Source: Halobacteriales archaeon SW_5_70_135 (GTDB taxonomy: Archaea > Halobacteriota > Halobacteria > Halobacteriales > SW-7-71-33). Taken from it: DNA of 51,839 nt. The notes under the pieces are model-generated. The model saw only the letters and a list, made by a program, of their open reading frames with translations, made no database searches and was not told the origin of the DNA. Of the stretch, positions 1 through 51,839 are shown piece by piece (the stretch's first letter is position 1; each line of letters opens with the position of its first letter). A program made the position numbers and the translations under genes. The stretch spans positions 1-51,839 of the forward strand of contig PXSK01000001.1 of NCBI GenBank assembly GCA_003022865.1, in the 5' to 3' direction.

Positions 1-2157
1 GTGGACCTGCGGGCGCTGACCCGCGAACTCACGCTCTCGGAGGCGGTCGTCGACAAGGTCTACCTCTACGGCGACCGCAGTCTGCGGTTCAAGCTGCGCG
101 ACTACGAGCGCGACCGCGGTCGCGTCGAGCTGTTCGTCCGCGTCGGCGACCGGAAGGGACTGCACACCGTCGCACCCGACCGCGTTCCCGAGGCGCCGGA
201 GCGGCCGCCGGAGTTCGCCACACAGCTTCGCAACCGGATCTCGGGGGCGAACCTCGTCGCCGTCGAGCAGTACGGCTTCGACCGCGTCGTCCGCCTGGAG
301 TTCGAGCGCCCCGACGGGGACACCGCCGTCGTCGCGGAGCTGTTCGGCGACGGTAACGCCGCCGTCCTGAACGGCAACGGCGAGACGGTCGCCTGTCTGG
401 AGACCGTCCGCCTGAAGTCACGCACCGTGGCGCCGGGCGCGCCGTACGAGTACCCCGGCGAGCGGGTCGACCCGCTGGCGCTGGACCGGGACGCCTTCGC
501 CGCCGCCGTGCGCGACTCCGACACCGACCTCGTGCGCACCCTCGCCACGCAGCTGAACTTCGGCGGGCTGTACGCGGAGGAGCTGTGTACCCGTGCCGGC
601 GTCGAGAAGACCGTCTCCGTCGCCGCGGCGACCGACGAGCAGATCGACGCGCTGTACGACGCCGTCGTGCGACTGGACGACGAGCTCGGCGGCGACCTGA
701 ACCCGCACGTCTACTACGACGGGGACGACGGCGGCGGGAGCGAGCCCGAGCCGGACGACGACACCGCCGACGGCGTTCCGGGCCGACCGGTCGACGCGAC
801 GCCGGTGCCGCTGCGGGAGTACGAGGACGGCGTCGGTGACCCCGACCGTACCGGGTTGGTCGCCGAGTCCCGGGACACCTTCGACGGCGCGGTAGCGACG
901 TACTTCCGGCGGGCCCGCGAGTTCGAGGCGACGGTCGAGGCGACGCCGGACCGGCCGGACTTCGAGTCGGAGGTCGCGGAGTTCGAGCGCATCATCGAAC
1001 AGCAGGAGGGCGCCGTCGAGCAGTACGAGGCCCAAGCCGCCGAGACCCGCGAGAGGGCCGAGACGCTGTACGCGGAGTACGATCTGATAGACGAGGTGCT
1101 GTCGACGGTCCGGGCGGCCCGTCGGGAGGGCCGCTCCTGGGAGGCGATCGAGGAGCGACTGGCCGAGGGCCGCGAGCGCGGCATCGCGGCGGCGGCCGCG
1201 GTCGTCGACCTCGACCCCAGCGAAGGGGTCGTCACCGTCGCCGTCGGGGACCACCGGATCGACCTCGACGCGAGCGAGGGCGTCGAGCACAACGCCGACC
1301 GGCTCTACCGCGAGGCGAAGTCGATCGAGGAGAAGGCCGAGGGCGCGACGGAGGCGCTCGCGGACAGCCGCGAACAGCTCGCGGCCGTGAAGGAGCGCCG
1401 CGAGCGGTGGACGGCCGGTGAGACGAAGTCGGACGCGGACGCCGGCGCCGACGACGACGAGCCGGTCGACTGGCTCTCGCGGTCGTCGGTCCCGGTCCGC
1501 GCCGAGGAGCAGTGGTACGAGCGCTTCCGCTGGTTCAGGACGAGCGAGGACTTCCTCGTGCTCGGCGGCCGGAACGCCAAACAGAACGAGGAGCTCGTCG
1601 AGAAGTACTTGGAGAGCGGCGACCTGTTCCTCCACGCGCAGTCACACGGCGGGCCGGCGACGGTGCTGAAGGCGGCGGGTCCGAGCGAGTCCGCCCGCGA
1701 CGTGACGGTCCCCGAGCGTAGCAGGGCCGAGGCCGCACGGTTCGCCGTCTCCTACGCCTCGGTGTGGAAGGCCGGCCAGTACAGCGACGACGTCTACCTC
1801 GTGGACCACGACCAGGTGACGAAAACGCCCGAGAGCGGGGAGTATCTCGCGACGGGAGGGTTCGCGGTCCGCGGCGACCGCACCTACTTCGAGGACACCC
1901 CCGTCGACGTGGCCGTCGGCGTGCAGTGCGAGCCGTCGACCCGGGTGATCGGCGGCCCCGCCGACCCGGTCGAGGAGCGCGCCGAGACCACGACGCGCGT
2001 GGAGCCGGGCCGGTTCGCACAGGGCGACGTCGCCAAGCGCGTCTACCGCGAGTTCCGCGAGCGGTTCGCCGACGAGAGCTTCGTCCGGAAGGTCGCCTCG
2101 CCGGACCGCATCCAGCACTTCCTGCCGCCGGGTACGTCACGGATCGCCGAGGAGTGA
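1..2157 (+). CDS. rqcH: RqcH/NEMF-family ribosome-associated quality control protein (5' partial)
   Basis: Archaeal member of the Rqc2/NEMF/RqcH family, which binds stalled 50S-peptidyl-tRNA complexes and helps tag or extract the nascent chain. The visible 718 residues show an NFACT-N domain (about 1-230, with VDKVYLYGDRSLRFKLRD near the start), an acidic linker, a long charged coiled-coil region (about 290-470) and a C-terminal NFACT-R domain. NFACT-R carries WYERFRWFRTSEDFLVLGG and FLHAQSHGGPATV (about 505-560). The frame is open from base 1. Family members normally have several more residues before the VDLRALTREL segment, so the true start probably lies just outside the window. pelA follows on the same strand after about 100 bp, which groups two ribosome-rescue factors. 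Family assignment is firm; the cellular role is taken from the family. Confidence 0.92.
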   Translation: MDLRALTRELTLSEAVVDKVYLYGDRSLRFKLRDYERDRGRVELFVRVGDRKGLHTVAPDRVPEAPERPPEFATQLRNRISGANLVAVEQYGFDRVVRLEFERPDGDTAVVAELFGDGNAAVLNGNGETVACLETVRLKSRTVAPGAPYEYPGERVDPLALDRDAFAAAVRDSDTDLVRTLATQLNFGGLYAEELCTRAGVEKTVSVAAATDEQIDALYDAVVRLDDELGGDLNPHVYYDGDDGGGSEPEPDDDTADGVPGRPVDATPVPLREYEDGVGDPDRTGLVAESRDTFDGAVATYFRRAREFEATVEATPDRPDFESEVAEFERIIEQQEGAVEQYEAQAAETRERAETLYAEYDLIDEVLSTVRAARREGRSWEAIEERLAEGRERGIAAAAAVVDLDPSEGVVTVAVGDHRIDLDASEGVEHNADRLYREAKSIEEKAEGATEALADSREQLAAVKERRERWTAGETKSDADAGADDDEPVDWLSRSSVPVRAEEQWYERFRWFRTSEDFLVLGGRNAKQNEELVEKYLESGDLFLHAQSHGGPATVLKAAGPSESARDVTVPERSRAEAARFAVSYASVWKAGQYSDDVYLVDHDQVTKTPESGEYLATGGFAVRGDRTYFEDTPVDVAVGVQCEPSTRVIGGPADPVEERAETTTRVEPGRFAQGDVAKRVYREFRERFADESFVRKVASPDRIQHFLPPGTSRIAEE

Positions 2158-2160
2158 ACC

Positions 2161-2183
2161 GCCTCGGGATCAGGCCCCGAGGC
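2161..2183. other. 8-bp-stem hairpin after rqcH
   Basis: GCCTCGGG and CCCGAGGC form a perfect eight-base-pair inverted repeat with a seven-base loop, a few bases after the rqcH stop codon. No T-tract follows, so it is not a typical archaeal terminator. It might be an RNA-stabilising hairpin or a chance GC palindrome. Confidence 0.3.
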
Positions 2184-2261
2184 ATTCGCCTTGACAGCCG
2201 GTAAACGCCGGCGACGCCGCGAGATGGCAGGACACTTCAGCCGGGGGCGCCGACCGACGGT

Positions 2262-3413
2262 ATGCGCGTACAGGAGCGGGCCCGCGGCGCCGAGGGCCGC
2301 GAGCGCTGGACGCTCGTGCCCGAGAGTCTGGACGACCTCTGGCACCTGCAGTACGTCGTCGAACCGGGCGACCTCGTCGCCGGGGACACCACGCGGCGCG
2401 TCCAGCGCGACGACGACCGGCTGCGGGACACGGGCGGCGAGCGCGAGCACATGTACGTCACCGTACGGGTGACGGACGCGGAGTTCGCCGAGTTCGCGAA
2501 CCGGCTCCGCGTCGGCGGGGAGATCGTCGACTGCTCCCGGGAGGACCAACTGGGCCACCACCACACGCTGAACGTCGAGCCGCGCACCGAGATCGAGATC
2601 GAGAAGCGGTTCAAGCCGGACCAGCGCGACCGCATCGAGGAGGCCGTCGCCGCGAGCGAGAACCCCGACGTCGCCGTCGTCACCGTCGAGGAGGGACGCG
2701 CCTTCGTCCACACCGTCGCACAGTACGGCGTCGAGGAGTACGCCTCCGTCTCGGGACCGACCGGGAAGGGGGAGTACGCACGGGACCGCTCCGAGCTGTT
2801 CGCCCGGCTGGTCGACGCGCTCCGACCGCTGGAGGTCGACGCCGTCGTCCTCGCCGGGCCGGGGTTCACGAAGGAAGACGCCCTCTCGCACCTGGAGGAA
2901 ACGGCGCCCGAGACCGCCGAGACGGTGACCGTCGTCGACACGACGAGCGTCGGCGACCGCGGCGTCCACGAGGTGCTCAAGCGTGGTGCCGTCGACGAGA
3001 TCCAGCAGGAGACACGCGTCGCCCGCGAGGCGGAGTACGTCGACGAACTCACCGCACGGATCGCCGACGACGGCGCCGTCGCCTACGGGCCGGACGCCGT
3101 CGCCACCGCCGTCGAGTACGGCGCCGTCGAGCGACTGCTCGTCCTCGACCGGTGGCTGCGGGACCGACGGACCGAGCGCGCCTCGACGTCCGAAAGCGTC
3201 GCCGCCGAGGCCGGCGGCGGAGCCGTCCACGACGAGCGGAGCGAGCCGAGCGAGCCCGACGACGGCGACGGCGAGGTCGACCCCGACGACCTGATCCGTC
3301 GCGTCGAACAGCAGGGCGGTGACGTGACCGTCTTCTCCGCGGAGTTCGCCCCGGGACAGCAGCTCGACAACCTCGGTGGGATCGCCGCCCTGCTGCGGTA
3401 CCGGATCGACTGA
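2262..3413 (+). CDS. pelA: mRNA surveillance protein Pelota
   Basis: Archaeal Pelota (Dom34), which enters the A site of stalled ribosomes and, with aEF1A and ABCE1, splits them. The 383 residues contain the N-terminal Sm-like domain (about 1-140; [22 protein letters not shown] is the family signature), the central eRF1-like domain (about 145-270) and the C-terminal eRF1_3 domain (about 275-383, ending [21 protein letters not shown]). It lacks the eRF1 GGQ motif, as expected for Pelota. An acidic low-complexity insert near 315-345 is a typical haloarchaeal surface loop. It lies on the same strand as the NEMF homologue upstream, so the two may be co-expressed. Identification is secure. Confidence 0.95.
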
Positions 3414-3634
3414 GCGACCGCGAGACGCCGGGGCCGGACCGCCGCGGAGACGGAGGGTGTCGGCCCCCCGTCTGCGGGGACGAGCGTCGGCGACACGCGG
3501 GGTGCTCGCGCCGAGTGAACGCCACCCTCACGCGTCCCTCGCCGGTACGGCGACCCGCGAGGGCGGGTCGGCGGTCGGTCGAGAGCGGCGCCGACTGACG
3601 CCACGACTCACCGTCTCGGCCCGCCGAGACCGGG
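3414..3634. other. Intergenic region, nothing recognised
   Basis: This GC-rich stretch lies between the convergent ends of pelA and the TrmB-type regulator gene. No credible coding frame, repeat or promoter was seen; it probably holds the two transcription ends. Confidence 0.5.
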
Positions 3635-4429
3635 TCACCCCGTCCCGTCGACGCCGAGTCCGACCTCGGTCAGTCGGATGAGCACGGTCGCCATGTTGCT
3701 GTGAGCGCTCCAGATGGCCGTCTCACCCGCGTCGCCGTCGTCGTCGTCGTCGACGGCACCGGTGACGCTGAGGAGGACGACGTCGTCGTCGACGAGGAGA
3801 ATCCGGCCGCTGCGGTCGTCGCCGTCGACCGTGGGTGGTGTGTCGGCGACGTCGATCGGTTCGCCGAAGCGCTCGCGGACGGACGGACTCCTGCTCACGA
3901 CGGTCGTCCGGACGCCGTCGTCGGCGGCCGCCTCGAGTGCGGTCACGACCTCCTCCGGCGCCAGCTCCGGGAGGCGGGCGCCGAACAGTACCCGTCTCTG
4001 GGCCTCCGCCAGGAGTTCGAGCACGCGGTCGGTGACGGCCGCCCGACCCCGCACCGTCCAGATGTCCTCGCGCTGTTCGTCGGCGGTCTCGCGGACGCGG
4101 TCGACGTAGTCGAACGCTCGCGTCGACTCCCGGTCGAAGCGGGTCCGGAGCGTGGAGCGTGCGGCCTCGACGCCGATCGGCCGGTACTGCATCGGCGAGG
4201 ACTGCTGGACGCCGGCCAGCCCACGGTCCGCCAGCGACTCCGCGGCACTGTACACCTGCGACCGGGGCACGTCGGTCACCTCGGACACCTCGCGGGCGGT
4301 GCCGACCCCGAGCCGGTGGAGCGCGATGAACACCCGGGCCTCGTAGCCCGTCAGCCCGAGTCGCTCGAACGCCTCGACGGCGCGGTCCTCGTCCGTCGGC
4401 GTGGCGTCCGGGCGGTCGTCCTCGCTCAC
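3635..4429 (-). CDS. TrmB-family transcriptional regulator
   Basis: 264 residues. An N-terminal winged helix of TrmB type covers about 18-85: AFERLGLTGYEARVFIALHR, then TAREVSEVTDVPRSQVYSAAESLADRGL. A helical linker follows, then a PLD-like C-terminal sensor-type domain (about 115-255; TVRGRAAVTDRVLELLAEA, VLFGARLPEL, TVVSRSPSVRERFGEP) with an acidic loop. Relatives are repressors or activators responding to sugars or other small molecules; the ligand here is unknown. The start is a GTG at 4427-4429 that overlaps the stop of the upstream exporter gene (GTGA). The two are therefore translated from one transcript, which suggests the regulator controls the exporter. Confidence 0.85.
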   Translation of the reverse strand: MSEDDRPDATPTDEDRAVEAFERLGLTGYEARVFIALHRLGVGTAREVSEVTDVPRSQVYSAAESLADRGLAGVQQSSPMQYRPIGVEAARSTLRTRFDRESTRAFDYVDRVRETADEQREDIWTVRGRAAVTDRVLELLAEAQRRVLFGARLPELAPEEVVTALEAAADDGVRTTVVSRSPSVRERFGEPIDVADTPPTVDGDDRSGRILLVDDDVVLLSVTGAVDDDDDGDAGETAIWSAHSNMATVLIRLTEVGLGVDGTG

Positions 4430-7400
4430 CGCGACCCCTCCCCGTCATCGTCGACATCGTCGTCGACGCCGGCGCCGTCGTCGTCACCGTCGGCGGGCGG
4501 AACCGGCTCGGCGGCGCCGCCGAACATCGACGGTCCGTCTCCGTCCTCTCCCGTGTCGGCGTCGTCCACGTCGGGGCCGAGGTAGTCCGTCCAGACGACG
4601 AGTAGGCTCGGCAACACCAGCACGCCGGCGAGGAAGGCGTAGACGATCGTCATGCCGGTGATGAGCCCGAACTGCTGGAGGGCGGGGAAGACGGCGACCA
4701 CGAGCGTGCCGAAGCCGCCGACGGTCGTCGCCGCCGAGCCGAGCAGCGCGCCGCCGGTGCCGGTCAGGGTCGTCTCCATCGCCTCGTGGACGTCGCCGCG
4801 ACGTCGGAGTTCGAGCATGTACCGCTCGCTGAGGTGGATCGAGTAGGCGACGCCCAGCCCCACCGTGAGCGAGGTGATCGTGCCGGTGAGGACGTTGAAG
4901 GGCTGGTCGAGGACGAACATCGTCCCGAGGATCCACGCCACCGACAGCGCCACCGGCAGCAGCGTCACCGCTCCCAGCGAGGCACTCCCCTCCGTGACGC
5001 GGTAGGCGAGCATCAGGAACAGGAACACCGCGACGACGGAGACGATCAGGCTCTCGATCACCGTATCGAGCAGGTCGTCCTGGACCACCTGGTTGACGAC
5101 CTCGGAGCCGGTCGCCGTCGCCGTGAGGCCGTCGCCCCGTGCCTGGTCGGCCATCGCCCGCGTCTCGCGGGTGACCGTCTCCGTGCCGGCGGTGCCTTTC
5201 ACCGTGACGACGACGCGGGCGGCCCTGTACTCGCCGCCCTCACGGTGGATCACGCCGGCGGCCCGCTCGGGCGCCACCTCGAAGAACGTCGCCAGTACCC
5301 GCTCGACGTCGCGGTCCGGCACGCCGTCGTCGTCGGTGTCGGCCGCGGCGAACACCCGGTCGAACCGCTCGCTCTCCGAGCGCAGGTCCCGCATCTCCCC
5401 CAGCGGGCCGCGGACGTCGCTGTCGCCGCTGGCGAGCTCGAAGGTGACCGGCGACGCCGCCGCCCGGCGTTCGACGGCGTCGAGTCGCTGCATGGCCGCC
5501 GGCGTCGCCAGTCCGCCGCCTCGATCGTGTATCAGTACCTGTGACCGACTGTCCTCGCGGCGGAAGTTCTCGTTGACGTACTCCAGGTTCGCCTTCGCGG
5601 TGTACTCGCCGGGCCGGAACGGCTCCGGCAGCGACTGCGTCCACTCCGGCGGGTCGGAGGCGAGGAAGTCCGACTGCTCGAAGCTGGTCGACACCTGACT
5701 GCCGCCGACGGCGGCGACGCCGGTGACCAGCAGCGCGATCAGGATCACCGCGGCCGGCGACCGTCGAGCGGCCCACGCGCCCGCCGAGAGCACTCGACTG
5801 AGCACGCCACCGCCGGTCCCGAACGCTCGCTTCCGGCGGTCGAGACCGACCCCCTCCAGCAGCTCGTCGAGTTCGATCTTCATCGCGGGGACGAAGGCGC
5901 CGAACACCAGCATCGTGCCGGCGATCCCGATCGAGGAGACCACGCCGAAGTCCCGGATCGGACCGATCGGGCTGATCAGGTTCGAGGAGAAGCCGATGAC
6001 CGTCGTCGCCGTCACCCAGGCCAGGGCCACGCCGACGCCGGCGATGGCGGCCCCCATCGACCCCCGCGGCGGGTCGTCGGAGCCGCGCTGCTCGCGGTGG
6101 CGCATGAAGATGTGGATCGCGTAGTCGATCGACAGCCCGATCAGCAACACCGGCACGGCGACGAGCACCTGGTTGAAGCCGATCCCCAGCCAGCCCATCG
6201 CGCCGAAGGTGATCCCCAACACGGAGAAGATGCCGACGAAGCCGAGCACGATGTCCAGCAGGTCGCGGTAGGCGATCACCAGCGTGACCAGGACGAAGAC
6301 CAGCGCGAGCGGCCCGACCAGCAGGAAGCTGTCCGACTGTGACCGGCTGATCTCGTCGCTGACGATCCCGAACCCGAAGACGACGTACTCGTCGCCGCCG
6401 CTCGGAGCGAGGTCGCGCATCCGCTGCTGGGCGTCGGTCAGCCGGTCCGACGGCCCGCCCGGACCCTGGACGGAACTGCCGCCGTCCGTCCGCTGGGTGA
6501 TCACCATCGTGCGGGCGCTCGCCTCCGTCGACCCCGGCTCGTACCCCGTCGGCAACAGCCGGAAGACGAGCTCCCGAGTCCGGCCGCCGTCGCCGACCCC
6601 GCCGGCGCCGCCGTCGCGGCTCACCAGCCGCTCGACCACCGACTCGACGGCCGAGTCGTTCATCGACTCGAGTCGCTCGATCTGTGTCGACAGCGACGGC
6701 GTCGAGGCGTTGCGCAGCGCCGCGCGTCGCTCCCCGAGCGCCTCGAACTCCGCCCGGAGCTGTTCGGCGTCGGCCTGCAGTTCCTGGCCGCGCTCTTCCA
6801 GGCGCTCGGCGTCGGCGTCCAGGGCGGCGAAGCGGTCCGCGAGGACGCCCTCGGTCCCGAGTCGCGTCGCCTGCTCGATGTCGTCGCCGACCTCGGCGGC
6901 CCGCTCCTCGAACGTCTCCCGGTCTATCTCGTCGGCTTCGAGCGCCAGGCGCAGCTCGGTCAGGCGACTCTGCAGGTCGCGCAGCCGGTCGAACGCCCGC
7001 CGGAACGTCGCCGTCTCCGTCGCGTTCAGGTCGACGGTCGCCTCCGTGCGGGTCGCCGTGAGGTCGGCCCTGAGCCGGTCCGCCGCCCGCTCGTACTCCG
7101 TCTCGGAGACATTGCCGGCCTCCAGCGAGGCGTTCAGCCGCACGAACCGCGCCTGCAGTTCGCGGGTCCGGTTCAGCACCGCCGCCAGCTCGTCGGCGGT
7201 CGCGTTCAGTCGCCGACCGCGCTCCTGCAGGGTGGTGCGGTCCCGCTGGAGTCGCTCGCGGCGCTCGGTCAGACTCTCGTTGCGACGCTGGAGCGCTCCG
7301 AACTCCGCCTGCAGGTCACGCGCCTGCCCGGTCCGGACCGCCGCGATCGCGACGGCGTTCGAGACACCGACGACCGAGCGGTTCTCCGCCAGCGTGACGT

Positions 7401-7719
7401 TGACCGCTTCGTCGTCCCGCAGCGACCGCTGGTAGTGCAGCGACCGCAGGAGCGACTCCCGGTCGAGCACGTTGTCGTCCCCGTCACGCACGATGACCTG
7501 GACGGTCGTCGTGTCGTCGTCGCCGCCGGTGAAGTTCGTCTCGACGTAGTCGAGTGCCTCGGCCTCCGGACCGTCGCTCTCGAACTGCGACAGCGAGGAG
7601 GACTGCTCGACGCTCGTCGCCCCGGCGCTCAGCAGCACCACGACGACGAGCGAGACGACGATCACCAGCCCGCTGTGCTCGGTCACGAGCGCCGCCAGAC
7701 GGTCGCTCACGGGTCCCAC
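4426..7719 (-). CDS. RND/MMPL superfamily exporter with large coiled-coil extracytoplasmic loop
   Basis: 1097-residue membrane transporter of the RND/MMPL group. The first membrane helix is near 15-35. A very long extracytoplasmic loop follows, and about 120-340 is dense in heptad-like charged repeats with many Arg/Glu/Leu (coiled coil). A first membrane bundle (about 440-620) contains GLSIDYAIHIFMRH, the sterol-sensing-like signature. A second extracytoplasmic domain follows, then a second bundle (about 890-1060) with the degenerate copy GLGVAYSIHLSERYM. The C-terminus is acidic. Substrate is unknown; relatives export lipids or other hydrophobic molecules. Start taken as GTG at 7717-7719, with GTG at 7708-7710 as an alternative. 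It forms an operon with the overlapping TrmB-type regulator. The coiled-coil insert is much larger than in ordinary MMPL proteins. Confidence 0.88.
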   Translation of the reverse strand: MGPVSDRLAALVTEHSGLVIVVSLVVVVLLSAGATSVEQSSSLSQFESDGPEAEALDYVETNFTGGDDDTTTVQVIVRDGDDNVLDRESLLRSLHYQRSLRDDEAVNVTLAENRSVVGVSNAVAIAAVRTGQARDLQAEFGALQRRNESLTERRERLQRDRTTLQERGRRLNATADELAAVLNRTRELQARFVRLNASLEAGNVSETEYERAADRLRADLTATRTEATVDLNATETATFRRAFDRLRDLQSRLTELRLALEADEIDRETFEERAAEVGDDIEQATRLGTEGVLADRFAALDADAERLEERGQELQADAEQLRAEFEALGERRAALRNASTPSLSTQIERLESMNDSAVESVVERLVSRDGGAGGVGDGGRTRELVFRLLPTGYEPGSTEASARTMVITQRTDGGSSVQGPGGPSDRLTDAQQRMRDLAPSGGDEYVVFGFGIVSDEISRSQSDSFLLVGPLALVFVLVTLVIAYRDLLDIVLGFVGIFSVLGITFGAMGWLGIGFNQVLVAVPVLLIGLSIDYAIHIFMRHREQRGSDDPPRGSMGAAIAGVGVALAWVTATTVIGFSSNLISPIGPIRDFGVVSSIGIAGTMLVFGAFVPAMKIELDELLEGVGLDRRKRAFGTGGGVLSRVLSAGAWAARRSPAAVILIALLVTGVAAVGGSQVSTSFEQSDFLASDPPEWTQSLPEPFRPGEYTAKANLEYVNENFRREDSRSQVLIHDRGGGLATPAAMQRLDAVERRAAASPVTFELASGDSDVRGPLGEMRDLRSESERFDRVFAAADTDDDGVPDRDVERVLATFFEVAPERAAGVIHREGGEYRAARVVVTVKGTAGTETVTRETRAMADQARGDGLTATATGSEVVNQVVQDDLLDTVIESLIVSVVAVFLFLMLAYRVTEGSASLGAVTLLPVALSVAWILGTMFVLDQPFNVLTGTITSLTVGLGVAYSIHLSERYMLELRRRGDVHEAMETTLTGTGGALLGSAATTVGGFGTLVVAVFPALQQFGLITGMTIVYAFLAGVLVLPSLLVVWTDYLGPDVDDADTGEDGDGPSMFGGAAEPVPPADGDDDGAGVDDDVDDDGEGSR

Positions 7720-7946
7720 CGACTCCCGACACCGGCCACGATCATTGTTGTTATGCGCCTACTAACAGCCGTCCCATTTAACTCTCTCGTGTCGGGAGCG
7801 ACCGACGCCGTTGTTCGACGGGCTCCGGTCGGTCGTCGGCGGGCGGGGGCCGGAGGGCCGGCCCCCGATGAACCCAGGAGTGACCGGTGAGCGTCGTGCG
7901 CGGGGTCGGCACCGGTCGCCCGAGGGGTCGACCCCGCCGACGACCG
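7720..7946. other. Intergenic region holding the exporter promoter
   Basis: It separates two minus-strand genes. An AT-rich patch at about 7745-7792, read on the minus strand as AGAGTTAAATGG and TTAGTAGGCGCATAACAAC, is the likely promoter or operator area of the exporter-regulator operon. The rest is GC-rich without a coding frame. Confidence 0.4.
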
Positions 7947-8654
7947 TCACCCGGTGGTGTCCTCTTCGGTGAGACGCCGTCGACCGTTCGTCGCGGGCTC
8001 GACTTCCCGGCCGCCGGTCGTCGACTCCTCGGCGTCGTCGGGGGCGGCCCTGTCCTCGACGACCCCGGCGACGGCCGCGACGACCCGGGTCGCGCCGGCG
8101 AGCACGTCGGGGTCCGCGACCGACTCGGCGGTGTACGTGACGACCCCGATCCGGTCGTCGACGCGGAGTTCCCCGCCGGCGGTCCGCAGCAGTGCCGGGA
8201 GGTCGGTGCCCGGCGGGACGTCCTCGTCGTCGGGGCGGGCGGCGACGAACCCGGTGCCGACGCGGGCGACCGACAGCGGCGTCTCGACGACCGTCCGGGC
8301 GTCCTCGCCGGCTCGCCGCAGCGTCACCGGCCGGCCGTCGACGCGAGTCTCGTAGACGGCGGCCGACGAGACGGTGTCGACCGGTCCGAATCCCGCCCGC
8401 TCCGAGAGCGACGCCAGGGCGTCGGGGTCGTCCGCGGCGAACGGGCTCGGGAGCGACGGGTCGACGGAGGAGCGACCGGCGAGATACCACGAGGCGCCGA
8501 CCCAGAGGGCGGCGACGCCCGCGACCGCCAGCACGGCGAACAGCAGCACGGCGCCGTCGGCGAGGAGAGCGGCGGCCAGCGGGCCGGCGACCGCGAGCAG
8601 CGCCGCGGCCGCGAGACTGCGAAGCGGGGGGCCGTCGCCGTCGACAGTGTCCAT
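7947..8654 (-). CDS. Hypothetical membrane protein with two N-terminal helices
   Basis: I do not recognise a named family. From the ATG at 8652-8654 it encodes 235 residues. Two adjacent hydrophobic segments (about 11-32 and 34-57) form a membrane hairpin. A cytoplasmic or extracellular domain of about 150 residues follows, rich in Asp, Val and Ala, with strand-like stretches (TVSSAAVYETRVDGRPVTLR, ELRVDDRIGVVTYTAESV). The tail is polar. The open frame extends 19 codons further upstream, but the ATG fits better because that extension is arginine-rich and runs into the promoter region shared with RNase J. It is divergent from the RNase J gene. Function unknown; it looks like a conserved haloarchaeal membrane protein. 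Confidence 0.6.
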   Translation of the reverse strand: MDTVDGDGPPLRSLAAAALLAVAGPLAAALLADGAVLLFAVLAVAGVAALWVGASWYLAGRSSVDPSLPSPFAADDPDALASLSERAGFGPVDTVSSAAVYETRVDGRPVTLRRAGEDARTVVETPLSVARVGTGFVAARPDDEDVPPGTDLPALLRTAGGELRVDDRIGVVTYTAESVADPDVLAGATRVVAAVAGVVEDRAAPDDAEESTTGGREVEPATNGRRRLTEEDTTG

Positions 8655-8710
8655 CGACCGAGCGTAGCGGCCGCGACCGCCTAAGTCTGCCGTCGCCCAC
8701 GAGCCGCGCA

Positions 8711-8719
8711 CTTTTTAAC
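8711..8719 (+). promoter_or_regulatory. TATA-like box for RNase J
   Basis: CTTTTTAAC is the only AT-rich run between the divergent genes. It predicts transcription from about 8738, giving a 5' leader of about 110 bases before the RNase J ATG. That is long for a haloarchaeal gene. Confidence 0.45.
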
Positions 8720-8850
8720 AGCGGGCGACGAAGAACGTGTAAGTGCTGCGGGCCAGCGGCGAGGGGAGCGACCGACGGCCGAGAGACGCCGAGGTCGTCT
8801 CGCCGGGGCCCGAGCAGTTCGGTACGAAAGCAGCGGCTTTCAGTGACACA

Positions 8851-10197
8851 ATGGAAGTAGAAATCGCCACAATCGGCGGCTACGAGGAGGTCGGACGGCA
8901 GATGACTGCCGTCCGTGCCGGCGACAACGTCGTCATCTTCGACATGGGGCTCAACCTGTCGAAGGTCCTCATCCACGACAACGTCGAGACCGAGCGGATG
9001 CACAGCCTCGACCTGATCGACATGGGCGCCATCCCCGACGACCGGGTGATGTCCGACCTGGAGGGTGACGTCCAGGCCATCGTGCCGACCCACGGCCACC
9101 TCGACCACATCGGTGCCGTCTCGAAGCTCGCACACCGCTACGACGCCCCCGTCGTCGCGACGCCGTTCACGACCGAGCTCGTCAAACAGCAGATCGAGAG
9201 CGAGTCGAAGTTCAACGTCGAGAACGGCCTCGTGAAGATGGAGGCCGGGGAGATGATGTCCGTCTCGGACAGCGTCGACCTGGAGTTCGTCAACGTCACG
9301 CACTCGATCATCGACGCGATCAATCCCGTCCTCCATACGCCGGAGGGCGCCGTGGTGTACGGGCTGGACAAGCGCATGGACCACTCGCCCGTCATCGGCG
9401 ACCCCATCGACATGGACCGCTTCCGCGAGATAGCGACGACGGGTGCCGGCGTGCTGGCGTACATCGAGGACTGCACCAACGCCGGCAAGAAGGGCCGCAC
9501 ACCCTCCGAGAGCGTAGCGCGGGCCCATCTGAAGGACGCCCTCTACAGCATGCAGGACTACGACGGAGGGATCGTCGCGACGACGTTCTCCAGCCACGTC
9601 GCCCGGGTGAAATCGCTGGTGGAGTTCGCCGACGACATCGGTCGCCAGCCCGTCCTGCTGGGACGGTCGATGGAGAAGTACTCCGGCACCGCCGAGCGAC
9701 TCGACTTCGTCGACTTCCCCGAGGACCTGGGGATGTTCGGTCACCGGCAGTCCGTCGACCGGACGTTCAAGCGGATCATGGACGACGGCAAGGGCGAGTA
9801 CCTGCCGATCGTCACCGGTCACCAGGGCGAGCCCCGGGCGATGCTCACCCGGATGGCCCGCGGCGAGACTCCCTACGAGCTGGAGGGCGGCGACAAGGTG
9901 GTCTTCTCGGCCCGGGTAATCCCGGAGCCGATCAACGAAGGCCAGCGCGACCAGGCGGAGACGCTGCTCGGCATGCAGGGAGCCCGCATCTACGACGACA
10001 TCCACGTCTCCGGTCACCTCAACCGCGAGGGTCACTACGAGATGCTCGACACGCTGCAGCCCCAGCACGTCATCCCCGCCCATCAGGACATGAGCGGGTT
10101 CTCCGACTACGTCAACCTCTGCGAGAACGAGGGCTACCGCGTCGACCGGGACCTGCACGTCAGTCGCAACGGCAACCTCATCCAGCTCGCCGACTGA
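8851..10197 (+). CDS. rnj: Archaeal ribonuclease J
   Basis: 448-residue beta-CASP metallo-beta-lactamase, the archaeal 5'-3' exoribonuclease (aRNase J). Metal ligands are visible: HGHLDH at about 81-86, His at about 151 (VTHSIIDA), and Asp/His in [12 protein letters not shown]. The beta-CASP region includes [11 protein letters not shown] and GRSMEKYSG, followed by [19 protein letters not shown] and the terminal [14 protein letters not shown] with [10 protein letters not shown]. The ATG at 8851 gives the family N-terminus [18 protein letters not shown]. The frame is open 36 codons further upstream, but that stretch has no family similarity. The next gene starts one base after the stop, so the two form an operon with the prenyl synthase, a common haloarchaeal arrangement. 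Confidence 0.95.
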
Positions 10198-10198
10198 G

Positions 10199-11272
10199 AT
10201 GAGCGACCCCGAGAGTCGGGACGACCCCGAGAGTCGGGGCCGAGAGACGCGCGTCCGCGAGGCCGTCGCCGGACGCCGAGAGGTCCTCAACCGCGCGATC
10301 ACCGAGGAGCTCTCGATAACGGAGCCCGAGCGGCTGTACGAGGCCTCCCGCTACCTGCTCGACGCCGGCGGCAAGCGCCTGCGGCCGACGACGCTGCTGC
10401 TCGTCGCCGAGTCACTCGCCGAGGTCGACCCCGGCGCGGTCGACTACCGCTCCTTTCCCGACCTCACGGGCGGCACCGTCGACGTGCTGGCGCCCGCGGT
10501 CTCCGTCGAGACGATCCAGTCGTTCACGCTCATCCACGACGATATCATGGACGACGACCCCATGCGCCGCGGGGTGACGTCGGTCCACCGGGCCTACGAC
10601 CTGGAGACGGCGATCCTCGCCGGCGACACGCTCTACTCGAAGGCGTTCTCCATCATGCTCGGCAACGGCGCCCCCACCGACCGCACGGTGCGCGCCGTCG
10701 AGATCCTCGCCTCCACGTGCACGAAGATCTGCGAGGGACAGGCCCTGGACGTCGACTTCGAGGACCGCGACGACGTCGCCCTGGAGGAGTACCTCCGCAT
10801 GGTGAAACAGAAGACCGCCATGCTGTACGCCGCGAGCGCGGGGCTGTCGCCGGTGCTTCTGGGCGCCGACGAGTCCGTCGTCGAGGCGATGTTCTCGTTC
10901 GGACTCGACGTCGGTCGAGCCTTCCAGATCCGCGACGACGTGCTCGATCTGACCGTCCCGAGCGAACGGCTCGGCAAACAGCGCGGCTCCGACCTGGTCG
11001 AGGAGAAGAAGACGCTGATCACCGTCCACGCTCGCGAGCACGGCGTCGACGTCGACTCGCTCGTCGAGACGGACTCCGTGGCCGACGTCACCGAGGCGGA
11101 GGTCGACGACGCCGTCGCCCGTCTCCAGGAGGCCGGCTCCATCGACTACGCCGACGAGACCGCCCGCGACCTCGTCGAGAGCGGCAAGCAACAGCTGGAG
11201 GTGCTCCCCGACAACGAGGCCCGCGAGCGGCTGTTCGACCTCGCGGACTTCCTCGTCGAACGGGGCTACTGA
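10199..11272 (+). CDS. idsA: Isoprenyl diphosphate synthase (farnesyl/geranylgeranyl diphosphate synthase)
   Basis: 357-residue trans-prenyltransferase that condenses IPP with allylic diphosphates to make the C15-C20 precursors of archaeal ether lipids. The first aspartate-rich motif is DDIMDDDPMRRG (D114-D120), preceded by IQSFTLIHD. The second is FQIRDDVLDL (D246, D247, D250). GGKRLRP near residue 60 binds the diphosphate. C-terminal helices are complete. The N-terminus has a short acidic repeat (PESRDDPESRG) before the conserved core. It follows RNase J with a one-base gap, so it is cotranscribed and probably translationally coupled. Chain-length specificity cannot be read with certainty. 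Confidence 0.93.
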   Translation: MSDPESRDDPESRGRETRVREAVAGRREVLNRAITEELSITEPERLYEASRYLLDAGGKRLRPTTLLLVAESLAEVDPGAVDYRSFPDLTGGTVDVLAPAVSVETIQSFTLIHDDIMDDDPMRRGVTSVHRAYDLETAILAGDTLYSKAFSIMLGNGAPTDRTVRAVEILASTCTKICEGQALDVDFEDRDDVALEEYLRMVKQKTAMLYAASAGLSPVLLGADESVVEAMFSFGLDVGRAFQIRDDVLDLTVPSERLGKQRGSDLVEEKKTLITVHAREHGVDVDSLVETDSVADVTEAEVDDAVARLQEAGSIDYADETARDLVESGKQQLEVLPDNEARERLFDLADFLVERGY

Positions 11273-11340
11273 CGCCGGGCTCCTTCCGGCCGGAGGGAAA
11301 GGGAGTAAGATACATCACTCGGCGGACAAACGAGGCGGTG

Positions 11341-12333
11341 ATGGCCGCCATCGAGACGAGAGACCTGACCCGACGGTTCGGAGAGACCGTCGCGGTGGAC
11401 GGGGTCTCGCTGACGGTCGACCAGGGAGAGGCCTTCGGCTTCCTCGGTCCCAACGGGGCGGGGAAGTCGACCACTATCAGCGTGCTGCTGGGCTTTCTGC
11501 GCCCGACCGCCGGGGAGGCGCGGGTGCTGGGTCGGGACGCGGTCGACGCCTCCGCCGCCGTGCGGTCACGGGTCGGGCTACTGCCGGAAGGGTACGAGCC
11601 GTACGCGAACCTCACCGGCCGCGAACACGTCCGGTCGGCGGTCCGGACGAAAGGAACCGACGACGACCCGGACGCGGTCCTCGACCGCGTCGGTCTCGAC
11701 CCGGCGGACGCCCGTCGGCCGGCCGGCGACTACTCGAAGGGGATGCAACAGCGGCTCTTTCTGGGGATCGCGCTCGTCGGGTCGCCCGACCTGCTGATCC
11801 TCGACGAGCCGTCGTCGGGGCTCGACCCGACGGGCGTGGGACTGCTGCGCGAGCTGGTCGCCGAGGAGGTCGACCGCGGCGCGACGGTGTTTTTCTCCTC
11901 GCACGACCTCGACGAGGTGGAGCGAGTCTGTGACCGCGTCGGGATCATGCGGGGCGGCGAACTGGTCGCGGTCAACGCCGTCGAGGACCTCCGCTCCGAG
12001 CTGGGGATGGGCTCGGTCGTGGAGGCGACGCTGGCGGAGCCGCCGGCGTCGGTGCCGCTCGCGGACGTCGACGGCGTCAGCGACTACGAGACCGACGGCC
12101 GGGTCGTCCGGGTGCAGTGCACGGAGCCGCCGGCGAAGATGCGGGCGCTGGCCGCGCTGGACGCGGTCGCGGTCGTGCAGGACGTCGGCCTGGAGGAGCC
12201 CTCGCTGGAGACGGTGTTCGAGCAGTACACCGGCGGCGCCGACGAGGGTGCGGAGGCGGTCGACCCTCGCGACGAGCCGACGGAGAGCGCGGCCGGCGCG
12301 AGCGCGGAGTCGGCGGCGACGGGGGGCGAGTGA
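11341..12333 (+). CDS. ABC-2-type transporter ATP-binding protein
   Basis: 330 residues from the ATG at 11341; a GTG one codon earlier is also possible. Walker A is GPNGAGKST (about 38-46), the Q-loop region is LLPEGYEPYANLTG, the signature is YSKGMQQRL, Walker B is LLILDEPSSGLDP, and the H-loop is FFSSHDLDEVERV. The C-terminal extension (about 225-330) is the small domain typical of DrrA/NatA-like subunits, ending in an acidic Ala/Glu-rich tail. It energises the permease that follows; the stop and next start overlap by one base (TGATG). Substrate is unknown: relatives export drugs, sodium or membrane components. A short AT-containing run upstream near 11305 may be the promoter. Confidence 0.92.
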   Translation: MAAIETRDLTRRFGETVAVDGVSLTVDQGEAFGFLGPNGAGKSTTISVLLGFLRPTAGEARVLGRDAVDASAAVRSRVGLLPEGYEPYANLTGREHVRSAVRTKGTDDDPDAVLDRVGLDPADARRPAGDYSKGMQQRLFLGIALVGSPDLLILDEPSSGLDPTGVGLLRELVAEEVDRGATVFFSSHDLDEVERVCDRVGIMRGGELVAVNAVEDLRSELGMGSVVEATLAEPPASVPLADVDGVSDYETDGRVVRVQCTEPPAKMRALAALDAVAVVQDVGLEEPSLETVFEQYTGGADEGAEAVDPRDEPTESAAGASAESAATGGE

Positions 12334-13181
12334 TGGGCGTCGGCACGGTGTTCCGGGACGACCTCCGGAACGCGAGGCGCTCGAAGATCGTCGTCGGCGT
12401 CGTCGGCGTGTTCACGCTGCTTTCGACGCTGATATTCGTCTCCGAGATAAACATCTTCGACGACGCCGTCAGGTCGCTGTTCGACCTGACCGCACTCGTG
12501 GCGTTTCTGTTCCCGCTGTTCGTCGCCTCGCTCACCTACCTCGCGGTGGCGGGCGACCGGGCTCGTGGCTCGATCAAGTACGTCCTGGGGCTGCCGAACG
12601 AGCGCTGGGAGTACGCGCTCGGCAAGTATCTCTCTCGGGGGGTGGTCGCCGTCACGGCCGTTCTCGGTGCGACGCTGGTCGGCTTCGTCGTCGGAGAGGT
12701 CGCGTTCACGAACGGTGCCGACCCCGAGCGGTTCCTGACCTTCGGGCTGGTCTCCTCGCTGTACGCGCTCTCGCTGACGGGCGTGTTCGTCGGGCTCTCG
12801 GCGATGACCGCCAGCCGCTCGCGGGCGATGTTCGCCGCCATCGGCGCCTTCTTCGTGCTGGTGCCGTTCTGGAACAATCTCCTCCCCGTGCTGCAGGTGG
12901 GGACCGTGATCGACTTCGCGGAGACGTTGTTCGGAATCACCGTCTCCGAGGAGACCCGGCTGACGATCGCCGGCCTCTCGCCGTCGACAGCGTACCTCTC
13001 GGCGACGGCGCCGGTGTTCGAGGGGGCCGGCGACCAGTACGAGGTCGTCCGGGCCGTCATCGGGGGGGACACCGGGAGTCTCGCCGACGAACTCTGGTTC
13101 AACCTGCTCGTGCTGGTCGGCTGGGGCGGCGGAGTCCCGCTGGTCGGGTATCTGCGGTTCCGCCGGGCGGAGCTCGGCTGA
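12333..13181 (+). CDS. ABC-2-type transporter permease
   Basis: 282 residues with about six membrane helices, in the ABC-2 layout: IVVGVVGVFTLLSTLIFV, LVAFLFPLFVASLTYLAV, GVVAVTAVLGATLVGFVV, LVSSLYALSLTGVFVGLS, FAAIGAFFVLVPFW and a final helix near LLVLVGWGGGVPLVGYL. The cytoplasmic motif GDRARGSIKYVLGLPNERWEYALGKYL between helices 2 and 3 is the usual contact with the ATPase subunit. Its ATG shares one base with the stop codon of the ATPase gene, so translation is coupled. Together they make a two-gene exporter of unknown substrate. Confidence 0.88.
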   Translation: MGVGTVFRDDLRNARRSKIVVGVVGVFTLLSTLIFVSEINIFDDAVRSLFDLTALVAFLFPLFVASLTYLAVAGDRARGSIKYVLGLPNERWEYALGKYLSRGVVAVTAVLGATLVGFVVGEVAFTNGADPERFLTFGLVSSLYALSLTGVFVGLSAMTASRSRAMFAAIGAFFVLVPFWNNLLPVLQVGTVIDFAETLFGITVSEETRLTIAGLSPSTAYLSATAPVFEGAGDQYEVVRAVIGGDTGSLADELWFNLLVLVGWGGGVPLVGYLRFRRAELG

Positions 13182-13240
13182 CTGCCGTGGTCGTGGTCGT
13201 GACCGGCGCCGAACCGGCGACACGGGTGTGTCTCCGGAGC

Positions 13241-13248
13241 GTATAAGT
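13241..13248 (+). promoter_or_regulatory. TATA box of the ABC exporter gene
   Basis: GTATAAGT lies 23 bases before the ATG at 13271 in otherwise GC-rich DNA. The spacing fits a leaderless or nearly leaderless haloarchaeal transcript. Confidence 0.65.
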
Positions 13249-13270
13249 CCTCGAATCCGCTCCGACGCCT

Positions 13271-15274
13271 ATGAGCGGCGCGCCGGAGGCCGGCGGAGAC
13301 GGGGAGTTCGCGGACCTGCGGGCGGAGGAGGGCAACGCACTGCTGCGGCTGTTCCGCGAGTACGGTCGCGACCAGTTCGGCACGTTCGCGTTCGGCGGCG
13401 TGGCGAGCGTGTTGCGGATGCTGATGGAGCTGGTGCCGTCGCTGATGCTCGCGTTCGCCATCGACCAGCTGATCCTCGGCGACGGTCTGCGGGTGCCGTC
13501 CTGGACACCGGGCGGCGTGGTGCCGGCCGGCGAGGGGCCACAGCTGCTGTTCGTCGGCGGGCTCATTGCTGTGGCGTACGCGCTGAACTCCACCCTCGGG
13601 TGGCTCAACAGCTTCATGTGGAACACGTTCGCCCAGCGGTTCCAACACGAGGTGCGGGTGGACACCTACGACGCGATGCAGCGCCGGGAGGTGGGCTTCT
13701 TCGACGACCGCCAGACGGGCGAGGTGATGAGCGTCCTCAACAACGACGTCAACCAGCTCGAAGGCTTTCTGACGAACAACCTCAACAGCCTCATCGTCAT
13801 CGTCGTCCGGGTCGGCGGCATGGCGGCCGTGATGCTGTACGTCAACTGGCGGTTGGCGCTCATCCCGGTGGCGGCGGTGCCACTGCTGGGCCTGGCGAGT
13901 CACGTCTTCGTCCAGCGGATCCACCCGAAGTACCAGGACGTGCGCTCCTCCGTCGGCAGGCTGAACTCCCGCCTGGAGAACAACGTCGGCGGCATCGAGA
14001 CGGTGAAGTCGTTCGCGACCGAGCCGTTCGAGACCGACCGCGTCGAGGACGCCTCCGAGGGCTATCTCGAAGCGCAGTGGGACGCTATCTCGACGCGCAT
14101 CCTCTACTTCCCCACGCTGCAGGCGATCACCGCCGCCGCCTACGTCTCGGTCTTTCTCGTCGGCGGCTGGTGGGTCGTCACCGGCACGCCGCCGCATCCG
14201 TTCTTCCGGGGGACGATGACCGCCGGGACGCTCGTGCTCTTTCTGAACTACTCGCGGCGGTTCGTCTACCCGATGCGACAGATGGGCCAGATCGTCAACG
14301 GCTACCAGTACGCGGAGGCGGCCGCCGAGCGGATCGTCGGCCTGCTCGACACGCCGCCGGGCATCACCGACGCCGAGGACGCCGTCGAGCTCGACCGGGT
14401 CCGCGGTCACGTCGAGTACGACGGCGTCAGCTTCGCGTACGACGGCGCGGCACCCGGTCTCGCGGGGGACGGGGACGACGCGGGCGACGACACGGTCGAC
14501 GCCGAGACCGCCGACGCGACCGAGGAGGAGGGCGAGGCGGTGCTCTCGGACGTCTCCTTCGAGGCGGAACCGGGCGACTACGTCGGCCTCGTGGGACCGA
14601 CGGGCGCGGGGAAGTCGACGACGATGAAGCTGCTGTCGCGCTTCTACGAGGCCGACGAGGGCACCGTGGGACTCGACGGCACCGACGTCGAGGACGTCGG
14701 GCTGCGCAGCCTGCGGGAGTCGGTCGGCTACGTGAGCCAGGAGCCGTACCTCTTCTACGGCACCGTCACCGAAAACGTCGCCTACGGCCGACCGGACGTC
14801 GACCAGGCGGAGATCGAGCGGGCGGCGAGACAGGCGGGCGCCCACGAGTTCGTCCGCGAGCTGCCGGAGGGGTACGAGACGATGGTCGGCGAGCGGGGGG
14901 TGAAGCTCTCCGGCGGCCAGCGCCAGCGGATCGCGCTGGCGCGGGCGATCCTCCGCGACCCCGAGATCCTCGTGCTCGACGAGGCGACGAGTCACGTCGA
15001 CAACGAGACGGAGGCGATCATCCAGAACCACCTCGACGACCTCGTCGGCGAACGCACCACCTTCGCCATCGCCCACCGACTGTCGACCGTGCGCGACGCC
15101 GACAGCATCCTGGTGATGGACGACGGCGAGGTCGTCGAGCGGGGGACCCACGAGGAGCTGCTGAGCCGTGACGGTCTCTACGCCAAGCTCTGGTCGGTCC
15201 AGCTGGGGGAGGTCGAGGCCCTGCCCGAGGACTTCCTCGAACGCCGCGACCTCGGCGTCACCGGCGACGACTGA
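13271..15274 (+). CDS. ABC exporter with fused membrane and ATPase domains (MsbA/multidrug type)
   Basis: 667-residue half-transporter that should homodimerise. The exporter membrane domain spans about 25-355 with six helices; ATYDAMQRREVGFFDDRQTGEVMS-like coupling-helix sequence is visible near 135-155. The ATPase domain follows: Walker A GPTGAGKST, Q-loop YVSQEPYLFYGTVTENVAYG, signature LSGGQRQRIALARAIL, Walker B ILVLDEATSHVD and H-loop AIAHRLSTV. An acidic insert (about 395-425, rich in Asp/Glu/Ala) interrupts the first strands of the ATPase domain, a halophilic surface loop. It has its own TATA box, so it is a separate unit from the ABC-2 pair. Substrate unknown; lipid or drug export is typical. 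Confidence 0.92.
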   Translation: MSGAPEAGGDGEFADLRAEEGNALLRLFREYGRDQFGTFAFGGVASVLRMLMELVPSLMLAFAIDQLILGDGLRVPSWTPGGVVPAGEGPQLLFVGGLIAVAYALNSTLGWLNSFMWNTFAQRFQHEVRVDTYDAMQRREVGFFDDRQTGEVMSVLNNDVNQLEGFLTNNLNSLIVIVVRVGGMAAVMLYVNWRLALIPVAAVPLLGLASHVFVQRIHPKYQDVRSSVGRLNSRLENNVGGIETVKSFATEPFETDRVEDASEGYLEAQWDAISTRILYFPTLQAITAAAYVSVFLVGGWWVVTGTPPHPFFRGTMTAGTLVLFLNYSRRFVYPMRQMGQIVNGYQYAEAAAERIVGLLDTPPGITDAEDAVELDRVRGHVEYDGVSFAYDGAAPGLAGDGDDAGDDTVDAETADATEEEGEAVLSDVSFEAEPGDYVGLVGPTGAGKSTTMKLLSRFYEADEGTVGLDGTDVEDVGLRSLRESVGYVSQEPYLFYGTVTENVAYGRPDVDQAEIERAARQAGAHEFVRELPEGYETMVGERGVKLSGGQRQRIALARAILRDPEILVLDEATSHVDNETEAIIQNHLDDLVGERTTFAIAHRLSTVRDADSILVMDDGEVVERGTHEELLSRDGLYAKLWSVQLGEVEALPEDFLERRDLGVTGDD

Positions 15275-15321
15275 CCGCCCGGCCGGTCACCGCCCGTGCC
15301 CGGACTGCCGCCGTCGCCCGG

Positions 15322-15441
15322 TCACTCGTTCGCCGTCCGTCGTCGGAGCGTCCGCCCACAGTCCGGACAGACCTCGACGAAATCGATCGTGTGTCTCCCG
15401 CTGACGGTGCCCTCGGTACCGCAGTTCTGACAGCGTGCCAT
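15322..15441 (-). CDS. Small 39-residue zinc-ribbon protein
   Basis: A short gene easily missed by length cut-offs. It starts with ATG at 15439-15441, stops at 15322-15324 and encodes 39 residues. It contains two CxxC knuckles, CQNC at residues 4-7 and CPDC at 25-28, separated by a strand-like GRHTIDFVEV, so it is a complete minimal zinc ribbon. The C-terminus is arginine-rich (RTLRRRTANE), suggesting nucleic-acid or protein binding. A clear TATA-like AGTATAATAC precedes it at leaderless spacing, which supports a real gene. Haloarchaea encode many such micro zinc-finger proteins, several affecting biofilm or stress behaviour; the role of this one is unknown. Confidence 0.75.
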   Translation of the reverse strand: MARCQNCGTEGTVSGRHTIDFVEVCPDCGRTLRRRTANE

Positions 15442-15462
15442 GGTGTCACACGCCGCCGGAGC

Positions 15463-15472
15463 GTATTATACT
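15463..15472 (-). promoter_or_regulatory. TATA box of the small zinc-ribbon gene
   Basis: Read on the minus strand, AGTATAATAC is centred about 26 bases before the ATG at 15441. It is one of the clearest promoters in this part of the window. Confidence 0.6.
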
Positions 15473-15564
15473 TGACCGTCTGTTATGTTTCCCGGGGTGA
15501 CCGAAGGAACGGCCCGTGACCCCGAGAGCGCAAGGACTTAGCCGGGGGCGACCCGGCGACGAGT

Positions 15565-16986
15565 GTGGAGCGTGGACGACTCGGTCGTTCGGGTGCGGCG
15601 GTGGCGCGGGCGCTCGACCGCGCCGGCGTGATCCGCGAGCCGCGGCTGCGGGCGACGGTCGACCTCGCCTGGCCGCGGATCGTCACCGGCTTCGCCATCA
15701 TGTCGAAGCGGACCGTCGACCTGGCGCTGGTCGGCTGGGCCGTCGGCGCCACCGCGGTCGCGGGACTCACGCTCGCCAACGCCTACTGGATGGCCGCGAA
15801 GTTCGTCGCCATCGGCCTCGCGGGCGGCACCATCTCGCTGGTATCGCAGGCGTACGGCGCCGAGGACGACGACCGCGCGGCGCTGGTGGTGGAGACGAGT
15901 CTCGTGCTCGCGGTCCTGCTCGCGGTCCCGACGGTCGCCGCCTTTCTCGCGGTGCCGGACCGCCTGATCGGACTGCTGGGAGCCGGTGACGCGGCGACGG
16001 GTCACGGCGCGACCTACCTGGCGGTCGTCGCGCCGGGACTGCTGTTCGAGTTCCTGAACCTGATCGCCTCCCGGACGTACGCCGGCGTCGGCGACACGCG
16101 CACGCCGATGGTCGTCCGCGCCGGCGGTGCCGCCCTGAACGTCGCGCTGTCGGTGCTGCTGGTCTTCGGTGCCGGGCTCGGCGTGGTCGGCGCTGCCCTG
16201 GGCACGACGCTGTCGACCGCCGCCGTCGCCGCGGTGTTCGCGTGGGGGATGAGCGGGCGCTCGTACTTCGGCCGCGGCGCGAGTCCGATCTCCCCGACGC
16301 GGTCGGGCCCCCACGTCGACCGCGGGCTGGTCCGCGATCTCGCCCGCGTCTCCGCGCCGCTGGTGGGCAAGCGTCTCGCCGGCGGGCTCGTGGTGTTCCC
16401 GCTGCTCGCCATCGCGGCACTCTTTGGCGACGTGGCCGTCGCCGCCGTCGGCGTCGCCAGACAGGTACGGGCGCTGCTGAACTCGTTCAACTGGGGCTTC
16501 TCGATCGCGGCGTCGACGCTCGTCGGCCAGCGTCTCGGCGCCGAGGACGAGAGCGAGGCCGAGGCCTACGGCCGCGAGATCGTCCGCCTCTCCGGGCTGG
16601 TGTACGCCGTCTCGGCCGTCCTGGTCGCGGTCTTCGCGGTCCCCGTCGCGCGACTGTTCGGCGAGGGCGGCGCGGACCCGACGACGGTCACCCTCGTGCG
16701 GGCGGCCGGCCTGTCGCTCGTGCCGCTCGGGATCTCCGGCTCCGTCGACGGGGCGCTGCGTGGCGCCGGCGATACCCGGGTGCCCTTTCTCGCGTCGCTG
16801 GTCGGCTTCTACGTCGTCGGGCTGCCGGTCGCGTACCTCGGCACCCTCACGCCGCTGAGCGTGACCGCCCTGGCGCTGTCGCTGGTCGCCTCGGCCGTGG
16901 TGCCCGCCGCCGTCAACCTCTGGTGGTTCCGCGGCGGCCACTGGAAGGCGGTGAGCCGCGAGCTGCGGGCGAGCGCCGGCGACTGA
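15565..16986 (+). CDS. MATE-family efflux transporter
   Basis: 473-residue multidrug and toxic compound extrusion protein, an H+ or Na+ antiporter of the cytoplasmic membrane. Twelve hydrophobic segments are arranged in two repeats. The family signatures are AWPRIVTGFAIMSKRTVDLALVGW early in the first half, AYGAEDDDRAA after helix 2, and the mirrored VGQRLGAEDESEAEAYGREIVRLSG in the second half. LFEFLNLIASRTYAGVGDTRTP matches the MATE helix 5-6 loop. The GTG at 15565 is the first start after a weak TATA-like CTTAG. The N-terminal 25 residues are extra and arginine-rich, so the true start could be a later codon. Substrate not predictable. Confidence 0.88.
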   Translation: MERGRLGRSGAAVARALDRAGVIREPRLRATVDLAWPRIVTGFAIMSKRTVDLALVGWAVGATAVAGLTLANAYWMAAKFVAIGLAGGTISLVSQAYGAEDDDRAALVVETSLVLAVLLAVPTVAAFLAVPDRLIGLLGAGDAATGHGATYLAVVAPGLLFEFLNLIASRTYAGVGDTRTPMVVRAGGAALNVALSVLLVFGAGLGVVGAALGTTLSTAAVAAVFAWGMSGRSYFGRGASPISPTRSGPHVDRGLVRDLARVSAPLVGKRLAGGLVVFPLLAIAALFGDVAVAAVGVARQVRALLNSFNWGFSIAASTLVGQRLGAEDESEAEAYGREIVRLSGLVYAVSAVLVAVFAVPVARLFGEGGADPTTVTLVRAAGLSLVPLGISGSVDGALRGAGDTRVPFLASLVGFYVVGLPVAYLGTLTPLSVTALALSLVASAVVPAAVNLWWFRGGHWKAVSRELRASAGD

Positions 16987-17002
16987 TCTCGGGAGCTATC
17001 GA

Positions 17003-17015
17003 GCGGTTTAACCGC
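17003..17015 (+). promoter_or_regulatory. Palindromic TATA element of the photolyase gene
   Basis: GCGGTT-T-AACCGC is a perfect 6-bp inverted repeat centred on the only AT-rich core before the ATG at 17036, at promoter spacing. It could be the TATA box itself, an operator overlapping it, or both. Confidence 0.4.
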
Positions 17016-17035
17016 CCGAGCGCCCCGAATCGCGT

Positions 17036-18415
17036 ATGAACCTGTTCTGGCACGGCCGGGACCTGCGAGTCCCCGACAACAGGGGGCTACACCTGGCCGC
17101 GCGCGACGACGGCGTCGTTCCGGTGTACGTCTACGACACCGACAGACTCGCCTCCTTCGGCACCCGACAGCGCGCCTTCCTGATGCGCGGCGTGCGCCGC
17201 CTGAAGGAGGCCTACCGGGAGCGGGGCGGCGACCTGCTGGTGCGTGCCGGCGACACCGTCGACGTACTCGCCGACCTCGTCGCGGAGTTCGACGCCTCGG
17301 CGGTGTACTACAACGAGGACTACACGCCCGCCCGGCGCAACCGACAGCACCGCGTCGAGCGCCGTCTCGACGCCGAGAGCGTCACCGACCTCACCCTCGT
17401 CGACCCCGCCAGCCTGGACGAGCGCTACGAGAACCACTCCCGCTTCTACGACGACTGGCAGCGCCAGCGAAAGGGGCCGCCGCTGCCGGCGCCCGACGCC
17501 GACGCTCTCGTCGACGTCGACGACGGGAAGACCCCGCCGGTCCCCGACGTCGACGCCGAGCTTCCCGAGGCCGGCTACCGCGCGGCCCGCGAGCACTACG
17601 ACCGCTTCCTCGACGAGGGGATCTGGTCGTACAACGACACCCGCGACGACCTGCCGGCCGCCGTCGACCGACCCACGCTCGCCGTCTCGCGGCTGTCGCC
17701 GTACCTCGCAAGCGGCATGGTCGGGATCCGGGAGGTGTGGCGCGACGCCACCGAGGCCTACGAGGCGGCCACGGGCCGGGAGCGCAAGAACGTCGACAAG
17801 TACCGCTACGAGCTCTCCTGGCGCGAGCAGAACTACCACCTACTGTACCACAATCCCCGTCTACACGTCGAGAACTACACGTCGTTCCCCAACGAGATCG
17901 CCTGGCGTGACGGCGACGCGGCCGACGCCGACTTCGAGGCCTGGACCCGCGGCGAGACGGGGTACCCGCTGGTCGACGCCGGGATGCGCCAGCTGGACCG
18001 GGAGGGGTACGTTCACAACCGCCCGCGACAGGTCGTCGCCTCCTTCCTCACGAAGCATCTGCTGATCGACTGGCGTCGCGGCGCCCGCTACTTCACGAAG
18101 CAGCTCGTCGACCACGACACCGCCTCGAACTACGGCAACTGGCAGTGGGTCGCCTCCACTGGCACCGACTCCGTCGACGTGCGCATCTTCGATCCCGTCT
18201 CCCAGACGGCGAAGTACGACGACGGCGCGGCGTTCGTCAAACAGTACGTCCCCGAGCTGCGCGACGTGGCCGCCGACGACGTCGTCGACTGGCCGAACCA
18301 CTCCGACCACAGGCGCGAGGAGCTCGCTCCGGACTACCCCCACCCGATCGTCGGCCGGAACGAGGGGTACGAGCGCGCACAGCGCGTCTTCGAGGAGGCC
18401 CTCGGCAAGCGGTAG
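17036..18415 (+). CDS. phr: Deoxyribodipyrimidine photolyase (class I cryptochrome/photolyase family)
   Basis: 459-residue FAD enzyme that uses blue light to reverse cyclobutane pyrimidine dimers. The N-terminal antenna-binding Rossmann domain starts MNLFWHGRDLRVPDNRGL. The C-terminal FAD-binding helical domain includes SRLSPYLASGMVGIREV, KYRYELSWREQNYHLLYH, ETGYPLVDAGMRQL, HNRPRQVVASFLTKHL and NYGNWQWVASTGTDS. The latter two line the flavin and substrate pocket. Length and motifs are standard for an active haloarchaeal CPD photolyase; UV repair fits a sun-exposed salt habitat. It is a single gene with its own promoter, followed almost immediately by a convergent gene. Confidence 0.94.
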   Translation: MNLFWHGRDLRVPDNRGLHLAARDDGVVPVYVYDTDRLASFGTRQRAFLMRGVRRLKEAYRERGGDLLVRAGDTVDVLADLVAEFDASAVYYNEDYTPARRNRQHRVERRLDAESVTDLTLVDPASLDERYENHSRFYDDWQRQRKGPPLPAPDADALVDVDDGKTPPVPDVDAELPEAGYRAAREHYDRFLDEGIWSYNDTRDDLPAAVDRPTLAVSRLSPYLASGMVGIREVWRDATEAYEAATGRERKNVDKYRYELSWREQNYHLLYHNPRLHVENYTSFPNEIAWRDGDAADADFEAWTRGETGYPLVDAGMRQLDREGYVHNRPRQVVASFLTKHLLIDWRRGARYFTKQLVDHDTASNYGNWQWVASTGTDSVDVRIFDPVSQTAKYDDGAAFVKQYVPELRDVAADDVVDWPNHSDHRREELAPDYPHPIVGRNEGYERAQRVFEEALGKR

Positions 18416-18419
18416 CTCG

Positions 18420-18710
18420 TCAGGCGTCCAGCGCCGCCCGCACCGCCGCGACGGCCGCCGTGACGTCGTCGTGACGGGTGGTGCCGGCACTGGAACAGCC
18501 CCGCGTGCGGTCGACGCGGACCGCCGCCTCGCTCAGCGGGTCGGGCCGGACGGTCAGCTTCGCCGCGTGACACGGGCTCTCCGTGTCCGGCAGGCGGTAC
18601 TCGACGATGCCGCCGCCGGCGTCGTCGCGCTCCCAGCCCTCCGGCGCCGCCGGCAGGGCCGCCACGAGTCGCTCCGGGTCGGCGGCCGTCTCGGCGTGTG
18701 TCAGGTCCAC
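18420..18710 (-). CDS. Small conserved hypothetical protein
   Basis: Function not recognised. From the GTG at 18708-18710 it encodes 96 residues: a compact soluble alpha/beta protein with LVAALPAAPEGWERDD, a strand pair GGGIVEYRLPDTESPCHAAKL and TVRPDPLSEAAVRV, and an Ala-rich C-terminal helix. The reading frame is open 17 codons further to 18761, but that extension is low in acidic residues and precedes no promoter. It is convergent with the photolyase gene. Size and composition look like a small haloarchaeal protein rather than a shadow frame. Moderate confidence in existence, low in the exact start. Confidence 0.55.
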   Translation of the reverse strand: MDLTHAETAADPERLVAALPAAPEGWERDDAGGGIVEYRLPDTESPCHAAKLTVRPDPLSEAAVRVDRTRGCSSAGTTRHDDVTAAVAAVRAALDA

Positions 18711-18891
18711 GTCTACGGTCGGGGCGACGGGGACAAGAGTCGCACGGTCGCCACGCCGCACTGCTCTGTCCCGCTCCGTCCCGTTTCACGTCGCTCGAAC
18801 GAGGCGACAGGGGAGAGGAGCGGTCGGTCCTCGCGGCGGTCAGAGCTGTCGACCTCGGAGACGGTCGGCGACAGGGGGTGGGGTGGGGTGG

Positions 18892-20097
18892 TCAGTCGTC
18901 GGCGGCGGCCTCGGTCTCGTCGGTCTCGGCGTCGCCGTTCCCGGCGGCCCGGCGGGCCTGCTTGTAGATGACGTCGCGCTGGACCTCGTTGGCGCCCTCG
19001 TAGACGCGGGTGATGTGGACGTCGCGGTAGACCCGGGAGACGCGACGGTCGGTGAAGATGGAGCGACCGCCGTGGAGCTGCATCGCCCGCTCGGCGATCT
19101 CGGTGGCGGTCTCGCTGGCGTGCAGCTTCGCCATCGACGCCCAGCGGCCGGCGTACGGGTCCCGCTCGACCCGCTCGGCGGCCTCGTAGGCGAGCGCGCG
19201 GGAGGCCTCGAAGTCGGTGATGGCGTCCGCGAGATCGTGCCGGACGGACTGGAAGTCGGCGACGGACTGCTCGAAGGCCTCGCGGTCGTGGACGAAGTCC
19301 CAGGCCTCCTCGACCGCCGCCGCCGCGGGGCCGAGCGCGTGGCCGGCGACGATCACGCGGTTCGGGTTGAAGAAGCGCGCGAGGATGCGAAAGCCCTCGC
19401 CCTCCTCTCCGACGCGGTTCTCGACGGGCACGTAGCAGTCGTCCAGGTGGATGTGGCCCTGCTTCGAGGCGCGCAGTCCCATCTTCTCGGGGACGTGTTC
19501 GGCCTCGTAGCCGTCGGTGTCGGTCGGCACGGCGAACAGCGAGTGGTTGCCGTGGCGGTCCTCGCCGTCGCCCGTGCGGGCGTACAGCAGCACCCAGTCG
19601 GCCTCGACGCCGTTTGACACCCAGTACTTCTCGCCGTCGAGCACGTAGCCGTCGCCCTCGCGGTCGGCGCGGGCCTGCATCCCCGCCAGGTCGGAGCCGG
19701 TCTGTGGCTCGCTCGCGCCGACGCCGCTTATCTGCTCGCCCTCGGCGACCGGCCGGAGGAACCGCTCGCGCTGCTCGCCGGTGCCGAAGGCTTCGACGGC
19801 CTCGGCGGCGAACGACGCCAGCTGGATCGTCAGTCCGATGCCGGCGTCGGCGCGAAACAGCTCCTCGACGAGCGCGAGTCGCTGTGGCAGGTCGAGACCG
19901 CGACCGCCGTACTCCTCGGCGATGTCGGCGCCGACGAGACCGGCGTCCTGTGCGGCCGCCAGCACCTCCCAGGGGTAGGCGCCGCGGTCGTAGTGGTCGG
20001 CGGCGACCGGCTCGATCTGCTCGCGGGCGAAGGTGCGTGCCTCTCGCTTGATCGGGCGGGCGTGCTCCGGAACCGTCTCCTCGCCGAGGACGTCCAT
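18892..20097 (-). CDS. Acyl-CoA dehydrogenase
   Basis: 401-residue FAD-dependent acyl-CoA dehydrogenase, oxidising acyl-CoA to 2-enoyl-CoA in fatty-acid or branched-chain amino-acid breakdown. The N-terminal helical domain, the beta domain with GVGASEPQTGSDLAGMQ and YVLDGEKYWVSNG (flavin contacts), and the C-terminal helical domain are complete. The catalytic base region is ITRVYEGANEVQRDVI, with Glu in the YEG motif position. Signature AMQLHGGRSIFTDRRVSRVYRDV is present. The acidic tail after residue 385 is typical of halophiles. A TATA-like GGGATTTAGT on the minus strand lies about 27 bases before the ATG. Substrate chain type cannot be decided. Confidence 0.92.
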   Translation of the reverse strand: MDVLGEETVPEHARPIKREARTFAREQIEPVAADHYDRGAYPWEVLAAAQDAGLVGADIAEEYGGRGLDLPQRLALVEELFRADAGIGLTIQLASFAAEAVEAFGTGEQRERFLRPVAEGEQISGVGASEPQTGSDLAGMQARADREGDGYVLDGEKYWVSNGVEADWVLLYARTGDGEDRHGNHSLFAVPTDTDGYEAEHVPEKMGLRASKQGHIHLDDCYVPVENRVGEEGEGFRILARFFNPNRVIVAGHALGPAAAAVEEAWDFVHDREAFEQSVADFQSVRHDLADAITDFEASRALAYEAAERVERDPYAGRWASMAKLHASETATEIAERAMQLHGGRSIFTDRRVSRVYRDVHITRVYEGANEVQRDVIYKQARRAAGNGDAETDETEAAADD

Positions 20098-20120
20098 ACG
20101 ACCGGTCGGAGCTGGACGGG

Positions 20121-20128
20121 ACTAAATC
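20121..20128 (-). promoter_or_regulatory. TATA-like box of the acyl-CoA dehydrogenase gene
   Basis: ACTAAATC (GATTTAGT on the minus strand) lies 24-31 bases before the ATG at 20097, the usual archaeal spacing for a leaderless transcript. Confidence 0.5.
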
Positions 20129-20144
20129 CCCGGGTTCTCTCGCC

Positions 20145-20537
20145 TCACTCGTGGGCGTGGGACTCGAGCGTCTCCAGGTCGACGGTCCCCAGGACGGCGG
20201 CGTTGGTCGCGGCGAGGACGACCGGCGGCGCGACGCCGGCCTCGCGGGCCTCCTCCCAGCGCGGGAGACAGACACACCAGCGGTCACCCGGCTCCAGCCC
20301 CGGGAAGTTCAGTTCCGGGCGTGGCGTCACCAGGTCGTTGCCCTGGGAGCGCGAGTACGCCAGGAAGGCCTCGGTCGTCACGGCACAGACCTCGTGCCGG
20401 CCAGGGTCACGCCGGAGGTGCCGGCAGTGCCCGTCGCGCAGGGAGCCCGTCTCGGGGTCGTGACCGCACGGCGAGAGCGGCTCGCCGAGGACGTTTCGCT
20501 CGTCCCCGTCGCGTGTCGCGGCGGTGTCGTCGGCCAT
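20145..20537 (-). CDS. DUF2237 family protein
   Basis: 130 residues from the ATG at 20535-20537. It matches the DUF2237 family: NVLGEPLSPCGHDPETGSLRDGHC at the start, then HEVCAVTTEAFLAYSRSQGNDL, TPRPELNFPGLEPGDRWCVC and WEEAREAGVAPPVVLAATN. Four conserved cysteines sit in these blocks and suggest metal binding or a structural role, but no function is established for the family. The frame continues far upstream without family similarity, and that part overlaps the divergent queD gene, so the internal ATG is the likely start. Confidence 0.88.
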   Translation of the reverse strand: MADDTAATRDGDERNVLGEPLSPCGHDPETGSLRDGHCRHLRRDPGRHEVCAVTTEAFLAYSRSQGNDLVTPRPELNFPGLEPGDRWCVCLPRWEEAREAGVAPPVVLAATNAAVLGTVDLETLESHAHE

Positions 20538-20588
20538 GCGGGCGAGAGGGACGGCTGCGATAAGTGACTGGCGGGTGACGGTGGAGTT

Positions 20589-21136
20589 ATGCCCGTCGGA
20601 CACCCGGCCGACCGCACGAGCGACACCGGTACTCCGGAGGGCGCGGACGACCCCGAGGTGGCGGGCGGAGACGCCGCCGGTCCGGCGGAGCTGGTCGGCA
20701 CACGGCGACGGCTGCGCGTCGGCGCGGACCGCCCGGTCCGGACCAGCACCGGTCACCGGATCCTGGAGCACGACGGCGAGTGCTCGCGGCCCCACGGCCA
20801 CGACTACGAGGTGACCGTCGAGGTGGTCGGCCGCCCGACCGCCGAGGGCTGGGTGGCCGACAAGAGGACCGTCGCCGACGCGATCGAGGGGTGGGACCAC
20901 CGCCTCCTCGTCGAGGCGGGCGACCCGCTCGTGGAAGCGTTAAGCTGTCGGGCGACGGCGCGGTCGTCCTCGACCACCCGCCCACGGCGGAGGTGACGGG
21001 TGCCGTCCTCGAACGGAAGCTGCACGACCGTCTGCCGGACACCGTCGAGAGCGTCCGCGTCGAGGTGCGCGAGACGCGCGAACTGTCCGCCGGTCCCGAC
21101 CACGATCACGACACGACCGCGCTCGACTCGCCGTGA
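20589..21136 (+). pseudogene. queD: 6-carboxytetrahydropterin synthase QueD, frameshifted
   Basis: QueD makes 6-carboxy-tetrahydropterin, the second step towards preQ0 and archaeosine. From the ATG at 20589 the family sequence runs through STGHRILEHDGECSRPHGHDYEV (zinc His ligands) and DKRTVADAIEGWDHRLLVEAGDPLVEA. At about 20937-20945 the similarity jumps to another frame, continuing KLSGDGAVVLDHPPTAEV, LERKLHDRLPDTVES and VEVRETREL to the stop at 21134-21136. The DNA reads GCGTTAAGCTG; one extra base within TTAAG (as TTCAAG) would restore a full-length protein, so this is a one-base deletion. Apart from that, conservation is good. Either a recent pseudogene or a sequence error; see the findings for queE and queC. 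Confidence 0.82.
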
Positions 21137-21180
21137 CGCGGTCGCCCACCCGCCACGAGTCCATCCGACCTGACCTGACC

Positions 21181-21958
21181 ATGCCAGTCGACGCAGACCC
21201 GGAGATCGAGACGCAGACGGCCGGCGAGCGACCGGACCGCGCGCTCCCGGTCAACGAGCTTTTCAGCTCGGTCCGGGGCGAGGGAAAAGCTCGCCGGCGT
21301 CCCCTCGACGTTCGTCCGCACGAGCGGCTGCAACCTGCGGTGCTGGTTCTGTGACTCGTATCACACCTCCTGGGAGCCGACCCACGCCTGGCTCTCCGTC
21401 GAGGAGGTCGTCGACCGCGTCGCGGACCACGGCACCGACCACGTCGTCGTCACCGGCGGCGAGCCGACGGTCCACGACGAGGTCGAGACGCCGGTCGAGC
21501 GCCTCTCCGCGAGCGGTCACCACGTCGCCGTCGAGACCGACGGGACGGTCTACCGCGACACGGCCGTCGACCTCGCCAGCGTCAGTCCGAAGCTCGTCAG
21601 TTCGACACCTACCCCGGAGCGCGACCCCAAGGGCGACGGCGAGTGGGCCGAGCGCCACGACAGCCGGCGGGTCGACCTGGACGCGCTCGCGTCGCTGGTG
21701 GAGGCGTACGACGTCCAGCTGCAGTCCGTCGTCACCGACGGGAGAGACATACCGGAGACCGAGCGACTGGTGGAGCGGGCGCGCGACGCCGCGGCCGTGC
21801 CGGTCCGCGACGAGGACGTGCCACTGATGCCCGAGGGGGCGACCCGCGGGCGGCTCGACGAGACCCGCGAGCGGGTCGCGAACCTGGCCGTCGGGTACGG
21901 TTACCGCCACACACCCCGCCTGCACGTGGACGTCTGGGACGACGCGCCGGGGACTTGA
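21181..21958 (+). pseudogene. queE: 7-carboxy-7-deazaguanine synthase QueE, frameshifted
   Basis: Radical-SAM enzyme that converts 6-carboxytetrahydropterin to 7-carboxy-7-deazaguanine. The ATG at 21181 opens the frame through LPVNELFSSVRGEGK. Family similarity then continues one frame over with LAGVPSTFVRTSGCNLRCWF (cluster cysteines C-x3-C-x2-C), HVVVTGGEPTVHDEV, VETDGTVY, LASVSPKLVSSTP and the C-terminal LMPEGATRGRLDETRERV, to a stop at 21956-21958. The shift lies in AAAA at 21285-21288, where three A would keep the frame. All catalytic motifs are otherwise intact. The disruption is a single-base insertion in a short run, as real decay or sequencing error. Confidence 0.85.
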
Positions 21959-22084
21959 CCGCGTTCGTGGAGTCGGGTCGGGCGAGCGCGGGGCTGACGG
22001 GCGTCGACCTGCCCGTCGCTCGGAGTGTCGCACCACGCCGGACGAGACCGACGTACACAAGCCACGGGACCGCGTGGCACGGGT

Positions 22085-22787
22085 ATGACCGACGACGCCG
22101 GCGGCGCGGTCGTCCTGCTCTCCGGCGGGATGGACAGCGCCACCGCCGCCCACCTCGCCCGCGACGCGGGCCACAACCTGTACCTGCTGCACGCCTCGTA
22201 CGGCCAGGACACCGAAGACGTCGAGTTCGACCGCGCACGTCGCCAGGCCGAACGTCTGGCGGCCCGGGACTTCCTCCACGTCGAGACGGAACATCTCGCC
22301 CGGATCGGCGCGTCGAGTCTGACCGACGACGAGATCGAGATCGGCGACGCAGACCTCGACAGCGACGAGATCCCCGCCTCCTTACGTCCCGTTTCGCAAC
22401 GCCAACCTGCTGTCGATGGCGGTCTCGTACGCGGAGGCCAACGACTGTACGGCGGTGTACATCGGCGCCCACAGCGAGGACTACTCCGGCTACCCCGACT
22501 GCCGTCCGGAGTTCTTCGAGGCGTTCCAGCCGGTGATCGACGTCGGCACCCGTCCGGAGACCGAGATCGACCTGCGGGCGCCGTTCGTCGACGCCTCGAA
22601 GACAGAGATCGTCGAGCGGGGGCTCGACCTCGGCGTGCCGTACGACGACACCTGGTCGTGCTACCGGAACGAACCGCCGGCATGTGGCACCTGTGACGCC
22701 TGCGCGTTCCGACTCCAGGCGTTCCAGCGGGCCGGCGTCGAGGACCCGATCGAGTACGAGCGCCGGCCGACCTACGCCGAGGAGTGA
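22085..22787 (+). pseudogene. queC: 7-cyano-7-deazaguanine synthase QueC, frameshifted
   Basis: QueC uses ATP and ammonia to make preQ0. The 5' part from the ATG at 22085 shows the PP-loop (VVLLSGGMDSATAAHLA) and YLLHASYGQDTEDVEFDRA. The frame is lost after DSDEIPAS at 22379-22383. Similarity resumes one frame over as YVPFRNANLLSMAVSYAEAN, IGAHSEDYSGYPDCRPEFFE, APFVDASKTEIVERGLDLGV and the zinc cysteines CYRNEPPACGTCDAC. The DNA has TCCTTAC where TCCTAC would keep the frame, so this is a one-base insertion. The gene would otherwise be complete at about 233 residues. It is the third consecutive que gene with a single indel. Confidence 0.85.
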
Positions 22788-22813
22788 CGGGTGAAGAGAG
22801 CGCCGGGCCCCGG

Positions 22814-23278
22814 TCAGACCCGGGCCTCGGCGGCGTCGACCCACCGGTCCGTCGGAGCCCGGCGCAGCAGTGCCGCCAGCAGGCAGCCGAGAAGCACGAG
22901 CGTGCCGGGAACCGAAACCGTCAGCCCGAGCACGACCAGCGAGGGTGACAGGTAAAGCAGCGTGACCAACAGCACGTCGCGCCAGCTGTGGTGCCGATTC
23001 ATTCGTCGATCCCCCATGATCGCCGAGTGCACAAAGGGTTTCGGCTCCGGCAGGAAAGCGTCAGCAGCCGTAGCCGACGCCCGCGGCGCCACAGGGGGGA
23101 CGGCTCCGCCGGGGCCGCGGGCGCGGGAGACCGTCCCGGAGGTGGGCCACGCCGGCTGCGACGCCGACCGCGGGCAGACTACGGCCAGGCCCGGCGCGAC
23201 CGCCGCCGCGAACAGCGGCCCGAGCGGCGAGAGCAGTGCCGCCGAGACCGCGAGCACTCGTCCGAGTCCGTGCCGCAT
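22814..23278 (-). CDS. Hypothetical small membrane protein (start uncertain)
   Basis: Not recognised. The open frame from ATG 23278 encodes 154 residues with one hydrophobic stretch near the start (VLAVSAALLSPLGPLFAAA), a Pro/Ala/Gly-rich low-complexity middle, and two C-terminal helices (DVLLVTLLYLSPSLVVLGL and VPGTLVLLGCLLAALL). The last 65 residues, from an internal ATG at 23015-23017 or 23000-23002, would make a complete two-helix micro membrane protein, the more conservative reading. The upstream part could be a second small gene fused by loss of a stop. An AT-rich region before 23278 could serve as promoter for the long form. Confidence 0.45.
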   Translation of the reverse strand: MRHGLGRVLAVSAALLSPLGPLFAAAVAPGLAVVCPRSASQPAWPTSGTVSRARGPGGAVPPVAPRASATAADAFLPEPKPFVHSAIMGDRRMNRHHSWRDVLLVTLLYLSPSLVVLGLTVSVPGTLVLLGCLLAALLRRAPTDRWVDAAEARV

Positions 23279-23458
23279 ACCGTGACAGCGTGCGTTCCGT
23301 CGACCGTACTACCGCCTACGCACCACACGGTCACAAGTATCATCTGAACAATAATTTTGTAGCGCGCCTCGCTCGACCGCGTTTGTGTACGTTCACTGAT
23401 AAGAAGTGGCCGTCGGGGGTGATACTGGAGCGACGAGAGTCCAGCGCCGGCGCGGGCC
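23279..23458. other. Intergenic region with AT-rich patch
   Basis: Between two minus-strand genes. The core near 23335-23362 (AGTATCATCTGAACAATAAT and the following TTTTGTAG) is strongly AT-rich against its surroundings and includes an imperfect ACAA/TTGT inverted pair. It is a probable promoter or operator for the gene to its left. Confidence 0.35.
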
Positions 23459-24250
23459 TCAGACTCGCTCGGTTTCGACGATGGAGAGGTCGCCGTCGAG
23501 CGTCACTCGCATGGTTTCGCCGCCGGCCTCGACGTCGACGCGAAGCCGCCAGGGCTCCTCCGAGCGGGCGGTGACGGGCTCGCTGCTGACACACCAGTCG
23601 AGCCGCCAGTACGGCGTCTCCGAGAGTTCGACCCCGTGCTCGCGGTGGAAGCCGTCGGTGCCGAGACAGCAGTCCTCCTCGCGCTGGATGCGGGTCTCGG
23701 TGCGGCCGTTGCAGGCCGGACAGACGCCGTCCTTTGAGAGACAGTGGAGGTGACGCACCCGCTGGTCGAACGCCTCCAGTACCTCCTCGTCGGTACGGTC
23801 GTGGAGACCGCCCGGCGGGAAGGAGTACTGGCCGTGACCGTGACCGCAGGCGGGACACTCGACGGTGAGCTGTTCGTCCTCGTAGTGTGCCGACAGCGTC
23901 GCTCCACACGCCACACAGGGGTCGTCGATGTCTATCTCTCGGCGGGGGTGCTCGGTGAACGAGCCGGCCAGCACGGACTGGACGACGCGCACGCCGGCCG
24001 TGCGGAGTTCGTACCCGCCGTCGGTCTTCCGGACGAACTGGTCGGTCAGCTCGCCCAGGTGGTAGTTGAACTGTGCGCTGTCACGCATCCCCACCTCGGC
24101 GCGGACGTCGGAGAAACGGGCCGGCGTCTCCAGTCGCCACAGCGCCTCCAGCACCGACAGTCGGGTCTCGTTGCCGATGATCGAGAACGCGTCCGCCGGC
24201 GGAACGCAGTCCTCACACTCCTGGATGTCCTCGGTGCGGGTCTGACTCAT
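23459..24250 (-). CDS. Winged-helix (ArsR-like) regulator with zinc-ribbon segments
   Basis: 263 residues from the ATG at 24248-24250. A winged helix is at about 18-80: DAFSIIGNETRLSVLEALWR, then RFSDVRAEVGMRDSAQFNYHLGELTDQFV. A wing with ELRTAGVRVVQSVLAGS follows. The second half has paired cysteines (CVACG and CPACG about 125-150; HCLSKDGVCPACNGRTET near 185-200) and a C-terminal strand-rich domain (WRLRVDVEAGGETMRVTLDG). This HTH-plus-metal-binding layout is common among haloarchaeal regulators of the DUF7347/DUF7351 type. Targets are unknown. It is divergent from pyrD, which makes a regulatory link possible but unproved. Confidence 0.8.
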   Translation of the reverse strand: MSQTRTEDIQECEDCVPPADAFSIIGNETRLSVLEALWRLETPARFSDVRAEVGMRDSAQFNYHLGELTDQFVRKTDGGYELRTAGVRVVQSVLAGSFTEHPRREIDIDDPCVACGATLSAHYEDEQLTVECPACGHGHGQYSFPPGGLHDRTDEEVLEAFDQRVRHLHCLSKDGVCPACNGRTETRIQREEDCCLGTDGFHREHGVELSETPYWRLDWCVSSEPVTARSEEPWRLRVDVEAGGETMRVTLDGDLSIVETERV

Positions 24251-24365
24251 GTCGACCGCGAGGGGACGTACCGGCAAAAAACGATCGACAGCGGGGGTTC
24301 GGGCCGGCGCTCCGTCGCGTTCTCGACCGAGAGGATTTTGTTCGCGCCGGGCCTGACCGGAACTG

Positions 24366-25421
24366 ATGCTGTACCGGGCGCTGCGACCGCTGCTGTTTCG
24401 CCTCCCGGCCGAGACCGCTCACGGACTGGGGACGAAGACACTCCGGGGGCTCCAGGCGGCGACGCCGCTGCGGGGACTCGTGCGCGACCGCTTCCGGGTG
24501 GAGGACGACCGCCTCCGGGTGGCGGCGCTCGGGACGACGTTTCCGAACCCGGTCGGCGTCGCCGCCGGCTTCGACAAGGACGCCGAGGTGCCCGCCGCTC
24601 TGGGCGACCTGGGCTTTGGCTTCGTCGAGGTGGGCACCGTCACCCCCCGCTCGCAGGACGGCAATCCCCGACCGCGACTGTTTCGACTGGCCGAGGACCG
24701 GGCGATGGTCAACCGCCTCGGGCTCAACGGCGACGGCGTCGACAGGGTGAAGCGACGGCTGGCGCGGACGGACGCGGGCGTGCCCGTCGGCGTCAACGTG
24801 GGGAAGACGAACGACGCCGGACCGGAGCGGGCCGTCCGCGAGGCGCGACGGGTCGCCGACCGGCTGCGCGAGCACGCCGCCTACGTCGTCGTCAACGTCT
24901 CCTGTCCGAACGTCCCGGACGAGTTCGAGGAGTCCGCCCCGGCACACCTCCACGACCTGCTCGGGGCGCTCTCGGAGGCGGTGCCGGAGACGCCCCTGCT
25001 GGTGAAGGCCGGGCCGGACCAGGGTCGCGAGGCGCTGGCGGCGCTGGTCGACGTCCTGGACGAACACGCCGTCGACGGCGTCGTCGCGACGAACACCACG
25101 ACCGAGCGGCCGGCGCTCGGCTCCCCGCACGCCGCCGAGACGGGCGGGCTGAGCGGCGCCCCTCTGGAGCAGCGAGCGACCGAGACCGTCCGCACGCTCG
25201 CCCGTCTGGACGACGACCTCACGCTGGTCGGCGTCGGCGGCGTCGACTCCGCGGAGAGCGCCTACCGGAAGCTCCGCGCCGGCGCCAGCCTCGTCCAGCT
25301 GTACACGGGCTTCGTCTACGGCGGGCCGGCCACCGCACGGCGGATCAACCGCGGCCTGCTCGACCTGCTGGAGCGGGACGGCTTCGACGACGTCGAGGAG
25401 GCCGTCGGCGTCGACGCCTGA
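24366..25421 (+). CDS. pyrD: Dihydroorotate dehydrogenase (quinone), class 2
   Basis: 351-residue FMN enzyme of de novo pyrimidine synthesis that oxidises dihydroorotate to orotate with quinone as acceptor at the membrane. Class 2 features include the N-terminal helical extension (LLFRLPAETAHGLGTKTLRG), FPNPVGVAAGFDKDAEVP, FVEVGTVTPRSQDGNPRP, NRLGLNGDGVD, VVNVSCPNVP with the catalytic Ser, VATNTTTERP and the FMN phosphate-binding GVGGVDSAESAYRKLRAGAS. Its stop lies one base before the end of the convergent DUF192 gene. pyrC lies 0.8 kb further on the other strand, so two pyrimidine genes are grouped. Confidence 0.95.
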   Translation: MLYRALRPLLFRLPAETAHGLGTKTLRGLQAATPLRGLVRDRFRVEDDRLRVAALGTTFPNPVGVAAGFDKDAEVPAALGDLGFGFVEVGTVTPRSQDGNPRPRLFRLAEDRAMVNRLGLNGDGVDRVKRRLARTDAGVPVGVNVGKTNDAGPERAVREARRVADRLREHAAYVVVNVSCPNVPDEFEESAPAHLHDLLGALSEAVPETPLLVKAGPDQGREALAALVDVLDEHAVDGVVATNTTTERPALGSPHAAETGGLSGAPLEQRATETVRTLARLDDDLTLVGVGGVDSAESAYRKLRAGASLVQLYTGFVYGGPATARRINRGLLDLLERDGFDDVEEAVGVDA

Positions 25422-25422
25422 C

Positions 25423-26088
25423 TCAGGACAGCTCGAAGTCGAGCCGGTCGCCGCGGCCCACGCCACGGTCGGCGCTCCAGCCGCGGTTCACCTCCAGGAT
25501 GTACCGTGCCCGGCCGGAGCGGCGGATGTCGTTGCCGTCCTCGTCCGGACCGGGCGCCGGCGCCTCGTGGACCACCTCGACGACGCCGTCGCCGTCGGCG
25601 AATATCATGTCAAGCGGGAAGTCCATCCGACGCATCACGTAGGTGCGCTCGGCCACGTCGCCGTAGACGAACAGCATGCCACGGTCCTCGGGCATCGACT
25701 CGGTGTCGCTCAGGCCGGTGTACCGCAGGCTGGAGCTGTCGGCGATCGCGGCGTTGACCGCCCCCAGCCGCTCGCCGTCCGGCGACAGCACGCGCACGTC
25801 CGTCGTCTCGTAGCCGGGAAAGAGTGGGTCCGCCGTCTCCGTCTCTGTCGCGGTGGTGGGCGATTCGATCGTCGCCGTCGTCGTCTCCGTCGTCGGCTCG
25901 GTCGTACTGGACGGCGCGGTCGTCGTCCGTGTGTCGTCGCCGTCGCTGTCGCCGCCATCGCCCGTACAGCCGGCAATACTCGCCAGCGCGCCGGCCAGCA
26001 GCGTCCGGCGCGCGAGTGTGCGCCGGTCCGACGCCCCCGCTGTCGGGTCGCTCGCGCCGGCGGTCCCGGGCGCCTCGTCTCGACTCAC
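25423..26088 (-). CDS. Tat-exported DUF192 lipoprotein
   Basis: 221 residues. The N-terminus has a twin-arginine signal with a lipobox (RRTLARRTLLAGALASIAGC, about residues 22-41), so it should be exported folded and lipid-anchored outside. A Thr/Glu-rich linker (about 42-85) leads to a DUF192 domain (about 95-221): RLGAVNAAIADSSSLRYTGLSD, MPEDRGMLFVYGDVAERTYV, MDFPLDMIFADGDGVV and the terminal RYILEVNRGWSADRGVGRGD. DUF192 has no assigned biochemical function. It is convergent with pyrD and upstream of nothing obvious; pyrC reads in the same direction behind it. Confidence 0.87.
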   Translation of the reverse strand: MSRDEAPGTAGASDPTAGASDRRTLARRTLLAGALASIAGCTGDGGDSDGDDTRTTTAPSSTTEPTTETTTATIESPTTATETETADPLFPGYETTDVRVLSPDGERLGAVNAAIADSSSLRYTGLSDTESMPEDRGMLFVYGDVAERTYVMRRMDFPLDMIFADGDGVVEVVHEAPAPGPDEDGNDIRRSGRARYILEVNRGWSADRGVGRGDRLDFELS

Positions 26089-26205
26089 ACCCCGTCGTGG
26101 CGGCCCCGAGCAATATACCTGCCGTCACCGTGTCGGCGCCGGTGTCGCCGCGGGCGCGAGCCGCAGGCGGCCGACGAGGGACGGGTGAGTCACTGCTCCC
26201 GGCCC

Positions 26206-27573
26206 TCACCGGTCGGGGACCAGCCGCCGACCGTCGCCGGGCGTCCCGACGACGCCGTCGCCCTCGCGGTAGACCACGTCGCCGCGGACGACCGTCGCCG
26301 TCGGCCGGCCGACGAACCGCTCGCCGTCGAACGGCGTGACGGTGTTCTTCGAGTGCAGCCGGTCGCGCGAGAGCGTCCACTCGCGGTCGGGGTCGATGAC
26401 GGTGACGTCGGCGTGGGTGCCGACCCGGAGCGAGCCCTTCTCGGGGTAGAGTCCCCAGGTGCGAGCGGGTGTGCGGGCCTGGCGGTCGACCCAGGCTTCG
26501 AGCGTGAGCGGCCCCTCCGCGACCAGCGTGAGCAGCGTGGGGGCGGCGGTCTCCAGGCCGACGAAACCGGAAGTGGAGGCCCAGGTGTCGCCGTGTGGGT
26601 CGTCGAGGCCCTTCTCGGCGTCCGTGTGTGGGGCGTGGTCGGAACCGACACAGCCGACGGTGCCGGCCGCGAGCGCCCCAAGAAGGTCGTCGCGCTCCTC
26701 GCGCGGCCGTAGCGGCGGGTTCACCCGGGCGACGTTGCCCCGCTCGCGGAGTGTCGCCTCGGTGAACCGGAGGTGGTGTGGCGTCGCCTCGGCGGTGAAG
26801 TCGACGCCGCGCTCCCTGGCACGGACGAGCTCGTCGACGGCGGACCCGGCCGAGACGTGGAAGGCGTGGACGGGGCAGTCAGTCTCGGCGGCGAACAGCC
26901 CGACACGGGCGATCGCCTCCCGCTCGGCGACGACCGGCCGGGCGCGGGCGTGGTCGAGCGGGCGGCTCCGCCCCGCCGTGCGGGCCTTGGCCGTCTCGTG
27001 GTCGACGACGGCGGCGTCCTCCTCGTGGAAGCCGACGCGGACGCCGGCGTCGGCCGCGTCGCGCATGGCGTCGAGCAACTGGCCGTCGTCCGGCGGCGGC
27101 ACCTCGCCGACGGTCGTCCCGAGGAACACCTTCAGGCCGACCGTCCCCGCCTCCGCGAGCGCGGGCACGCGGTCGTAGCCGTCGCCCGTCACCGCCGCGT
27201 GGACGCCGAAGTCCACGAGCGCGCCCTCGTCGCCGAGACGGAGCGTCCGCTCCAGTCGCTCCGGGTCGTCGACGACCGGCTCGACGTTCGGCATGGCGAC
27301 GACGCTCGTGACCCCTCCGGCGGCCGCGGCCCGGGTCTCGGAGGTCCAGTCACCCTTGTGCTCTAGGCCGGGCGTGCGGTTGTGGACGTGGGGGTCGACC
27401 AGCCCCGGCACGACGAGGTCGCCGTCGGCGTCGAGGGTCCGCTCCGCGTCGGGCAGCCGGTCGGTGCGGCCGACCGCGGCGATCCGACCGTCCTCGACCG
27501 CGACGCCGGCGTCGGGGGTGCGACCCGTCGGCGTCACGACGGTGCCGTTCAGTATCGCCAGGTCGACCGTCAT
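26206..27573 (-). CDS. pyrC: Dihydroorotase
   Basis: 455 residues from the ATG at 27571-27573. Zinc amidohydrolase that cyclises carbamoyl-aspartate to dihydroorotate. Visible metal and catalytic elements are VDPHVHNRTPG (HxH), VGLKVFLGTT (carboxylated Lys), GFHEED, VHAFHVS and the catalytic Asp in GSDHAPHTDAEK. The final substrate-side segments VGTHADVTVIDPDREW and RFVGRPTATVVRGDVVYREG are typical of the family. The ATG giving MTVDLAILNGTVVTP fits homologues better than the upstream codon. It is divergent from the S17e gene and near pyrD. Confidence 0.93.
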   Translation of the reverse strand: MTVDLAILNGTVVTPTGRTPDAGVAVEDGRIAAVGRTDRLPDAERTLDADGDLVVPGLVDPHVHNRTPGLEHKGDWTSETRAAAAGGVTSVVAMPNVEPVVDDPERLERTLRLGDEGALVDFGVHAAVTGDGYDRVPALAEAGTVGLKVFLGTTVGEVPPPDDGQLLDAMRDAADAGVRVGFHEEDAAVVDHETAKARTAGRSRPLDHARARPVVAEREAIARVGLFAAETDCPVHAFHVSAGSAVDELVRARERGVDFTAEATPHHLRFTEATLRERGNVARVNPPLRPREERDDLLGALAAGTVGCVGSDHAPHTDAEKGLDDPHGDTWASTSGFVGLETAAPTLLTLVAEGPLTLEAWVDRQARTPARTWGLYPEKGSLRVGTHADVTVIDPDREWTLSRDRLHSKNTVTPFDGERFVGRPTATVVRGDVVYREGDGVVGTPGDGRRLVPDR

Positions 27574-27709
27574 CGGCGGTCGTTCGAGAGCGGCCGGCAA
27601 AACGGCGGCGGTCCGCTCCCGGCCGTGCTCGAGCTTCGGGCGGACCGGTGCCTACGGGTGTCGAGCGTGCTTCGGGGACGTTTTCAACCTCGCCGCCGAA
27701 CGGGCGCGT

Positions 27710-27904
27710 ATGCCAGTCAGACCGGGCTACATCAAGAAGATAGCCACCCTCCTGCTGGAGCGCTATCCGGAGGCGTTCACCGGCGACTTCGATCACAACA
27801 AGGAGGTCGTCGTACGGGTCACGAACGTCGACTCGAAGGACGTGCGCAACCGCGTCGCAGGTTACGTCACCCGTCGCGTCCGCTCGCAGGCCGCCCAGGC
27901 CTGA
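27710..27904 (+). CDS. rps17e: 30S ribosomal protein S17e
   Basis: 64 residues, the usual archaeal length. Almost the whole sequence is diagnostic: RPGYIKKIATLLLERYPEAF, then DFDHNKEVVVRVTNVDSK and VRNRVAGYVTRRV. It is a small-subunit protein found only in archaea and eukaryotes. It is divergent from pyrC, with an AT-bearing GTTTTCAACC about 30 bases before the ATG as a likely promoter. No other ribosomal gene lies next to it. Confidence 0.96.
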   Translation: MPVRPGYIKKIATLLLERYPEAFTGDFDHNKEVVVRVTNVDSKDVRNRVAGYVTRRVRSQAAQA

Positions 27905-27973
27905 CCCAGTCGCTCGCGGCGACGGATCCCGGAAAGCGACGGCCGCGTCGGGCGAGCCGGGTTCGACACAGTA

Positions 27974-27981
27974 GATATAAG
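27974..27981 (+). promoter_or_regulatory. TATA box of the GDT1-type transporter gene
   Basis: GATATAAG is a strong TATA box in GC-rich surroundings. It predicts transcription from about 28003-28009, directly after the palindrome described next. Confidence 0.6.
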
Positions 27982-27982
27982 A

Positions 27983-27998
27983 ATTAGACGTATCTAAT
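27983..27998. promoter_or_regulatory. Palindromic operator-like site ATTAGA-CGTA-TCTAAT
   Basis: A perfect 6-bp inverted repeat with a four-base spacer lies between the TATA box and the predicted transcription start. That is the position where a bound protein would block RNA polymerase. The TTAG...CTAA form resembles DtxR/MntR-type metal-regulator boxes of haloarchaea. The downstream gene belongs to a manganese/calcium transporter family, so metal control is a reasonable inference. Confidence 0.5.
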
Positions 27999-28008
27999 CC
28001 CGGGCACG

Positions 28009-28068
28009 ATGGTTCACGCGGGGGGCGACAGCGCCGACCTCGACCGTCGACCGGGGGTGTCGACGTGA
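28009..28068 (+). CDS. Possible 19-residue leader peptide
   Basis: ATG at 28009 opens a 19-codon frame (MVHAGGDSADLDRRPGVST) whose TGA overlaps the GTG start of the next gene (GTGA at 28065-28068). The ATG sits where the TATA box predicts the transcript start, so it could be a leaderless mini-gene that delivers ribosomes to the transporter gene. The peptide has no recognisable similarity; it could equally be untranslated leader. Confidence 0.3.
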   Translation: MVHAGGDSADLDRRPGVST

Positions 28069-28796
28069 CCGGTTACCTGGAGGTCGTGGTGATCGCATTG
28101 GGCGCCCAGCTCGCGGTGTTGCCGGGCGAGAAGGTGCAGTTCATCGTCGCGGGACTGTCCGCTCGCTACCACCCGCTGATGGTCGTGAGCGCGGCCGGGA
28201 CGGCCTTCGCGCTGTGGACCGCCGTCGAGGTCGCCTTCGGCGAGGCGGTGCAGCGGGCGCTGTCGCCGCTGGCGCTCGAGCTGTTCACCGCCGCGCTGTT
28301 TCTCGTCTTCGCCGTGATGCTCTACCGCTCGGCGCCGGAGAGCGAGGCCGACCGACCCGACGCGACCGACGCCGACGGCGTCGCCGAGACCGACGGCGGC
28401 CTCGCGACCGCCGGTGACGCCCTGGAGGTGGCCCCGACGGTGTTCGGTCGGGAGGTGCCGAGCTACCTGGGCGGCTGGCTGCCGATCTTCGCGATGATGT
28501 TCGCCGGCGAGTTCGGCGACAAGACACAGCTGGTGACGATCGGGCTGGCGGCACAGTACGGCGCCACGTCGGCGATCTGGGTCGGCGAGATGCTGGCGAT
28601 CGTCCCGGTGAGCCTGGCGAACGCCTACCTCTTCCACCGGTTCTCCGGCCGGTTCGACCTACGGACGGCCCACCTGGTGTCGGCGCTTCTGTTCGCTTTC
28701 TTCGGGGTCGACACGCTGCAGGCGGTCGTCACCGGCGTGTCGGTGTGGGAGACGACGGTCAAGGCGTTCGCCGACGTGGTACTGTTGCTCGTGTAG
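28065..28796 (+). CDS. GDT1/TMEM165 (UPF0016) family membrane transporter
   Basis: 243 residues, about six to seven helices in two repeats. Each repeat should carry the family motif ExGD(K/R)(T/S). The second is intact (MMFAGEFGDKTQLVTIGLAA). The first is degenerate (QLAVLPGEKVQFIVAGLSAR), as in haloarchaeal relatives. An acidic cytoplasmic linker (about 85-125) joins the halves. Family members move Mn2+ or Ca2+ out of the cytoplasm in exchange for protons. The GTG start gives the normal N-terminus MTGYLEVVVIALG. The upstream palindrome and overlapping mini-frame suggest tight control, possibly by metal. Confidence 0.85.
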   Translation: MTGYLEVVVIALGAQLAVLPGEKVQFIVAGLSARYHPLMVVSAAGTAFALWTAVEVAFGEAVQRALSPLALELFTAALFLVFAVMLYRSAPESEADRPDATDADGVAETDGGLATAGDALEVAPTVFGREVPSYLGGWLPIFAMMFAGEFGDKTQLVTIGLAAQYGATSAIWVGEMLAIVPVSLANAYLFHRFSGRFDLRTAHLVSALLFAFFGVDTLQAVVTGVSVWETTVKAFADVVLLLV

Positions 28797-28805
28797 CGGT
28801 CAGAG

Positions 28806-29045
28806 TCAGAGGGAGTGTTCGTCCTCGTCGGGGCCGGGCGGCTCGCCAGCGGTGTCGAACACCTCGCTCATCTCGTCCATGACTTCCTCCTCCATGTCGG
28901 GAGTAGTGTCGCCGGAGTTGTACGCGTCCAGCCCCAGGCGTAGCAGTTCGGCGACCGCCTCCTCCTCGCTCAGGAACTCCCCCTCGACGAGGCGCTCGAA
29001 CTGGACTTGAACGTTCTCCGGCAGGGAGACCTCGACTTGAGCCAT
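28806..29045 (-). CDS. Ribbon-helix-helix-like small protein (DUF7120 type)
   Basis: 79 residues. The N-terminal strand AQVEVSLPENVQVQFERLVE and following helices (EFLSEEEAVAELLRLGLDAY) fit a ribbon-helix-helix DNA-binding fold, as in CopG/NikR or VapB-like proteins. The rest is an acidic, Met/Glu-rich tail. A strong TATA box precedes it at leaderless distance. It is convergent with the GDT1-type gene, so it is not obviously its regulator. Relatives are conserved across haloarchaea without known targets. Confidence 0.75.
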   Translation of the reverse strand: MAQVEVSLPENVQVQFERLVEGEFLSEEEAVAELLRLGLDAYNSGDTTPDMEEEVMDEMSEVFDTAGEPPGPDEDEHSL

Positions 29046-29067
29046 ACCTCTCCCTCTCGTCCCCGAG

Positions 29068-29075
29068 TATTTAAA
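29068..29075 (-). promoter_or_regulatory. TATA box of the ribbon-helix-helix gene
   Basis: TATTTAAA (TTTAAATA on the minus strand) starts 23 bases before the ATG at 29045, standard for a leaderless haloarchaeal gene. Confidence 0.65.
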
Positions 29076-29152
29076 ATTGAAGACGGCCCCACAGCGTGCC
29101 GCCGACGGGCGGAACCGCTAGGGTTATGAGTCGGCTGGCGGTAACGCCGGCT

Positions 29153-29404
29153 ATGGCCGCCGAAAACACCGAAATAAACCTCTCGTTGCCGGCCGGCGAG
29201 GGCGACGGCGTGTCGCTGACGATCGACGTCCCGGACGAGGACGGCGAGTTCGAGGACGCCCTATTGAGCGTCATCAAGAGCCGCACGATAGACCCGATGA
29301 GCGGCATCGACCTCCTGGTGGAGGACACCACGCTGCTGTCGGTCGTCCGCACCGAGGACGGCGGCTACGCCCTGGAGATGGTGCTCAACGAGGCCGTCGA
29401 GTGA
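29153..29404 (+). CDS. Small conserved haloarchaeal protein of unknown function
   Basis: 83 acidic residues from the ATG at 29153. Family not recognised. The sequence is well organised: a beta-rich first half (INLSLPAGEGDGVSLTIDVP), a helix (FEDALLSVIKSRTIDPMSGI) and two final strands (LLVEDTTLLSVVRTEDG, YALEMVLNEAVE). This looks like a compact soluble domain. GC-rich third codon positions match its neighbours, so it is a resident gene. It is divergent from the ribbon-helix-helix gene and about 300 bp before tfb. Confidence 0.7.
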   Translation: MAAENTEINLSLPAGEGDGVSLTIDVPDEDGEFEDALLSVIKSRTIDPMSGIDLLVEDTTLLSVVRTEDGGYALEMVLNEAVE

Positions 29405-29629
29405 CCGGTCGTCGCCACGGGAGCGTCCTGTCCACAGTCGCGCGACCTGAGAACCGGGCGGTGTCTCACCCTGTTACGCTTCGTCCCACAGGGTGGCGTT
29501 TCCGCTGGAGATCGAGCCCGAGTCGGTGGAAGAAAGTCCCTCGACGGGGCGGGCGACACTCTCGCGACGACGGCGATCTCGACGCGAATCGCCGGACGGT
29601 GTGACGGAACTGCGGTCAGACCACAACGG

Positions 29630-29636
29630 GTTTATG
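29630..29636 (+). promoter_or_regulatory. TATA box of tfb
   Basis: GTTTATG in GC-rich DNA predicts transcription from about 29658, giving tfb a leader of roughly 50 bases. Confidence 0.5.
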
Positions 29637-29667
29637 TCGGTCACGCGCCTACCGTAGGTTAGCGGCT

Positions 29668-29690
29668 GTCGGAGGGTGACACTCTCCGAC
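29668..29690 (+). promoter_or_regulatory. 7-bp-stem hairpin in the tfb leader
   Basis: GTCGGAG and CTCCGAC form a perfect inverted repeat around a nine-base centre, 17 bases before the tfb ATG. If the TATA assignment is right it is transcribed and could fold in the leader; alternatively it is a DNA operator for autoregulation. Confidence 0.4.
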
Positions 29691-29706
29691 TGTCAGGATT
29701 CTCACA

Positions 29707-30804
29707 ATGACGGACACACACCCCACAGACGACGGCGGCGCGGTCGCGGGCGTACGCGAGCGCGCACACGCGAGCGGACAAAAGGAGACAGAGAGGAACA
29801 GGGAGAGAGAAACGGAGAGGAACAGGGAGGCGGAGGACGAGACCGCTCACGGCCGAGTGGAGCACGGGAGCCGCGAGCGGCATCGCTGTCCGGAGTGTGG
29901 AGGCGCACTCGCGACGGACGAGAGCCGCGGCGAGACGGTCTGTAAGGACTGTGGACTGGTCGTCGAGTCCGACACCATCGACCACGGCCCGGACTGGCGG
30001 ACCGTCGACGACGGCGAACGGACGAACAACTCCCGCGTCGGCGCCCCACGGACGAAGCTGCTGCACGACGAGGGGCTGTCCTCGACGATCGACTGGAAGG
30101 ACAAGGACGCCTACGGACGCTCGCTGTCGGCCGAGAAGCGCCGGCGCATGGAGCGACTGCGCACCTGGGACGAGCGGTTCCGGACGAAGAACCATCGGGA
30201 GCGCAACCTCAAGCAGGCGCTCGGCGAGATCGACCGCATGGGCTCGGCGCTCGGCCTGCCCGACGACGTGCGCGAGACCGCGGGCGTGGTCTACCGGCGG
30301 GCGCTGAACGAGGACCTGCTGCCGGGGCGTTCGATCGAGGCGATCGCGACGGCGTCGCTGTACGCCGCCGCCCGCCAGGCGGGCGCGCCGCGCACGCTGG
30401 GGGAGTTCGCGAACGTCTCCCGGGTCGACGAGACGGAGTTCAAGCGGGCGTACCGCTACGTCGTCCGCGAACTCGGCCTCGGGGTGCAGCCGGCGAACCC
30501 GGCGACGTACGTGAGCCGCTTCGGCTCCGACCTCGGCGTCGACGCCGAGACGGAGCGACTGGCTCGCGAGCTGCTCCGGGCGGGCGAGGACGCCGCCGTC
30601 CACGTCGGCAAGTCACCCGTCGGACTCGCCGCCGCGGCGCTGTACGCCGCCGGCCTGCTCGCGAGCGACCGACTCACCCAGACCGAGGTCGGCGAGGCAA
30701 CGAGCGTCAGCGAGGTGACGATCCGGAACCGCTACCAGGAGCTGCTCGAAGCCTACGACGGCATCGAGACGGACGCACCGACCGGCGCGAGCGCCAGCGC
30801 CTGA
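29707..30804 (+). CDS. tfb: Transcription initiation factor IIB
   Basis: 365-residue archaeal TFB, which links TBP-bound promoters to RNA polymerase. After an unusual charged N-terminal extension (about 1-55, with the repeated ETERNRE motif) comes the zinc ribbon CPECG...CKDCG (about 60-82). The B-reader/linker (GPDWRTVDDGERTNNSRVGAP, TKLLHDEGLSSTIDWKDKDA) and two cyclin repeats (about 150-245 and 250-345, including RSIEAIATASLYAAARQ and HVGKSPVGLAAAALYAAGLL) follow. Haloarchaea carry several TFB paralogues for different promoter sets. The N-terminal extension distinguishes this copy, but which paralogue it is cannot be decided. Confidence 0.94.
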   Translation: MTDTHPTDDGGAVAGVRERAHASGQKETERNRERETERNREAEDETAHGRVEHGSRERHRCPECGGALATDESRGETVCKDCGLVVESDTIDHGPDWRTVDDGERTNNSRVGAPRTKLLHDEGLSSTIDWKDKDAYGRSLSAEKRRRMERLRTWDERFRTKNHRERNLKQALGEIDRMGSALGLPDDVRETAGVVYRRALNEDLLPGRSIEAIATASLYAAARQAGAPRTLGEFANVSRVDETEFKRAYRYVVRELGLGVQPANPATYVSRFGSDLGVDAETERLARELLRAGEDAAVHVGKSPVGLAAAALYAAGLLASDRLTQTEVGEATSVSEVTIRNRYQELLEAYDGIETDAPTGASASA

Positions 30805-30819
30805 GACCGGACTCGACGA

Positions 30820-30852
30820 GACGACACGATACGACACGACACGACACGACGC
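30820..30852. repeat. ACGAC pentamer repeat after tfb
   Basis: About six near-perfect tandem copies of a five-base unit (ACGAC, one copy ACGAT) just behind the tfb stop. No known role; probably simple-sequence slippage. Confidence 0.6.
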
Positions 30853-31079
30853 CGGCGGTCGCCCGCCGTGGAGCTCAATTCCTCGGGACGTTACGGGACA
30901 CCCGTGAGCGAGGTGACGCTCGTCCGGCACGAGGTGGGGGTCGGCCGACGGCGGCACGCCTCGGCGCGAACGCCGCTCTGTCGGGTCCTGTGTCGAGGAC
31001 CGTCGTCTGTGCTTCTCGGTTCCGACCGCGAGCGGGCGGAACCGGCGGGCATATGAGAGACGGCGGAGTGCGGACAGGT

Positions 31080-31856
31080 ATGAGCGAGCGGGTGTTCGAC
31101 GGGGAGCGACCGCTGCGGGTGGCGACGCTGTTCTCCGACGGCGCCAGCGGCGTGCGCTACCTGCTGTCGACGGCGGGGCCGTGGGAGTTCGTCGGCGCCG
31201 TCGCCTCCGACCCGGACGCCCCGGGGGTCGACGCCCTGGAGGCGGCCGGCGTCGAGGTGACCGTGCGGGACCTGCGGGCGTTCTACGCCGACCGGGACGC
31301 CACGACCGACGACATGGAGGTCCGCAGGGCGTTCGACGAGGGGACGCGCGACCGTCTCCTGTCGCTCGACCCCCCGCCCGACCTCGTCCTCCTGTCGGGG
31401 TACAGATGGATCGTCACGGCGCCGCTGGTCGACGCGGTCCCGGTGCTGAACGTCCACCCCGGCGACCTCGCCGTCGAGGTGGGCGGCGAGCGCGCCTACA
31501 CCGGACTCGACCCCGTTTCCGAGGCCGTCGCGTCGGGCGACCGCGTCACCCGGTCGACGGTGCACTTCGTCACCGCCGCGGTCGACGCCGGACCGGTCCT
31601 CGTCCGGTCGCGGCCGCTCCCGGTGCACCGCGAGCTCGTCGACGGCCTGCGGGCGAACGGCGCCGACGACGCGCTCGACCGGTACGTCGACGCACACCAG
31701 GAGTGGATGAAGTGGGCGGGCGACGGGCCGGCGCTGGCGACCGCACTGGAGTTGGTCGCCGCCGGACGCGTCGAGCGCGCCGGCGACGCGGTGCGGGTCG
31801 ACGGCGAGCCGGGGTTCTACGACCTCGGCGACGGGGGCGTCGTCCGCCGGCGGTGA
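31080..31856 (+). CDS. Formyltransferase-family protein (PurN/Fmt-like)
   Basis: 258 residues from the ATG at 31080. A Rossmann-type formyltransferase fold: VATLFSDGASGVRYLLS at the N-terminus, DLVLLSGYRWIVTAPLVDAVPVLN, the family signature VLNVHPGDLAVEV (His and downstream Asp shape the 10-formyl-tetrahydrofolate site), and VTRSTVHFVTAAVDAGPVLVRS. The C-terminal helical part (EWMKWAGDGPALATALELVA) is shorter than in Met-tRNA formyltransferase. This points to a glycinamide ribonucleotide formyltransferase-like enzyme, but substrate-specific residues cannot be confirmed. It is a stand-alone gene. Confidence 0.8.
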   Translation: MSERVFDGERPLRVATLFSDGASGVRYLLSTAGPWEFVGAVASDPDAPGVDALEAAGVEVTVRDLRAFYADRDATTDDMEVRRAFDEGTRDRLLSLDPPPDLVLLSGYRWIVTAPLVDAVPVLNVHPGDLAVEVGGERAYTGLDPVSEAVASGDRVTRSTVHFVTAAVDAGPVLVRSRPLPVHRELVDGLRANGADDALDRYVDAHQEWMKWAGDGPALATALELVAAGRVERAGDAVRVDGEPGFYDLGDGGVVRRR

Positions 31857-31861
31857 GGCCG

Positions 31862-32080
31862 TGGCGTGTCGGTCACCCCTGGGGGGTCGAAGGCGCCGAG
31901 ACAGTAGAGGCCCGGTCCGAAGCCGAGCACGACGGCGGTGCCGGCGAGCACCTAATGTGTCGTGCCCGACGGGAGCAGTCCGGTCCCGAGCGTGCCCGCG
32001 GTCGAGAGGCCGACGGCGGCGACGAGACAGGCGACGCGGCCGAGTGTCGACCATCGCCTCGTCGCTGCCCGCCCGCGGGC
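31862..32080 (-). pseudogene. Possible remnant of a two-helix membrane protein with in-frame stop
   Basis: One minus-strand frame reads like a small membrane protein: STLGRVACLVAAVGLSTAGT and TGLLPSGTTH, then a TAG (31952-31954), then VLAGTAVVLGFGPGLYCLGA. Removing the stop would give two continuous helices. No start codon was found in that frame, so it is either a degraded gene or chance hydrophobic coding on a GC-rich strand. Otherwise this stretch holds nothing. Confidence 0.3.
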
Positions 32081-32108
32081 ATGACGGCTAACGGCTGCGG
32101 TAGGAGAG

Positions 32109-33245
32109 TCAGCGCTCGACGACGACGACCGTCGCCTCCAGCCGCCCGATACGGACGTCGACAGTCCGGTCGACCGACAGGTCGAGCAGCTCCGGGCGGA
32201 CCGTCAGCGCGACGACCGTCGAGGCGTCGCTCTCGTCGATCCGCCGCGAGAGGTCGCGGTAGAGCCCCACGAGGTCGCCGTCCGTGCGGTGACCGAACGG
32301 GAGGTTCGTGACCACGCGGTCGGCGCCGATCGCGGCCCGGGTGGCGTCCGCCCGTCGCACGGAGACGACGTCCTCCAGGTCGGCCGCCGCGACGTTCGCG
32401 CGGGCGTCGGCCACGCGGTCGGCGTCGACCTCCCGACCCTCGACGGCGGTGCCCGGCGGCAGGCGGTCACGGCCGCCTGGGTCGGGCGGGGTGACGTCCG
32501 CGAACGGCGGGAGACGCTCGAAGTCGTACGAGCGGCCGGGCGACGGCGGTCGGTCGAGGACGTCGAGCGCCGCCTCGGTCGGGACCGTGGCGGAGCCACA
32601 GGTCGGGTCGAGCAGCGTGTCGCCGGCCTCAAAGCCCGCGAGAGCGACCATCGACCAGGCGATCGTGGGTCGGAGCGGGGCGTCGTGCTCGCGCACCCGG
32701 TACGGGCGACGGTGCAGGGAGCGCTCGCCGGTCGTGTCGACCGCGAGCAGGACGTCCTCGTCGCGCACGAACGCCCGGAAGACCACGTCGGGGTCGTCGA
32801 GGTCGACGGTCGGGCGCTCCCCGGCGGCGCGACAGGCGTCGACGACGGCCTGGCCCACCCGCTCGCCTACCTCGGGGCTGGTGAACGCGTGCTCGCCGTG
32901 CCGTGTCGGGCGGACGGCGATCGACTGTTCCGGCGCGACCCACTCCTCGACGCCGGCCGACCGGGTCAGGTCGTAGGTGTCGTCGAGACCGACGTCCGGT
33001 ACGGTCCGGTCGCGGAGGACGGCGAGCACGCGGTGCAGCGAGCGCGCACGACGGTTGAGACGGGGGACGGCGCTCGCGTCCGCGTCGAAGGCGATCGCCC
33101 CGCGGTAGCGTCGCTCGGCGTCGACCCCGACCAGGTCCCGGACCTCGTCGCGGGCGACGAACTCCAGTCCGGGGTTCGTGGTCGCGAGCAGTCGCACGTC
33201 ACGACTCCGGCGTGACGGTGTATCAGGGCTATGACTCTCCGACAC
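32109..33245 (-). CDS. THUMP-domain RNA methyltransferase (Trm14/TrmN-like)
   Basis: 378 residues. The N-terminal half holds a ferredoxin-like plus THUMP region (LLATTNPGLEFVARDEVRDL, LHRVLAVLRD, VVFRAFVRDEDVLLAVD). The C-terminal SAM domain begins RPYRVREHDAPLRPTIAWSM and has DTLLDPTCGSATVPTEAAL (SAM binding) and TNLPFGHRTDGDLVGLY (the N-x-PF/Y-G catalytic loop). This pattern fits the Trm14/THUMPD3 group, which methylates tRNA guanine N2, rather than the DPPY-type Trm-G10. The GTG at 33245 is the longest start. The GTG at 33195-33197, giving MRLLATTNPG, fits homologues better. It is divergent from nadE. Confidence 0.83.
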   Translation of the reverse strand: MSESHSPDTPSRRSRDVRLLATTNPGLEFVARDEVRDLVGVDAERRYRGAIAFDADASAVPRLNRRARSLHRVLAVLRDRTVPDVGLDDTYDLTRSAGVEEWVAPEQSIAVRPTRHGEHAFTSPEVGERVGQAVVDACRAAGERPTVDLDDPDVVFRAFVRDEDVLLAVDTTGERSLHRRPYRVREHDAPLRPTIAWSMVALAGFEAGDTLLDPTCGSATVPTEAALDVLDRPPSPGRSYDFERLPPFADVTPPDPGGRDRLPPGTAVEGREVDADRVADARANVAAADLEDVVSVRRADATRAAIGADRVVTNLPFGHRTDGDLVGLYRDLSRRIDESDASTVVALTVRPELLDLSVDRTVDVRIGRLEATVVVVER

Positions 33246-33296
33246 CGACTTGTGGCCGGCTCCCCGACCGTCGGACGAGAGGTGGACGATTCGACC

Positions 33297-35081
33297 ATGG
33301 ACGGAGACACGCTACGGGTCGGACTCGCGCAGGTCGGCTACACCGTCGGCGACACAGCCGGCAACCTGGAGCGGATCGAGGAGCACCTGGCGTCGTTCGC
33401 GGCGGCCGGGGTAGACGTGGTCGTCTTCCCGGAGCTGGCGACGGCGGGCTACCCGCCGCGGGACCTGCTGACGCGTGAGGCGTTCGTCGACCGGCAGGTC
33501 GAGGCGCTGGAGGCGGTCGCCTCGCTCACGGCGGGCGACGCGCCGGCGGTCGTCCTCGGGGCGATCGAGCGCAACCCTGCCCCGCGGGGAAAGCCGCTGT
33601 ACAACGTGGCGGCGCTCTGTGTCGACGGCGAGGTCGTCGGGCGGTCGCGCAAGCGGCTGTTGCCCACCTACGACGTGTTCGACGAGGACCGCTACTTCGC
33701 ACGGGGGTCGTCGACGGTCGTCCACGACCTCGACGGCGTCACGCTCGGGCTGACCGTCTGCGAGGACGCCTGGAACGAGTCGGACGCCTGGGAGCGACCG
33801 CTGTACGACGAGGACCCCATCGAGGGCGTGGCCGCCGCGGGCGCGGACCTGCTGGTGAACGTCTCCGCCAGCCCGTTCACCGTCGGCAAGGGCTCGTTCC
33901 GCCGCGAGCTGATGGCGGGCCACGCCCGCGAGCACGGTCTGCCGCTCGTGTTCGTCAACCAGGTCGGCGCCACCGACGACCTCGTCTTCGACGGGCGCTC
34001 GCTCGCGGTCGACGCCGACGGCGAGCCGGTCGCCCGTCTCCGCGAGTTCGCGGAGGACGCCGCCGTCGTCGCGGTGCCGGTCGGCGACGCGACGGCCGAG
34101 ACGGAACGAGAGCGGACGGGACCCGAGCCGGCGCTGGCGCCGGTCGCCGAGAGCGACGCCGCGGCGGCCGTCGAGGCCGTCAACCTCGGGATACGGGACT
34201 ACCTCCGCAAGACCGGCTTCGAGGAGGTCGCCGTCGGGCTCTCCGGCGGGGTCGACTCCTCGGTGACGGTGGCGCTGGCGGCGCGGGCGCTCGGCCCCGA
34301 GAACGTGCTCGGCGTGGCGATGCCGGCCGGCCACACCAGCGAGGAGAGCACCGAGGACGCCCGCCGACTCGCCGAGAACCTCGGGATCGACTTCCGGGTG
34401 CTCCCGATGGAGTCGGTCCGCGAGGCCGTCGAGAGCGCGCTGGCGCCCGTGCTCGACGACGAGCCGGGCGTCACCGAGGAGAACCTCCAGGCGCGAGTCC
34501 GCGGGACGCTGCTCATGGGGATCGCCAACGAGCAGGAGCGGCTCGTGCTGGCGCCGGGCAACAAGAGCGAACTCGCCGTCGGCTACAACACACTGTACGG
34601 CGACATGGTCGGCGCGCTCGCCCCGATCGGCGACTGCTACAAGAGTCTCGTCTACGAGATCGCAGAGCACCTGAACCGCGAGGCCGACGGGACGGTGATC
34701 CCCTCTCGGGTGATCGAGAAGCCACCCAGCGCGGAGCTGCGGCCGGGACAGGTCGACACCGACGACCTGCCGCCGTACACGGAACTCGACCGGGTGCTGC
34801 GGGCGTATCTCGACGAGGGGACGACCGCCGAGACGCTGATCGAGGACGGCGAGTCGCCCGCGCCCGCGCTCGTCCGCGAGGCCGTCGCGCGGCTCCACCG
34901 CTCGGAGTACAAGCGTCGCCAGGCGCCGCCGGTGCTGAAGCTCACCGAGAAGGCGCTCGGGACCGGCTGGCGCTACCCGCTCGCGGCCCGGTACGCGGTG
35001 CTGCCGCCCGACGACCCCGCGACGGCGACCGAGGCCGAGGCCGAGACCGAGACCGAAACCGAGGTCGACGCCGACGACTGA
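33297..35081 (+). CDS. nadE: Glutamine-dependent NAD+ synthetase
   Basis: 594 residues from the ATG at 33297. The N-terminal nitrilase-type glutaminase domain (about 8-265) has its Glu-Lys-Cys triad in FPELATAGYP (E46), RSRKRLLPTYDVFDE (K119) and TVCEDAWN (C155). The C-terminal ATP-pyrophosphatase domain (about 280-575) carries the PP-loop GLSGGVDSSVTVALA (from about 316), AMPAGHTSEESTEDA and APGNKSELAVGYNTLYGD. It amidates nicotinic acid adenine dinucleotide using ammonia channelled from glutamine, the last NAD step. A short Thr/Glu repeat makes the acidic tail. The open frame extends 22 codons upstream without family similarity. Confidence 0.95.
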   Translation: MDGDTLRVGLAQVGYTVGDTAGNLERIEEHLASFAAAGVDVVVFPELATAGYPPRDLLTREAFVDRQVEALEAVASLTAGDAPAVVLGAIERNPAPRGKPLYNVAALCVDGEVVGRSRKRLLPTYDVFDEDRYFARGSSTVVHDLDGVTLGLTVCEDAWNESDAWERPLYDEDPIEGVAAAGADLLVNVSASPFTVGKGSFRRELMAGHAREHGLPLVFVNQVGATDDLVFDGRSLAVDADGEPVARLREFAEDAAVVAVPVGDATAETERERTGPEPALAPVAESDAAAAVEAVNLGIRDYLRKTGFEEVAVGLSGGVDSSVTVALAARALGPENVLGVAMPAGHTSEESTEDARRLAENLGIDFRVLPMESVREAVESALAPVLDDEPGVTEENLQARVRGTLLMGIANEQERLVLAPGNKSELAVGYNTLYGDMVGALAPIGDCYKSLVYEIAEHLNREADGTVIPSRVIEKPPSAELRPGQVDTDDLPPYTELDRVLRAYLDEGTTAETLIEDGESPAPALVREAVARLHRSEYKRRQAPPVLKLTEKALGTGWRYPLAARYAVLPPDDPATATEAEAETETETEVDADD

Positions 35082-35132
35082 CGCCACGGAGCGTGCCGAC
35101 GGGCTTTTGATCGTCCGGGGCCAAATCGAGCC

Positions 35133-35549
35133 ATGAGTGTCGACGCGCCGGAGACGGAGGGTGCCGAGGACGCCGCGACGGGGATCGAGGAGGTGGCCGA
35201 ACTCGGCCGGGAGCTGGGGGCCGCCATCGGCGACCTGGAGGAGTACCGCGTCTTCGAGGCGAAGAGCGAGGCGGTCGAGAACGACGAGGACGTCCAGCGG
35301 AAGATGGACGCCTTCGAGGAGAAGCGCCGCGAGCTGATGCTGGCACGGCAGACGGGCGAGGCGACCCACGAGGACATGACGGAGCTGAAACAGCTCCAGC
35401 AGGAGCTACACTCGGCGCCGACGATGGCGGAGTTCCTCAGTGCCCGGGAGGCGCTGGTCGAGTGCCTGGAGACGGTGAACGAGGCCGTCTCCGAGCCGCT
35501 CGCGGTCGACTTCGGCGAGGAGGCCGGCGGCTGCTGTCAGGACGAGTAA
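35133..35549 (+). CDS. YlbF/YmcA family protein with C-terminal cysteine pair
   Basis: 138 residues. After an acidic N-terminus it is almost all helix (ELGRELGAAIGDLEEYRVFE, NDEDVQRKMDAFEEKRRELM, DMTELKQLQQELHSAPTMAE), matching the YlbF/YmcA (Com_YlbF) fold. The tail ends EEAGGCCQDE. In Bacillus the YlbF-YmcA-YaaT complex binds iron-sulphur clusters through C-terminal cysteines and assists RNase Y-dependent mRNA processing. The archaeal role is unknown, but the adjacent cysteines invite the same question. The gene ends against a convergent UspA gene with no gap. Confidence 0.82.
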   Translation: MSVDAPETEGAEDAATGIEEVAELGRELGAAIGDLEEYRVFEAKSEAVENDEDVQRKMDAFEEKRRELMLARQTGEATHEDMTELKQLQQELHSAPTMAEFLSAREALVECLETVNEAVSEPLAVDFGEEAGGCCQDE

Positions 35550-35996
35550 TCAGTCGACGTACTGCGGGTCCACGTCTCTCACCAGGTAGACGTCGTACTC
35601 GCCACCGGCGAGCAGCGTGCCGGCGACCGACTCCATCGGCGTGGCGACGCCGGCGCGCTCGCTCCCGACGAACACGACGTCGGGCTCCATCCTCGTGACC
35701 GCCTCCCGGAGCGTGCCGTTGACCACGCCCTTCCGAGCACTGCCGGCGACGGTCTCGTACCGAAAGTGGGCCGCCGGGACGACGTCGGTCACGACCGCCC
35801 GGAGGTGGTCGACCACGCCGTCGAGGTCGTACGTCTCGCCGGGGGCGACCCAGCCGTTCTCCCGCGCACGGGCCGTGCTGTCGGGGATACAGGTGACGGC
35901 GACGACGGCCTCGTCGGTCGCTTCACCGAGTTCGCCGGCACGGCCGAGTGCCGTTCGAGCGAGCGGCGAGGCGTCGAAGGCGACTGCGTACGTCAT
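35550..35996 (-). CDS. Universal stress protein UspA-like
   Basis: 148 residues from the ATG at 35994-35996. A single Usp domain: MTYAVAFDASPLARTALGRA, VVAVTCIPDS, VAPGETYDLDGVVDHLRAVV, FRYETVAGSARKGVVNGTLR, PDVVFVGSERAGVATPMESV and the final strand YDVYLVRDV. The ATP-binding G-x2-G-x9-G-(S/T) loop of the nucleotide-binding subgroup is not clear, so it probably belongs to the non-ATP group. The upstream in-frame extension is a low-complexity Asp/Ala run and unlikely to be translated. It is divergent from the UlaG-like gene. Confidence 0.85.
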   Translation of the reverse strand: MTYAVAFDASPLARTALGRAGELGEATDEAVVAVTCIPDSTARARENGWVAPGETYDLDGVVDHLRAVVTDVVPAAHFRYETVAGSARKGVVNGTLREAVTRMEPDVVFVGSERAGVATPMESVAGTLLAGGEYDVYLVRDVDPQYVD

Positions 35997-36129
35997 GCCC
36001 GTCTCTGGAACGGCGGGGGACATAGCACTACCGGGCCGAAGGCGACGGCTGTCGCCGGCGTCGGCGTCGGCGTCGGCGTCGCCGTCGCCGGACCGGCGTG
36101 CACTTGTGCGCTGCCGTCGAGCGTGAGAC

Positions 36130-36951
36130 ATGGTTCACAGCGACTGGGGCGACTGGCTCCCGACGGCTGTCGCCGACAGTGACCCGACCTTCGCGTGCTG
36201 GTATCTGGGATTCAACGGACTCGTCTGTAAGGCAGAGGAGACGGTGCTGTTCGTCGACCCGTATCTCGGTACCGGCGACCCGCCACGGACGGTGCGGATG
36301 GTGCCGGTCCCCTTCGACCCCGCGGACGTCGAGACCGCCGACGCCGTCCTCGCCACCCACGAGCACACCGACCACGTCCACGCCCCGAGTCAGGCGCCGC
36401 TGCTGGCCGACGGTGCCAGGTACGTCGCTCCGGAGGCGTCACTCGCCGTCGTCGAACGCGAGGAGTGGGTCGAACGCTACGGCTTCGGGCGGGAGCGACT
36501 CACCCGCGTCGAGCCGGGCGACCACGTCCAGGTCGGCGACTTCGACGTGGCAGTCCACGCGGCCCGCGACCCCGACGCCGAGGCGCCGGTGAGCTACGTG
36601 CTCAGGGCGGGCGAGCGCACGCTCGTCCACCCGGGCGACGCTCGCCCCGGCCAGTTCGCCGACCGGATCGGCGACCGATACGACGTCGACGTCGCTCTCG
36701 TGGCCGTCGGCTCGACCGGAGCGGTGCCGGACAAGGAGACCGGCGAGCCGACACGGACCACCTGGTACAACGACCCGGACGCGGCGGTCGAGCTCGCGAG
36801 TCGACTGGGCGCCGAACGGCTCGTCCCGACGCACTTCGACGCCTGGAAGGGACTGACGACGGACCCGAAGGCGGTACACGACCACGCCCGCAGTTTCGAC
36901 GCCCCCCGTCGCGTCGAGCCCGTCGAGATCGGCGACCGCGTCGACGTCTGA
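36130..36951 (+). CDS. UlaG-like metallo-beta-lactamase-fold hydrolase
   Basis: 273 residues. The metal-binding core is LATHEHTDHVHAP (H77, H79, D81, H82), with LVHPGDARPGQFADRIG for the next ligands and LVPTHFDAWKGLTTDP for the last His. The fold starts WYLGFNGLVCKAEETVLFVD and the Asp-Pro-Tyr-Leu-Gly loop. It resembles UlaG (L-ascorbate-6-phosphate lactonase) and related hydrolases found widely in archaea. No sugar-utilisation genes are adjacent, so the substrate is open. The intergenic distance to the Usp gene leaves room for two divergent promoters. Confidence 0.83.
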   Translation: MVHSDWGDWLPTAVADSDPTFACWYLGFNGLVCKAEETVLFVDPYLGTGDPPRTVRMVPVPFDPADVETADAVLATHEHTDHVHAPSQAPLLADGARYVAPEASLAVVEREEWVERYGFGRERLTRVEPGDHVQVGDFDVAVHAARDPDAEAPVSYVLRAGERTLVHPGDARPGQFADRIGDRYDVDVALVAVGSTGAVPDKETGEPTRTTWYNDPDAAVELASRLGAERLVPTHFDAWKGLTTDPKAVHDHARSFDAPRRVEPVEIGDRVDV

Positions 36952-37258
36952 GCCCTTCGGTCACCCCGTACACCCGTCGTGGTTCGTGTGAGGACGGACG
37001 CGAGGGGTCGCTGGACGGCTACAGACGACCCGACGGTAGCCGATATTTTCACTGAGGACGACTGCGCTTTCGCTGCGGAACGAGTAGCATTGCAGTCCTA
37101 CTCTCCTCGGTTCCCTTTAGTCGTCCCTGCGGAGAGAGCCTCCAGCCCGCGGGTGCGTCCCCAAGACGACCGCCTCAGCAGGGACAGTTTTATGCCAGAA
37201 AGTTGTATACCGTGACACTTAGGAGCACGTCGCAGGGTGCTACCCAAGGGAGTAAACC
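36952..37258. other. Intergenic region at the left edge of the accessory island
   Basis: 307 bp without a gene. Base composition starts to shift to less GC-rich here (for example GCCGATATTTTCACTGAGGA near 37040). No tRNA or attachment-like repeat was found. Confidence 0.4.
37187..37194 (+). promoter_or_regulatory. TATA box of the beta-roll protein gene
   Basis: GTTTTATG predicts transcription from about 37215, with a leader of about 45 bases before the ATG at 37259. Confidence 0.5.
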
Positions 37259-39085
37259 ATGACCGACGAAGACAAATTCACGACCGAGACGGATTCGACC
37301 GACGTATCGACCACTAATAACACAACTGGCGGAGCGGTCCACACCGCGATCAGCGCGGCTCTGGCTCGGCTGGGCCGCGTGCTGGCCCACTCGACCACCA
37401 CGGCCGACCAGCAGTCAGGGCCGGTGCTGATGGCCGACGGCGGCCAGAGCGACGCCAAGGTGATCGGTCACAACACCGACAATTCCGGCCAGACCGTCGG
37501 CGTCTGGGGCGAGGTCGACTCCACCGACGGCTGTGGGTTGGCCACCCCCGACGACGCCCGCATCGACGGCACACTCCTCACCAACGCCAGCGACTTCGTT
37601 GTCCAGACTGGCACCACCACCACCGAGGACGCACAGAACATCGTCGCCGGCCACGCCTCCAACAGCGTCACCGACAGCGCGGTCGGAGCCACCATCGCCG
37701 GCGGCGGGTTCGACGACGGCGAGTTCGACTTCGCCAACGTGGTCCACGACAACTACGGCACCGTCGGCGGCGGCGCCAACAATCAGGCTGGCAGTAACGA
37801 CAACGACCCCAGGACCGCTACATCTGCGACCGTCGGTGGGGGCTTCGAGAACACCGCCAGCGGCCCTGCTGCGACCGTCGGTGGGGGCGACAGTAACATC
37901 GCCAGCGCCAGGTATGCGACCGTCGGTGGAGGCAGCGGGAACAACGCCAGCGACATCTTTGCGACCGTCGGTGGGGGCCGCGGGAACAACGCCAGCGACG
38001 AGTATGCGACCGTCGGTGGGGGCATCGAGAACACCGCCAGCGCCAGATATGTGACCGTCGGTGGGGGCAACGACAACACCGCCAGCGCCAGGTATGCGAC
38101 CGTCGGTGGGGGCCAAAGCAACACCGCCAGCGACTTCAGGGCGACCGTCGGTGGGGGCCGCGGGAACAACGCCAGCGGCGGGAACGCGACCGTCGGTGGG
38201 GGCCGCGAAAACACCGCTAGCGCGCCCCAGGCGACCGTCGGTGGGGGCAACGGAAACGAGGCCAGCGGCAACTTGGCGACCGTCGGTGGGGGCGGCGGCA
38301 ACACCGCCAGCGGCAACTTGGCGACCGTCGGTGGGGGCGAAGAAAACACCGCCGGTGCCGCCTTTGCGACCGTCCCGGGCGGGCGGCGTGGCGCTGCGGA
38401 AAATCGCGAATCCTTCGTCTGGAACGACGGGACACAGTATCACCCGATCCCGAACAGTGACAACGATGGACTGTCCTCGGACACGGCGGTCAACAGCGAA
38501 CCCGTCACGGGGTCAGAGACGTTCAGCGTCGGCGCCACCGGCGGCGTCCGATTCATCACCGGGGGCGGCGTCACGTACATCTCCGGGGGCTCGACCGGCT
38601 GGAACACCACCTCGACGCGGACCGCCAAGACCAATATCGACCCGGTCGACCCCGAGCGAGCACTCGCAGGTGTCGACTCGATGGACGTGGCAACGTGGGA
38701 GTACGACGACGACGGCGACGGTGAGGCGGCGGGGACGACCCACATCGGGCCGATGGCCGAGGACTTCCACGACGCCTTTGACGTCGGTGACAGCGACGAA
38801 CACATCAACTCTGTGAATGCCCGCGGAGTGCTGTTCGCCGCCGTCCAGGGACTCTCGGAGGAACTCGACGGCAAAGAGGCACAACTCGACGACCAACGAG
38901 CCCGACTCGACGACCAGCGAGCACACATTGAGGAGTTGGAGGCGGACGCCGAGCGTAAAGACGACCGAATCGACAGCCAGCGAGCGCAACTCGACGACCA
39001 GCGAGCGCACATCGAGGAGTTGGAGTCGCGGCTGGAACGGCTCGAAGCCCACCTCGACACCGACGCCCAGCCAGCCGACGACTGA
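37259..39085 (+). CDS. Tail-fibre/adhesin-like beta-roll repeat protein with C-terminal S74-type chaperone domain
   Basis: 608 residues. A Thr/Asp-rich start and a hydrophilic N-domain (VIGHNTDNSGQTVGVWGEVD) lead to twelve perfect-length fifteen-residue repeats of pattern ATVGGGxxNTASxxx (residues 190-369), like the YadA head left-handed beta-roll. A joining domain follows. Then comes a segment like the S74 intramolecular chaperone of phage tail spikes and endosialidases: TSTRTAKTNIDPVDPERALA, WEYDDDGDG, HIGPMAEDFHDAF and SVNARGVLFAAVQGL. Ser452 and Lys457 keep the S-x4-K spacing used for self-cleavage. A coiled coil with two QLDDQRAHIEELE units ends it. No signal peptide is visible. Likely a trimeric fibre; the role (cell surface, virus-derived or adhesin) is not shown. 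Confidence 0.82.
   Translation: MTDEDKFTTETDSTDVSTTNNTTGGAVHTAISAALARLGRVLAHSTTTADQQSGPVLMADGGQSDAKVIGHNTDNSGQTVGVWGEVDSTDGCGLATPDDARIDGTLLTNASDFVVQTGTTTTEDAQNIVAGHASNSVTDSAVGATIAGGGFDDGEFDFANVVHDNYGTVGGGANNQAGSNDNDPRTATSATVGGGFENTASGPAATVGGGDSNIASARYATVGGGSGNNASDIFATVGGGRGNNASDEYATVGGGIENTASARYVTVGGGNDNTASARYATVGGGQSNTASDFRATVGGGRGNNASGGNATVGGGRENTASAPQATVGGGNGNEASGNLATVGGGGGNTASGNLATVGGGEENTAGAAFATVPGGRRGAAENRESFVWNDGTQYHPIPNSDNDGLSSDTAVNSEPVTGSETFSVGATGGVRFITGGGVTYISGGSTGWNTTSTRTAKTNIDPVDPERALAGVDSMDVATWEYDDDGDGEAAGTTHIGPMAEDFHDAFDVGDSDEHINSVNARGVLFAAVQGLSEELDGKEAQLDDQRARLDDQRAHIEELEADAERKDDRIDSQRAQLDDQRAHIEELESRLERLEAHLDTDAQPADD
37826..38365 (+). repeat. 45-bp minisatellite, twelve tandem units
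   Basis: Twelve in-frame 45-bp units share an almost invariant 18-base core, GCGACCGTCGGTGGGGGC, with variable filler. Such DNA can gain or lose whole units by recombination without breaking the frame, changing fibre length in 15-residue steps. Confidence 0.9.
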
Positions 39086-39109
39086 GCTGTGGGTCGCGGG
39101 ATTGTAGCC

Positions 39110-39380
39110 TACGCATTCCCGGGGGTCGGACACGAGCCAGAGCGTTCAGGCTCACCGCCCGAGGAGGAGTGTCTCTCCTATACCGTCCCAGGTTAACCCG
39201 AAGGACTCAATCGGGACGACCACATTCGGCCGGAGATACCACACACCCCCGAGAGGGCAAGTCCCAACGGGGAGTGCACTGACCGGAGTACCGGCGACGG
39301 GAAACTTGCCTTCGTGGGTGCGGCATAGCCAACATCCCCACCGGAGGAATCTCACGGCTTCAGCCGTGGGAGGATGTCAA
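39110..39380 (+). mobile_element. IS200/IS605-type right end with candidate omega-RNA region, transposase lost
   Basis: The segment ends in CACGGCTTCAGCCGTGGGAG and GATGTCAA, a form I recognise from right ends of haloarchaeal TnpB-carrying (IS1341-type) elements. The preceding 200 bases are rich in short complementary blocks (CCCGAGAGGGCAAGTCC with GGGAAACTTGCC; CCGGAGTACCGGCGACGG), the expected setting of the structured RNA that TnpB uses as guide. No TnpB frame remains. A short frame closing at about 39196 (EPERSGSPPEEECLSYTVPG) may be its last codons. Family assignment rests on memory of these ends, not on an alignment. Confidence 0.5.
39353..39368. repeat. Subterminal hairpin of the IS200/IS605-type end
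   Basis: CACGGCT and AGCCGTG form a perfect 7-bp stem with a two-base loop, 12 bases inside the element end. Such hairpins are recognised as single strands by the TnpA transposases of this superfamily. Confidence 0.65.
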
Positions 39381-39524
39381 TTCGCGCTCGCGGCGCTGCT
39401 GTGCGACACCTGGGTCACGATAGACGCGCTTTTGCACGAACGGATGGACCGACCGCCGCGTGGGCGTGCCATCCCATTCGGCCGCGCTGTGGAATATATC
39501 CAGGAGCGGACTGGCGTCGGATAA
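39381..39524 (+). pseudogene. C-terminal fragment of a DDE transposase
   Basis: Directly after the element end, the frame FALAALLCDTWVTIDALLHE, RMDRPPRGRAIPFGRAVEYI, QERTGVG-stop resembles the last helix region of IS4/ISH3-like haloarchaeal transposases (membrane-like LAALLCDTWVTIDALL is typical there). Nothing upstream belongs to it, so it is a relic, possibly the gene into which the IS200/IS605-type element had inserted. Similarity is judged by eye only. Confidence 0.4.
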
Positions 39525-40425
39525 GGGCGGCTGCTGGCTTCCGATACCGGCCGTCGCTCGGTAGCGACGCACCTCTGACGAGTGGTATTCTCACGCCAAT
39601 TCGAAAACGAATCGAGAACTCGGTGATTCGTCAGTCTGTTGCTCCGCAGGGACGACTAAATCGAACTTCATTCCCCAAAACAGGTGTTTCAGGCGCTGTA
39701 CTGCCTATAAAGTCGGATCATCTGACGGCTAGCTTGTGTATAGTCACATGCAGTTTACGAGTTCCGCCAGCGACTCGACAGAGACACTCGGTCGCGAGTA
39801 AGTATGGCCCGACGTCGAGAGATCGCTTTCGATCGGGCACGGTCCGACTGGAAAGGATTCGGGAGCCCCGACTAGCGCGCGTTCGCAGTGCACGTCACCG
39901 GAGTTAGTAAGAGAGTGTTCCGGACTGAGAGGTCTCGGCATGCGGAACGGAGAACGACGTCAGTCGACACCGTCGGGAGGGTCGAGAGACGCGAACGGAG
40001 TCTCTCGGGGCACGAGCGTGCTCACGAACCGGTCCGGCTTCAGTGCAGTGACGGTCGGTGAAGCCAGCGAGGACGGAGTGTGTAGTCCGCGGCCGCGGTA
40101 CTGAGCCGGAAACAGCGTGTCCTGCTCCGGGCTGTAGACGCAGATCGAGACGACGGTGCTCACGCGGGCAGGACCGAGTGACAAGCGGAGTGGGCTCGGT
40201 GAGAGTCTCACGAGGTCGAGTGGAGTCCAAGCTCGCGCCCGGAGCGGTCGCTGTGGGGGGCAGGCTCAATGATCGTGGATTCTGTGTCTCTTCCCTTCCT
40301 GGCTGGTATCAGAAAACACGATCAGCAGTCATCGGAAGCCGAAACGGGGCCACAGTTCGGAGGATCAGACCCCTGATCGTGGTGTCTGACGTAGTTTCTT
40401 GAGGGCGGCGAGCGTCGCGGCATGT
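39525..40425. other. Long stretch without a recognisable gene
   Basis: About 900 bp of mixed composition between transposon relics and the integrase pair. Short frames exist on both strands (for example a minus-strand 83-codon frame at 39960-40211), but none has family similarity or the codon bias of neighbours. Probably degraded mobile DNA. Confidence 0.45.
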
Positions 40426-40755
40426 ATGCCGGAGGAGACGGACCGAACAGCCGTCCGGACGTACGTGCCGGCGTACCAGAAGGACGAGTGGGCCAGAGCG
40501 GCCGAGGCGATGGACATGTCCCGGAGCGAGTTCGTGCGGACGATGGTAGAGGAGGACGTCACCCCAGGGGTCGAGCCCCTGAAGACGCGGATCCTCAACG
40601 CTCTCGAGGACGGCCCGCTCTCGTGGGAAGCGATCGTCGCCGAGATCACAGAGGACGTCGAACGACGAGCCGAGAACTGCTTGCAGGAGCTGCAGGCGGC
40701 GGGCCGGCTGCGCCACAGCGGCCGAGAGGGAGGGTACGTGTTGACCGATGAGTGA
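40426..40755 (+). CDS. DUF5805-like small DNA-binding protein
   Basis: 109 residues from the ATG at 40426. The N-terminal half has a ribbon-helix-helix pattern (AVRTYVPAYQKDEWARAAEA, MDMSRSEFVRTMVEED). The C-terminal half has a winged-helix pattern (ILNALEDGPLSWEAIVAEIT, CLQELQAAGRLRHSGREGGY). This two-part layout matches haloarchaeal DUF5805 proteins, which are repeatedly encoded just before a tyrosine recombinase. Here the two genes overlap by eight bases, so they are cotranscribed and translationally coupled. It probably assists or regulates the recombinase; not demonstrated. Confidence 0.75.
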   Translation: MPEETDRTAVRTYVPAYQKDEWARAAEAMDMSRSEFVRTMVEEDVTPGVEPLKTRILNALEDGPLSWEAIVAEITEDVERRAENCLQELQAAGRLRHSGREGGYVLTDE

Positions 40756-41740
40756 GACGAGTGAAGCTACTCGGGAGCCGGTGTCGTACTTCATTGAGGA
40801 GATGGAGTACCACGGCAAGAGCGAGCGGACGCTGGCGGCGTACGAGCGAACGCTGCGCCGCTTCGAGCGGTTCCTGGAATCGGAGCGGTGTCCGTCTCCG
40901 GGGGTCGACACCGGTCGGGCCGGCCGACGGGAGTGTATGGCCTGGGTCCACGCCCTCCGTGACGACCTGGCGGCGTCGTCGGTGGCGACGTACGCCTCCT
41001 ATCTGCATCGCTTCTACGACTACATGGTGCGCGTGGACGCCTTCGAGGAGAACCCGATGGCGCTCGTCCGGGAGGAGATGGACGAAACTGTCGAGGCGGA
41101 CCCGACACGTCGAGAGGTGACGATCCCGGACATGCGCGAGCTCGTCGCCGGCGTCGGCCACCCGCTGGACCGCGCGCTGGTAGTCACACTGCTGAAAACC
41201 GGCGTCAGAGTCGGCGAGCTCTGCAATCTCGACCTCCGTGACCTGAACCTCTCCGTCGTGAACTCCTTCGGCGTCGACCCGCGTCCGGCCGTCGAGGAGC
41301 GACCGCAGTCCCTGTACGTGAACGGAGCGATAGACCGCGGAGCGGTCGTCAACGACGAGGAGCGCACCGCCGCCAACAAGCGACGCCGCTCGACCGTCGT
41401 TCCGGTCGACGAGGAACTCGAGACGACGCTGACCCGGTGGCTGGCGGTGCGTCCGGACCCGCGGTCCTCGGCGGAGCCGCTCTTCTGCTCGACGCGGGAG
41501 TGGGGACGACGCGTCACCCCGGCGATGGTCCGCCGGACCGTCCGCGAACACGCCCGCGAGCGGGGCTGGTACCGCGAGGGCGCCGGCAGCGACGAGAACG
41601 TCACCCCACACTACTTCCGGCACTTCTTCACGACGCACCTGCGGGACCGCACCGGTGACCGAGGCGTCGTCAAGTATCTCCGCGGCGACGTGGCGAGCGA
41701 CATCATCGAAGAGAGTGCTCGTTCGCCGCCGGACAGATAA
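40748..41740 (+). CDS. Tyrosine recombinase (XerC/D-like), C-terminally truncated
   Basis: 330 residues. The N-terminal SAM-like core-binding domain (about 15-105; YHGKSERTLAAYERTLRRFE) is complete. Catalytic Arg is in LLKTGVRVGELCNLDL, Lys probably in NKRRRSTVVPV, and His/Arg in TPHYFRHFFTTHL. After KYLRGDVASDIIEE, where relatives continue to the nucleophilic Tyr, the sequence changes to SARSPPDR and stops. No tyrosine follows, so the protein should not be able to cut DNA. The stop is in AT-richer sequence unlike the gene, suggesting that the 3' end was replaced. Integrase of a former element, now probably inactive. Confidence 0.78.
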   Translation: MSETSEATREPVSYFIEEMEYHGKSERTLAAYERTLRRFERFLESERCPSPGVDTGRAGRRECMAWVHALRDDLAASSVATYASYLHRFYDYMVRVDAFEENPMALVREEMDETVEADPTRREVTIPDMRELVAGVGHPLDRALVVTLLKTGVRVGELCNLDLRDLNLSVVNSFGVDPRPAVEERPQSLYVNGAIDRGAVVNDEERTAANKRRRSTVVPVDEELETTLTRWLAVRPDPRSSAEPLFCSTREWGRRVTPAMVRRTVREHARERGWYREGAGSDENVTPHYFRHFFTTHLRDRTGDRGVVKYLRGDVASDIIEESARSPPDR

Positions 41741-42171
41741 ACTGCATGTCGCTATACGAAATTTGGCTCCGCGGTGGACCTCTGTAATGTGCAGGCCTAC
41801 AAATTAAACGCCGATCAAGCTTTTCGAAAACACGGGGCTGCCTCTCTCGGACACCAAGGAGATCGAAATCCCGGTCGACCTCATCAGGGGCCTTCGCGAG
41901 TACAGGTAGATGCTGTCGGGCGAATCTCACAGAATTACGATATTCCGGGGGACTACGACACTGGTCCAACGGTAACCGGTGCTATAACCATCCGAGCTTG
42001 ATTTAGATGGGCTGAGACCACTCGCCGCATATGATCGACTCTATGATATCCGATCGACTGGAAAGACCCTGATAATCTACACCGATACGAGGCAGAGCGG
42101 TTCAGGGCAAGGGACTGGAATGAATTTACTCAGGGTATCTGCGCGAACGTGAAAGAAACCATTATTCAAAA
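41741..42171. other. Low-GC stretch with a possible protein-end fragment
   Basis: AT-rich compared with the rest of the window. One plus-strand frame at 41808-41909 reads TPIKLFENTGLPLSDTKEIE and IPVDLIRGLREYR-stop, which looks like the end of a real protein whose start is gone; family unknown. Nothing else was recognised. Confidence 0.3.
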
Positions 42172-42805
42172 TTAATTGGTGACCGCTACTAAATGGAACT
42201 GACACTCCCGGCGGGCGACGACGACCTCCAGCGCGAGTGGAATCGAGCGCTCGATCCGGTCGCCACCGTCGAGCCGGGAGCGGTCGTCCAGTTCGACACC
42301 CCTGACGCCCGCGACGGTCAGTTCTCCCTCCGGACCACCGTCGCGGACGTCGGCGACGAACTCGTCGGCGAGCTCCTCGACGCTCGCGCCGCCGAGCCGG
42401 TCGGAGTGAGCGTCCTGCGTGTAGTATGCCGTCCCGTGGACGGCCGTGACGCCGGTCTCGCGGGCGACACCGCGGACCCGCCGTAGGCCCGCACCCGTCC
42501 CCTTCGGCGCCACGTCGACGAGGGTATCCCCGCCGGCACGGTGGTAGTAGTCGACCCCCGTGACCGCGTCTCGAACGACGCCACTCGCAGACTGTCGCGG
42601 TACTGGGTCGGGTTGGGACGGACGTACCAGAGGTTCTCGATCGCGAGCGGCTCGCGGGCGAGACGGCGCTCGTACGCCGTGTCCGGCCGGTCGAGCTTCT
42701 CGGGTGTCCACGACGGAGACACGTGTGTTCGTGTGGCAGGACGACACCGAGGTCGTCCGGGTCGACACACCCCTCGACGGTGATGACACTGCCGGCGTCG
42801 GCCAT
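42172..42805 (-). pseudogene. Phosphotriesterase-family hydrolase, multiply frameshifted and truncated
   Basis: From the ATG at 42805 the family N-terminus VEGCVDPDDLGVVLPHEHTC (metal-binding His-x-His) is readable. The frame then changes to give EKLDRPDTAYERRLAREPLA, IENLWYVRPNPTQYRDSL. A further change gives DAVTGVDYYHRAGGDTLVDV, GTGAGLRRVRGVARETGV and TAVHGTAYYTQDAHSDRL, then DEFVADVRDG. After that the similarity ends and about half of the usual 300-plus residues is missing. At least two frameshifts and a 3' truncation make it non-functional. It is next to broken SDR and aldo/keto reductase genes, so a catabolic cluster has decayed. Confidence 0.72.
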
Positions 42806-42927
42806 GCGGCAGTGGACGACGCTCGGACGCATAACTGAACTGTACTGTAGGGTGTCTCCGGTGTCGGGTCCACACTCGACCACGGACAGTGAAAACGCAC
42901 TTGTACTGTCCCTGGAACGTGGCTGGC

Positions 42928-43613
42928 ATGAACCTCGGAATCGAGGGCGACGCGGCACTCGTGACGGCATCGAGTAGCGGACTGGGAAAGGCGTCGGCGA
43001 CCGCACTGAGCCGAGAGGGTGCCGACGTCGTGATCAACGGCCGTGACGAGGACCGACTCGCGACGGCGAGAGCCGAGATCGAGGAGGTGGCCGCCGGCAG
43101 GGTCGTCACCCACCCAGCGGCGCCTTTCTGGAGACGACCGACGAGGACTGGTACGAGGCGTTCGACCTCCTGGTGATGAGTGTCGTCAGGCTCGTCCGTG
43201 AGGCGGCACCACACCTCAGGGCGGACGGTGGGACCGTCGTCAACATCACCTCTCGCAGCGTCAAGGAGGCGATCGACTCGCTGGTGCTCTCGAACTCCGT
43301 CCGGATGAGCGTCGTCGGCCTGGAGAAGACGCTCTCGACGGAACTCGCCCCCGAGATACGGGTCAACGCCGTCCTTCCGGGCTCTCACGAGACCTCGCGT
43401 ATCGAGAACCTCGTCGAGGCGGCCGTCGAGCGCGGCGAGTACAACTCCTACGAGGAGGGAATGCGGGCCCGCGGAGAGAGCGTCCCGATCGGCCGGGTCG
43501 GCGATCCGATGGAACTCGGCGACACCGTCGCCTATCTGTGCTCGGAGCGGGCGGGCAACATCAACGGCCAGGCGGTCGTGATAGACGGCGGGTCCGGGAG
43601 CGCGAACCTGTAG
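42928..43613 (+). pseudogene. Short-chain dehydrogenase/reductase with internal deletion and frameshift
   Basis: The ATG at 42928 opens MNLGIEGDAALVTASSSGLG, with the NAD(P) glycine motif and KASATALSREGADVVINGRD. At about 43110-43120 the reading frame breaks: the expected middle (the N-A-G-G region) is absent and similarity resumes one frame over with GAFLETTDEDWYEAFDLLVM. It continues with NITSRSVKEAIDSLVLSNSV (no standard Tyr at the catalytic position), LSTELAPEIRVNAVLPGSHE and the C-terminal AYLCSERAGNINGQAVVIDG. About 40-50 residues are missing together with a shift, so it is a pseudogene. Confidence 0.75.
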
Positions 43614-43731
43614 CGGGCGAGTCCGCACCGGCCGGCAGTCGGTCGACTGGCGTCCGCGGCGGACCGCGTTCCCGACCGGGCCAGCGCCCACGAGCGAGTG
43701 ACTTCTCTCGCCTCTCTTCGAGCGGGGTGGC

Positions 43732-44108
43732 GTGGACCTCGACACGGTGCGGACGGGACGAACCGGACTGTCGGTGAGTGAACTGGCGCTGGGAACCGCC
43801 CGCTTGGGGAACGAGCACGACGACGGAACCGAAGAGGTCGACCGCGAGACAGTCCACGCACTGCTGCTCGACCGGCACGCCGCGGCCGGCGGCGACGTCG
43901 TCGACCTCGCGGACGTGTACGGCGGCGGAGCCGCGGAGCGGTACGTGAGCGACTGGCTCGCGGACAGGGACCGAGAGCGGTTCGTGCTCGCCTCGAAGGT
44001 GTATTGGCCGACCGACCCGGACGACCCCGACAGGTAGGGGCTGAACCGCAAGCGCCTGCGCCGGCAGGTCGGCCGCATCTCGGACCGACTCGACATCGCA
44101 GCCGTACC
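43732..44108 (+). pseudogene. Aldo/keto reductase fragment with in-frame stop
   Basis: From the GTG at 43732: VRTGRTGLSVSELALGTARL, then VVDLADVYGGGAAERYVSDW (catalytic Asp/Tyr region) and DRERFVLASKVYWPT (catalytic Lys). A TAG at 44035-44037 interrupts it, after which the same frame continues GLNRKRLRRQVGRISDRLDI before similarity ends. About one third of a normal 320-residue enzyme remains. Broken together with its neighbours. Confidence 0.75.
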
Positions 44109-44298
44109 GTCGTTACGGGACCATTACACTACTACAGCTGTAATGGCCTTCTTTCGTTCAGTAGACTGAACTCAGGGGAGCGGGGGACCGACTCTCTGCC
44201 GGTCGGAGACTACTGACCGTCAGCCCGTCCGCGCCCTCTGGCTGGCCGGAGGGAGTCGACTGGCGCGGCACCGTCCCGTTCCGCTGGTCGCGGACCCT
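44109..44298. other. Junction after the decayed cluster
   Basis: No gene. It contains short palindromes: TACAGCTGTA near 44135 and TTCAGT-AG-ACTGAA at about 44157-44170. These may be mobile-element relics or chance. Confidence 0.25.
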
Positions 44299-45342
44299 CT
44301 ACGAGCGGGTGGCGCTGGCGGGACGACCGACCTGTCGGGATGCGGGTTCTCCACGCCGTCCGAGTCGGCTGAGCCGGTCGTCGTCGTACCAGAAACTACC
44401 TCGGACCGACACCTGCGGGCCGCCGACGCTGTCCCGATCGCGGTCGACGGTGCGGCGCTCGATCGACCTCGGAGCGTACTGGAGCCACGCCGGCGGCGTG
44501 ACGGTGATCGACCCGACACGCTCGAACTGGTACTGCTCCACGACTCGAAGGAGGACGTCCTCGGTTCGGAACCCGTACCGGAGTTCCAGTCGCTCGACGA
44601 GTCCCTGTCGGGCGACGACCGCCAAGACGGACACGTTCCGCACGGCAGGGTCGGTCGCGTTCCGAACGAGCCAGGCCCCCTGCCCCTGCCCGATCTCCCC
44701 GTCGATCACGTACACAGCTGTCCCGTTACGCTCCACGCGCGTGACGTTCCGGCCGGCGGTGGCGCTCAGAATGCAAACCAGTCGCGTCCGGACGGTGACG
44801 TCCCGGTCGAGTACGTCACTGACCCTGAGCGGACGACCCGTCTCGTCGACGTACTCGACGTATCCCGCCGGGCCGCTGTCCTCCCGGACCTGAACGACCG
44901 GGCGATCGGCTCCGGCCGACCAGTACCGGGTTGTGACCCACTGCCGGTCGCGTTCCCAGTGCTCCTCGGAGAGCGCGTAGCGGGTCCTGTCGGCCGCAAC
45001 TCGTCCACGGATACGGTCCTTCCGGAGGACCGAACCGTTCGGCGCCCTGACGACTCGCTCCCGTCGCAAGACGAACGACTGACCCTCCAGCGCGAACCGG
45101 TGAGCGCTCGCCAGTCTGGAACCGTTCTCGGCGACGTTCGGGTCACAGAACCCGAGCGCACGCCGTTGTCGGCGCGAGAGCCACAGCTCACGCCGGCGGT
45201 CGCCGGCGACGACGTCCGAGTCACGCTGGATTTCGACGGTGACGGGCTCGACGCACTCGCCGACGCGGTGACCGCTGTCGGTCGCGACGAGTAGCGGACG
45301 GCGGCGGCTTCCTCGCCGCGAACCCCACGGTCGGAGAGACAT
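44299..45342 (-). CDS. DUF7537-like haloarchaeal protein lacking a signal peptide
   Basis: Up to 347 residues. The middle resembles the DUF7537 lipoprotein family: NVAENGSRLASAHRFALEGQ, SFVLRRERVVRAPNGSVLRK, RYWSAGADRPVVQVREDSGP, VTRVERNGTAVYVIDGEIGQ, GLVERLELRYGFRTEDVLLR and ITVTPPAWLQYAP. Relatives start with a lipobox signal peptide; here residues 1-60 are an arginine-rich stretch without hydrophobic core. After the usual end there are about 55 extra Arg/Asp-rich residues. Both ends may therefore be replaced sequence, and the gene is possibly a pseudogene. Function of the family is unknown. Confidence 0.5.
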   Translation of the reverse strand: MSLRPWGSRRGSRRRPLLVATDSGHRVGECVEPVTVEIQRDSDVVAGDRRRELWLSRRQRRALGFCDPNVAENGSRLASAHRFALEGQSFVLRRERVVRAPNGSVLRKDRIRGRVAADRTRYALSEEHWERDRQWVTTRYWSAGADRPVVQVREDSGPAGYVEYVDETGRPLRVSDVLDRDVTVRTRLVCILSATAGRNVTRVERNGTAVYVIDGEIGQGQGAWLVRNATDPAVRNVSVLAVVARQGLVERLELRYGFRTEDVLLRVVEQYQFERVGSITVTPPAWLQYAPRSIERRTVDRDRDSVGGPQVSVRGSFWYDDDRLSRLGRRGEPASRQVGRPASATRS

Positions 45343-45406
45343 ACCAGTCCGGCTTTACTTCTGTCACAATGCGGCCGGGGCTTTCGACCGCGCTGTAACT
45401 TATCGA

Positions 45407-45480
45407 GAGGGTGTGATAGAACTGTTCCCACACCCAGATCGAGAGTCGCTCAAGCCAGGTAAACGATGTACAGAACACGT
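45407..45480 (+). repeat. Terminal repeat copy A of a MITE-like element
   Basis: GAGGGTGTGATAGAACTGTT followed by CCCACACCC and, further on, GTACAGAAC aligns with the left end of the element at 47519 (15 of 16 bases in the first block and scattered identity over about 70 bases). No inverted partner was found nearby, so this is a solo end. Confidence 0.55.
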
Positions 45481-45581
45481 GACGACATACTCCTGTCAGG
45501 AAAGGTATAAAAAGTACAGGGGTGAAGTCAGCGGAGTGACTCCGTTTCCTCCCCTGCTGTAGAGAACTCACCGCAGTGGAA

Positions 45582-46235
45582 TCACTTCCCCTGAAATGCA
45601 GAAATAACGGAGTCTGCGGCGTCAGGATCGGTTGCGACGATATACCGTTCGCCGGCCTCCAATCGCGTTTCAGAGGTAGCTGTCCGCTCTCCCCCGGCTC
45701 CAGAGATCACGAGACTGCCTTCGGGAAGATCGACATCGGCGAGACGTTGTTCCGCCACCGTCGAATCGACGGCAACGCGGATATCGAACACTTCCATCTC
45801 ACCAGTAACCTCCTCGAACGTTCGCACGTCGCTCCCACTGAGTGCGTTCACCGCAGTTTTGACGCTCGCACGCTCAGGGAACACGACCTCGTCGACGAGT
45901 TGTTCGTACTCGTCGGCATCGGCATTAGTGATACGCGCGGTCGTTCGGATATCCGGTCGGAACGTCTTCGCAGCCAAGCAGACTGCGAGATTAGTGCTGT
46001 CGCTGTCTGTCAGCGCGCCGATAACGGTCGTGTCGTCCGCGAGAGCACTCGACAGCACGGCCGGATTTGTCGCGTCACCTCCCACTACAGTAATACCGTC
46101 CGACTCCTCCGCGTGCAACTGATCCGGGTCCTTCTCAATAATCGTCACTTCACTTCCGCGCTGTTTGAAAAATTGAGCGACTCGAAAGCCAACGCGTCCA
46201 CCGCCAGCGATCACTATTCGACTATTGCTGCCCAT
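45582..46235 (-). CDS. TrkA/KTN-domain (RCK) protein
   Basis: 217 residues from the ATG at 46233-46235. An N-terminal NAD-binding RCK domain covers about 5-120 (RIVIAGGGRVGFRVAQFFKQ, VTIIEKDPDQ, VVGGDATNPAVLSSALADDT, NLAVCLAAKTF). A C-terminal TrkA-C domain covers about 135-217 (EVFDIRVAVDSTVAEQRLAD, LEAGERYIVATDPDA). Such proteins gate K+ channels or Trk/Ktr transporters in response to nucleotides. No transporter gene is adjacent, but a second TrkA-type gene and kdp lie 5 kb away. The ATG follows a TATA box at correct distance. Confidence 0.85.
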   Translation of the reverse strand: MGSNSRIVIAGGGRVGFRVAQFFKQRGSEVTIIEKDPDQLHAEESDGITVVGGDATNPAVLSSALADDTTVIGALTDSDSTNLAVCLAAKTFRPDIRTTARITNADADEYEQLVDEVVFPERASVKTAVNALSGSDVRTFEEVTGEMEVFDIRVAVDSTVAEQRLADVDLPEGSLVISGAGGERTATSETRLEAGERYIVATDPDAADSVISAFQGK

Positions 46236-46257
46236 ACGCGCCGAGTACGGTAACACA

Positions 46258-46266
46258 TCTTAAAAA
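46258..46266 (-). promoter_or_regulatory. TATA box of the island TrkA-type gene
   Basis: Read on the minus strand, TTTTTTAAG is centred about 27 bases before the ATG at 46235. Confidence 0.55.
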
Positions 46267-46410
46267 ACCATCCCCTGGTCGGACGAAGCGGGCCGCCGAC
46301 TCGGTACGGAAAGCCATGTCCACCACGACTCCCCATATCTCCGACCGACCCGCTCGCGTAGCAGATCGAATCGGAAGTTCACGACCGAGCAACCACTGAT
46401 TAAAGCCCGC

Positions 46411-46665
46411 CCAGGTTGACCACCTCCGAGACGTGTGTTTTACCGACGCCGTCCCGACGTATCTTCCAGACTGAAACGAGGCGATCGTCGCGCTCGCCTA
46501 CGACGCCGGCCTCCGAGTCGGGGAACTCGTCGCGCTCGACACCGACTACGTCGACCCCCGAGGCGAGAACGGTCTGCCTGTCGAGCCGAACCCAGGAGGG
46601 GAGCCCGCCGGCGCGGCCGGATCGTCGGTCGTCTCTCGTCTGATACTTGGACATCCACCGTTGTA
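46411..46665 (+). pseudogene. Tyrosine recombinase fragment with in-frame stop
   Basis: One plus frame reads QVDHLRDVCFTDAVPTYLPD, then TGA, then NEAIVALAYDAGLRVGELVA and LDTDYVDPRGENG, which is the block around the catalytic Arg of XerC-like integrases. It runs on into unrelated sequence and a stop at about 46665. N-terminal domain and the His/Tyr motifs are absent. It is a second integrase relic in the island. Confidence 0.6.
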
Positions 46666-46873
46666 ACTGTTTGGTAAGACTGGCTCGGTAATCACTGATG
46701 CGTCCACGCCCGCGCGGCAAGAACTTACCGAGTCACTGCCCGATATCAGGACCGCCAGCCCCGGCTCAGAACGCGATACTCGACCGGTCACGGACAGGAC
46801 AACGGGGCGACTGGTGTCGTGACTCTGCTCTGGAACCAACACACATACGCCGATTGACGTGGAGTCTGGACTG

Positions 46874-47443
46874 ATGAGTGAAAGTAGTGACGAACCATGC
46901 TGTAAGATCACCCGAGTCGCACAGGCGTATCGCGTCCGAGACGTCGATACGAAACTACTACAGCGACGAGAACAGGGGACTAGCCTACGCGAACTGGCGA
47001 TATTTTTCAACAAGCAGATTCTTTCCGAGGCGCTCGATCGGGCCACACAGGAAGTGATCGGTGACGCAGAAACGATCTACGAGGTTCTGATGGACCGGTC
47101 GAAACTGGCCCGATACAATGTCGATATCGATGACGTCCAGCAAGATTTCGTCTCGCATCAGACCGTCCGGAACCATCTCAACGGCTGTAGAGAGATAGAT
47201 ACAGGGAGGGAATCTGCTTTCGATCTCGAAGCTGGGAAAAAAACTATCGAGTGGGCGCAGGCTCGCTCTGAAGGAGTGATCGAGCAGACGATCGAGCGAC
47301 TCAGGAACGCAGGAGAAGTGACGGGCACCCGAACCGAAGTGACACAGTCCGTTCGGGTGGCGTGTTCCGCCTGTGGACAGTCGTATCGAATCGAAGCATT
47401 CCTCGAACGAGGTGGATGCGGCTGTCGCCCCGACTCGGATTGA
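46874..47443 (+). CDS. rdfA: Rod-determining factor RdfA-like protein
   Basis: 189 residues from the ATG at 46874. The RdfA pattern is clear: CKITRVAQAYRVRDVDTKLL near the start, then GTSLRELAIFFNKQILSEAL, ETIYEVLMDRSKLARYNVDI and DDVQQDFVSHQTVRNHLNGC. The C-terminus has a small zinc-knuckle (CSACGQSYRIEAFLERGGCG). In Haloferax volcanii RdfA is needed for rod cells and acts upstream in cell-shape signalling; many haloarchaea carry extra paralogues in accessory DNA. A gene for an archaea-specific SMC-related protein follows in the same direction, the usual partner, here separated by 0.6 kb of inserted DNA. Confidence 0.85.
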   Translation: MSESSDEPCCKITRVAQAYRVRDVDTKLLQRREQGTSLRELAIFFNKQILSEALDRATQEVIGDAETIYEVLMDRSKLARYNVDIDDVQQDFVSHQTVRNHLNGCREIDTGRESAFDLEAGKKTIEWAQARSEGVIEQTIERLRNAGEVTGTRTEVTQSVRVACSACGQSYRIEAFLERGGCGCRPDSD

Positions 47444-47518
47444 TTTGACATCGTCTCACAGCCGAAAACGCGGGAATTCCACAGTACCGCACCGCTAGGT
47501 CGGAATATTAGGTTTGTA

Positions 47519-47974
47519 GAGGGTGTCATAGAACAGTTCACATACCCTGATGGCCGTCCGACGAGCGGTAAGTACAGAACGTGCATCTTCCACGGAATAA
47601 TCAATAGAAGCTCTATGCACAGGGCACGTCGATTCAAAGACCAATTTCAATTAGCCGGATGAGATGACGTACATCCCGAGAAGTGTAGCGACAATTCCCA
47701 CCAGTACGGCAGGAGTCTGGAGTCCACTCGTCCAGAGCATTGCACCGGTGAAATACCCGAACATCACGGCGAACGTCGCCGTCCACTGCCACGACCACCA
47801 CTTGGAGGTCGCCTCTGAACTCGTACCCATACGAGCACGATTATATATCGTAATACAAGAAGTTGTTGCCACCCGAGAAACAGGAGTGTGTTGGACTCGC
47901 AAACTTGCTTATCGGCGTGTTCACCCCGACACGGATGAAACCAACACTGTGGGAAGCGTTCTATGACAACCCTC
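47519..47974. mobile_element. MITE-like element with imperfect terminal inverted repeats
   Basis: The left end GAGGGTGTCATAGAACAGTT (47519) is repeated inverted at the right end, where the minus strand reads GAGGGTTGTCATAGAACGCT (from 47974). The TTCnCA following the core is also shared. The trinucleotide GTA directly flanks both ends, which may be a target duplication. The 456-bp span encodes no transposase, only a tiny membrane protein. A third copy of the end is at 45407. No family name can be given. Confidence 0.55.
47651..47830 (-). CDS. 59-residue two-helix membrane protein
   Basis: From the ATG at 47828-47830: a polar, Ser/Trp-rich start (MGTSSEATSKWWSWQW), helix one (TATFAVMFGYFTGAMLW), a short turn and helix two (TPAVLVGIVATLLGMYVI), ending SSG. 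A clean hairpin of two membrane spans with AT-rich promoter-like DNA upstream (ACGATATATAATCG on the minus strand) argues for a real gene. It lies entirely inside the MITE-like element between rdfA and the SMC-related gene. Family unknown; membrane micro-protein. Confidence 0.6.
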   Translation of the reverse strand: MGTSSEATSKWWSWQWTATFAVMFGYFTGAMLWTSGLQTPAVLVGIVATLLGMYVISSG

Positions 47975-48021
47975 GTACTCTTCCCGTTATTTATATCAGA
48001 ACACGAGTACGTCCCACACGG

Positions 48022-48030
48022 CTTATTTAT
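48022..48030 (+). promoter_or_regulatory. TATA box of the SMC-related gene
   Basis: CTTATTTAT lies 21-29 bases before the ATG at 48051, so this gene has its own promoter and does not depend on readthrough from rdfA. Confidence 0.6.
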
Positions 48031-48050
48031 CCCTGCCGAATAGCGGGCGT

Positions 48051-49994
48051 ATGAGCCAGCTCGACACGGGAGGGCCTGTGACGGTGTATGCGGAGAATAT
48101 CGGAGGACTCTCGGAGTCTGAGGTGACACTGCAGCCGGGTGTCACAGTTCTCCGAGGCAAGAACGCGACCGGACGGACGTCGTTGCTCAAGGGTCTGACT
48201 GGAGTCCTCGGTGGCTCGACACCCGCTCTCAGAGGCAACACGGAGAAGGGCCGTATCCAGCTGGAGTGGGGAGACGACATCTATAATCAACGTCTGGAAC
48301 GTAAGAACGGAACTGTACGGACGTCCGGACAGACCGTCACCGAACGGAGTGATCTCGTGAATCTCTTCGTCTCTTTGACCGAGAATAACCCCGCACGCAG
48401 GGCAGTCGTTCAGGACGAGGACCTGCGGGACATCATCATGCGACCCGTCGACACCGACGCGATTCGACGCCGAATTGAGGAGTTACAGGGTGAGCGAAAC
48501 CGAATTGGCCAGCGACTCCGGTCCATCGAGCAGGAGTTGGATCGCCGCACGAACGTCACGTCTCGTAGAGCGTCCCTGAAAAACGAACTCGACGAACTCG
48601 ACGATCAGATCACCGAACTACGCGAACAGCTGGCCGGGTACGACGCCGACCCAGAGAAAGCTGAACAGGTAGAAGAGGCCCTGAACTCACTGGAGGAGCG
48701 GAAGCAGAGACTCGACTCGATCAGCAATCGGATTCGGACCAACGAGGACACCCTCGAAGTACTCCGTGACGAACGGACGGAACTCCAGACGGAACAGAGC
48801 TCCATCGAGACTTCGGAGGAAGAGCTCACACGGATCGAGACGAAACTTTCCGAACTCACTTCCCGGGAGCGTTCCCTTGCAACAACTATCAACGACCTCT
48901 CCGCGATCGTAGACTTCAATGAGGAGTTGGTTTCGGACACCAGTCCGGAGTTCCTTCTCTCGGACGATGTCGACTCCGCTGTGGCGAAACTGAACCCGGC
49001 GTCCGAGTCCGTCCGGTGCTGGACGTGTGGCAGTCAAGTCGACCGGAGTCGGGTTTCGGAACGATTGGATGAACTTCGAAGCGTAATCGAGGAAAAGAGG
49101 GCGGAACGTACTGACGTCCAGTCACAGATCGAAGACCTCCGTGGGAACCGAGAGGAACTACAGAACGAAATCGAACGCCAGGACGAACTCAGTCGTCGTC
49201 TCGACGAGATTTCGACTGAAATCGCTCAGCGGGAGCAGAAGCTCGAGTCACTACGAGGCCGGCGGAACGAAACCCGCCGGCAGCTCTCCAGTCTCAAGGA
49301 ACTCGTCTCGGAACGAGAAACGTTACAAGGAAGCGAACTGGTAGACCAGTATCAACGGCTCAGTGAGCTCGAGTACGAGCGTGGACAGCTAGAGGAGGAA
49401 CTATCGTCAGTCCGGGAAGAAATCGCGGAGCTGGATCGCCTCGCGGACGAGCAGGAGCAGCTCCGGGCTCAGCAAGACGAGATCCGGGAGGAGCTAAAGG
49501 GCCAACGAACTCAGATTCGAGACCTCGAAGAAAGTGCGATCGAGGCGTTCAACGAACATATGGACGAGATCCTCGAGATACTCGACTACAGAAACGTCGC
49601 CCGTATCTGGATCGAACGAAAAGCGGGGACGGAGTTCGACTCGAGCCGCGGTGGCTACCGTGGGGGATCCGCGACCAGGTTCGAGCTACACATCGTGCGC
49701 GAATCCGACCAGGGGACCGCCTATGAGGACACTATCGCTAATCTTAGCGAAAGTGAACGTGAGGTCGTCGGACTGATCGTTGCGTTGGCGGGCTACTTAG
49801 TGCACAACGTCTACGAGGTAGTTCCGATGATGCTCCTGGATTCGTTGGAAGCCGTCGATGCAGACCGAATTGCCGACTTGGTCGATTACTTCGGTGAGTA
49901 TACGTCATATCTTGTCGTCGCCTTGCTCCCCGAAGACGCTAACGTCCTCGGTGACGGCTGTGCACACGTCCCTGCGGAGGATCTGAGGTCATAG
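48051..49994 (+). CDS. Archaea-specific SMC-related protein (ASRP)
   Basis: 647 residues. The N-terminal ATPase half has the divergent nucleotide loop LRGKNATGRTSLLKGL, where Arg stands in place of the usual Walker Lys, a feature I associate with this family. A long coiled coil (about 135-520) is broken by a zinc-hook CxxC (VRCWTCGSQV, about 321-330). The C-terminal half carries the signature NLSESEREVVGLIVALAGYL and Walker B with D-loop VVPMMLLDSLEAVD. Such Rad50/SMC-like proteins are coupled to rdfA genes and implicated in cell shape or chromosome organisation. AT-richer codon use than the core genes fits an acquired region. Confidence 0.87.
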   Translation: MSQLDTGGPVTVYAENIGGLSESEVTLQPGVTVLRGKNATGRTSLLKGLTGVLGGSTPALRGNTEKGRIQLEWGDDIYNQRLERKNGTVRTSGQTVTERSDLVNLFVSLTENNPARRAVVQDEDLRDIIMRPVDTDAIRRRIEELQGERNRIGQRLRSIEQELDRRTNVTSRRASLKNELDELDDQITELREQLAGYDADPEKAEQVEEALNSLEERKQRLDSISNRIRTNEDTLEVLRDERTELQTEQSSIETSEEELTRIETKLSELTSRERSLATTINDLSAIVDFNEELVSDTSPEFLLSDDVDSAVAKLNPASESVRCWTCGSQVDRSRVSERLDELRSVIEEKRAERTDVQSQIEDLRGNREELQNEIERQDELSRRLDEISTEIAQREQKLESLRGRRNETRRQLSSLKELVSERETLQGSELVDQYQRLSELEYERGQLEEELSSVREEIAELDRLADEQEQLRAQQDEIREELKGQRTQIRDLEESAIEAFNEHMDEILEILDYRNVARIWIERKAGTEFDSSRGGYRGGSATRFELHIVRESDQGTAYEDTIANLSESEREVVGLIVALAGYLVHNVYEVVPMMLLDSLEAVDADRIADLVDYFGEYTSYLVVALLPEDANVLGDGCAHVPAEDLRS

Positions 49995-50047
49995 CCCGTC
50001 TGTCCTCGCCGGAAAATTACAACCAGTTTTCTGTAAAACGACTCGGT

Positions 50048-50752
50048 TCACCCTGAATTCCTCTGCGCTGATTCCTTTCGGTCGGGATTGAACGGTGTAA
50101 CTACTTCTTCGGTAACTCCGTCTTTCGAAAAGACCGTAACGAGATCGTCGCTCTCGATCTCCGTGTGGCCGCGAGGGATGATGACTTCACCGTCGCGCTC
50201 GACCGCGACTACGATCATACTCGGAGGGAGGTATCCCGCGACGTCCGCTTCCTCGAGCGTTTCGCCGACGATCGAAGCTCCTTCCGAGACTGATATCTCG
50301 AACACTTCGGCGTCGCTGTCCGTGTCGCCGACGTGCATGAAGTCCTGAACCCCCGGGTTGTAGGTGCCGCGGAAGAGATATTCCGCGATCAGTCGCTGGG
50401 GGTTCTCTATGATCGTCGCTCCCAGTTCCCGAAACATCGAGATGTTCGCTTTATCATGAACGACACTGACTAGCGTTTCACACCCTAAGTCCCGAGCCAG
50501 CATCAGGACCATGAGATTCGTCGCGTCCTCCTCAGTGGTCGCGATGACCGCGTCGGCATCACTCACCCCTGCTTCGTGGAGCGTATCTCGTTCGGTGGCG
50601 TCGTCGTGGATCACGTGGCAGTCATCGGACGTGTCGAGATCGTGCGCTCGTTCGTGGTCACGCTCGACGACAGTCACCTCGATATCGGCGTCGGCCGCCA
50701 ACTCCAGCACGCTCGAACCTATGCGGCCGGCACCGATGATCACAGCAGTCAT
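50048..50752 (-). CDS. TrkA/KTN-domain (RCK) potassium regulator next to kdp
   Basis: 234 residues from the ATG at 50750-50752. The RCK-N domain covers about 1-120 (TAVIIGAGRIGSSVLELAAD, VTVVERDHERAHDLD, CHVIHDDATERDTLHEAGVS, NLMVLMLARDLGCETLV). A TrkA-C domain covers about 140-225 (AEVFEISVSEGASIVGETLE, MIVVAVERDGEVIIPRGHTE, DDLVTVFSKDGV). It is divergent from kdpFA, so it is probably a nucleotide-sensing partner of the potassium system, as in other haloarchaeal kdp neighbourhoods. TTTATA on the minus strand lies about 30 bases before the ATG. Confidence 0.87.
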   Translation of the reverse strand: MTAVIIGAGRIGSSVLELAADADIEVTVVERDHERAHDLDTSDDCHVIHDDATERDTLHEAGVSDADAVIATTEEDATNLMVLMLARDLGCETLVSVVHDKANISMFRELGATIIENPQRLIAEYLFRGTYNPGVQDFMHVGDTDSDAEVFEISVSEGASIVGETLEEADVAGYLPPSMIVVAVERDGEVIIPRGHTEIESDDLVTVFSKDGVTEEVVTPFNPDRKESAQRNSG

Positions 50753-50974
50753 ACTATCCTCGGTTTGCTGGGAACCAGTATAAAACATCGGAAACCCAAG
50801 GGCGCGAGGTGTGCGGGGAAGCGGGGGTCCCCGACGACACTTCGATCCCGGCTGCAGGTCGCGTATCTCTACTGCAGAGCGGGCAAGGACCTCCGAGATT
50901 TACAGAGAATTGGTTGTAAGAACTCTCCATTGAACCGTCAAGGATAAGTAGTCCTCGGAGTGGAGTGAGATTGC
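50753..50974. promoter_or_regulatory. Divergent control region between the TrkA-type gene and kdpF
   Basis: 222 bp. On the left, AGTATAAAAC (50778-50787) reads on the minus strand as the TATA box of the TrkA-type gene. On the right, AGGATAAGTA (50941-50950) is at TATA distance from kdpF. CTCCGAG and CTCGGAG (about 50891 and 50954) form a widely spaced inverted pair flanking the kdp promoter. Potassium-dependent control is likely but not shown. Confidence 0.45.
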
Positions 50975-51064
50975 ATGCTCATCGGCGAAGCGGTACTGGC
51001 AGTAGTGACCGTAGCGGTCGTGGCGTACCTGACGTACGTCATGGTGTACCCAACGAGGTTCTGA
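50975..51064 (+). CDS. kdpF: KdpF, small subunit of the potassium-transporting ATPase
   Basis: 29 residues. A single membrane helix ([20 protein letters not shown]) followed by VMVYPTRF, matching the KdpF pattern of a short hydrophobic peptide ending in a P-E/T-R-F-like motif. It sits two bases before kdpA, exactly where kdpF is expected. It stabilises the KdpABC complex in the membrane. Confidence 0.88.
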
Positions 51065-51066
51065 CA

Positions 51067-51839
51067 ATGGCGAGCCCACCACCGGTCGTCGAATATGCGG
51101 TGTTCTTCACCCTGGCCGCTGTCCTGATCGTCCTGGTCGGCGAGTACCTCGCGTGGGTGTACCGTGACCAGGCGAACAGCGACCACGAACTACCCCGGCT
51201 CGACAGCGTGTTTACGCCGATCGAGAACGGCATCTACCGACTGTCGGGTATCAGGCCGAGACGAGAGATGACCTGGAAGGGACAGGTGAAGGCGGTTCTC
51301 GTGTTCAACGCGTTCGTCTGGGTACTGCTGTACGTCGTTCTGTACTTCCAGAACGTCCTTCCGATGAACTTCGTCGGCGTGGCCGGACAGAGCTGGGATC
51401 TCGCCTTTCACACCGCGAGTTCGTTCACGTCGAACACGAACCAGCAACACTACAGCGGTGAGAACCTCTCCGTGTTCACCCACACGTTCGCGATCGGGAT
51501 CGCGATGTTCCTGACGCCCGCGACCGGACTCGCGCTCATGCCCGCGTTCGCACGGGCGTTCAATAACAACGAGGACTCGCGACTCGGGAACTTCTACGAG
51601 AACGTCGTGCGGGGAGTCGTCCGCTTCCTGCTTCCGTTCTCGTTCGTCATCGCGCTCGTCCTGATGGCGGAAGGCTCGGTCCAGACCATCGCCGGCGGGA
51701 AGCTCACCGCCGAGACGTTCACTATGGGCGTCCAAAACATCCGTATCGGACCCCACGCGGGCATCGAGGCGATCAAGATGTGGGGAACCAACGGCGGCGG
51801 GATCAACGGAGCGAACGCCTCGACGGCGTTCGAGAACCC
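51067..51839 (+). CDS. kdpA: KdpA, potassium-binding subunit of the Kdp ATPase (3' partial)
   Basis: At least 257 residues, open at the window end. KdpA forms the K+-selective pore of the high-affinity KdpFABC P-type ATPase. Visible are the N-terminal helix ([20 protein letters not shown]), [20 protein letters not shown], the first selectivity-filter region [55 protein letters not shown] and the second filter [13 protein letters not shown]. The start follows kdpF after two bases; kdpB and kdpC should follow outside the window. High-affinity K+ uptake suits a salt-in osmotic strategy under K+ limitation. Confidence 0.95.

Follow-up and report, generated by a model that had tools for sequence, protein, structure and literature searches.

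Among the closest described counterparts of the locus analyzed here is the preQ0/archaeosine pathway of Haloferax volcanii, with queE (HVO_1717) and queC (HVO_1716) under adjacent locus tags and a TGT (HVO_2001) (PMC3017900). Haloferax deletions of queE and of queC are viable and leave the cells without archaeosine in defined medium, and preQ0 salvage in rich medium has been proposed for them (PMC3017900). From bacteria, a salvage-only configuration has been described, in which queD, queE and queC are missing while TGT and a transporter of the COG1738/YhhQ type are present; COG1738 proteins are found in archaea as well, where salvage of preQ0 was considered likely (PMC5372724).

The genome draft of Halobacteriales archaeon SW_5_70_135 (G000) encodes the same enzymes as Haloferax volcanii, with queE and queC as neighbors and with both a TGT and a second TGT-domain protein of the ArcS type, but its three preQ0 genes are all frame-broken, and no YhhQ was found in it, as opposed to one homologue in the Haloferax volcanii control genome. 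It resembles the bacterial salvage-only configuration in that TGT is kept while preQ0 synthesis looks impaired, as also in 14 of 44 relatives, and differs from it in that queD, queE and queC are nearly intact and no YhhQ was detected. A third likeness is to the frameshifts that arise as artefacts in draft assemblies (from miscalled homopolymers and wrongly closed gaps): there is an assembly-wide excess of breaks, essential genes are hit, one-base breaks lie in short homopolymer runs, and N gaps and losses of about 70–100 bases occur. Unlike typical artefacts of this kind, however, the draft has three one-base breaks side by side in one pathway.

Materials and Methods

The window, that is, the whole stretch of DNA that was analyzed, is the entire contig C1 (51,839 bases) of G000. 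This haloarchaeal draft comprises 43 contigs totaling 1.77 Mb and is 63% complete, so that it lacks about 37% of the genome. No tRNA or Rfam features were found in the window. Frame switches were located with a hidden Markov model (HMM) for which codon usage was the sole training input, without homology, and which was trained for G000 on its own genome; a switch was counted as strong when at least 120 bases were coding on each side. In total, 983 kb of G000 was scanned in stretches. As controls, each trained separately, we used 400 kb of G054, a haloarchaeal relative assembled as one contig of 3.77 Mb, and 575 kb made up of stretches of about 12 kb around queC from 49 haloarchaeal records. An early homology comparison against 400 kb of G054, with 34 usable genes, was superseded by the codon HMM and by a G054 reference enlarged to 1.2 Mb.

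Presence and absence of pathway genes were compared across 44 haloarchaeal genomes at least 90% complete, out of G001–G058. A second genome of the same genus was not among the relatives searched, the nearest belonging to another genus in the family. Erosion was measured as the deviations of the window's proteins at positions where conservation among the other sequences reached 95% or more, with the intact pyrD and idsA of the same contig as controls.

Results and Discussion

The three genes stand consecutively in the window:

20589..21136, forward strand: queD (6-carboxytetrahydropterin synthase), one frame break at about 20940; translation, frame HMM, TIGR03367 and comparison with G054
21181..21958, forward strand: queE (radical SAM 7-carboxy-7-deazaguanine synthase), break at about 21283–21288, RGEG in place of QGEG
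22085..22787, forward strand: queC, PF06508 in two frames, TIGR00364 across the break, net +1 relative to G054

Translation of 20589–22787 in all frames showed a single frame change in each gene, with both flanks open. The HMM placed the switches at 20939/20940 in queD, 21354/21355 in queE and 22380/22381 in queC; in queE the break is seen by eye at the A run at about 21283–21288 and the HMM switches slightly later, while queC reads in two frames (22085–22380 and 22381–22787) and in no single uninterrupted one. The sites of one frame change per gene reported in the initial annotation were thus reproduced by translation and HMM in agreement. In BLAST comparisons with G054, queC is net +1 and queD net −7, the latter being a one-base-class (−1) change plus a codon-length difference. 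The que breaks lie in short homopolymer runs.

The NCBIfam and PDB matches of the que genes continue past the breaks. QueC passes TIGR00364 (177.6 bits, cut-off 150.3), its residues 8–209 aligning with positions 1–201 of 201 with an X at the break. QueD reaches 55 bits with TIGR03367 (E 7e-15, cut-off 89) in a match that spans the break, and its best alignment is to a haloarchaeal QueD, with identity of up to 69%. For QueE, the best NCBIfam match is TIGR03365, at 83 bits against a cut-off of 206 (these cut-offs are based on bacterial members), and among solved proteins it matches a QueE best (E 1.5e-18). The three-cysteine iron-sulfur motif of QueE, CNLRCWFCDS, is present in the post-break frame. 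The QGEG motif near the N terminus, on the other hand, reads RGEG, although Q occupies the first position in three solved QueE sequences and in 95% or more of 72 haloarchaeal homologues, and further near-invariant sites are changed as well, so that the earlier statement that all catalytic motifs are conserved does not hold. A second queC copy as an explanation for the broken one was discarded, as the other PF06508 matches in G000 are weak (24–25 bits).

The que breaks are present in the sequence as deposited, and many more are spread through the assembly, including in genes that cells cannot lack. Over 983 kb of G000, the HMM recorded 44 strong switches (approximately 45 per Mb), with unusual gene junctions possibly among them, to which the controls are equally exposed; by the same method, G054 gave 1 in 400 kb and the other haloarchaeal loci 3 in 575 kb (2.5–5 per Mb), which makes the excess in G000 significant (P ~1.5e-9). 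Broken genes include gyrA, pheT, kae1-bud32, that of the RFC small subunit (where the break is located within an apparent intein), nuoM and truD. All of these are expected to be necessary for a haloarchaeon. No second full copy of any of them was found in the G000 stretches searched, where nuoM has only distant antiporter-type paralogues.

Because the whole draft is full of breaks, indispensable genes included, the que breaks are probably a fault of the assembly and not the mark of a dying pathway; we estimate at about 77% the probability that all three arose as consensus or assembly errors, the draft being of low quality. The organism itself would probably have an intact queDEC cluster and produce preQ0, which would be turned into archaeosine at tRNA position 15 via TgtA (arcTGT) and ArcS. 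The que breaks may well share the origin of the other breaks and probably arose when single bases were miscalled in short homopolymer runs. The initial annotation had offered a local cluster of consensus errors as one explanation; consensus errors are supported here, but not as a local event, since breaks occur assembly-wide. As it stands, the apparent pseudogenes of this assembly are untrustworthy without reads.

Sizing of the breaks against G054 separated two classes, namely losses of 68–103 bases and one-base-class breaks. To the former belong nuoM, truD, a short-chain dehydrogenase and others, and gyrA, bud32 and pheT resemble it, judging from profile coordinates. G000 also contains N gaps of 57–143 bases, beside which the core-gene losses of about 70–100 bases look like wrongly closed gaps. 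That the sized core-gene breaks are mostly losses of 68–103 bases, and not of the one-base class seen in que, speaks against attributing the que breaks to error. One-base breaks do occur outside que, mostly in short homopolymer runs as judged by eye. Examples are a DUF7125 gene, with a co-linear family match (residues 5–209 on 3–207) and the break inside it, and a GT4 glycosyltransferase, whose domain (56–206 on 1–151) is co-linear across the break. A pyridine nucleotide-disulfide oxidoreductase-like gene (with two breaks), a solute-binding protein, a copper-binding (halocyanin-like) protein and a GNAT protein were also matched across breaks. The density of indels in other core genes of the assembly had been named in the initial annotation as a refuting test. 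This was largely borne out, since breaks proved frequent in those genes, although the one-base class is densest at que.

Clustered breaks are found elsewhere in G000, with two in one gene in each of the stretches L121 and L128 and three within 4.3 kb in L136. With breaks scattered randomly along the coding sequence, the probability of some triple within 1,442 bases ranged from 0.13 (47 breaks) to 0.71 (102 breaks), so that the three-hit cluster, earlier considered striking, is not clearly beyond chance given the assembly-wide density of breaks (P at least 0.13). Counting one-base breaks alone, the que triple is rarer than these values imply, and que is the sole cluster in the tested set with three one-base breaks so near each other. 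The rarity of the one-base triple relative to the all-class triple is the main remaining argument for a biological origin.

Such an origin would be a genuine and recent loss of preQ0 synthesis, in which relaxed selection would have allowed one frame-breaking indel into each of queD, queE and queC, while tgtA and ArcS were kept, either fed by salvaged preQ0 or next to go. We regard it as unlikely, although it accounts directly for three one-base breaks held by one pathway. The spread of both break classes over the assembly, essential genes included, argues against it. The state of the proteins themselves gives a mixed answer. QueE carries RGEG and is the worst of the three, with 8 of 79 near-invariant sites deviating, and QueD stands at 163 of 169 in the ranking by GC excess over G054 at the first two codon positions (QueE 121, QueC 53), both of which would suit decay; QueC is the best preserved, with 1 of 59. 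Taken together, however, QueD, QueE and QueC deviate at 12 of 180 conserved sites, against 17 of 251 for pyrD and idsA, so that the three que genes are on the whole no more eroded than intact genes of the same contig, and intact idsA deviates as highly as QueE; with que homologues drawn from a smaller but broader set, the value rises somewhat (30 of 293). The absence of clear additional erosion overall suggests that the que proteins were under selection until very recently, or still are. Decay by substitution was therefore not counted as a pseudogene sign: QueE looked strongly eroded, mostly through A/T-to-G/C changes, but intact idsA and pyrD together show an equal overall rate, and GC has drifted relative to G054 throughout the lineage. 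The Q-to-R change in the QGEG motif of QueE nevertheless weighs against the reading of the breaks as errors and is a loose end.

The remainder of the archaeosine pathway bears on the same question. In G000, tgtA and the gene for the second TGT-domain protein of the ArcS type adjoin each other on contig C9 with open frames (517 and 656 residues), and FolE2 on contig C31 is open too. YhhQ/COG1738, the preQ0 transporter, was not found in the 63% of the genome at hand. The search proposed in the initial annotation for arcTGT, ArcS and a preQ0 transporter therefore returned tgtA and an ArcS-like gene, both open, and no YhhQ. The last result counts against a loss compensated by uptake, with 37% of the genome missing. 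The suggestion of a very recent loss of preQ0 synthesis finds no support in any feature that clearly sets que apart from the rest of the assembly: breaks are common, essential genes are hit, the que sites are no more eroded overall, and the other archaeosine genes found are open.

Among the 44 relatives, 14 are without a strong QueC, all 44 have TGT, and YhhQ is present in all 14 that are without QueC, whereas the four relatives without YhhQ all have QueC; the zero overlap, with no genome devoid of both, is not significant alone (approximately 0.2 by chance). This pattern fits salvage, and for haloarchaea with TGT and YhhQ but without QueC it predicts preQ0 uptake from neighbors. It points to repeated loss of preQ0 synthesis among the haloarchaeal relatives, with salvage likely. 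In the same-family genome G001 (86% complete), neither QueC nor PTPS was found. Since many relatives no longer have QueC, a real loss has a fair prior probability, to which the viability of the Haloferax queC and queE deletions adds (PMC3017900), and preQ0 salvage in the lineage of G000 is biologically plausible. A real loss would mean that a deep-branching haloarchaeal lineage is giving up the entire preQ0 branch in one go, arcTGT and ArcS being kept, as one event in an order-wide recurrent loss, a course that we consider rather improbable. If true, it would offer a snapshot of a tRNA-modification pathway moving from synthesis to salvage. Finally, programmed frameshifting, in which one ribosomal shift per que gene would yield full-length enzymes, might be suggested by the exact number of one shift per gene and by the good similarity that continues in the new frame, but it was rejected as extremely improbable, as neither the direction nor the context of the que shifts is uniform, no common slippery site could be recognized, and in the listed relatives QueC is read in an open frame without a shift.

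With regard to the remainder of the window, the initial annotation had described the other core genes as reading through. Most of them do, but two genes are frame-broken:

42172..42722, reverse strand: phosphotriesterase-family gene, frame-broken; frame HMM, PF02126
42889..43613, forward strand: short-chain dehydrogenase, frame-broken, about 103 bases short relative to G054; frame HMM, PF13561

Both lie in a gene-poor part of the window (39086–48356) that also holds a phage-type integrase (40781–41740) and long intervals without coding signal, and that possibly represents an island, integrated or decaying. Next to it, 37259–39085 encodes a protein of 608 residues whose Peptidase_S74 endosialidase-chaperone domain is commoner in phage tail proteins.

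A further observation concerns contig C34, where a segment of stretch L145 (9464–9556, minus strand) includes 34 bases identical to queC (22683–22716 of the window). The fragment is non-coding and is flanked by two 29-base palindromic near-repeats (GTGGGCGCAA..TTGCCTCYCAC), an arrangement that resembles a one-spacer array; the near-repeats were absent from the 97 other haloarchaeal genomes and viral contigs searched. We do not tie this fragment to the que frame breaks. Since the queC of another haloarchaeon matches the fragment over 40 bases at 95%, it need not derive from the host queC.
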